NCBI RefSeq assembly: GCF_900129775.1
Contig: NZ_FQWV01000014.1
Span: forward strand, 1 to 32,595
Length of the DNA: 32,595 nucleotides
Source: Halobaculum gomorrense
GTDB taxonomy: Archaea > Halobacteriota > Halobacteria > Halobacteriales > Haloferacaceae
Direction: 5' to 3'
A program made the position numbers and the translations under genes. The notes beneath the pieces are model-generated. The model was given only the letters and a program-made list of their open reading frames with translations. It did not search any database and was not told the origin of the DNA. Of the stretch, positions 1-32,595 are shown in pieces (within the stretch, counting starts at the first letter, position 1; every line of letters begins with the position of its first letter).

Positions 1-151
1 CCACCCGATCCTCGCACTCGACGTATGGGAACACTCCTACTACTACGACTACGGCCCCGCCCGCGGCGACTTCATCTCCGCGTTCTTCGAAGTCGTCGAC
101 TGGGACGAGCCCTCGACCCGCTACGAACAGGCTGTCCAACTCTTCGAGTAA
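1..151 (+). CDS. sod: Superoxide dismutase (Fe/Mn family), C-terminal 49 residues
   Basis: This is the partial 3' end of an Fe/Mn-family superoxide dismutase, which disproportionates superoxide to oxygen and peroxide in the cytoplasm. The visible frame begins at base 2 and ends in TAA at 149-151. It contains the family hallmark DVWEHSYYYDY, whose Asp and His are metal ligands, followed by the usual C-terminal helix ending in QLFE. The catalytic N-terminal part lies outside the window. A second copy of the same region sits at the other end of the window on the opposite strand, differing at only two of 49 residues. Many haloarchaea carry two sod paralogues. The family assignment is secure; which paralogue this is cannot be decided here. 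Confidence 0.93.
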   Translation, partial: HPILALDVWEHSYYYDYGPARGDFISAFFEVVDWDEPSTRYEQAVQLFE

Positions 152-158
152 GTCGCAG
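1..158. repeat. Left arm of a ~158 bp inverted repeat (sod 3' ends)
   Basis: Position p here corresponds to position 32596-p on the other strand. By my count 13 of the first 151 bases differ, and 26-108 (83 bp) match perfectly, including all third codon positions. Identity runs 7 bp past the stop codon (GTCGCAG, 152-158) and then ends abruptly. The repeat continues beyond the window edge to an unknown extent. Confidence 0.85.
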
Positions 159-293
159 GCGATCGGTGGAACCCGTGGAACCGGCGCGCGAGCGCGGCGG
201 TCGACCGGCGGCGATGACCGTGGGCACGGTCCGTCGCCGTCCGACCGCCGTCAGCTGTCCGCCGCGACAGTCCCGCTGACGCCGCCGCGCCGA

Positions 294-842
294 TCAGGCC
301 TTCTGCTTTGTCGCCAAGTCGGCGAACTTCTCGCGGACCTTCCGGATCTTCGGCTCGGCGTTGAACGTGCAGTACTGGTCTGCGGGGTTCTTTTCGTAGT
401 AGTCCTGGTGGTACTCCTCGGCCTCGTAGAACGCCTCCAGGGGCTCGATCTCGGTGACGATCTCGTCGTCGTACGCGCTCTCCGCGTCCAGTTCGTCGAC
501 GAACCGCTCGACGGTCTCGCGCTGCTCGTCGTTCTCGTACAGGACGATCGAGCGGTACTGACTCCCCACGTCGGGGCCCTGACGGTTCAGCGTCGTCGGG
601 TCGTGGACGGTGAAGAACACGCCGAGGAGGTCGGCGTACGTGATCGCCGTGGGGTCGTACTCGACGCGGACGACCTCCGCGTGGCCGGTCTCCTCTCGGC
701 AGACGGCCTCGTAGGTGGGGTTCTCGACGTGGCCGCCGGCGTAGCCGGAGGTGACCACGCGGACGCCGTCAAGCTGCTTGAACGCGGCCTCGGTGCACCA
801 AAAGCAGCCGCCGCCGACGGTCGCGGTTTCAGTGTCGCTCAT
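294..842 (-). CDS. msrA: Peptide-methionine (S)-S-oxide reductase MsrA
   Basis: This enzyme reduces S-epimers of methionine sulfoxide in oxidised proteins and free amino acid, using a thioredoxin-type reductant in the cytoplasm. The 182-residue protein carries the MsrA active site GGGCFWCTE near residues 10-18, with catalytic Cys13. It also has the family blocks SGYAGG, GHAEVV, FFTVHDPTTLNRQG, DVGSQYRS and EEYHQDY. A longer in-frame extension to 902 exists. The ATG at 842 was chosen because homology begins directly after it and a TATA-like element lies about 27 nt upstream. It stands alone on this strand and converges with the sod fragment, which is also an oxidative-stress gene. Confidence 0.96.
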   Translation of the reverse strand: MSDTETATVGGGCFWCTEAAFKQLDGVRVVTSGYAGGHVENPTYEAVCREETGHAEVVRVEYDPTAITYADLLGVFFTVHDPTTLNRQGPDVGSQYRSIVLYENDEQRETVERFVDELDAESAYDDEIVTEIEPLEAFYEAEEYHQDYYEKNPADQYCTFNAEPKIRKVREKFADLATKQKA

Positions 843-865
843 GGATCGAGACAGGGACTCGTCGG

Positions 866-875
866 GGTTAAGGTT
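866..875 (-). promoter_or_regulatory. TATA-like box of msrA
   Basis: On the minus strand the sequence reads AACCTTAACC, centred about 28 nt upstream of the msrA ATG. This is the spacing expected for a haloarchaeal leaderless promoter. No Shine-Dalgarno is present between it and the start codon. Confidence 0.5.
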
Positions 876-932
876 CCCGCAGGCGGCGACGCGGGTCGCC
901 ACGGATGCACCGGATCGGGCTCCGGTTGGCGC

Positions 933-1286
933 TCACAGTTCCCGCGGATCGACTCCTGCGAAGTAGCGGTCGTAGTGGGCCGCACAGCCCGGATTGAACG
1001 ACGCCGAGCACGACGGGCACGCGAAGTCGGCGTCCAGATACGCCTCGACGGACAGCGTCGCCCCGCAGGCGCCGCACAGCACCGCCGGCTCCGCGAACCG
1101 TTCGCGAGGCCACGGCTCGGTCTCGTGGTCCGTGACGGCGTCGTGGCACGCCGCGCAGGGAGCGTACCGCTCGCAGCAGCCGAACCGCAGCGCGATAACA
1201 TCGGTTGGCCCGTCGTAGTGGGCACACCGCGTCTCGGGACCCACGTCGACGCCGTGGACGGGCGTCCCGTGCACGAACCGTCGCAC
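933..1286 (-). CDS. CHY-type zinc-finger protein
   Basis: This is a 117-residue Cys/His-rich protein of the CHY zinc-finger family (the zf-CHY fold also found in RCHY1/Pirh2). Visible metal ligands include CAHY at 21-24, the CC pair near 37-38, CAACH near 44-48, CGAC at 71-74, CPSC at 90-93 and a last Cys near 101, enough for several zinc sites. Its molecular role in archaea is not established. An open frame continues upstream to 1340 but is Arg-rich and unlike a haloarchaeal protein. The GTG at 1286 is favoured because a TATA-like CGGTTTTGC lies about 28 nt upstream; a GTG at 1274 is the alternative. It lies directly upstream of msrA on the same strand. Confidence 0.85.
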   Translation of the reverse strand: MRRFVHGTPVHGVDVGPETRCAHYDGPTDVIALRFGCCERYAPCAACHDAVTDHETEPWPRERFAEPAVLCGACGATLSVEAYLDADFACPSCSASFNPGCAAHYDRYFAGVDPREL

Positions 1287-1983
1287 GCGTTGTTCCCCGC
1301 GTCGACGCAGCAAAACCGTTCCGCCCCGACCCCGTCGCACGCAGCGCGATTCTCACAGCGTCCCCGGTGCCGTCGACGACCGGTTATCCGCCGGGTTACC
1401 ATCCCAACTGCCCGATTCTCGACGGGTGCTCGCGGCACGCGACTCCTACTCACGTACCGGCCGCGAGCCGACCGGCGAGTCCGTTCGAGCCGTCCTCGGA
1501 CGACCGACGGTGTCCGACTCATCGTGGACGCGCGGGGGCGTGTCCCTCCCCCGTCGCGAACCCCTTCGCGTGTCGGGTCAACTCCTCCACGACCGGCATC
1601 GACCGGCGACGGGAGCGAGAGATACTCGACGGGTAACAATACCCGCGTCGACCGATCGATCGACTGCTCGCGGACGGGGTCCGTCGCCACCCTTGACGCG
1701 AGTAGCGCCCGAGCCGCAGTCGCGGTCGCGGTCGGCGTCCCCACCGCGCGCCGGCCGCCGCCACTCGGACGATCCGCCGACGGCGACCCCACGTCGGCTG
1801 TTCGCCATCGCATCGCACCGACCCCGGCCGCGCGCCCATGCCGCGGCCGGTCCGGTTTCGGCTCGACCGGTGGATCCGGTACATCCACCCGACGTTCACA
1901 CCTGAGTACGTCCGGGACCGCGGTCGGAGAGCGACCGACCCTGCAACGACCCTGTCACTGCCGGCTTCGCCCCGTTCGTAGAG
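1287..1983. other. Gene-free stretch of ~700 bp
   Basis: No convincing protein gene is seen here on either strand. The long open frames crossing it are Arg/Pro/Ser-rich and lack any recognisable domain or promoter. It holds the CHY gene's promoter at its left end, a hairpin at 1626-1651, one 47-codon open frame at 1838-1981 of doubtful status, and the 3' flank of tRNA-Thr at its right end. Confidence 0.6.
1626..1651. repeat. Perfect short inverted repeat (hairpin) in the gene-free stretch
   Basis: GGGTA-ACAA-TACCC forms a perfect stem with a four-base loop. It is extended by TCGAC and GTCGA across a two-base bulge. There is no T-tract after it, so it is not a typical archaeal terminator. Function unknown; it could be structure in an untranslated RNA or a protein-binding palindrome. 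Confidence 0.45.
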
Positions 1984-2057
1984 AGCCGGGGGCGGGATTC
2001 GAACCCGCGAAGTCTCGATTACAAGTCGAGTGCATGCACCGCCCATGCTCCCCCGGC
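1984..2057 (-). tRNA. tRNA-Thr (anticodon UGU)
   Basis: The 74-nt cloverleaf is complete. The acceptor stem is GCCGGGG/CCCCGGC with discriminator U. The D stem is GCAT/ATGC. The anticodon stem is CTCGA/TCGAG with loop CTTGTAA, so the anticodon is TGT. There is a five-base variable loop, and the T stem is GCGGG/CCCGC with loop TTCGAAT. No intron is present and CCA is not encoded. An AT-rich TATA-like element (ATTAAAC) about 30-35 nt upstream overlaps the stop codon of the acetyltransferase gene on the same strand. Confidence 0.95.
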
Positions 2058-2086
2058 GCGTACTGGGGCCGTACTGCGCCCTCCGT

Positions 2087-2674
2087 TTAATCGCTATCGC
2101 TTCCGAGCCCCTGTATCGGTTTCTCCAACTCCACCCGGTGGGGCTCGTACCCCTGCTGCTCGTAGAAGCGCCGCGCGTCGCGGTTCGCAGCCATCGCCTC
2201 CAGCGCGACGACATGGGCGCCCGACGCCGCGAGCGTCGACTCGGCCGTATCGAGCAGCCGCGCGCCGACGCCGGCGTCGCGGTACGGGTCCCGGACGAAG
2301 AGGTTGTAGACGACCCCGCGACGCACGTCCTGTTCGTATCGTCCCGTTTCGAGGCCGAAGCTGACGAACCCCACAATCTCGTCGGTCGTGGATGGCGCTC
2401 CGCCCTTCGGCTCTGCGACGCGGGCGACGACGAGCCCTCCGGCGGAGGCCGCGCTCGCGACGGATTCGGCGGCGGCGCGGCGGTTCTCGGTGGCCTCGAA
2501 GTGGGTACCGTACGCGCGCTGACCGTCGGCCAGATCGACCCAGAGGTCGGCGACTGCGTCGACGTCGTCAACCGTCCCGCGATCGACAGCGACGGTGGCG
2601 CCTTCGGCCTCCAGCTCCACGGGCTCGCCGGCTTCTGTCGTGCACGGATCCGCGTCCTCGCCGTCGACGGTCAT
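2087..2674 (-). CDS. GNAT-family N-acetyltransferase
   Basis: This is a 195-residue cytoplasmic protein of the Gcn5-related acetyltransferase superfamily, which transfers acetyl from acetyl-CoA to an amine. The acetyl-CoA binding motif A is visible around residues 121-140 (VVYNLFVRDPYRDAGVGARL). It is followed by the ALEAMAANRDARRFYEQQGY block, typical of family members that act on small molecules or protein N-termini. The first ~28 residues are an acidic, probably disordered extension. The substrate cannot be predicted. It lies just upstream of tRNA-Thr, whose promoter overlaps its 3' end. No clear TATA box was seen for this gene. Confidence 0.88.
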   Translation of the reverse strand: MTVDGEDADPCTTEAGEPVELEAEGATVAVDRGTVDDVDAVADLWVDLADGQRAYGTHFEATENRRAAAESVASAASAGGLVVARVAEPKGGAPSTTDEIVGFVSFGLETGRYEQDVRRGVVYNLFVRDPYRDAGVGARLLDTAESTLAASGAHVVALEAMAANRDARRFYEQQGYEPHRVELEKPIQGLGSDSD

Positions 2675-2850
2675 CTCGGTCGGCAGTGACGGGCGCGCGG
2701 GGCTTGGCCCTTGTGCTCTCTGCCGGTCGAGACCCGGCCTGGCCGGCGCATTTGCCGGGGTGTCTGGCCGCCACCGTCCGCCGGGTGGACGGCGCCCGGC
2801 CCGAAGCGAGGATCATGTCGGTATCTCGACGCTGTTGTACGGGTGAGAGA

Positions 2851-2891
2851 ATGGTTAAGTGCGTCGGGGCACCTCTTGACCGTGAGAAGGA
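2851..2891 (+). promoter_or_regulatory. Promoter and weak ribosome-binding site of the liv operon
   Basis: A TATA-like GGTTAAGT lies about 42-45 nt upstream of the livH ATG, predicting a short leader of roughly 15-20 nt. AAGGA (2887-2891), partly complementary to the 16S 3' end, sits 6 nt before the ATG. Most other genes in the window appear leaderless. Confidence 0.45.
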
Positions 2892-2897
2892 ATATCA

Positions 2898-4007
2898 ATG
2901 GGCATTAGCGAAACGTACTCACGCGGCAGGAATCTCGCCGTCTCGCGACCGTTCGTCCTCGTGGCCGTCGCCGTCGTGGCGATCTTGACTCTCGACATCG
3001 GTCGCCGGCTCGCGGCACCCGGTGGGCTCACGAGCGCTCAGCTCGCCACGTTCCTGTGGGAGGGGCTCGTGGTCGGCCTGTCGATCGGGCTCGCGGGCGT
3101 CGGGCTCTCGATGACGTACAGTATTCTGAACTTCGCGAACTTCGGTCACGGCGACTACGTCACCTCCGGCGCCTTCGCCGGCTGGGCGGTGACGTGGCTG
3201 TTCGCCGGCGCCGGCCAGTTCGACCTCGCGACGCTACTGTTCATCGGATCGGTCTCCACGCGGGATCTCGGCGTCTCGATGCTCGAGACCCCGCTGGCGA
3301 TACTCGCCGGGCTCATCGTGGCGGCGGCGGCGACGATCGGGCTGTCGCTGCTGATCGACCGACTCGTCTACAAGCCGATGCGCGACGACGAGGGAATCTC
3401 CCTGCTCATCGCGTCGATCGGCGTCGCGCTCGCGCTCCGGTACACCATCTTCATCGTGTTCGGGCAGCGCACCCGCGGACTCACCGACGCCCAGTCGGTT
3501 CCGGAGTTTGCGATCCCGGTTGGCGGCGGCGGAACGCTGGACGTGGGCGGCCACGAGCTGACGCTCGTCGTGATCGCGGCCGCGCTCATGCTCGGCGTCC
3601 ACCTTCTGCTCCAGACGACGAAGCTCGGCAAGGCGATGCGCGCGATGGCAGACAACGAGGACCTCGCGCAGGTGACCGGAATCCCGACCGAGCGGGTCGT
3701 CCGTTTCACGTGGATCATCGGCGGCGGACTCGCCGGCGCAAGCGGCTTCCTCATCGCCTTGGAGCGGGGAGCGATGAACTTCCAGTTCGGCTGGATCCTG
3801 CTGTTGATGATATTCGCGGCGGTCATCCTCGGCGGCATCGGCTCCATCTACGGGGCGATGTTTGGCGGGGTCACGATCGGGATCGCGCAGAATCTCTCGC
3901 TGGTGTGGATCCCCAGCGAGTTCTCGACGGTCGCCGCCTTCGGCGTCATGATCGTCGTCCTCCTGTTCAAGCCCGACGGGCTGTTCTCGGGGGTGACGAC
4001 CGCGTGA
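2898..4007 (+). CDS. livH: Branched-chain amino acid ABC transporter permease (LivH type)
   Basis: This is the inner-membrane permease subunit of a LIV-type (HAAT family) ABC importer. The 369-residue protein is highly hydrophobic, with several membrane segments. It carries the family signatures GVGLSMTYSILNFANFGHGDY near residues 70-90 and DRLVYKPMRDDEG, and the cytoplasmic coupling loop KLGKAMRAMADNEDLAQVTGI that contacts the ATPases. It is the first gene of a tightly packed operon: its TGA overlaps the GTG of the next permease gene by four bases (GTGA). The transported ligand is inferred from family only and may be an amino acid, amide or urea-like compound. No periplasmic-type binding protein gene is adjacent. 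Confidence 0.93.
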   Translation: MGISETYSRGRNLAVSRPFVLVAVAVVAILTLDIGRRLAAPGGLTSAQLATFLWEGLVVGLSIGLAGVGLSMTYSILNFANFGHGDYVTSGAFAGWAVTWLFAGAGQFDLATLLFIGSVSTRDLGVSMLETPLAILAGLIVAAAATIGLSLLIDRLVYKPMRDDEGISLLIASIGVALALRYTIFIVFGQRTRGLTDAQSVPEFAIPVGGGGTLDVGGHELTLVVIAAALMLGVHLLLQTTKLGKAMRAMADNEDLAQVTGIPTERVVRFTWIIGGGLAGASGFLIALERGAMNFQFGWILLLMIFAAVILGGIGSIYGAMFGGVTIGIAQNLSLVWIPSEFSTVAAFGVMIVVLLFKPDGLFSGVTTA

Positions 4008-5773
4008 GCTCCGCCGACGCTGACGCTGACGGCTCGTCCGACGCGACTGCCGCACCCGGCGGCGCGACCGCGGGCGATCCCGGAGACGGCGACAACGGAC
4101 GGTACGTCTCCGGCTGGACGCCGTACCGCGAGTGGTTCCGCGACCGGTGGGCGCAGGGCGGCGCCGCCGCGTGGGGGACCGCCCTCGCGCACCTGCTGGT
4201 CGGGGCGCTCCTGTTCGCGCTCGTCGCCGGCTTCGACCTCGGATCGCTGCCGATCGGCGGGAGCCTGATCTGGTTCCTGTACCTCTCGCTCACGGTCGGC
4301 GTCCTCTACGTCGCCACCGCCCCGCCGGCCGAGCCGTACGTGGCATGGCTCGACGAGCGGTGGATGGAGTCCGACGTGGACAAGCTCCTGATCGTCCTCG
4401 GACACGTGGTCCTCGTCTTCTTCGTGTTCGCCGTCGCGCTCGGCCTCCCGTTCAACGGGCTCGTCGGGGCCCTCGCCTCGGTGTTCTTCTTTACCGCGGT
4501 GTACGCGATGATGGTGCTGGCGCTGAACCTCCACTGGGGGTACGCGGGCATCTTCAACATCGGCATCGCGGGCTTCATGGCCGTCGGCGTGTACGTGATG
4601 GCGATCCTCTCGGGGTCGACCGACCCCGGACCGGCGTCGGTGCCGGGGCTCGGCCTGCCGCTCCCGATCGGCATCCTCGGCGGCGTGGTCGCGGCCGCGC
4701 TCGTCGGGCTGGTGGCGGCGCTGCCGGCGCTGCGACTGCGCGCCGACTACTTCGCGATCGTCACGGTCGCGCTCTCGGAGATTATCCGGATCACGCTGAA
4801 GTCGACGGCGCTCCAGGAGTTCACCATCGCCGGGATCACGACCGGCACCGGCGGGGCGACCGGAATCACGATGCCGGGCAACCCCGTCCGACTCCTCTTT
4901 TATCAGAGCTTCGACGCCGGCGCCGAGCCGGCTCTGCTCGGGTCGGTGCTGTTCCCCCTGCTCGAAGGGCTTCGGGTCACGCTGATCCCGCCGGGGTCGT
5001 CGTGGCTGGGGATCGTCCCGCTGCCGGCGTTCACGCTCGATCTCGCGGTCGAGCCGGCGGTGATCGCCAACCTGGCGTACGTGCTCGTGCTCGCGGCGTT
5101 CGTCGCGCTCTTCTACGTCCTCCTCGTCAGAACCGGAAACTCGCCGTTCGGTCGCGTGCTGAAGGCGATCCGCGAGGACGAGGTGGTCGCGAAGTCGCTC
5201 GGGAAGGACACGAACCGGTTCAAGATCGTCGCGTTCATGTTCGGCTGCGGGCTGATGGGACTGGGCGGCATTCTCTGGCAGGGGAGTCAGGGGTTCACTA
5301 ATCCCGGCGCGTTCCGGCCGATCATCACGTTCTACATCTGGGTCGCGCTGATCATCGGCGGCGCCGGGTCGAACACCGGGAGCGTCCTCGGGGGCGCCCT
5401 GTTCGCGGGCGCCATCTGGGAGGGGCCGGTGTACGTCCGCCGGGTCGTCACCAACTTCGTCGAGTTCGGCGACACGCCCGGCACGTTCCCGGCGGCAGTC
5501 GCGCCGCTGATCGAGGGGAAGGTGCTGCCGCTGCTGTCGTTCCTGCTGGCCAACGTCTCCGCGCTGCGGTTCATCCTCGTCGGCGTCATCCTCGTGACGC
5601 TGATGCAGCGCCGCCCGGAGGGCCTGCTGGGCCACCGCAAGGAGGAGGCCGCGGCGATCCCGCTCACGCGACCGGGCGGTGGCGACGGGGACGGAATCGG
5701 CGAACCGACCGCCGCCGCCGACCCCGTCGCCGATGGCGGCCGCGACGATGCGGCCGACGGAGGTGCGCGATGA
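4004..5773 (+). CDS. livM: Branched-chain amino acid ABC transporter permease (LivM type), long form
   Basis: This is the second permease subunit of the LIV-type importer. The start is the GTG at 4004, inside the GTGA overlap with livH; the frame is open further upstream only as a shadow of livH. The product is 589 residues, well above the roughly 300-430 usual for LivM. Residues 1-45 are an Asp/Gly/Ala-rich hydrophilic tail, followed by extra membrane segments before the LivM core. The core has ALNLHWGYAGIFNIGIAGF, ALRLRADYFAIVTVALSEI and the coupling loop FGRVLKAIREDEVVAKSLGKD. The C-terminal ~40 residues are again acidic and low-complexity. Its TGA overlaps the livG ATG (ATGA), suggesting translational coupling. 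Confidence 0.92.
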   Translation: MSSADADADGSSDATAAPGGATAGDPGDGDNGRYVSGWTPYREWFRDRWAQGGAAAWGTALAHLLVGALLFALVAGFDLGSLPIGGSLIWFLYLSLTVGVLYVATAPPAEPYVAWLDERWMESDVDKLLIVLGHVVLVFFVFAVALGLPFNGLVGALASVFFFTAVYAMMVLALNLHWGYAGIFNIGIAGFMAVGVYVMAILSGSTDPGPASVPGLGLPLPIGILGGVVAAALVGLVAALPALRLRADYFAIVTVALSEIIRITLKSTALQEFTIAGITTGTGGATGITMPGNPVRLLFYQSFDAGAEPALLGSVLFPLLEGLRVTLIPPGSSWLGIVPLPAFTLDLAVEPAVIANLAYVLVLAAFVALFYVLLVRTGNSPFGRVLKAIREDEVVAKSLGKDTNRFKIVAFMFGCGLMGLGGILWQGSQGFTNPGAFRPIITFYIWVALIIGGAGSNTGSVLGGALFAGAIWEGPVYVRRVVTNFVEFGDTPGTFPAAVAPLIEGKVLPLLSFLLANVSALRFILVGVILVTLMQRRPEGLLGHRKEEAAAIPLTRPGGGDGDGIGEPTAAADPVADGGRDDAADGGAR

Positions 5774-6633
5774 GTTCCGAGCCTGGCGGCGCCGACGCGG
5801 ACGACGCGACCGACACCGCCGTTGACACGCCGGCGGCGGCCGCCGAAGGCGCGCGCGATGCCGCAGAGCACCCCCTGGTCGTCGAGGGGCTCCACAAGAC
5901 GTTCGGCGGAATCACCGCCGTCGACGGCGCGAGCTTCTCGGTCGCCGAGGGTTCGCTCACCGGGCTGATCGGGCCCAACGGCGCGGGCAAGTCGACGACG
6001 TTCAACTGCATCACCGGCGTACACACGCCGACCTCGGGCAGGATCCGGTTCCGCGGCGACGACATCACGGGGATGGCTCCCCACGCGATCGCCCAGCGGG
6101 GGCTCGTGCGGACGTTCCAGATCGCCCGCGAGCTGCCGGAGATGACCGTGCTGGAGAACATGATGCTGGCGCCGAAGGGACAGGCGGGCGAGCGACTCAG
6201 CTATGCCGTCGTCCCGGGCCTTCGCGACCGCGTCGTCGAACAAGAGGAGGAGCTGCTCGAGCGCGCCTGGCAGCAGCTGGAGTTCTTCGAGATCGACCAC
6301 CTCGCCGAGGAGTACGCGGGCACGCTCTCGGGCGGTCAGCGCAAGCTGCTGGAGATGGCGCGCGCGCTGATGACCGACCCCGAGGTGGTGCTGCTCGACG
6401 AACCGCTCGCGGGGGTCAACCCGACGCTGGAGGAGAAGCTGCTCGACCGTATCCACGAACTGCGCGAGATGGGGAACACGTTCCTCTTCGTGGAACACGA
6501 CATGGATGTCATCATGAACAACTGCGAACACGTCATCGTCATGCACCAGGGGTCGGTGCTCGCGGAGGGCACGCCCGAACAGGTCACGAGCGACGAACGC
6601 GTCGTCGAGGCGTACCTCGGAGGCGACGTATGA
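5770..6633 (+). CDS. livG: ABC transporter ATP-binding protein (LivG type)
   Basis: This is a cytoplasmic ATPase of the LIV-type importer. The 287-residue protein has Walker A GPNGAGKST at 68-76, the ABC signature LSGGQRK near 187-192, Walker B VVLLDEP at 206-212 and the switch histidine in FLFVEHDMDVI. The long helical insert between Walker A and the signature, and the sequence TFGGITAVDGASFSV, are typical of LivG rather than LivF. The first ~33 residues are an acidic Ala-rich linker not found in bacterial homologues. It overlaps both neighbours by four bases, so all four transporter genes are probably made from one transcript. Confidence 0.95.
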   Translation: MSSEPGGADADDATDTAVDTPAAAAEGARDAAEHPLVVEGLHKTFGGITAVDGASFSVAEGSLTGLIGPNGAGKSTTFNCITGVHTPTSGRIRFRGDDITGMAPHAIAQRGLVRTFQIARELPEMTVLENMMLAPKGQAGERLSYAVVPGLRDRVVEQEEELLERAWQQLEFFEIDHLAEEYAGTLSGGQRKLLEMARALMTDPEVVLLDEPLAGVNPTLEEKLLDRIHELREMGNTFLFVEHDMDVIMNNCEHVIVMHQGSVLAEGTPEQVTSDERVVEAYLGGDV

Positions 6634-7535
6634 GCAGCGAGGCCAGCGAGGCCGAACGAAGTGAGGCCTCGAAGCGAGCGGGGAGCGAAGCGACCCGCGA
6701 GCACGGCGGGGGTGGACGAAGTGAGGCCTCGAAGCGAGCGAGGAGTGAGCGCGACCGTCGCTCCGTCGCCGCTGACGGCGGGACCGCGTCCTCCGGCGCC
6801 ACCCGCGCCGCCGACGCCGCGCGTCCCGACGACAGCCTGCTCCGGGTCCGTGACCTCGACGCCGGCTACGGCGACCTCCAGATCCTCACGGACGTGCACA
6901 TGGACGTGGGCGACGGCGAGTACGTCACCATCGTCGGCCCGAACGGGGCCGGCAAGTCGACGGTTATGAAGTCGGTGTTCGGGCTGACCAGCTACATGGG
7001 CGGCACGATCGAGTTCGCCGGCGAGGCGATTCACGGCCTGGCGCCCGAGGAGATCATCCACGAGGGGATCGGCTACGTCCCGCAGAACGACAACGTCTTC
7101 GAGAGCCTCACCGTGCGCGAGAACCTGGAGATGGGCGCGTACATCCTCGACGAGGTCCCCGAGGAACAGATCGAGGTCATCTACGATCGCTTCCCGATAC
7201 TTCGCGAGCGCTCGGACCAGCGCGCGGGAACGATGTCCGGCGGACAGCGGCAGATGCTCGCGATGGGGCGCGCTCTGATGCTCGACCCCGACCTCCTCCT
7301 GCTCGACGAGCCGAGTGCGGGACTCGCGCCCGATCTGGTCCAGGAGATGTTCGACCGTATCGACCGCATCAACGACGACGGCACCGCGGTCCTCATGGTC
7401 GAGCAGAACGCCAAGGAGGCGCTGGGCCGCTGCGACCGCGGCTACGTGCTCGTCAACGGCGAGAACGCGTACGTCGACTCCGGCGAGGCGCTGTTGAACG
7501 ACGAACAGGTCCGCAAAGACTTCCTCGGCGGCTGA
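6630..7535 (+). CDS. livF: ABC transporter ATP-binding protein (LivF type) with repeat-derived N-terminal tail
   Basis: This is the second ATPase of the importer, 301 residues. The ABC domain starts near residue 69. It has Walker A GPNGAGKST at 103-111, signature MSGGQRQML, Walker B LLLLDEPSAGLAP, and the QNDNVFESLTVRENLEMG block typical of LivF. Residues 1-65 are an unusual Ser/Glu/Ala/Arg/Lys-rich tail encoded largely by a direct DNA repeat (6656-6680 and 6716-6740, 60 bp apart, so in frame). The protein repeats RSEASKRA at about 10-17 and 30-37. The ATG at 6630 sits in an ATGA overlap with livG. A later start would shorten the tail, but no ATG lies between 6630 and the ABC domain. Confidence 0.93.
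   Translation: MSSEASEAERSEASKRAGSEATREHGGGGRSEASKRARSERDRRSVAADGGTASSGATRAADAARPDDSLLRVRDLDAGYGDLQILTDVHMDVGDGEYVTIVGPNGAGKSTVMKSVFGLTSYMGGTIEFAGEAIHGLAPEEIIHEGIGYVPQNDNVFESLTVRENLEMGAYILDEVPEEQIEVIYDRFPILRERSDQRAGTMSGGQRQMLAMGRALMLDPDLLLLDEPSAGLAPDLVQEMFDRIDRINDDGTAVLMVEQNAKEALGRCDRGYVLVNGENAYVDSGEALLNDEQVRKDFLGG
6656..6740 (+). repeat. Two 25-bp perfect direct repeats inside livF
   Basis: Copies at 6656-6680 and 6716-6740 are identical and exactly 60 bp apart. Each contains GAGGCCTCGAAGCGAGCG. The same GCGAGCGAAGCGAGC-type vocabulary recurs after the stop codon of the HAD-ECH gene at 19676-19702. Such motifs are more typical of haloarchaeal intergenic DNA than of coding DNA. Confidence 0.85.
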
Positions 7536-7542
7536 CCGCGGG

Positions 7543-7564
7543 CCGTCCACCGGTAGCCGGACGG
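7543..7564 (+). terminator. Possible hairpin between convergent livF and the wHTH gene
   Basis: CCGTCC (7543-7548) and GGACGG (7559-7564) form a six-base-pair stem eight bases after the livF stop. It lacks a T-tract, so assignment as a terminator rests on position only. Confidence 0.3.
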
Positions 7565-7590
7565 GCGGCCGCTCCGCCGCACGCGACCGC

Positions 7591-7860
7591 CTACACCAGC
7601 GCGTAGCGCCCGTCCAACTTCTCGACGTGTCCCGCCTCGCGCAGCGTCTTCAGGATGGAGTACAGGGAGATGCGCTTCATCGACAGCCCGTCGCACAGCG
7701 CGTCCTCGCAGACCGCGCCGTGGGTCGCCAGATACAGATACACCAGCTTCGCGCGGGGGGACGAAACCCCGTCCGGGAGCTGCGTCATCGGCGTCTCCGC
7801 GTCGACTTCGGCTGCCGCGGCGTCCGGGGTGTTGGCTGCGTCGGCGTGTGTAGTAACCAT
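7591..7860 (-). CDS. Small winged-helix (MarR/TrmB-like) transcriptional regulator
   Basis: This is an 89-residue predicted DNA-binding protein. After an acidic N-terminal ~27 residues it has a compact winged helix (LPDGVSSPRAKLVYLYLATHG, then LSMKRISLYSILKTLREAGHVEKLDGRYAL). The SLYSILKTLREAG segment is the likely recognition helix, and it resembles haloarchaeal MarR-like one-domain regulators. The ATG at 7860 was chosen over an upstream start at 7959 because a TATA-like GTTTTACA lies 30-35 nt before it and the extra N-terminus is not haloarchaeal in composition. It converges with the liv operon and lies downstream of sdhA on the same strand, 263 bp away. Its targets are unknown. Confidence 0.8.
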   Translation of the reverse strand: MVTTHADAANTPDAAAAEVDAETPMTQLPDGVSSPRAKLVYLYLATHGAVCEDALCDGLSMKRISLYSILKTLREAGHVEKLDGRYALV

Positions 7861-8123
7861 CGTGACTCCACCGTGCACTTCGACACCTGTAAAACTATGG
7901 TACGACAAACGTCGAATAACCGCGAGCGGTGGCCAGACCGTCGAATCCGACGGCCTCAAAGAAACAATCCGGTTACGAGTGAATCAATCGACCGATCCGG
8001 TCGGCAGGATTTTCGACTGCTGACGGCGAGCTCGGCGCACGGGTCGGCGCCGCGAGAACACAGACCGGGTCGGACTGGTATTCGCCGGCGACTTCGAATC
8101 TGAGCCGGATCGACGCTGTCGGG

Positions 8124-9977
8124 TCAGTACGAGCGGATCTTCGGCTCGTACTTCTTGTCCTCGCCCTCGAGGATGACCGGCTTGTACCACAGTTCCGGCG
8201 TACCGTCGTTCCACGACAGCATCGTGTGCTTGAGCCACTCGTCGTCCTTGCGCTCCTGGTGCTCCTTGCGCCAGTGGGCGCCGCGGAACTCGTCGCGCGC
8301 GAGCGCGCCGAGGGTGATCGCCTCCGCCAGGTCGAGGATGTTGCGCGTCTCCAGCGTCTGGATGAGGTCGGTGTTGAACGTGCGCGAGGGGTCCTTCACG
8401 AACACGTCCTGATATCGCTCGCGCGCCTCGGCGATGTCTTCGAGCGCCTGCTTGAGGCCCTCCTCCTCGCGGAAGACGTTCACGTACTGGGTCATCGACT
8501 CCTGCACGTCCGAGCGGATCTCCGCGTGCTGGACGCCGTCGTCTTTCTCCATGAGCGACTGGACGCGCTCGCGCTCGCGGGTGACCGCCCGCTCGACGAG
8601 GTCGTGACCGTCGCCCGAGCTGGTCTCGGCGGCGACGCCCCCGTCGGCGACCGCATCGCCCTCGCCGCCCGCGGGCTCGATCTCGCCGGGCTGGACTGGC
8701 GTGTCGACCTCGCCGAGCTCGTACTCGCCGCGCTGGCCGGTCTCGATCTCGGCGGTGCCGAGGTCCTTGCCAGCGGCGTGGGCACCCGCGCGCTTTCCGA
8801 AGACGATGAGCTCCGGCAGCGCGTTGCCGCCGAGGCGGTTCGAGCCATGGACGGACGCGCAGGCGCACTCGCCGGCCGCGTACAGTCCGCCGACGCACGT
8901 CTCGCCGTTCTCGTCGGTCTCGATGCCGCCCATCGCGTAGTGCTGTCCGGGCTTGACCGGCATCGGCTCCTCCAGCCCGTCAACGCCCTCGAAGTCCTTC
9001 GCGAGGTGGAGGATGTTCTCTAGGCGGTCGACGATCCGCTCCTCGCCGAGGTGGCGCATGTCGAGGTGGACGTACTCGTCGTCGATGCCGCGCCCTTCGT
9101 TCACCTCGCTCAGCTCCGCGCGGGCGACGACATCGCGCGAGGCCAGCTCGCCGTCGTTGCTGGCGTAGCCGTACTCGAACATGAAGCGCTCGCCCTCGTC
9201 GTTGTAGAGGATACCGCCCTCGCCGCGGACGCCCTCGGAGATGAGCACGCCCGTGCTGGGGAGGCTCGTCGGGTGGAATTGGATGAACTCCATGTCCTCG
9301 ATGGGGACGCCCGCGCGGTAGGCCATCGCCACCCCGTCGCCGGTGTTGGCGACGGCGTTGGTGGTGTGGTCGAACACCTGACCGAGCCCCCCGGTCGCGA
9401 GGATGACGCCCTCCGTCGCGCGGAAGCCCGACAGCTCGCCGCTTTGAATGTCGTAGGCGACGACGCCGTGGCAGGTGCGGTCCTCGGGGCGCTCCTCGTC
9501 GGTGACGGCCAGATCCGAGACGTACCACTCGTCGTAGACGGTGATGCCGCGCTTGACGAGCTGCTCGTACATTGTGTGGAGCAGCTGGTGGCCGGTTTCG
9601 GCGCCCGCGTACGTCGTCCGGGGGAACGAGAGGCCGCCGAACGGTCGCTGGGAGACGCGGCCGTCCTCCTCGCGGGAGAACGCCATGCCCCAGTGTTCGA
9701 GCTGGATGACCTCCTTCGGGGAGTCCGTACAGAGCGTCTCGATAGCAGGGGCGTCACCGAGGTAGTCAGACCCCTTCATGGTGTCGTAGGCGTGGTCCTC
9801 CCACGAGTCTCCCTCGCGAAGGGCCGCGTTGATGCCGCCCTCCGCGGCGCCGGTGTGGCTGCGCACCGGGTGGAGCTTCGAGACGATCGCCACGTCCGCG
9901 CCTTCCTCCTGGGCGGCGATGGCTGCGCGGAGTCCCGCGCCGCCGGCGCCGACCACGATGACGTCGTGTTCGTACAT
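8124..9977 (-). CDS. sdhA: Succinate dehydrogenase flavoprotein subunit SdhA
   Basis: This is the catalytic FAD subunit of respiratory complex II, oxidising succinate to fumarate on the cytoplasmic face of the membrane. The 617-residue protein has the dinucleotide motif VVGAGGAGLRAA near 8-19. It has the covalent flavin site RSHTGAAEGG with His41, the substrate-site blocks IQFHPTSLP and RGEGGILYN, and HYAMGGIETDENG. A ~50-residue acidic Gly/Glu-rich insertion precedes the C-terminal helical domain, common in halophilic versions. The ATG at 9977 is used; an upstream start at 10037 adds 20 residues with no homology. It is the last gene of sdhCDBA, 136 nt behind sdhB, a larger gap than elsewhere in the operon. 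Confidence 0.97.
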   Translation of the reverse strand: MYEHDVIVVGAGGAGLRAAIAAQEEGADVAIVSKLHPVRSHTGAAEGGINAALREGDSWEDHAYDTMKGSDYLGDAPAIETLCTDSPKEVIQLEHWGMAFSREEDGRVSQRPFGGLSFPRTTYAGAETGHQLLHTMYEQLVKRGITVYDEWYVSDLAVTDEERPEDRTCHGVVAYDIQSGELSGFRATEGVILATGGLGQVFDHTTNAVANTGDGVAMAYRAGVPIEDMEFIQFHPTSLPSTGVLISEGVRGEGGILYNDEGERFMFEYGYASNDGELASRDVVARAELSEVNEGRGIDDEYVHLDMRHLGEERIVDRLENILHLAKDFEGVDGLEEPMPVKPGQHYAMGGIETDENGETCVGGLYAAGECACASVHGSNRLGGNALPELIVFGKRAGAHAAGKDLGTAEIETGQRGEYELGEVDTPVQPGEIEPAGGEGDAVADGGVAAETSSGDGHDLVERAVTRERERVQSLMEKDDGVQHAEIRSDVQESMTQYVNVFREEEGLKQALEDIAEARERYQDVFVKDPSRTFNTDLIQTLETRNILDLAEAITLGALARDEFRGAHWRKEHQERKDDEWLKHTMLSWNDGTPELWYKPVILEGEDKKYEPKIRSY

Positions 9978-10113
9978 GTGTCGTGTGTTGTGTCCGTGTT
10001 GCTGCGTTCGATGGTCGTCCGTCGTCGCCGAACCCAACGGTTCGTCGTTGAATCCGCTTGGGGTTCTGGCTACTTCAATCGCGTGCCGGCTCGGGTGGCT
10101 GACCGGGGTGAGC

Positions 10114-11019
10114 CTACCAGAACTTCAGGTTGCTCTTGACTGCTTCCCGTTTGAGCTCCTGGATGTGCTCGGTCAGCGGGATGTCTTTCGGGCACACCTC
10201 GGTGCACGAGAACTGGGTCTGGCACCGCCAGACGCCGTTCTCCTGCTCGAGGATGTTGAGCCGGTGCTGCTTGCGCTCTGTGCCCTCGCGCTCGTCCATG
10301 GCGAAGCGGTACGCCTTGTTGATCGCGGCGGGACCGAGGTACTCGTTGTTGCCCGCGGCGATGTTGCACGAGGACATGCACGCACCGCACCAGATACAGC
10401 GCGTGGACATCTTCACCTTCTCGCGGTTCTCCCGCGTCTGGCGCTGCTCGTCGAGCTCGCCGTCGGGAAGCTCGTCGGCGTCGAAGTACGGCTCGACCGC
10501 CTCCATCTGATCGTAGAAGTGGTCCATGTCGACGACCAGATCCTTCTCGACCTCGGCGTGCGGGAGCGGCTCGACGCGAACCGGCTGGTCCAGGTCCGAC
10601 AGCTGCGTCTTGCAGCCGAGTCGCTGGCGGCCGTTGATGAACAGCGCGTCCGACCCACAGATCGCCTGTCGACAGGAGTGCCGGAAGGTGAGCGAGGAGT
10701 CGAACGTGTCCCGGGCGTAGATGAGCGCGTCGAGAACGGTCATCCCCTTCTCATAGGGGACGTGGAAGTCGTCGAAGCGCGGCTCCTGTTTCCCCTCGAC
10801 CTCGGGGTCGAAGCGGAACACCTTCAGGTGGACGGTGTCGTCGTCGCCCGTCGCGCGCTCTGCGGCCTCCTGGCGAGCGCGCTCCTCGCGGTCGGCGCGT
10901 GCCTCCGCCTTTTTGCGCATGCGCTCCTCCTGTGCGGGCGCCAGCGGCTCGCTGTGCTCGACCTCGGTCTCTGCCTCGGTGTCCGTCTCCGTCTCAGTCT
11001 CTGGAACGTGCGTGCTCAT
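10114..11019 (-). CDS. sdhB: Succinate dehydrogenase iron-sulfur subunit SdhB
   Basis: This is the electron-transfer subunit of complex II. The 301-residue protein has a ferredoxin domain with [2Fe-2S] ligands Cys116, Cys121, Asp124 and Cys136. The Asp in the third position is also seen in E. coli SdhB. The helical domain has CIWCGACMSSC (208-218) and CQTQFSCTEVCP (266-277) for the [4Fe-4S] and [3Fe-4S] centres. Residues 1-60 are a Glu/Thr- then Arg/Glu-rich tail absent from bacterial SdhB; part of it looks like a charged single helix. The ATG at 11019 lies 2 nt after the sdhD stop, and a longer open frame is only an sdhD shadow. Confidence 0.97.
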   Translation of the reverse strand: MSTHVPETETETDTEAETEVEHSEPLAPAQEERMRKKAEARADREERARQEAAERATGDDDTVHLKVFRFDPEVEGKQEPRFDDFHVPYEKGMTVLDALIYARDTFDSSLTFRHSCRQAICGSDALFINGRQRLGCKTQLSDLDQPVRVEPLPHAEVEKDLVVDMDHFYDQMEAVEPYFDADELPDGELDEQRQTRENREKVKMSTRCIWCGACMSSCNIAAGNNEYLGPAAINKAYRFAMDEREGTERKQHRLNILEQENGVWRCQTQFSCTEVCPKDIPLTEHIQELKREAVKSNLKFW

Positions 11020-11021
11020 TG

Positions 11022-11393
11022 TCAGAATGTGGGGAGGCCCGCCCAGGCGTTGGCGGTGCGGATCCCCTGCACGACGAGCACGATGCTCGCCGCGATCAGC
11101 GTGTACTTGACGACCTGCTTCTTCGTGCCGGTCAGTCCCTGGTTCTCGAGAGCGTTGTAGACGCCGTTGACGCCGTGGAACGTCGCGGTAATCAGGAACA
11201 GCACCATCAGCGAGTAGTAGGTGAGGTCCGTCATCCGCGCGCTCGACGCGAGGAACGACACCTCGTCTGCGTGATTGACGAAGTGGAGCAGGAAGAAGTG
11301 GAACGCGAGCACCACCACGAGGAACGCGGCGGTGATCCGCTGCCACAGCCACCGGCGTCCGCCCGGTTCGAACGAGGAGTAGCGCTCGGCCAT
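11022..11393 (-). CDS. sdhD: Succinate dehydrogenase membrane anchor subunit SdhD
   Basis: This is a 123-residue integral membrane anchor of complex II. Three hydrophobic segments are visible: ITAAFLVVVLAFHFFLLHFV, LTYYSLMVLFLITATFHGVNGVYNAL in part, and VKYTLIAASIVLVVQGI. Histidines within the first two are candidate haem or quinone-site residues. The start codon overlaps the sdhC stop by one base (TGATG), so an ORF extending upstream to 11774 is not the real gene. It is followed 2 nt later by sdhB. Assignment as SdhD rather than SdhC follows gene order and the HGVNGVYNALEN motif typical of the haloarchaeal hydrophobic membrane anchor. Confidence 0.92.
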   Translation of the reverse strand: MAERYSSFEPGGRRWLWQRITAAFLVVVLAFHFFLLHFVNHADEVSFLASSARMTDLTYYSLMVLFLITATFHGVNGVYNALENQGLTGTKKQVVKYTLIAASIVLVVQGIRTANAWAGLPTF

Positions 11394-11818
11394 CAGCCGA
11401 ACACCCCCGCGAGGAACGTCGGCACCGACGCCACGACGATAGCGCCCGTCAGGACGAGCGACGCGTAGAAGCTCTTGTCCTGGCTGTCGAGACCGATCCC
11501 CAAGTCGACGAGCAGCAGGCGACACCCGTTCAGGATGTGAAAGACAGCGACCGCGAGCAGCCCGACCTCGAGAATGCGAACGACCAGCAGACTCTCCAGC
11601 GCGGTGATGACGGTGGTGTACACGTCGTTTTCGGCCGCGATTGCCTGCGTCTGCCCGGCCGCGGAGATAGCGGTACTCAGCACGGCGATGTGGGTGAACA
11701 GGTACCCCACGAGCACCCAGCCCGTGAACTTGTGGAACACCCAGGCCCACATCCCCGCCGAGAACTCCCGCCACCGGCCGAAGTCCTCGACGAGGCCCCT
11801 GTCATACGACTGGCTCAT
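11393..11818 (-). CDS. sdhC: Succinate dehydrogenase cytochrome b556 subunit SdhC
   Basis: This is a 141-residue membrane subunit of complex II and the first gene of sdhCDBA. It contains three predicted membrane spans: [38 protein letters not shown], and [20 protein letters not shown]. The [17 protein letters not shown] segment resembles the conserved N-terminal quinone/haem region of cytochrome b556 subunits. His residues at the membrane faces ([12 protein letters not shown]) are candidate haem ligands. A strong TATA-like element lies about 29 nt upstream of the ATG and no Shine-Dalgarno is present, so the operon mRNA is probably leaderless. Confidence 0.93.
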
Positions 11819-11842
11819 ACGTCTGTCGCTCGGGCCTATGGG

Positions 11843-11852
11843 GGTATAGTAG
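11843..11852 (-). promoter_or_regulatory. TATA box of the sdhCDBA operon
   Basis: The minus strand reads ACTACTATACCCC, centred about 29 nt before the sdhC ATG. This is the best TATA match in the window apart from the archaellin promoter. Confidence 0.6.
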
Positions 11853-11946
11853 TTACGTGACGCACTCGCACGCCCGCGAACGGATTCGGGGCGGGCGCAC
11901 CGCCGCCCCTGTGAGTCGCCCGGCCGAGCGATCGCGCGCAGGCCGA

Positions 11947-11955
11947 GAACTAATA
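11947..11955 (+). promoter_or_regulatory. TATA box of the divergent regulator gene
   Basis: GAACTAATACG on the plus strand is centred about 29 nt before the GTG at 11980. This spacing decides the start codon: the open frame continues upstream to 11857, but those residues would lie in promoter DNA. Confidence 0.5.
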
Positions 11956-11979
11956 CGCTCGCGGTCCGTGCCCGAGACC

Positions 11980-12882
11980 GTGCCTGACTCGTTCACGGAC
12001 GCGGCTGAGGACGCGTTTGCGTTCCTCGGCGACGGTCTCCGGTTGTCGATCCTCCGCGCACTCGCGTCGCGAGAGCCCCGCGCCGGGCCGCGCTCGGACG
12101 CGATAGCCTACAGCGACCTCCGGCGGGCGGTCGGCGAGCGCGACAGCGGCAAGTTCAGCTACCACCTCGACAAGCTGACCGGCCGGTTCGTCGAGAAGAC
12201 CGATGGCGGGTACCGGCTCCGGGAGCCCGGACGCGAGGCCGTTCGCCTGCTCGACCGCGGCGTCGTCGACGGACCGATCGACTTCCACGCCGCGCCCGTC
12301 GGCGCCCGCTGTCCGTTCTGCGACGGCAACGTTCGCGTGCGGTACAACGACCACCACCTGGTCAGCTATTGCACGGGCTGTGAGGGACTGTTCGACGCCG
12401 ACGAGGTTCCGGACGGAACGCTCACCGGAATCGTGCTCCCCCCGGCGACCATCGAAGGAACCGATCCGGAGTCGCTGTTCCGGCGCGCACACCGCGTGTT
12501 TCGGCGTCGACTCCGCCCCATGTTCGACGGCATCTGTCTGGAGTGTGGCGGCGATGTCGAGCGCTCGATGCGGTGCTGTCTGGACCACGGTGGCGCCCCC
12601 GGCACAACGTGCGACGCGTGCGGGACCGCCTCCCCCCGTCTCGCGGAACTCGTCTGCGGGACCTGCGGCCGCGGTCGCGTGAGCCACCCCCTGTTCGGCA
12701 ATCCCGGTGCCGACGATGTCGGCGCCGCAGCCGGCGAACCGTCCGAGCGAGACGCCTGGAACCGATTCGCGGCGTTTCTCACGTGGACGCCGGAGACCAC
12801 CGAGGCTGCCGCGGTAGCGTTCGAACGCCCCGACGGCGGTGAGCGCGTCCTCCTCGACGACGACCTCTGCGTGCTGGAGTAG
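11980..12882 (+). CDS. ArsR-like winged-helix regulator with zinc-ribbon domains
   Basis: This is a 300-residue predicted transcription factor. Residues ~10-85 form a winged helix ([16 protein letters not shown], then [24 protein letters not shown]), the ArsR-like arrangement common in haloarchaea. The remainder has Cys clusters suggesting metal-binding ribbons: CPFC/CTGC at 111-114 and 131-134, [15 protein letters not shown], and CDACG/CGTCG. The C-terminal part ends in an effector-like acidic domain. It resembles the large family of haloarchaeal wHTH proteins with uncharacterised C-terminal domains. It is divergent from sdhCDBA, with 161 bp between the start codons, so it may control that operon; this is inference only. 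Confidence 0.85.
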
Positions 12883-12946
12883 GGCAGTCGGGACCCTCGG
12901 TTACTCCGCTTCGGCCCGTCGATCGTCGGTCATCCCGTTCCGACCG

Positions 12947-13969
12947 TCACCACCCGACCGAATTCGAGCTCTGGTCCATCTCGACGACCCGCCGCGTCCG
13001 GCGGTCCAGCTCGACGAGGTGGCACAGCGGATTTCCGGGGTACACCACCGGGTTTTCGAGGATCCCCACGAGGAGTCCGGTGAAGGGCGCCTCGACGAGG
13101 ACGTTGTCGTCTTTGAACGGGTTCGTGATCGTGCAGACCGTGTCACCCTCGTGGACGAGCGATCCCCGCTCGAAGTGCATGTCGACCATCCCTCCGACGT
13201 CGGCCCGCAGCCACGTCTTCTCGCGTTCCTCGGTGATCACGGTCCGCCAGCCGGGCCAGCGGACCTGCTCGGCCTCGAGCATCCCGTATTCGGCGAACAC
13301 CGAGCGAACGCCCGCGAGCGCCTCGTCGATGAGCGCCCGCTGGAAGCGGTGTGCCTCTCCCATCTCGACGGTGATCGCCGCCACGTCGTCGGTCACGGCT
13401 TCGGTCCGGAGCATCCCGGAGGCGCCCTGGCTGTCGATGATGACGTTTGTCCCGTACGCGCGGGCGAGTCGGGCCACGTCAGGATCGCCCATGTCGGCGC
13501 GAGCGTGGATCATGTTCGTCCGTCCCCGCGTCGACGTGTGAAAGTCCAGCCCCACGTCGCACGGCTCGATGAAGTTCGTGTAGATCCGTGCGGCCATCCG
13601 CTTCGCGCTCGTCGAGTCGGCCGACCCGGGGAACGAGCGGTTCAGGTCGCGGTCATACACCGGGAGGTACCGCTGCTGAGCGAGGAACCCGGGGACGTTC
13701 AACACGGGCAGGCAGATGAGCGTCCCGCACAGCTCCGAGAGATCCCACTCGTATGCGACCTCCCGGACCACCTCGATGCCGTTGAGCTCGTCGCCGTGGG
13801 CGGCCGCCGAGAGGAACGCCGTCGGTCCCGGGCGCTCGCCGTTGATGATCGTCACCGGGATCCTGACGGGGTCGCCGAGGTACGTCTCCGACACGACGAA
13901 CCGGAGATTCTGGCGCTCTCCCGGGTCGACCCGGCCTCCGTTGTACGTGAAGATGTCGGCGTCGGTCAT
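12947..13969 (-). CDS. Succinylglutamate desuccinylase/aspartoacylase (AstE/AspA) family zinc peptidase
   Basis: This is a 340-residue zinc-dependent amidohydrolase of the M14-like AstE/AspA family. Visible features are the zinc motif HGDE at 58-61, PVLNVPGF, the substrate-binding DLNRSFPG at 108-115, the third zinc ligand in DFHT (142-145), and a catalytic Glu candidate in ITVEMGEA. After ~residue 240 comes a barrel-like domain resembling biotinyl/lipoyl carriers (GGMVDMHFERGSLVHEGD, VEAPFTGLLVGI). The ATG at 13969 is supported by a TATA element 28 nt upstream; the longer frame to 14107 runs through a mobile-element remnant. It is divergent from a RimK-type ligase, so removal of amino acids from peptide conjugates is plausible. 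The true substrate is unknown. Confidence 0.9.
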   Translation of the reverse strand: MTDADIFTYNGGRVDPGERQNLRFVVSETYLGDPVRIPVTIINGERPGPTAFLSAAAHGDELNGIEVVREVAYEWDLSELCGTLICLPVLNVPGFLAQQRYLPVYDRDLNRSFPGSADSTSAKRMAARIYTNFIEPCDVGLDFHTSTRGRTNMIHARADMGDPDVARLARAYGTNVIIDSQGASGMLRTEAVTDDVAAITVEMGEAHRFQRALIDEALAGVRSVFAEYGMLEAEQVRWPGWRTVITEEREKTWLRADVGGMVDMHFERGSLVHEGDTVCTITNPFKDDNVLVEAPFTGLLVGILENPVVYPGNPLCHLVELDRRTRRVVEMDQSSNSVGW

Positions 13970-13992
13970 GATCGCCGGTGTGCGACCGAGCG

Positions 13993-14001
13993 TGATAAAG
14001 T
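13993..14001 (-). promoter_or_regulatory. TATA box of the AstE/AspA-like gene
   Basis: The minus strand reads CACTTTATC, centred 28 nt before the ATG at 13969. It fixes the start and indicates a leaderless transcript. Confidence 0.55.
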
Positions 14002-14070
14002 GCCCCACAGCCGCCGCGCGATGTCCGGCGACGGCTTGCCTGTGTCCCCAGTTCACAGAAATGCACGGCG

Positions 14071-14105
14071 GAAGCCCACGGCTTGAGCCGTGAGAGGAAT
14101 CCGAC
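14071..14105 (+). mobile_element. Degenerate right-end-like hairpin of an IS200/IS605-family element
   Basis: GAAGCC, then CACGGC-TTGA-GCCGTG (14077-14092, perfect six-base-pair stem), then AGAGGAATCC. This layout resembles the subterminal hairpin and tail at right ends of haloarchaeal IS1341-type (TnpB-only) elements. No transposase or tnpB remnant is adjacent: upstream is the promoter of the AstE-like gene. The family call is from memory of such ends, not from a search. Confidence 0.4.
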
Positions 14106-14234
14106 ACGACTGTCTATCCCACGACCCGAGTTCCCCGCACGACCCGAGTGCGACGACCACCGATCCCACGCCAGCGGTTCGCACCCCGTTTAGCCGACCG
14201 GGACACATTTGAACGTTCCGCCGAGTCGATCCGT

Positions 14235-15596
14235 ATGAGTGAGGAGCCGGTACGCGTCGGCGTACTATCGTTACACACGAGCAAGGAGACGAAGGCGATC
14301 TGCAACGCGGTCGAGGCGCTGGGGCACGACCCCGAGTGGCTCCGCCGAGAGAACGCCGCCGTCAGCATCGAGGACGGCGCCGTCGCGATCGAACCGGATG
14401 TCGACGTGGTCGCCAACCGGATGCTGCTGTCGAACATCGAACAGCCGGCCGAAGGCCTCGGCCTCGCGCACACGTTCGGCCGCGCGCGACCGATCCTCAA
14501 CGATCCCTCCGCGGTCCTGACGGCGATGCACAAGTTCGCCTCGGCCGTCGCGCTCGCGGAGGCGGACGTTCGCGTCCCGGACGCGCTGCTGGCGCTGTCG
14601 AACGACCGACTCAACCGCGGCCGCGAGCGCTTCGGCGAGGAGGGCGTGTACAAGACCGCCATCGGCACCCACGGCGGCGGCACCTGGAAGATCGACCTCG
14701 CGGACCCGGTGAACCCGATGGTCGGCAACCGACAGGCGTTCCTGCAGGACCTCATCGACCGCGACGACTCGCGCCACCACGACACCCGCGTGTACGTCGT
14801 CGGGGGAGAGGTCGTCGCGGCGATGAACCGCTACGCGCCGGAGGGCGACTGGCGAACCAACGTCGCGCTCGGCGGCGACGTGGAGGACGCGACCGAGATG
14901 CTCGACGACGAGGTCCGCGAGATGGCGCTGACCGCGACCAACACGATCGGCCTCGACTACGCCGGCGTCGACCTCGTCGAGGGGTACGACGGTTGGTACG
15001 TCCTGGAGGTGAACCCCACCGCGGGGTTCAAGGGCCTGTTCGCCGCCAGCGGGCGCTCGCCGGCGCCGCACATCGCGCGCCTGGCCATCGAGCGCGGCGG
15101 CGGCAGCGTCGACGACGATCGCGTGGAGGAGCTGTCGGCGGTGCTCGACGACTCGACGCCGTCGTGCATGCCGCCCCAGCGCCGCGTGAACGACGGCCAG
15201 ATCCCGATCATCGGCTACATCGAGGAGGTCCGGGTCGCCGGGACCCAGGGGTCGACCCAGGCGTTCGCCAAGTCCGACACCGGCGCGACGCGCTCGTCGA
15301 TCGACACGAAGCTCGCCGCCGAGATCGGCGCGGGACCGATCAAGAGCATGACCCGGATCAAGTCCGGGTCGGTGAAGTCGGGGAAGGCCCGGCCAGTCGT
15401 CGACCTCGTCGTCGGCATCGGCGGCGAGCAGCACACCGTCACCGCGAGCGTCGAGGACCGCTCGCACATGGAGTACCCCGTCCTCCTCGGCCGGGACATC
15501 CTCCAGCACTACCGCGTCGACGTGCAGCACCGCGCGGACGAGGGCCGCGACCCCGAGAGCGACGAGGAGGAGGAGGAAGAAGGCGCCGAGGAGTGA
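14235..15596 (+). CDS. rimK: RimK-type ATP-grasp ligase fused to a RimB-type aspartic protease domain
   Basis: This 453-residue protein has two domains. Residues ~5-290 are an ATP-grasp amino acid ligase of the RimK family, which forms amide bonds between a carboxylate and an amino acid with ATP. It shows YKTAIGTHGGGTWKIDL, DTRVYVVGGEVVAAMNR, EGDWRTNVALGG and the metal-binding VLEVNPTAGFKGLF (256-269). Residues ~320-430 are a retropepsin-like domain of the ATP-dependent zinc protease/RimB family, with active-site DTGA at 348-351 and VLLGRDIL at 416-423. The tail is poly-Glu rich. The ATG at 14235 follows two weak TATA candidates (around 14190 and 14208). It is divergent from the AstE/AspA-like peptidase. 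Substrate unknown. Confidence 0.92.
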   Translation: MSEEPVRVGVLSLHTSKETKAICNAVEALGHDPEWLRRENAAVSIEDGAVAIEPDVDVVANRMLLSNIEQPAEGLGLAHTFGRARPILNDPSAVLTAMHKFASAVALAEADVRVPDALLALSNDRLNRGRERFGEEGVYKTAIGTHGGGTWKIDLADPVNPMVGNRQAFLQDLIDRDDSRHHDTRVYVVGGEVVAAMNRYAPEGDWRTNVALGGDVEDATEMLDDEVREMALTATNTIGLDYAGVDLVEGYDGWYVLEVNPTAGFKGLFAASGRSPAPHIARLAIERGGGSVDDDRVEELSAVLDDSTPSCMPPQRRVNDGQIPIIGYIEEVRVAGTQGSTQAFAKSDTGATRSSIDTKLAAEIGAGPIKSMTRIKSGSVKSGKARPVVDLVVGIGGEQHTVTASVEDRSHMEYPVLLGRDILQHYRVDVQHRADEGRDPESDEEEEEEGAEE

Positions 15597-15712
15597 CCGC
15601 GAGAGCCCCGCTGGTCACCGCCGGTCGCGGACCGCCGAGATCGGCGCGGGACCGAGTCACAAGCGGGTGGCAGGTCCGGGGTGCTTTTGCCCCTCGGCTC
15701 CGAAGTGACGGT

Positions 15713-15910
15713 ATGGGCTTTGGGAGCTACGACGAATCCGAGCAGGAGCGTCAGCAGAACGACGGCGGCGACGCGGGAGACGGCTCGACCGTCGACGCCC
15801 ACGAGAACGAACACGAGGGCGAAGCGAGCTTCGAGGCCGGCGCCTCCACCGACGACCTGGTCTCGCAGCTCCAGACGATGAAAGACGACGGCGACGACGA
15901 CGAAGAGTAA
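15713..15910 (+). CDS. Small acidic protein, DUF5786 type
   Basis: This is a 65-residue, very acidic, mostly disordered-looking protein found widely in haloarchaea. It starts MGFGSYDESEQE, has an Asp/Gly/Glu-rich middle, a short likely helix (ASTDDLVSQLQTMK, about 44-57) and ends DDDEE. No function is known. The start is supported by a TATA-like GCTTTTGC about 27 nt upstream, giving a leaderless transcript of its own rather than simple read-through from the RimK gene 116 nt before it. It has the same orientation as rimK and might be a substrate or partner of the ligase, which is speculative. The DUF label is from memory of the family sequence. Confidence 0.8.
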   Translation: MGFGSYDESEQERQQNDGGDAGDGSTVDAHENEHEGEASFEAGASTDDLVSQLQTMKDDGDDDEE

Positions 15911-16050
15911 TCGGCCCGGAACGCGCCGGGAACGCGTGCGAACCGCGACGACCGGCCCCGTTGCTGCTGCGCATTTCTCCGTGAACCGACCCACCAGGCG
16001 TGGCTGTCCGGAACACCGCGAAGCTATCGCTTCTGAAACTTGGCGGCGAA

Positions 16051-16060
16051 GGTATATTAT
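16051..16060 (+). promoter_or_regulatory. TATA box of the archaellin gene
   Basis: GGTATATTATTCG is the strongest TATA match in the window. It lies about 70 nt upstream of the ATG at 16127, implying a 5' leader of roughly 40-45 nt, unlike the mostly leaderless genes nearby. No good Shine-Dalgarno is seen. Confidence 0.6.
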
Positions 16061-16126
16061 TCGCCTCGGCGGCATTGCGAGTACGCCCGATTCGTCACCG
16101 CGAACGGGTGGGAGCAACACCACATA

Positions 16127-16723
16127 ATGTTCGAATTTATCACCGACGAGGAGGAGCGCGGGCAGGTCGGTATCGGCACACTCATCGTGTTCATCGCGAT
16201 GGTGCTCGTGGCGGCGATCGCCGCAGGCGTGCTGATCAACACCGCCGGCTTCCTCCAGAGCAAGTCGCAGGAGACGGGACAACAGAGCAGCAAGCAGGTC
16301 AGTAACCGCCTGCAGGAGGTCGCTACCGTCGGGAACGTCACGGGGAACCAAGTCGACATCGTCAACGTGACGGTGACGCAGGCGCCCGGCGCCGGCGAGA
16401 TCGACATCCACAATGCGACGGTGACGTGGATCGGCCCCGACGGGACGATGCAACTCGTCTCCACGACGAGCAACTACTCCACCGCCACGCTGTCCTCGGG
16501 AGAGTACTCCTACGAGAGCGTCAAGAACGCGGCCGGAAGCGAAAACGTGCTCGACGACGCCGACGACCGCCTGAACCTCGTGTTCGACACGGCGCAGATC
16601 AACGGCGCCCTCAACGAGGGCTCGGAAGTCACGATCAAGATCAACACGATGTCCGGCGCGACGACGAGCATCCGCTTCACGGTGCCCGAGTCGCTCGGGC
16701 AGAAGGAAGCCGTCGAGCTGTAA
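16127..16723 (+). CDS. Archaellin (flagellin of the archaellum)
   Basis: This is a 198-residue filament protein of the archaellum. It has a class III signal peptide: acidic-basic n-region DEEERG, with cleavage by the prepilin peptidase predicted between Gly12 and Gln13 (RG|QVGIG). The highly conserved hydrophobic helix [20 protein letters not shown] follows, then [14 protein letters not shown]. The exposed beta domain carries four N-glycosylation sequons (two NVT, NAT, NYS). The C-terminal [12 protein letters not shown] block is also typical. The ATG at 16127 places the signal peptide correctly; the upstream in-frame extension lies in the promoter. No other archaellum gene is in the window, so this copy is solitary. 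Confidence 0.95.
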
Positions 16724-16844
16724 GCCGGCGCACACGCTCTTTTCTCTACTGCGTTTCTCTCTTCGACGCCGACCGTCTTCGAGTGGCAACGCGCCCGTCG
16801 GGATCGCCGCGCCGCCACTCCGGTGCCGTTATCGAAGTTGCAAG

Positions 16845-16880
16845 GCTAAAACCTCGCTCTCCAGGGCGGGGAGGATGTCA
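16845..16880 (+). mobile_element. Right-end (omega-RNA-like) remnant of an IS200/IS605-family element
   Basis: GGCTAAAA is followed by CCTCGCTC (16852-16859), loop TCCA, GGGCGGGG (16864-16871), then AGGATGTCA. The two arms pair over eight positions if two G-U wobbles are allowed. That fits an RNA hairpin better than a DNA palindrome. The layout and the AGGATGTCA tail match right ends of haloarchaeal TnpB-encoding IS1341-type elements, where the overlapping guide RNA ends. No tnpB is left. The tail supplies the stop codon of the adjacent glycosylase gene. Confidence 0.55.
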
Positions 16881-17537
16881 ACTCTCGCCCATGACCTCGT
16901 CGACGGTCGCGGCGATGTCCTCTTTCGCGCGCCAGAGGTACAGCGACGCGTAGCTGCGATGCGGCGCCCAGCGCTCTGCCTCCTCGACCATCTCCGCGCG
17001 GCTCATGTCGCGATCGTACAGCGCTTCCATTCCCTTTCTGACCCCCAGGTCGCCGACGGGGAACACGTCCGGGCGGCCGAGCGTGAACAGTAACTGCATA
17101 TTCGCAGTCCACTCGCCGACGCCGGTGATCGCGGTCAGCTCCTCGCGGACCTCGTCGTCGCTCATCGCGGCGAAGGCGTCGCTATCCCAGTCGTTGTCGG
17201 CGAACGCCTCCGCGACGTTGCGCACGTAGCGGGTCTTCTGTCGGGAGAGCCCGGCGTCCTTCAGCGTCGCGTCGTCGGCCGCGAGCAGCCCCGCCGGCGT
17301 CACCTCGACGGCGTCGAACAGCCGCTCGCGCGTGGCCTCCGCCGACGCCATCGACACCTGCTGTCGGAGGATCGACACGATGAGTCGCTCGAACGGGTCG
17401 TCCGCGGGGTCGACCGTGAGCGGTCCGTGTCGGTCGATCACCGGCCCGAGCAGGTCGTCGGCGCGGAGCGCCGAGAGCGCCGCACGGTCGGTCGAGTCAA
17501 GCTCCTCGAAGGCGTCGGCGTCCGCGTCGACTGGCAT
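16878..17537 (-). CDS. DNA-3-methyladenine glycosylase II family (AlkA-like, HhH-GPD)
   Basis: This is a 219-residue base-excision repair enzyme that removes alkylated bases from DNA. The HhH-GPD fold is visible: RLIVSILRQQVSMASAEAT near 51-70, the helix-hairpin-helix ITGVGEWTA at 137-145, and the catalytic Asp163 in VFPVGDLGVRKGM. There is no [4Fe-4S] Cys cluster, as expected for AlkA rather than endonuclease III. It lacks the E. coli N-terminal AlkA domain, as in other archaeal versions. The ATG at 17537 has a T-rich TATA-like GTTTTTTG about 26 nt upstream. Its TGA lies inside the tail of the IS200/IS605-like remnant, so the native 3' end may have been altered slightly. Confidence 0.92.
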   Translation of the reverse strand: MPVDADADAFEELDSTDRAALSALRADDLLGPVIDRHGPLTVDPADDPFERLIVSILRQQVSMASAEATRERLFDAVEVTPAGLLAADDATLKDAGLSRQKTRYVRNVAEAFADNDWDSDAFAAMSDDEVREELTAITGVGEWTANMQLLFTLGRPDVFPVGDLGVRKGMEALYDRDMSRAEMVEEAERWAPHRSYASLYLWRAKEDIAATVDEVMGES

Positions 17538-17639
17538 ACGCCGTGATGGGACCGCAGACAAAAAACGGCTTTCGGGGGTCGACCGGTGCGGCGGGGACCG
17601 GTCGCGGACCCGCGGGCAACTCCGGAAAACTGGTGTCGT

Positions 17640-17669
17640 GTTTCCGTCGAGACGGAGGGAAACGTTGAA
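17640..17669 (+). promoter_or_regulatory. Inverted repeat next to a weak TATA upstream of the HAD-ECH gene
   Basis: GTTTCCGTC-GA-GACGGAGGGAAAC (interrupted symmetry, core CCGTC-GA-GACGG) covers 17640-17663. It abuts the TATA-like CGTTGAAT centred about 28 nt before the ATG at 17695. Position and symmetry suggest an operator; the binding protein is unknown. Confidence 0.4.
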
Positions 17670-17694
17670 TCGGGGCGACTCCGAGGCGACGCAC

Positions 17695-19674
17695 ATGGAC
17701 GTTGATGACGTAGAGACGGTCGCGGTGCTGGGCGCCGGAAACATGGGTCACGGCATCGCGGAGGTCGCCGCGCTCGCCGGGTTCGACGTGACCCTTCGAG
17801 ATATCAACGAAGAGTTCGTGCAGAACGGCTACAACCAGATCGAGTGGTCGCTCGACAAGCTCGCGGAGAAGGACCAAATCTCCGAGGAGGACGCCGACGC
17901 CGCGCTCGACCGGGTCACGCCGGTCGTCCCCGTCGCGGACGCCGTCGCCGAGGCCGACCTCGTGATCGAGGCGGTGCCCGAGAAGATGGACATCAAGAAG
18001 GACGTGTACGCGGAGGTCGAGGAGCACGCGCCCGACCGCGCCGTCTTCGCGTCGAACACGTCGAGCCTCTCGATCACGGAGCTGTCGGAGGTGACCGACC
18101 GCGAGGAGCGCTTCTGCGGGATGCACTTCTTCAACCCGCCGGTGCGGATGCAACTCGTCGAGGTCATCTCGGGCGCGCACACGTCCGCGGGGACGATGGA
18201 CCTCGTCGAGGCCGTCGCCGAGCGGATGGGCAAGACCCCGGTCCGCGTCCGAAAGGACTCGCCCGGCTTCATCGTCAACCGCGTGCTCGTCCCGCTGATG
18301 AACGAGGCGGCGTGGCTCGTCCACGAGGGCGAGGCCACCGTCGAGTCGGTCGACTCCACGACCAAGTACGAGATGGGGCTGCCGATGGGGAGCTTCGAGT
18401 TGGCCGACCAGGTCGGCATCGACGTGGGCGTCCACGTACTCGAGTACATGCACGAGGTGCTCGGGGACGCATACGAGCCGTGTCCGCTGCTGACCGAGAA
18501 GGTCGAGGACGAGCACCTCGGCAAGAAGACCGGGAAGGGATTCTACGACTACGAGGACGGCCCCGGCGCCGAGGTTCCCTCCGACGAGGCGGACGAGGGC
18601 GTCAAGCACGCGCTCCTCGCGGTGATGGCCAACGAGGTCGCGGGCCTGATCGGCAACGACGTGGCCGACGCTGGCGACATCGACCAGGCGGTGAAGCTGG
18701 GCGCCGGCTTCCCGGACGGCCCCGCGAAGATGGCCGACGCGGTCGGCCTCGACGCGCTGCTTTCGACGCTCGACGAGCGCCGCGAGGAGACGGGCGCCGA
18801 GCGCTACGAGGCGGTCGACTACCTCCGCGAGCTGGTCGAGGAGGGGCGGGGGTTCTACGCCGACACCGACGGCGAAGACGACGACGGCGTCGACTTCGAG
18901 ACCATCCGGATCGAGCGCGAGGGCCGCGTCGGCCACATCGTCCTCGACCGACCCCACCGGATGAACACCATCTCCGAGGAGCTGCTGGACGAGCTCGGCG
19001 TCGCCATCGAGGAACTGGAGGCCGATGACGGCGTGCGCGCGGTGCTGGTCACCGGCGAGGGCGAGCGCGCCTTCTCTGCCGGCGCCGACGTGCAGAGCAT
19101 GGCCGCCGGCGGCGGCGACCCGCTGCACGCCGTCGAGCTCTCCCGGAAGGGCCAGTCGACGTTCGGGAAGTTCGAGTCCTCCGACCTCCCGGTCGTCGCC
19201 GGGATCGACGGCTACTGCCTCGGCGGCGGCATGGAGTTCGCCACCTGCGCGGACCTGCGCGTCGCCTCCGAGCGCTCGGAGCTGGGCCAGCCCGAGCACA
19301 ACCTCGGCCTGCTCCCCGGCTGGGGCGGCACCCAGCGCCTGCGCCACATCGTCGGCGAGGGGCGCGCCAAGGAGATCATCTTCACCGCCGAGCGCTACGA
19401 CGCCGAGACGATGGAACGCTACGGCTTCGTCAACGAGGTCGTCGGCAACGACGAGCTGCTGGACCACGCGATGGACATCGCGCAGGACCTGGCCGCCGGC
19501 CCGCCCGTCGCCCAGCGCTACACGAAGCGCGCGATGCACGCCGGTCGCGACGACACCGATGCCGGGCTGGAGATCGAGGCGCAGGCGTTCGGCCAGCTGA
19601 TGAACACCGAGGACCTCATGGAGGGCGTGATGGCGTTCATGTCCGACGAAGAGCCGGCGTTCGAGGGAAAGTGA
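17695..19674 (+). CDS. Bifunctional 3-hydroxyacyl-CoA dehydrogenase/enoyl-CoA hydratase
   Basis: This 659-residue fusion catalyses two steps of fatty-acid beta-oxidation (or crotonyl-CoA metabolism). The N-terminal NAD-dependent dehydrogenase has the Rossmann motif GAGNMGHG at 13-20, catalytic His144 in GMHFFNPPVRMQ, and the C-terminal dimerisation block KTGKGFYDY. The enoyl-CoA hydratase domain starts near residue 400. It has the oxyanion segments AFSAGADVQSM and GYCLGGGMEFATCADL, and both catalytic glutamates (GGGME and LGQPEHNLGLLPGWGG). The order HAD then ECH is the reverse of bacterial FadB but known in archaea. The ATG at 17695 fits a leaderless start; the frame upstream runs through the glycosylase promoter. 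Confidence 0.95.
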   Translation: MDVDDVETVAVLGAGNMGHGIAEVAALAGFDVTLRDINEEFVQNGYNQIEWSLDKLAEKDQISEEDADAALDRVTPVVPVADAVAEADLVIEAVPEKMDIKKDVYAEVEEHAPDRAVFASNTSSLSITELSEVTDREERFCGMHFFNPPVRMQLVEVISGAHTSAGTMDLVEAVAERMGKTPVRVRKDSPGFIVNRVLVPLMNEAAWLVHEGEATVESVDSTTKYEMGLPMGSFELADQVGIDVGVHVLEYMHEVLGDAYEPCPLLTEKVEDEHLGKKTGKGFYDYEDGPGAEVPSDEADEGVKHALLAVMANEVAGLIGNDVADAGDIDQAVKLGAGFPDGPAKMADAVGLDALLSTLDERREETGAERYEAVDYLRELVEEGRGFYADTDGEDDDGVDFETIRIEREGRVGHIVLDRPHRMNTISEELLDELGVAIEELEADDGVRAVLVTGEGERAFSAGADVQSMAAGGGDPLHAVELSRKGQSTFGKFESSDLPVVAGIDGYCLGGGMEFATCADLRVASERSELGQPEHNLGLLPGWGGTQRLRHIVGEGRAKEIIFTAERYDAETMERYGFVNEVVGNDELLDHAMDIAQDLAAGPPVAQRYTKRAMHAGRDDTDAGLEIEAQAFGQLMNTEDLMEGVMAFMSDEEPAFEGK

Positions 19675-19675
19675 G

Positions 19676-19702
19676 CGAGACGCGAGCGAAGCGAGCGTCT
19701 CG
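19676..19702. repeat. Hairpin with GCGAGCGAAGCGAGC motif after the HAD-ECH gene
   Basis: CGAGACGC (19676-19683) and GCGTCTCG (19695-19702) form a perfect eight-base-pair stem around GAGCGAAGCGA. It begins one base after the stop codon. It could act as a transcript-end structure. The loop shares vocabulary with the repeat inside livF. Confidence 0.6.
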
Positions 19703-19834
19703 ACCGGGCGGCAGAGCGGTCCCGGTGCCGCTCGGCACATGAGAAGCGATCGGGAGTGACGCGAGGGCGACCGCGGGGAGGCCTCGGGCGGACGCCGGCT
19801 GACTCCGCTCTCGTCTCGGCGCGATCCGCCGCCC

Positions 19835-20452
19835 CTACGCCAGCTTGAACGCCCGGATCGTGTCGCGCTTCGTCGGCTCTTTCACCACCTGCACGCCGCC
19901 CAACTCCGAGAACACGTCCCTCCAGTTGCGGTGGTACAGCGGGAACTCGTCGTTGACGTAGCTCACTTGTGCGCCCTCTCGACCGCGTTCGGCGCCGTTC
20001 CCCTCGTTTTCCACCGTCACGAGTAGCTCCGAGGCGACGCGGACGACCTCCTCGAACACCCAGGCGTCGTCGGGGTGGACGTGCTGGAGCGTCTCGACGG
20101 AGTACACCGCGTCGAATGCGCCGTCGTCGAACGCCGGGAGCAGGTCCTCGATGGCGCCGGTGTGGAACTCCCCGGTCGCCGCGAGGTCGGGGAAGTACCC
20201 GTCCATCACGTCGAACGACTCGTCGTTGATGTCGACCCCCGCGAGGCGCTCGAAGCCGTTGCGGCGGAGGTGTTCGAGGTGGCGACCCGAGCCGCAGCCG
20301 AGTTCGAGCACCCGGGCGTCGGTGCCGATGTAGAACTCGACGGCCGACAGGAGGGCCTCGCTCGTGTCGTCGGGGCCCTTGTGGGCGTAGTAGCGCGGGG
20401 AGAACTCGCCCTCGCGCTCGGCCCAGTCGTCGCGGACCTTGTCGGGGTTCAT
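19835..20452 (-). CDS. Class I SAM-dependent methyltransferase
   Basis: This is a 205-residue cytoplasmic methyltransferase. Motif I is VLELGCGSGRHLEHL at 48-62, motif II has GVDINDES, and a motif IV-like DAVYSVETLQHVHPDD follows. The substrate cannot be read from the sequence; this fold covers small molecules, lipids and proteins. The C-terminal region (YHRNWRDVFSELG) resembles the Methyltransf_11/25 type. A TATA-like GGTTTACGC lies 27 nt upstream of the ATG, supporting both the start and a leaderless transcript. It is monocistronic: the SDR gene upstream on the same strand ends 131 bp away. Confidence 0.88.
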   Translation of the reverse strand: MNPDKVRDDWAEREGEFSPRYYAHKGPDDTSEALLSAVEFYIGTDARVLELGCGSGRHLEHLRRNGFERLAGVDINDESFDVMDGYFPDLAATGEFHTGAIEDLLPAFDDGAFDAVYSVETLQHVHPDDAWVFEEVVRVASELLVTVENEGNGAERGREGAQVSYVNDEFPLYHRNWRDVFSELGGVQVVKEPTKRDTIRAFKLA

Positions 20453-20582
20453 ATCGAAGCGATCGTGGGCCGCGCGTAAACCTCCGCCGGAGTCTCGACG
20501 GTGGCCCGCCGGTGACGCCGTTCCGGGCGGAACGGCACCGGGACTGCTCCAATCCTCCCAGAGGCACCCGTGCTCGGCCTCG

Positions 20583-21407
20583 CTACTCCTCGCGGCGCTC
20601 GCGGTAGTCGGGCAGGAAGTCGTCCTGTAGCACGGCGCTGCGGCCGCCGTCGACGGTCAGGCTCGCGCCCGTGATGAAGCCCGCCTCGTCGCTGGCGAGG
20701 AACGCGACCGCGGCGGCGACATCGCTCGGGACGCCGATCCGTCCGGTCGGGTGGATGCTCGCGAGCTCCTCGCGCCGCTGCTCGTCCATGTCACCGGTGG
20801 TGCGGTCGATGGCGACCCAGCCGGGGTTCACGGTGTTCACGCGCACCTCGGGACCGAAGTCGATCGCCATCGACCGCGTCATGCCGTTGATCCCCGCCTT
20901 GACGGCGTTGTACGGGAAGATGCTCGGCGTCGTCGCGAACGCGTGGTTGCTCGACATGTTGACGATGGCGCCCTCGCCCATGTGCTCGCGGGCGTGCTTG
21001 GCGCACAGCCAGTACGACCGGAAGTCGGTCTCCAACACGAACTCCCAGTCGTCCATGTCGGCCTCGTCGGCGGCGGTGTACGTCTCGACGCCGGCGTTGT
21101 TCACGAGCACGTCGAGGCGGCCGAACGCGTCGACGGTCGCCTCGAACAGCGCCGCGATATCGTCGGGGTCGCGCATGTCCGCGCGGACGAAGACGGCCTC
21201 GCCGCCCAGGTCCTCGGCGGCGGCGACCGTCTCCGCCCCGGCGTCCTCGCTGCGCCCGGTGACGACGACGCGGGCGCCCTCGGCGGCGAGGCGCTTCGCG
21301 ACGCCGGCGCCGATGCCGCGGGTCGAGCCGGTGACGACGGCGACCGTGTTCTCGTGGCGGCGCCGCGGACGGAGGTCGTCGATCGGAGCGGAGTCGAGTG
21401 AGGTCAT
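20583..21407 (-). CDS. SDR-family oxidoreductase (sugar or sugar-acid dehydrogenase)
   Basis: This is a 274-residue classical short-chain dehydrogenase/reductase. The cofactor motif is TGSTRGIG at 26-33, and VVVTGRSED after beta-2 has an Arg that favours NADP(H). NNAG is at 103-106, with catalytic Ser152/153 in NMSSN and Tyr166-x3-Lys170 in PYNAVKAG. The C-terminal GFITGASLTVDGG is typical of glucose 1-dehydrogenase-like members. It follows the DgoD-like dehydratase gene by 47 nt on the same strand, so the pair probably oxidises a sugar and dehydrates the aldonate. The ATG at 21407 was chosen; an upstream frame to 21491 has no homology. The actual sugar is unknown. Confidence 0.9.
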   Translation of the reverse strand: MTSLDSAPIDDLRPRRRHENTVAVVTGSTRGIGAGVAKRLAAEGARVVVTGRSEDAGAETVAAAEDLGGEAVFVRADMRDPDDIAALFEATVDAFGRLDVLVNNAGVETYTAADEADMDDWEFVLETDFRSYWLCAKHAREHMGEGAIVNMSSNHAFATTPSIFPYNAVKAGINGMTRSMAIDFGPEVRVNTVNPGWVAIDRTTGDMDEQRREELASIHPTGRIGVPSDVAAAVAFLASDEAGFITGASLTVDGGRSAVLQDDFLPDYRERREE

Positions 21408-21454
21408 TCGTGTGTGCGGTCGCGGCCGGGCGACTTGATGATTGGTTTCGCGAC

Positions 21455-22606
21455 CTACCACTCGGCGACGCTGCCGTCGGGACGACGCCACACCGGGTTG
21501 TGCCAGTCGTCGTGGCCGTCGCGCTCGCGGAGCGCGTCCTCGTCGATGTCGACACCGAGCCCCGGGTCGTCGGGCACGGGAACGAAGCCGTCCTCATACT
21601 CGAACACCGAGGGGTCCGCGAGGTAATCGAGCACGTCGCTCGTCTCGTTGTAGTGGATATCGAGGCTCTGTTCTTGGATGAGGGCGTTCGGCGCGACGGC
21701 GTCGAGTTGGAGACACGAGGCGAGCGCGACGGGGCCGAGCGGGCAGTGCGGCGCGACCGACACGTCGTAGGCGCCGGCCATCGACGCGATGCGGTGGCAC
21801 TCGGTGATGCCGCCCGCGTGGCTCAGGTCCGGCTGGATCACGTCGACGGCGTTCGTCTCCAGGATCTCCTTGAAGTCGGTGCGGTGGAACATCCGTTCCC
21901 CGGTCGCGATGGGGGTGGAGGTGCTCGCGGCGATGTCGGCGAGCGCGTCGTTGTGCTCCGGCAACACCGGCTCCTCGATGAAGAACGGGTCGTGCGGTTC
22001 GAGCGCGGCGGCGAGCTGTTTCGCCGCGGTCTTGGTCGCACGCCCGTGGAAGTCGACCCCGATGTCGACCTCGGGGCCGACGGCCTCCCGGACCGTCCGG
22101 AGCCGTTCGGCGGCTTGGTCGACGGTGTCGGGCGACTCCACGCGCTCGAGCTCCGGGGTCGCGTTCATCTTCAGCGCGGTGAAGCCGGCGTCGACCTTCT
22201 CGGCGGCCGCCTCGGCGACGCCCTCGGGGCGGTCGCCGCCGACCCACTGGTACACTCGGACGCGCTCGCGGACCGGGCCGCCGAGCAGTTCGTGAACGGG
22301 CGCGCCCAGGTGCTTCCCCTTCAGGTCCCACAGCGCCTGGTCGATGCCGGCGATGGCGGACATGAGGACGGGGCCGCCGCGGTAGAACCCGCCGCGGTAG
22401 AGACGCTCCCAGTGGTCCGCGACGGGCGCGGGGTCCTCGCCGAGCAGGTACGCCTCGACGAGCTCCTCGACGGCGCCGCGGACGGTGCGCGCGCGGCCCT
22501 CGACGACGGGCTCGCCCCAGCCGACGGAGCCGTCGGCGCACTCGAGCTTCAAGAACAGCCACCGCGGCGGCACGGCGTACAGGTCGTAGTCGACGATCTC
22601 GGTCAT
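21455..22606 (-). CDS. dgoD: Enolase-superfamily sugar-acid dehydratase (D-galactonate dehydratase-like)
   Basis: This 383-residue Mg-dependent member of the mandelate racemase/enolase superfamily would convert an aldonate to a 2-keto-3-deoxy acid. Metal ligands Asp185, Glu211 (EEP) and Glu237 (GER), and catalytic His187 and His287 (APHCPLGP), are all present. They lie two residues after the positions reported for E. coli DgoD. The ALIQEQSLDIHYNE block is also DgoD-like. Haloarchaeal gluconate dehydratase (Gad) belongs to the same family, so gluconate, galactonate or xylonate are possible substrates. A TATA-like ACTTTTGC lies 27 nt upstream of the ATG. The downstream SDR suggests an oxidative sugar pathway of Entner-Doudoroff type. 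Confidence 0.88.
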   Translation of the reverse strand: MTEIVDYDLYAVPPRWLFLKLECADGSVGWGEPVVEGRARTVRGAVEELVEAYLLGEDPAPVADHWERLYRGGFYRGGPVLMSAIAGIDQALWDLKGKHLGAPVHELLGGPVRERVRVYQWVGGDRPEGVAEAAAEKVDAGFTALKMNATPELERVESPDTVDQAAERLRTVREAVGPEVDIGVDFHGRATKTAAKQLAAALEPHDPFFIEEPVLPEHNDALADIAASTSTPIATGERMFHRTDFKEILETNAVDVIQPDLSHAGGITECHRIASMAGAYDVSVAPHCPLGPVALASCLQLDAVAPNALIQEQSLDIHYNETSDVLDYLADPSVFEYEDGFVPVPDDPGLGVDIDEDALRERDGHDDWHNPVWRRPDGSVAEW

Positions 22607-22687
22607 GCTCGAGTGTCCCGGTCGGTCCGCAAAAGTCCACAGGTGTCGCGTCCGCGGGGGCGGTCCAGGGTCCGGACTTGCCCCGAG

Positions 22688-23158
22688 CTACCGGATTTCA
22701 ACCGTCAGCGTCTCGCGGACGCCGCGGTCGAGCCGGCGGTACCGCGGCGTCGCGCCGGAGCGGTCAACGTCGAACACGCGCAGGGAGACGACCAGCCGGC
22801 TCGCGTCCGGCAGCGTCGCCCGGACGACCGGCCCGGTCGCGGTCACGACGAGGTACGGCGGCGCGGCGACGGGCGACGCCGGCAGCCGGGCGCCGAGCGC
22901 GTCCGCCCCGGTCGCGAGCAGGCCGGGGAGGGCATCGAGCACCCCCGCCGCGGCCAGCGCCTCGCGCATGGCGGGGACCACGGCATCGCGGTCGGTGGTC
23001 GTCGGAGCGGCGGCTGCCCCCGGACCGTCCTCGCCGTCCCATCGCCCGGCGACCGCGTCCGCGCAGGCGTCGACCGCGTCGAACGCGGGCCCGTGCGCCG
23101 TCAGCAACCGCTCGCGGACGGCGGCTTCGGGGTCGGCGTCGCGCCCGTCCGCGGTCAT
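22688..23158 (-). CDS. Conserved-looking haloarchaeal protein of unknown function
   Basis: This is a 156-residue acidic protein. The N-terminal half is helical (PEAAVRERLLTAHGPAFDAV, VPAMREALAAAGVLDALPGL). The C-terminal half looks like beta strands (PYLVVTATGPVVRATLPDAS, LVVSLRVFDVDRSG). No domain is recognised. The composition and a TATA-like CGTTTACGG 28 nt upstream of the ATG support a real gene. The longer open frame upstream (to 23506) overlaps the divergent BolA gene and is rejected. It is divergent from bolA, with 109 bp between the starts. Confidence 0.7.
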   Translation of the reverse strand: MTADGRDADPEAAVRERLLTAHGPAFDAVDACADAVAGRWDGEDGPGAAAAPTTTDRDAVVPAMREALAAAGVLDALPGLLATGADALGARLPASPVAAPPYLVVTATGPVVRATLPDASRLVVSLRVFDVDRSGATPRYRRLDRGVRETLTVEIR

Positions 23159-23267
23159 GGTTGGCCGAACGTCGCCGCGCGCCGTAAACGCGTCGGGGTG
23201 GGGCGAAACGAGGGCGGGAGGTGCTGTCACCGACCGCTTTTTGCCCGGCGACCGCCCACCGTCGTCT

Positions 23268-23537
23268 ATGAGCATGAGCACTGACGAGGTGGAGGCGGCC
23301 ATCGAGGCCGGCATCGAGGACTGCGAGGCCACCGTCACGACGCCGCGCGCGCCTGACCCCGACCACGAGGATGCCCACTTCGCAGCGGTCGTCGTCTCGC
23401 CCGCCTTCGAGGGGAAGTCGCTGGTCCAACAGCACGAACTGGTGTACGACGCCGTCGGCGACGCGATGACCCGAGAGGTCCACGCCCTGGAGATCAAGAC
23501 GTACACGCCCGAGGAGTACGAGGAGCACGGCGAGTAA
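23268..23537 (+). CDS. BolA family protein
   Basis: This 89-residue protein of the BolA/IbaG family works with monothiol glutaredoxins in iron-sulfur cluster handling in bacteria and eukaryotes; the archaeal role is less clear. It shows the class II KH-like fold with FAAVVVSPAFEGKSLVQQHE, then LVYDAVGDAMTREVHALEIKT. The conserved QxHxxVY sequence and the C-terminal VHALEIKTYTPEEY are the family hallmarks. Two ATGs two codons apart are possible. The first (23268) is favoured because CGCTTTTTG lies 28 nt upstream. It is divergent from the hypothetical gene and convergent with the MOSC gene. Confidence 0.9.
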   Translation: MSMSTDEVEAAIEAGIEDCEATVTTPRAPDPDHEDAHFAAVVVSPAFEGKSLVQQHELVYDAVGDAMTREVHALEIKTYTPEEYEEHGE

Positions 23538-23585
23538 GTCCGGACTCCCGGGTCGACCGCGCTCGACGCCGGGGGCGACGCTCGG

Positions 23586-24449
23586 TTACTCGTTCTCGAC
23601 GCCGACGATCGCCACGTCGTCGCCGACGCCGAGCTGTGCGCCCGCGCTCTCGGCGAGAACGACGGTGTTCACCATCAGCCGGAAGGGGTGGTCGAAGCGG
23701 CCGCCGCCGCTCCATGCCGGCATCGTCTCCTCGCGCTTCCGGACGAAGCGGGTCCGGAAGCCGTCGAGTTCCTCGCCGGTGTCCGGGTCGCGCGAGGGGA
23801 CCACGCAGCGCTTGCAGGGGTTCACTCCGAACAGTTCGGCGTCCCCGATCCGGAACCGGACGCGCTCGCCCGGCTCGCCGACGAGTCGGTCCTCGGCGAA
23901 CGCCTCGCCGCTCGCGAGTTCGACGTTCGCGCGGAAGCGCCGCCGCATCGACTCGACCGTCACCCCGTCGAACCACGAGGCGACCTCGCGGAGCGTCCCC
24001 GTCGAGATCACCGTTGGCCCGGGGAGCGCCGTGTCGTCCGGGTACCCGCCGGCGCGCTCGCTGACCACTGATACCTCGTAGCCGAGGAACGACTCCAGCC
24101 ACGACTCGATCCTCGCGCGCTCGTCGTCGAGGTGGAAGGTACCGGCGTCGAGCGTGCCGGCGTCCGGTGTGCCGGCGTCGGACGTGTCGCCATTCCCCTC
24201 GGCATCGCGAGAGACCGCGAGGCCGACGGTCCGGGAGTCGAGGTCGTAGTCGGCCGACACGCGGTGGATCCGCCGCTCGTTCTTCCCGTTCACGTAGTCG
24301 CCGTCGTCGTCGACGATGGCGAACTCGCGATCGGGGACGAGCCCGCCTGCCGGCGCCAACCGGGCGACATCAACGTCCACTCCATCGAGCGATTTGATCG
24401 GGTAGACGCGGACCCGATCGAGCGTCGTCGCAAGCGCGTCGTCGGTCAT
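23586..24449 (-). CDS. MOSC domain-containing protein
   Basis: This 287-residue protein has an N-terminal beta-barrel MOSC_N domain (VRVYPIKSLDGVDVD, GLVPDREFAIVDDDGDYV). It is followed by a C-terminal MOSC domain with RFRANVELA, FGVNPCKRCVVPSRDPDTGE (Cys212, Cys215) and NTVVLAESAG. The family resembles the C-terminus of molybdenum cofactor sulfurases and the YcbX/mARC reductases that act on N-hydroxylated compounds with Moco. Residues 88-105 contain a GTxDA-type repeat encoded by a 15-bp tandem repeat. The ATG at 24449 has a TATA-like CGATTCAAC 27 nt upstream; the frame further upstream is not coding. Confidence 0.92.
   Translation of the reverse strand: MTDDALATTLDRVRVYPIKSLDGVDVDVARLAPAGGLVPDREFAIVDDDGDYVNGKNERRIHRVSADYDLDSRTVGLAVSRDAEGNGDTSDAGTPDAGTLDAGTFHLDDERARIESWLESFLGYEVSVVSERAGGYPDDTALPGPTVISTGTLREVASWFDGVTVESMRRRFRANVELASGEAFAEDRLVGEPGERVRFRIGDAELFGVNPCKRCVVPSRDPDTGEELDGFRTRFVRKREETMPAWSGGGRFDHPFRLMVNTVVLAESAGAQLGVGDDVAIVGVENE
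24139..24183. repeat. Three 15-bp tandem repeats inside the MOSC gene
   Basis: Units start at 24139, 24154 and 24169 with consensus GTGCCGGCGTC plus four variable bases. The length is a multiple of three, so copy-number change keeps the reading frame. The encoded segment is a loop-like Asp-Ala-Gly-Thr repeat between the MOSC_N strands. Confidence 0.75.
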
Positions 24450-24595
24450 CGTTCGGCGTACGGCGCCGGCGCCGTTGAATCGATCGGTCCAGAGCGGTCG
24501 CTGCCGGAGCCGGATCGGGCGTGGAAAAGCGGGAGTCGACCCGGGTCGCGACGGCGGTACCGACACCGACGGCGGCGACCGGGCGAGCGAACGCG

Positions 24596-25363
24596 TTACT
24601 CCTCGGTTTCGTCGTCCGCGTCCGCGTCTCCGTCCGTGTCGTCCTCGACGCTCAGGTCGAGGCCCTCGACGAGGTCGGCGATCTCATCGGCGGTGAAGGC
24701 GGCGTAGCCGTCAGCCGAGACCGTCGCCAGCGACACGTCGTTCGGGGTGAGCTCGTCGTTGATCTCGAACAGCGCGCGCAGCGCGAGGCCGATGCCGTCG
24801 TCGAGCGTCAGCTCCTCGGTCCACTCGTCCTCGAGCAGCTCTTGGATCTCCTGGCGGGAGCCGCCGATCGCGGTCGCCTTCCACTCGTGGGGCGTCCCCG
24901 AGGGGTCGGCGCCGAACAGGCGCGGCTCGCCGTCCTCGAAGCCGCCGATGAGGAGCGCGGCGCCGTACGGGCGCGTGCCGCCGCGCTGGGTGTTCTCCTG
25001 GATGTGGTCGGTGATGTACTTCGTCAGCGTCTCGACACCGACCGGCTCCTTGTAGCGCAGGCGGTTCCCCTGGGCCATCCGGCGGGCGTAGTCGATGAGC
25101 TGGCGCGCGTCGGCGACGTGGCCGGCGCTGGCGGTGCCGACGTGGTCGTCGAGCTTGTGGAGCTTCTCGATGGACTCCGACTCCATCAGGCTCGAGGACG
25201 CCTGCGCCTGCGCCGCGAGCACGACGCCCTCGCTCGTGCGGACGCCGACGGAGGGCGCGCCGCGGGAGACGGCCTCCCGGGCGTACTCAACCTGGTAGAT
25301 CCGACCGTCGGGCGAGAACAGCGACGTGCCGCGGTCGTACGCCTGCTGGTCGTTCCCCCTCAT
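24596..25363 (-). CDS. psmA: 20S proteasome alpha subunit
   Basis: This 255-residue structural alpha subunit forms the outer rings and gate of the archaeal 20S core particle. The alpha signature YDRGTSLFSPDGRIYQVEYAREA occupies residues 9-31 in part. KLHKLDDHVGTASAGHVADAR and GGTRPYGAALLIGG follow, and the catalytic N-terminal Thr of beta subunits is absent, as expected. The C-terminus is a long acidic tail (DDTDGDADADDETEE). Haloarchaea often have two alpha paralogues, PsmA and PsmC. The TSLFSPDGRIYQ and GGTRPYGA wording reminds me of the PsmC type, so this may be alpha2; no other psm gene is in the window. The ATG at 25363 follows a 14-codon leader ORF by 3 nt. Confidence 0.95.
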   Translation of the reverse strand: MRGNDQQAYDRGTSLFSPDGRIYQVEYAREAVSRGAPSVGVRTSEGVVLAAQAQASSSLMESESIEKLHKLDDHVGTASAGHVADARQLIDYARRMAQGNRLRYKEPVGVETLTKYITDHIQENTQRGGTRPYGAALLIGGFEDGEPRLFGADPSGTPHEWKATAIGGSRQEIQELLEDEWTEELTLDDGIGLALRALFEINDELTPNDVSLATVSADGYAAFTADEIADLVEGLDLSVEDDTDGDADADDETEE

Positions 25364-25366
25364 CGG

Positions 25367-25411
25367 TCACCACCGACGTGAATCGTCGTCGCGAGTGCGG
25401 TCATCGCTCAT
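25367..25411 (-). CDS. Possible 14-codon leader ORF upstream of the proteasome gene
   Basis: ATG at 25411 to TGA at 25367 encodes MSDDRTRDDDSRRW and ends 3 nt before the proteasome ATG. TATA-like candidates (GTTTAGGG near 25445, GGCTTTTT near 25434) lie 23-34 nt upstream of this ATG. They sit about 75-80 nt upstream of the proteasome ATG, so a leaderless start would fall here. It could couple translation, or it could be chance in a 5' leader. Confidence 0.3.
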   Translation of the reverse strand: MSDDRTRDDDSRRW

Positions 25412-25557
25412 CGGTACGGGTCCACGCCGGAAAAAGCCTCCCTAAACGGAGTTTTAGCGAGCGAGCAAAAACCGCGAGACGAGAGTGGCCCTCCGGCGGT
25501 CGGTCCGGTCGCGCCCGCCGCGGGGTCTCCGGGACGCGCTCCGAGCGCGTCCGCCGA

Positions 25558-25749
25558 CTACCGCTCGACCGTGAGCACTTCGGCGTCGGCGGCGTTCGCC
25601 TTCACGCTCTCGATGCCCTCCTCGGCCTTCTGCTTGCTCGCGTACCCCTCCCCGGAGTCGGCGATGATGTTCCCGTTGTCGTGTTTGAGCCGCCATCGCC
25701 ACTGGTCGGCGCTGTCGCGAAACACCTCGAAGGTGGCTTTGCTCGCCAT
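25558..25749 (-). CDS. DUF1508 (HVO_2922/YegP-like) protein
   Basis: This is a 63-residue protein with one YegP/DUF1508 unit: FEVFRDSADQWRWRLKHDNG, then IIADSGEGYASKQKAEEGIESVK. The family forms small alpha/beta dimers, and HVO_2922 of Haloferax volcanii is the closest named relative. The biochemical role is unknown. The length equals a single repeat unit, with no fusion. An AT-rich TATA-like AGAGTAGTT about 26 nt upstream overlaps the last codons of the tautomerase-like gene, which implies a leaderless promoter within that gene's 3' end. Confidence 0.93.
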   Translation of the reverse strand: MASKATFEVFRDSADQWRWRLKHDNGNIIADSGEGYASKQKAEEGIESVKANAADAEVLTVER

Positions 25750-25773
25750 GGTTCCGTTTGCTGCGCGACGGAA

Positions 25774-26190
25774 CTACTCTGTACCGGCCGCCCCAGGACC
25801 GGCGGGTCCGTCGCCGCTGGCCTCCCCGCTGTCCCACCCGTCGAGGGGGTCGCCGCCGAGCACGAAATCCACCCCCGCGTGTTCGGTGAACACGACGTAT
25901 ACGAACTTCTCTGGGACGCTGAACCGATCCCCGAGTTCGGCGGTCAATCGCCGCGCGAGCTCGTGGCGCTGCTCGACGGAGCGGCCGACGCGGATGTCGG
26001 CGTTCACGAGCGCGACGGAGTCGCCCTCGTCGGCGCGTCCCAACCGCGGGTCGCTCTCCGTGACGATCACGCCGACGTGGTCGGTCCCCGTCTCCATCAC
26101 GTCGGCGTACGTCTCGGCGACCCACGCCGCGAACGAAGCGCGCTCGCCGTCGTCGACCGCCGCCGAGAGATCGAATCGAAGGTGTGGCAC
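25774..26190 (-). CDS. Tautomerase/MIF superfamily-like protein
   Basis: This is a 138-residue protein starting at GTG 26190, which places Pro at position 2 (MPHLRFDLS). In the 4-oxalocrotonate tautomerase/MIF superfamily the Pro exposed after Met removal is the catalytic base. The pattern PHLRFDLSAAVDDGERASFAAW, DHVGVIVTESDP and a long helix after VGRSVEQRHELA fits one MIF-like chain of two beta-alpha-beta units. A TATA-like CTTATTT centred 26 nt upstream supports this start over an alternative at 26205 that would hide the Pro. The C-terminal ~25 residues are a Gly/Asp-rich tail. The substrate is unknown and the assignment rests on pattern only. Confidence 0.7.
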   Translation of the reverse strand: MPHLRFDLSAAVDDGERASFAAWVAETYADVMETGTDHVGVIVTESDPRLGRADEGDSVALVNADIRVGRSVEQRHELARRLTAELGDRFSVPEKFVYVVFTEHAGVDFVLGGDPLDGWDSGEASGDGPAGPGAAGTE

Positions 26191-26238
26191 GACGCGACAT
26201 GGCACGCGGAGCGAAATAAGTGGGGGTCGTGCGGCGCC

Positions 26239-26313
26239 GGTCGACCGCTCGGCGACGACCGCACCCGCTGCGCTCGCGCCGACCCGTCAGGTCGACCGCT
26301 CGGCGACGACCGC
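26239..26313. repeat. 24-bp perfect direct repeat at the 3' end of the nuclease gene
   Basis: Copies lie at 26239-26262 and 26290-26313, 51 bp apart. The second encodes the last residues of the nuclease (about AVVAERS). The first lies after its stop codon and would encode the same residues, so it looks like a duplicated gene tail. Confidence 0.8.
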
Positions 26314-27309
26314 GCCGTTTGCATCGCGCAGTGTCACCGTCTCGCCGTCGTTGTTCAGCGTCGGACGGCTCCGCCCCCAGTACAGGTCGCTCTCGGTGTC
26401 GTCGCCGCTGCCGACGTGGACCGTGACGGTCGCGTCCGCCGCCAGCGAGGCACCGTCGGGGAACTCGTACGTAAACCCGGCCGCGTCGGTCAGCGTCCAC
26501 CCCGAGAGGTCGACCGCCTCGTGGCCGCGGTTGCGGAGCACGACGTACTCGTCGTTGAGGTTCTCCCCGTCGTCGCCCTCAGCGTCGGCGTGGACCCGGG
26601 CGATCACGATCCCGTCACCGGCGTCGGAGGCAGTGACGGTCGCGGTCGCGGACGCGGTGGCGGTCGTCTCGTCGGCGCCGGCGGGACCGGGCGTGCCGTC
26701 GCGGCAGGTCCACAGCCCGCGGCCGGCGGCCATCGCGCGCTCCTCGGCGGCGTAGAAGCTGTCGCCGCGCTCGAACGAGGAGTCGTACACCCGCGCCAGC
26801 CCGCGGTCGACCAGCGCGTAGTTGAACGACCCGCCGTCGTGGTGGACGTACACGAGCAGCCGGTCGTAGTAGCCGCGGCGAGGCTCGTTCGCGTCGAACG
26901 CGAGCGTCACTTCCTCGCCGAGCAGGCGGTTCTTCGTGTAGGCGCTGGCGCGCTCGGCGTACTCGTCGAGGCACGCGCGTCCCGCCTCCGTGTCGGGGAC
27001 GCCCTCGAACTCGTCGGGCGTGTTCTCGCCGTAGATTTCGGGCGTGTCGACCCCGAGCAGGCGGGCCGTGTCGGTCGTCCCGTTCTCGTACTCGAACCGG
27101 ACGGTGTCGCCGTCGACGACCTCGACGACCGTGACGTGGAGGCCGTCCGCCGGCGGGGCGACGGTGGCGGGCGTGCCGGCGGAACCGGGGGGCGCGCTCG
27201 GCGTCCCGTCGGCGGTCGCGGCCGTCGACGGGCCGCCCGGCGCCGCGGCGCAGCCCGCGAGCGCGAGGAGGAGGCAACACGCAAGCGCGAGGAGCGGGCG
27301 AGTGGACAT
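26287..27309 (-). CDS. Secreted lipoprotein thermonuclease with lamin-tail domain
   Basis: This 340-residue exported nuclease begins with a lipoprotein signal peptide (hydrophobic core LLALACCLLLALAGC, lipid-attached Cys20 in LAGC) and a Ser/Thr/Pro/Gly-rich linker. The staphylococcal-nuclease domain (about 55-210) has ARLLGVDTPEIYGE with the active-site Arg, an EEVTLAFD strand, YDRLLVYV with the second Arg, and ALVDRGLARV. An Ala/Thr-rich linker leads to a lamin-tail-like beta domain (about 240-340; LNDEYVVLRNRGHEAVDLSGWTL in part). It would act outside the cell, anchored to the membrane, probably degrading DNA. The ATG at 27309 is fixed by the signal peptide. Only a weak TATA is seen. Confidence 0.92.
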   Translation of the reverse strand: MSTRPLLALACCLLLALAGCAAAPGGPSTAATADGTPSAPPGSAGTPATVAPPADGLHVTVVEVVDGDTVRFEYENGTTDTARLLGVDTPEIYGENTPDEFEGVPDTEAGRACLDEYAERASAYTKNRLLGEEVTLAFDANEPRRGYYDRLLVYVHHDGGSFNYALVDRGLARVYDSSFERGDSFYAAEERAMAAGRGLWTCRDGTPGPAGADETTATASATATVTASDAGDGIVIARVHADAEGDDGENLNDEYVVLRNRGHEAVDLSGWTLTDAAGFTYEFPDGASLAADATVTVHVGSGDDTESDLYWGRSRPTLNNDGETVTLRDANGAVVAERST

Positions 27310-27373
27310 ACTCGACCCGTCGGGGGACACGTCGAAAGGCGTTCGGGACCGACCGCGAGTGCGACGGCTCACC

Positions 27374-27441
27374 GCGACGGCCACTCGGTCGCGACGGCCA
27401 CTCGGTCGCGACGGCCACCCGGTCGCGACGGCCACGCGGCC
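27374..27441. repeat. Four 17-bp tandem repeats between folA and the nuclease gene
   Basis: Units begin at 27374, 27391, 27408 and 27425 with consensus GCGACGGCCACTCGGTC. The first two are identical, the third has one change and the fourth has two. A partial unit (GCGACGGCTCACC) precedes at 27361. It lies in the 141-bp gap between the two genes, so copy-number change would not disturb a reading frame. Confidence 0.85.
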
Positions 27442-27450
27442 GTGGCGGCG

Positions 27451-27993
27451 CTACCGGGCGCGCTCGTAGACGGCGAAGTCGAAGGCGTCGCGCTCCTCGC
27501 GGTCCACCTCGCACCACTCGTCGGGGTCGAACTCGGGGAACGCGGTATCGCCCTCGTGCGCCTCGTGGATCTCGGTGAGCACCAACTCCTCCGCCAGCGG
27601 GAGGAACTGCTCGTAGACGGCGCCGCCGCCGGCGACGTAGACGGTGTCGACGCCCAGTTCCTGGGCGGCCCCGCGTGCGACCGCGAGCGCGTCGTCGACG
27701 GACTCGGCGACGATCACGTCGTCGGGGAGGTGGGGACTCGACCGCGAGAGGACGACGTTCGTCCGGTCGGGGAGCGGCCCGCCGATGTCGCTCGCGATCG
27801 ACTCGTACGTCCGCCGCCCCATGATCACCGGGTGGCCCGTGGTCGTCTCCTTGAAGTGGCGCATGTCGGCGGGGAGGTGCCACGGCATCCCGCCGTCGGC
27901 GCCGATGACGCCGTTGGCGGCGACGGCGGCGATGAGCGAGACGCGCACGTCATCGCCGTCGTCGAGCGGACGAGACGGGCGGTCGACCGACAT
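27451..27993 (-). CDS. folA: Dihydrofolate reductase
   Basis: This 180-residue enzyme reduces dihydrofolate to tetrahydrofolate with NADPH. The family blocks are present: VSLIAAVAANGVIGADGGMPW, LPADMRHFKETTTG with the catalytic acidic residue (Asp of PADM), PVIMGRRTYES, and VYVAGGGAVYEQFLPLAEELVLTEI. The first ~16 residues are an acidic extension before strand A. The ATG overlaps the thyA stop codon by one base (TGATG), so the two are co-transcribed and probably translationally coupled. This matches their roles: ThyA makes dihydrofolate and this enzyme recycles it. Haloarchaea also have a second DHFR type (HdrB), so redundancy elsewhere is possible. Confidence 0.96.
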   Translation of the reverse strand: MSVDRPSRPLDDGDDVRVSLIAAVAANGVIGADGGMPWHLPADMRHFKETTTGHPVIMGRRTYESIASDIGGPLPDRTNVVLSRSSPHLPDDVIVAESVDDALAVARGAAQELGVDTVYVAGGGAVYEQFLPLAEELVLTEIHEAHEGDTAFPEFDPDEWCEVDREERDAFDFAVYERAR

Positions 27994-29000
27994 CACTCGG
28001 CGACCGCGAACTCGATCCCCGGCGCCGGGTCGTACCCGTGCAGTTCGATGTCGTCGAACGTCAGGTCGTCGAGCGGCTTGTCGGCGACGCGCAGCGTCGG
28101 CTTCTTGCGCGGTTCGCGGCCGAGCTGCCGCAGCAGGCCGGGCACGTGGTCCGTCCGCTCGTCGCCGTCGGCTTCGGGGGGCGCGGTCTCCTCGACGCGG
28201 TCGGCCAGCCGCTCGTACTCCGCCCGGGAGTCGGCGTCGGCGAGGCCGTCGCGGATCAGCTCTCGGGCGCCGGCGTCGCCGTACCAGTCGCCGCGCTCGC
28301 CGGTGCCACAGTAGACGTGGGCGTCGACGACGCTGTGTGCGAACGTCCCCGGCTCGAACCCGGTGTGCTGGGCGACGGCCGTCAGCAGGATCGAGTAGGC
28401 CGCGATGTTGAACGGGACCCCAAGCGCGAGGTCGCCCGAGCGCTGGGTGAGATGGAGGTTCAGGCGGTCGCCCTGGACGTTGAAGACGAAGGTGTAGTGG
28501 CACGGCGGCAGCGTCGACACCGCGGCGTTCGCGGGGTGCCACGCATTCACGACGATCCGCCGGGAGTTCGGGTTCTCGCGGAGGGTGTCAAGCACGTACG
28601 CCAGCTGGTCGAAGGTGCGCTCGTCGTCGTTCATCCAGCGGTGGGTCTCCTCGGGCCACGTCTCGCCCTCCAGTCCGTCCTCGGGAACTGGGTAGCGCCG
28701 CCAGAAGCGCCCGTAGGCGGTGTCGAGTCGCCCGTCCTCGTCGGCCCACGCGTCCCAGATCCCCGTCTTCTCGCGGAGGTCGCGGATATGCTCCTCGCCC
28801 GAGAGGTACCACAGGAACTCGTGGATGAGCGAGTTCCAGCGGAACCCCGAGAGGTCCTTCGTCGTGAGCAGGGGGAAGCCGTCAGCGAGGTCGGCCTCGT
28901 AGTGCGCCGAGAACGCCGAGAGCGTGTCGACGCCGGTCCGGTTCGGCTTGTGGATACCGTCCCGGAGCACGTCCTCGACGGTCGAGAGGTACTGCTGCAT
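27993..29000 (-). CDS. thyA: Thymidylate synthase ThyA
   Basis: This enzyme methylates dUMP to dTMP with methylene-tetrahydrofolate. The product is 335 residues from the ATG at 29000 (MQQYLSTVEDVL), the usual family start. An in-frame ATG at 29027 would add nine residues. A TATA-like GGTCTATGA overlapping that upstream ATG supports the shorter form. Visible sites are the catalytic Cys167 in LPPCHYTFVF, the dUMP-binding RTGVDT and QRSGDLALGVPFNIA, and the C-terminal DIELHGYDPAPGIEFAVAE. Relative to E. coli it has a ~50-residue acidic insertion before the last strand (after GDWYGDAGARELI). It is coupled to folA downstream. Confidence 0.96.
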   Translation of the reverse strand: MQQYLSTVEDVLRDGIHKPNRTGVDTLSAFSAHYEADLADGFPLLTTKDLSGFRWNSLIHEFLWYLSGEEHIRDLREKTGIWDAWADEDGRLDTAYGRFWRRYPVPEDGLEGETWPEETHRWMNDDERTFDQLAYVLDTLRENPNSRRIVVNAWHPANAAVSTLPPCHYTFVFNVQGDRLNLHLTQRSGDLALGVPFNIAAYSILLTAVAQHTGFEPGTFAHSVVDAHVYCGTGERGDWYGDAGARELIRDGLADADSRAEYERLADRVEETAPPEADGDERTDHVPGLLRQLGREPRKKPTLRVADKPLDDLTFDDIELHGYDPAPGIEFAVAE

Positions 29001-29107
29001 GTGCGAGAAGCGCGGGCCGTCCGTCATAGACCTACCGAACCCGGTTACCCGTCGCTCGTTCCGGACCAACACGAACCCCCAAGACCCGGCGTCTCCTACC
29101 ACCGCTC

Positions 29108-29734
29108 ATGATCCACAACCTCGCCGCCGGCGTCCAGGCGTTCACGAGCAACGCGTTCCTCGTCGTCGGCCCCGCGAGCGCCGATTCGCCCGCGAGCGAC
29201 GACGACGGCGACGCCGGCCGCCGCGCCCTCGTCGACACCGGCTCGAACTTCGACATCCTCCCGCTCGTCCGCGAGCGCGTCGACGACCTCGACGCGGTGA
29301 TCCTCACCCACACCCACCACGACCACGTCGGCAACGTCGAGGCCGTCCGCGAGGCCTTCGGCGTCGAGACGTGGGGCTTCGACGCCGACCAGCCGTCGGT
29401 CGACAACGAGCTTCCCGACGGCGGGCGCGTCCAGTTGGGGCTCGGAACGTACGAGGCGCTCCACACGCCCGGGCATAAGAACGACCACCTCTGCTTCTAC
29501 GACGAGGACGCGGGCGTGCTGTTCGCGGGCGACCTGATCTTCCAGAACGGCGGCTTCGGGCGGACGGACCTGGAGGAGGGCGACCGCGACGCGCTGATCC
29601 GAAGTATCGACCGCGTGCGCGACCGCGTCGACGGCGACGGCCTCCGAGAGCTCCACGTGGGCCACGGCCCGAGCGTGCTGGACTCGCCGTTCGATCACGT
29701 CGAACTCGCCGGGCGGGCGGCGCGAACGCGATAA
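29108..29734 (+). CDS. MBL-fold metallo-hydrolase (glyoxalase II-like)
   Basis: This is a 208-residue metallo-beta-lactamase fold hydrolase. The dinuclear metal motif THTHHDHVGN is complete, followed by HTPGHKNDHLCFY, LFAGDLIF and a C-terminal HVGHGPSV histidine. All four metal-binding motifs are present, so it should be catalytically active. The substrate is unknown, with thioester or ester hydrolysis most likely from its similarity to glyoxalase II-like proteins. It is divergent from thyA, with 107 bp between the starts, and convergent with the NTPase gene. No convincing TATA box was recognised. Confidence 0.9.
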   Translation: MIHNLAAGVQAFTSNAFLVVGPASADSPASDDDGDAGRRALVDTGSNFDILPLVRERVDDLDAVILTHTHHDHVGNVEAVREAFGVETWGFDADQPSVDNELPDGGRVQLGLGTYEALHTPGHKNDHLCFYDEDAGVLFAGDLIFQNGGFGRTDLEEGDRDALIRSIDRVRDRVDGDGLRELHVGHGPSVLDSPFDHVELAGRAARTR

Positions 29735-29776
29735 CGGAGGGGCGCAGCGCAGTGGCAGAGCCGCGGGGGACAGCCC

Positions 29777-30616
29777 TCAGCGGTCTCGCGCAGCTGCGAG
29801 GAGCTCGTCGTACGCCTCTTGATACGCCGACGCGACGGCGTCGGGGTCATCCTGTTCCTCGCCGGTGAGGGGACGGAGGTCGTGCGTCGAGAGCGGGTCG
29901 AGCATCTCGGTCACGCGCTCGACGCGCACCTCCAGCGCCCCCTCGTCGCGGCCGCCGGTCGCGGTCTCGCGGGCGAGCGTCCAGCGACCCCCGTCGTACA
30001 CGCGGCACCGACCGGGATCGACGGCCGCGACCGCGTCGAAGTCGATCTCCCGCAGCGGCATCGCCACGTCGCCGTACGACTCCACGAGCGCGACGCCCGC
30101 CTCGCCGGCCTCGCGAACGTCGTCGGCGAGCCGGTTGAGCGCGGGGAGATGGAGCTCGCGCATCGCGCCGTTGAACGCCCGGACCGATTCGACGCGGCGG
30201 GCCTCCGCGATCGGGAGGTCCTCGTGGAGCCGAGCCGGGATATCGGCGGTGCCGTTCAGCACCCACTCGTCGCCGCTCTGGGTCCGGACCCGGTCGACGA
30301 GGAACGTTCGGTCGGCCTCGCCGAGCAGCCCTCGTTCGCCCGGCGTCGGTCGCCAGAGGCGGTGGATCGGGTTTCGGACCTCGTGGCTCGCGTCGCTGCC
30401 TGCGGCACGGAGCAGTCGGTCGATGTCCTTCCCGTAGAGGCGACCCTCGCCCGCGGCTCGGCGAACGTCGTCGTGGTCGAACCAGCGGTCGTTGCCGGCG
30501 CGGGGCTTGAATGCTCGGGGGCCAGCGCCGTCGCCGCGGAGGCGAGCGGCCAACCCGACCGCGAACGTCGTCTTGCCCGCGTCGACGGGGTCCGCACCGG
30601 CGACGAGCAGCCTCAC
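29777..30616 (-). CDS. P-loop NTPase (dethiobiotin synthetase/CobQ-like fold)
   Basis: This is a 279-residue cytoplasmic protein whose first 20 residues hold a Walker A motif, LLVAGADPVDAGKTTFAVGLA (residues 3-17 carry GADPVDAGKTT). This resembles the SIMIBI-type loops of BioD/CobQ rather than kinases. Conserved-looking blocks include RAFKPRAGNDRWFDHDD, YGKDIDRLLRAAGSDASHEVRNPIHRLWRPTPGERG and VALVESYGDVAMPL. The GTG start lies inside a GTGA overlap with the DUF5827-like gene upstream, so the two are translationally coupled. The region upstream of that GTG in this frame is Arg-rich and not coding. Function unknown; the fold suggests an ATP-dependent ligase or synthetase, or a regulatory ATPase. 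Confidence 0.8.
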   Translation of the reverse strand: MRLLVAGADPVDAGKTTFAVGLAARLRGDGAGPRAFKPRAGNDRWFDHDDVRRAAGEGRLYGKDIDRLLRAAGSDASHEVRNPIHRLWRPTPGERGLLGEADRTFLVDRVRTQSGDEWVLNGTADIPARLHEDLPIAEARRVESVRAFNGAMRELHLPALNRLADDVREAGEAGVALVESYGDVAMPLREIDFDAVAAVDPGRCRVYDGGRWTLARETATGGRDEGALEVRVERVTEMLDPLSTHDLRPLTGEEQDDPDAVASAYQEAYDELLAAARDR

Positions 30617-30984
30617 TGTTCGGCGGCCGACGGGTCGTCCGAGTGGCCGGGGGCGTCGCCGGCGGTCGCGTCGTCGTCGACCGAGCCGGTTCCGTCGGCG
30701 CCCCCGTCGAGGTCCTCGGGACGACGCAGACCGTAGTAGCCGGGCTCGTCGTCCGCGCGCGGCTCCGCGACGACAAGCTCCGCCGCGTTCGTCACGACCC
30801 ACGGGATCGCCCAGTCGAGCAGCACCTCCTCAGTGCCCTCGTCGATCTCGGCATCGGGCTCCAGCCCCTGCAGGAGCCGTGCGATCTCGTAGACGGTGTA
30901 CATCCGGTCCGGCTCGAACAGCTCCGCGGGCGTGTAGAAGTCACAAGGGTACAGCCCGGGGAACTCGGATTTCTCGATCGGCAC
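30613..30984 (-). CDS. Conserved haloarchaeal protein, DUF5827 type
   Basis: This is a 123-residue protein with a conserved-looking N-terminal ~95 residues (IEKSEFPGLYPCDFYTPAEL, MYTVYEIARLLQGLEPD, VLLDWAIPWVVTNAAELVVA) and an acidic Asp/Gly-rich tail. I recall this as the haloarchaeal DUF5827 family; no function is known. The GTG at 30984 is supported by a TATA-like CGTTTTAGC 29 nt upstream and by protein-like composition from the first residue. It overlaps the downstream NTPase by four bases (GTGA), pointing to a two-gene functional unit. Confidence 0.8.
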   Translation of the reverse strand: MPIEKSEFPGLYPCDFYTPAELFEPDRMYTVYEIARLLQGLEPDAEIDEGTEEVLLDWAIPWVVTNAAELVVAEPRADDEPGYYGLRRPEDLDGGADGTGSVDDDATAGDAPGHSDDPSAAEQ

Positions 30985-31052
30985 ACCCGCTCGTAGCCCG
31001 CGCGCCCGCTAAAACGCGGCGGGTCGAGAGAGGCGACTGCCGGCGGCGGCGG

Positions 31053-31514
31053 TCACGTCGGAAGGTCCGCCTCGGTCCCGCACTCCGGGCAAACGAACGC
31101 CATGCCGTCGTCTCCCGGCACCGCCGCGAGCGCGTCGTGGCCGCACTCGCGGCACTCGACGGGCACGCGCACCTCCGTCGAGTCGGCCGGCGCGCCGAGC
31201 GCGAGCGCCTCGACACGCTCGTCGCCCTCGTTCGCTCCGGTCTGGTACTCCCCCGGCGCGAACCGGATCGCCTCGCCCTCGGCGATCTCGATCTCGCCGT
31301 CCTCGGTCTCGAACGTCGCGGTGCCCGAGAGGATCACGAACAGCTCCTCCTGGTCGAGGTGGGTGTGCATCCCGCCCGAGAACCCCTCGCCCGGGTCGAG
31401 GCGGTAGTGGTTGATCGCCACGTTCTCGGCGCCGAGCGCGTCGGCGAGCCGGCGCATCTCCACGTCCCTGCCGAAACCGCCGGTCTCGACCTCGTCGATC
31501 GCGATGTGGTCCAT
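31053..31514 (-). CDS. Cupin-domain protein with C-terminal zinc ribbon
   Basis: This is a 153-residue protein. The cupin core spans roughly 30-105, with metal motif 1 GGMHTHLDQEELFVILSG and motif 2 around IRFAPGEYQTGANEG. The motif 2 histidine is replaced by Gln (EYQTG), so metal binding may be incomplete. The last ~35 residues form a zinc ribbon, with CRECG and CPECG pairs. The role could be small-molecule binding or a redox enzyme; the substrate is unknown. A TATA-like GATTCATATC 27 nt upstream of the ATG indicates a leaderless transcript. An upstream in-frame extension to 32096 is an antisense shadow of the MBL gene. Confidence 0.9.
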   Translation of the reverse strand: MDHIAIDEVETGGFGRDVEMRRLADALGAENVAINHYRLDPGEGFSGGMHTHLDQEELFVILSGTATFETEDGEIEIAEGEAIRFAPGEYQTGANEGDERVEALALGAPADSTEVRVPVECRECGHDALAAVPGDDGMAFVCPECGTEADLPT

Positions 31515-31591
31515 CGATCGGCGACAGGGACGGGTGCGATATGAATCGTCCGGCGACGGACCGCCCGATCGTCTGAACCGACCTCGGCCCC

Positions 31592-32281
31592 CTACTCCGA
31601 GTGCTCGGCGTCCAGCGACTCGTACACCTCGGCGATCTCGGTGGTTCCGGCGTCGGCGGTCCCGCCGTGGTAGCAGTGGACCGTCTCCACCTCGCCGTCC
31701 ACCGCCGCGAGCCGGGCCACCGACCGCGTCGCCTCGGCCATGTCTGGCGTGAACTGCTCCGCGGGACCGACCAAGTCGCCGTCGTCGCTGCGAAGCGCGT
31801 CGGCCGCGAGCAGCACGCCGGACTCGGGGAGGTGAAACGCGAGATGGCCGGGCGTGAACACCGCCCGCATCGGCCCCGCGTCCGTCCGGAACGTCACGCC
31901 GTCTCGTAGCTCCACGTCGACCGGGACCGGCTCGTAGCGGTCGCCGTCGGGATCGCTCTTGACCGGGAACTCCCGACCGTCGACGTACGGCACCGCCGCC
32001 TCGTGTGCGTACACGACCGGGTCGGCCGCGCGCTCGCACACCGCCGCCAGCCCGCCCGCGTGGTCGCCGTCGTGGTGGGTGAGCACGACCGCCCATACGC
32101 CCGCCAGATCGAGTCCGTGGTCGGCGAGCGCGTCGGCCAGCTGGTCGGTCTGGCCGGGCAATCCGGCGTCGACCAGGAGGAGCCCCTTCGGCGTCTCGAC
32201 GGCCGTCGGGTGGAACGCGGCCGTGCCGTCGTCCCGCTCCATCGTCAGTTCCAGGGCGTACACGCCGTCGGCGAGTTCCAT
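31592..32281 (-). CDS. MBL-fold metallo-hydrolase, THHDGDH subtype
   Basis: This is a 229-residue metallo-beta-lactamase fold protein. The metal motif reads THHDGDHAGG, with Asp where the classical HxHxDH has its second His. This variant recurs in one MBL subgroup and may change metal affinity or mean a mononuclear site. Other motif positions are present: VVYAHEAAVPYV, FTPGHLAFHLPE, LLAADALRS and a C-terminal HCYHGG. The substrate is unknown. A TATA-like CAGTTAGG lies 30 nt upstream of the ATG. It is unrelated in detail to the other MBL gene at 29108, so the two are not a recent duplication. Confidence 0.9.
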   Translation of the reverse strand: MELADGVYALELTMERDDGTAAFHPTAVETPKGLLLVDAGLPGQTDQLADALADHGLDLAGVWAVVLTHHDGDHAGGLAAVCERAADPVVYAHEAAVPYVDGREFPVKSDPDGDRYEPVPVDVELRDGVTFRTDAGPMRAVFTPGHLAFHLPESGVLLAADALRSDDGDLVGPAEQFTPDMAEATRSVARLAAVDGEVETVHCYHGGTADAGTTEIAEVYESLDAEHSE

Positions 32282-32437
32282 GGACGCCCCGTCGGTCGCG
32301 AGGGACCTAACTGTGGGTGTCGGAAGGTCGGTCGACGGGCTGGTGGGGCCGATATGTCGTCCGGCGCCGCGGCTGACTGGGACCGCGTCGAAAGAAGTTC
32401 GGTGTTCGGCTCGGACCTCTCCGGATCCGTTCGTCGT

Positions 32438-32595
32438 CTGCGACTTACTCGAACAGTTCGACGGCCTGTTCGTAGCGGGCGCTGGGTTCGTCCCAGTCGA
32501 CGACTTCGAAGAACGCGGAGATGAAGTCGCCGCGGGCGGGGCCGTAGTCGTAGTAGTAGGAGTGTTCCCACACGTCCAGCGCGAGGATTGGGTGT
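32438..32595. repeat. Right arm of the sod inverted repeat
   Basis: This is the mirror image of 1-158: the perfect 83-bp core lies at 32488-32570. Similarity stops seven bases past the stop codon at 32438. Flanking DNA inside the window (159 onward and 32437 downward) shows no further match. Confidence 0.85.
32445..32595 (-). CDS. sod: Superoxide dismutase (Fe/Mn family), C-terminal 49 residues, second copy
   Basis: This is the 3' end of a second Fe/Mn superoxide dismutase gene, cut by the window edge. It has the same DVWEHSYYYDYGPARGDF core with the metal-ligand Asp and His, and ends AVELFE before TAA at 32445-32447. It differs from the copy at the left edge only at Thr/Ala (position 39 of the visible part) and Gln/Glu (position 46). 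The two genes point outward-in toward each other across 32 kb. Which of the two is the ancestral housekeeping gene is not visible here. Confidence 0.93.
   Translation of the reverse strand, partial: HPILALDVWEHSYYYDYGPARGDFISAFFEVVDWDEPSARYEQAVELFE

Follow-up and report, generated by a model that had tools for sequence, protein, structure and literature searches.

A haloarchaeal RimK–RimB fusion protein with a constrained Glu-Glu C-terminus, and its AstE-family partner, as a candidate polyglutamate module

Genes of the locus

The window, that is the whole stretch of 32,595 nucleotides of Halobaculum gomorrense DNA that was analysed, contains a group of three genes placed as in the original prediction, and each product scores above the curated cut-off of its family. 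The first gene (positions 12947–13969, minus strand) encodes a zinc amidohydrolase of the AstE/AspA family with 340 residues (PF24827, AstE_AspA_cat; 148 bits); the likely start is the ATG at 13969, and the open reading frame extends to 14107 through an upstream GTG. It lies head to head with a gene on the plus strand (14235–15596, likely ATG start at 14235) coding for a protein of 453 residues plus stop, and the divergent pair is separated by an intergenic region of 265 bp (13970–14234). The 453-residue protein matches TIGR00768 (RimK subfamily; 145.8 bits, cut-off 143.4), PF08443 and PF05618 (the RimB-like 'Zn_protease' family; 41.9 bits, cut-off 27), which bears out the prediction of a ligase and a protease in one chain, and is referred to here as the RimK–RimB fusion. 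Downstream of the fusion gene is a third gene (15713–15910, plus strand; likely ATG start at 15713) whose product belongs to DUF5786 (PF19099, 76 bits) and has, as described previously, 65 residues ending in DDDEE.

A proteasome alpha gene, which the original prediction had also pointed out, is present in the window (24596–25363, minus strand), but at a distance of 9 kb and with nothing that points to a connection, and its proximity to the fusion gene looks like coincidence. Across the class the locus is surrounded by a succinate dehydrogenase operon, a DNA glycosylase gene and a hydroxyacyl-CoA dehydrogenase gene; these surroundings look like inherited housekeeping synteny, and gene neighbours were dropped as functional clues. 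A search of the genome for PF14401 (RLAN) gave no match, and neither did its control.

Distribution and linkage of the AstE and fusion genes

In a census of 145 Halobacteria genomes, with a close fusion defined by E<1e-100, 131 carry a close fusion and 132 a close AstE. Both genes are found in 131 genomes, neither in 13, and AstE alone in one, so the predicted co-occurrence of these two genes is upheld (Fisher p 1.2e-17, phylogeny ignored). The single AstE-only genome contains an intact AstE gene adjoining a fusion gene with an in-frame internal deletion, the remnant of which (read by eye) has ~69 N-terminal residues followed by a tail that still ends in Glu-Glu. The genomes without the pair are distributed among nine genera, in four of which other species keep both genes. 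Because the two genes are usually adjacent, a single deletion could remove both; at least eight genomes, however, keep both genes unlinked. A functional link between AstE and the fusion across Halobacteria is thus supported.

At 115 of the 134 ortholog loci the two genes are divergent at any distance, and in 92 of the 134 the gap is less than 400 bp. The H. gomorrense genome contains two further divergent pairs on two other contigs (AstE 71% identical, fusion ~50%), a repetition that supports the two genes acting as a module. There are also diverged fusion paralogs, several of them plasmid-borne, most of which have no adjoining AstE gene, indicating that not every copy requires one next to it; one plasmid copy adjoins both an AstE gene and a gene of the glutamate-cysteine-ligase family.

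A RimB-family domain was found in Haloferax volcanii. Among the matches listed for 148 genomes of the phylum there is no full-length fusion outside Halobacteria, and since those in other classes cover the RimK part only, a RimK–RimB fusion in this order looks like a haloarchaeal invention. One of the listed non-Halobacteria matches extends to profile position 364, across three stop codons.

The RimK-type ligase domain

Residues 3–290 of the fusion (14241–15104, plus strand) constitute an ATP-grasp ligase domain of the RimK/LysX/ArgX type, as assigned by structure matches and conservation. An AlphaFold2 model of the fusion built with 50 haloarchaeal sequences has a mean pLDDT of 87.6, falling below 50 at residues 439–453. 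Residues 6–290 of this model match ArgX (3vpb), LysX and RimK (7qys) almost equally (VIA Z 29.6, 29.3 and 29.2 respectively), and RimK with RpsF (5zk6) at Z 28.9. Along with the ATP-grasp fold the ligase domain has the catalytic Lys, Asp and Glu-x-Asn of the RimK family, and residues K100, K140, R207, D246, E258 and N260 are each kept in 153 or 154 of 154 proteins.

The retropepsin domain

The C-terminal domain (residues about 325–433; 15207–15533, plus strand) is a retropepsin-type aspartic protease with a DTGA motif, the Pfam 'zinc protease' label being historical. It is closest to the RloA/DUF785 group: modelled alone (pLDDT 88.1), the domain matches Lpg0085 (2pma; VIA Z 13.9) and RloA2 (9g59; Z 13.1), with HIV-type proteases at ~10, and a sequence profile of the domain retrieves 9g59 (E 6.7e-12), 2pma and 9g58. 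The D-T/S-G of RimB and RloA is present within this fold, and D348 is kept in 152 of 154 proteins.

In RloA, D48 is catalytic and K46, R114 and R137, which are common to RimB, contact polyglutamate, with the mutants R114A and R137A showing the largest loss of poly-Glu cleavage (PMC12239564). The equivalent residues of the fusion were placed by the K-x-D-T-G, R-P-V and D-R-S motifs together with matching spacing; R114 and R137 in RloA, and R386 and R409 in the fusion, are both 23 residues apart. The motif K346-S-D348-T-G-A351 (15270–15287, plus strand) contains the catalytic Asp and the equivalent of K46 (K346, kept in 147/154), and the two predicted arginine contacts to polyglutamate are R386 (15390–15392, plus strand; equivalent to R114, 147/154) and R409 (15459–15461, plus strand; equivalent to R137, 150/154). 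Six paralogs with a broken D-T/S-G also lack K346 and R386, and three of these six, forming one clade, lack R409. The retention of all four RloA equivalents in intact copies and the loss of contacts in the broken paralogs support, at the level of sequence, the reading that intact fusions carry a poly-Glu protease.

The AstE-like zinc enzyme

The AstE protein has the HxxE...H zinc site and catalytic Glu typical of AstE/AspA amidohydrolases, with H58, E61 and H144 as zinc ligands (in HGDE and DFH motifs) and E202 as the catalytic residue, all kept in essentially all of 126 relatives. The nearest solved structures are DoeB/AspA-like (3na6, 6twl), and the DoeB-like enzymes are deacetylases. The AstE-like enzyme probably hydrolyses acyl-Glu or oligo-Glu freed by the protease, although the usual chemistry of the family is deacylation of small N-acyl amino acids rather than trimming of peptides.

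The C-terminal tail and its Glu-Glu end

The fusion ends in an acidic tail (...SDEEEEEEGAEE; residues 439–453; 15549–15593, plus strand) that is predicted to be disordered (pLDDT <50). In a first set of 115 proteins the segment after the last protease strand ranges from 2 to 29 residues and is unalignable. The run of six Glu within the tail (15564–15581, plus strand) is not conserved, a run of at least five being present in 21 of the 115 tails and of at least six in nine. The idea that such a run is a conserved site of self-cleavage was rejected, given its rarity and the requirement of RloA for more than 6 Glu (PMC12239564).

The last two residues (15588–15593, plus strand) are constrained despite this variability. 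Among 154 distinct complete fusion proteins Glu occupies position −1 in 142, −2 in 130 and −3 in 57, and 125 end in Glu-Glu; the exceptions include proteins ending LE, EG, EL or QEQ. Shuffling within tails predicts 46 terminal Glu and 13 Glu-Glu ends, and the observed number of the latter was reached in none of 5000 shuffles; when near-duplicate tails are removed, 104 Glu-Glu ends are observed against 10 expected. The same pattern is seen in 67 non-overlapping sister pairs whose members differ in tail length, as both members have Glu at −1 in 62 pairs and at −2 in 51, whereas just 14 to 25 pairs agree at any position from −3 to −8. By comparison, 15% of 1074 haloarchaeal ORF ends (heuristic gene calls) have a terminal Glu and 2% a Glu-Glu, rising to 41% and 10% in the 59 Glu-rich ORF ends from the same kind of calls. 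No more than one Glu-Glu end occurs in any of eight neighbouring families, none of which is constrained like the fusion. The suggestion in the original prediction that the poly-Glu end of the ligase may itself serve as a site is therefore sustained for the end and not for the run. The constrained Glu-Glu C-terminus is a new sequence feature brought out by this analysis.

Diverged paralogs with tails of 6–8 residues (e.g. ...DISRTVEE) likewise end in Glu-Glu. Two of the six protease-dead paralogs do so (p 0.012), and because these six form two clades a loss of the Glu-Glu end accompanying protease loss is only suggestive.

A putative polyglutamate module

The domain identities, the catalytic and poly-Glu-binding residues, the class-wide co-occurrence and the Glu-Glu terminus lead us to propose, with about even chances of being right, that ligase, retropepsin and AstE form a haloarchaeal polyglutamate module whose most likely acceptor is the fusion's own Glu-Glu. 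The RimK domain would spend ATP to add residues, taken to be Glu rather than another amino acid, successively onto a C-terminal glutamate, and the retropepsin domain, acting as a dimer, would cleave the polyglutamate chain so made.

Known ligases of this fold work at a Glu that ends the acceptor protein. For RimK it is the last encoded residue of S6 (which ends DNADE in SBW25 and GDSEE in E. coli), to which further Glu is added, and for LysX and ArgX it is the terminal Glu of LysW, onto which they load their substrates. It is for this reason that the fusion's own tail is a likely acceptor. The known RimK target, bS6, is bacterial, such that the natural haloarchaeal acceptor must differ. In Pseudomonas RimB together with RimK yields free poly-alpha-Glu; synthesis of free poly-Glu by RimK is stimulated by RimB, which also cleaves stretches of at least six Glu (PMC11957791). 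In a self-priming enzyme the encoded stub would be too short for cleavage, chains would extend from it, and the protease would trim them back to the stub. A terminus held at Glu-Glu on the ligase, and a fused protease expected to cut longer runs only, fit such a cycle. We put forward tentatively, as a lesser probability than the module itself, that the enzyme grows and clips a chain on its own Glu-Glu and that AstE consumes the oligomers, in an anabolic–catabolic glutamate cycle spanning the Halobacteria. Against the self-acceptor role, Glu-Glu could instead serve as a signal for docking or degradation, some fusion proteins have other ends, and the two protease-dead paralogs noted above have kept it. 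If the proposal is correct, RimK/RimB polyglutamylation, hitherto known from the control of bacterial ribosomes, would be ancestral to an entire class of archaea, one that lacks the known RimK target but would have a built-in acceptor.

Alternative explanations

The main rival to self-priming is that the module acts in trans, either glutamylating some other Glu-ended haloarchaeal protein or making free poly-Glu, with its own Glu-Glu docked as an inhibitory pseudo-substrate. The structure matches and kept residues are as compatible with this as with self-priming, bacterial RimK has S6 as a target in trans and, together with RimB, produces free poly-Glu, and the ~2% of haloarchaeal ORFs ending in Glu-Glu would offer many candidate acceptors. 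However, the pair has no co-occurring candidate acceptor, the sole one proposed (DUF5786) failing as described below, and action in trans alone leaves unexplained an end constrained in the fusion and in none of the eight neighbouring families. We consider it possible, if rather unlikely.

Action of the fusion as a tethered LysW-like carrier, in which an amino acid other than Glu is loaded on its own C-terminal Glu, modified there by other enzymes and released by AstE, is less likely and in our judgement improbable. ArgX and LysX, which load a C-terminal Glu, are structurally as near to the ligase domain as RimK is, AstE relatives such as DoeB deacylate amino acids, and the plasmid copy with the glutamate-cysteine-ligase-family gene beside it would suit such a scheme. 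A carrier, though, has no need of the poly-Glu-binding residues kept in the fused protease, and the rimK_fam model outscores LysX_arch on the fusion (145.8 against 100.8 bits). The genome already has a separate ArgX-like gene, and Halobacteria possess both argX and argW.

It is more doubtful still that the RimK domain acts as a capping ligase, putting Glu on a cofactor or metabolite in the manner of CofF or MptN, with the protease and AstE processing the product. The MptN and CofF models do match the domain, but at 111.9 and 46.7 bits they are far below their cut-offs of 350 and 300, and known cofactor capping has no role for a fused poly-Glu protease.

In the remaining scheme, built on the likeness to Pup that the original prediction saw in DUF5786, the ligase would target proteins to the proteasome by attaching DUF5786 or by adding residues to it. 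DUF5786 has a suitable size and acidity and adjoins the fusion in Halobaculum, but it is present in all 145 Halobacteria genomes, including the 13 without the AstE–fusion pair, so the co-occurrence expected of a third gene fails, and among the fusion loci retrieved it adjoins the fusion only in Halobaculum and one related genus, in agreement with a complete list of coordinates from 39 genomes. Pup is a small disordered protein with a C-terminal GG-Q/E and a PafA ligase in the same genome; none of 35 DUF5786 sequences has a GG near the C-terminus (and just three end in Glu-Glu), and PafA is absent from the genome of the window, the control in Corynebacterium being positive. We therefore reject DUF5786 as acceptor or third partner, regarding it as a mere neighbour outside the system, and hold Pup-like tagging to be very improbable indeed.

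Relationship to known systems

A prediction of peptide tagging that ties amidoligases to peptidases through RimK, RimB and AstE neighbourhoods was reportedly made at the family level by Iyer et al. in 2009. The LysX/ArgX–LysW system is similar in its ATP-grasp fold (Z about 29) and in having the C-terminal Glu of an acidic protein as acceptor, but its carrier is a separate zinc-ribbon protein and it includes no protease.

Among published systems the bacterial RimBK hybrid comes closest: it too combines a RimK ligase and a RimB retropepsin in one polypeptide, and poly-Glu is made and cut (PMC11957791). Bacterial hybrids of this kind are already known, but in the hybrid, described together with the RimABK system of Proteobacteria in a survey of bacteria only, RimB is N-terminal (Little et al. 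2025, PMC11957791), whereas the domain order of the haloarchaeal fusion is the opposite, RimK preceding RimB. The fusion further differs from the hybrid in its conserved Glu-Glu C-terminus and its AstE partner. Pseudomonas RloA/RloC shares the retropepsin fold, the poly-Glu-binding Lys and Arg residues and an ATP-grasp partner; RloA is secreted and separate whereas the haloarchaeal retropepsin is fused, and the fusion model begins at the ligase domain with no N-terminal extension, unlike RloA/RloC (PMC12239564). An incomplete search of the literature found nothing relevant on a haloarchaeal RimK or RimK–RimB fusion. A match on a Vibrio plasmid was rejected as an instance of the same fusion, as rimK and rimB are there neighbouring but separate genes, in the same order as the domains of the fusion.

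The divergent AstE/fusion locus lies between an sdh operon transcribed leftwards (8124-11818, minus strand) and a DNA glycosylase gene with a hydroxyacyl-CoA dehydrogenase gene on the opposite flank (16878-19674), and both flanks are placed in the same way in much of the Halobacteria. A putative regulator containing DUF7347 and DUF7351 (11857-12882, plus strand) sits between the sdh genes and AstE.

The same genome carries two divergent AstE/fusion pairs beyond that in the window (loci L047/L048; G000:C10:348201-350699 and G000:C13:24944-27440), which share 71% (AstE) and about 50% (fusion) identity with the window copies. A third RimK-like gene (L187; G000:C5:337887-338453) stands alone and falls below every NCBIfam cut-off, with the scanned part of the gene scoring 110 bits against rimK_fam.

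Six fusion paralogs (L218, L219, L220, L100, L213, and L214) have a broken retropepsin motif, present in the forms IDTAA, RAEP, RADP, and RANP. They have also lost predicted poly-Glu-binding Lys/Arg residues, and four of the six lack the C-terminal Glu-Glu. In genome G109 (locus L076, about 7759-8027, minus strand) the fusion occurs in a naturally shortened form: an in-frame internal deletion joins the tail straight onto the N-terminus, and the adjoining AstE is intact.

Fusion paralogs are also carried on plasmids. On a Haladaptatus pallidirubidus plasmid (L172, 5974-10493) AstE and a gene of the glutamate-cysteine-ligase family come after the paralog, an arrangement that may hint at a small peptide product. 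Four haloarchaeal plasmid loci (L174, L176, L178, and L179) have several universal stress protein genes close to diverged fusion paralogs, mostly without AstE.
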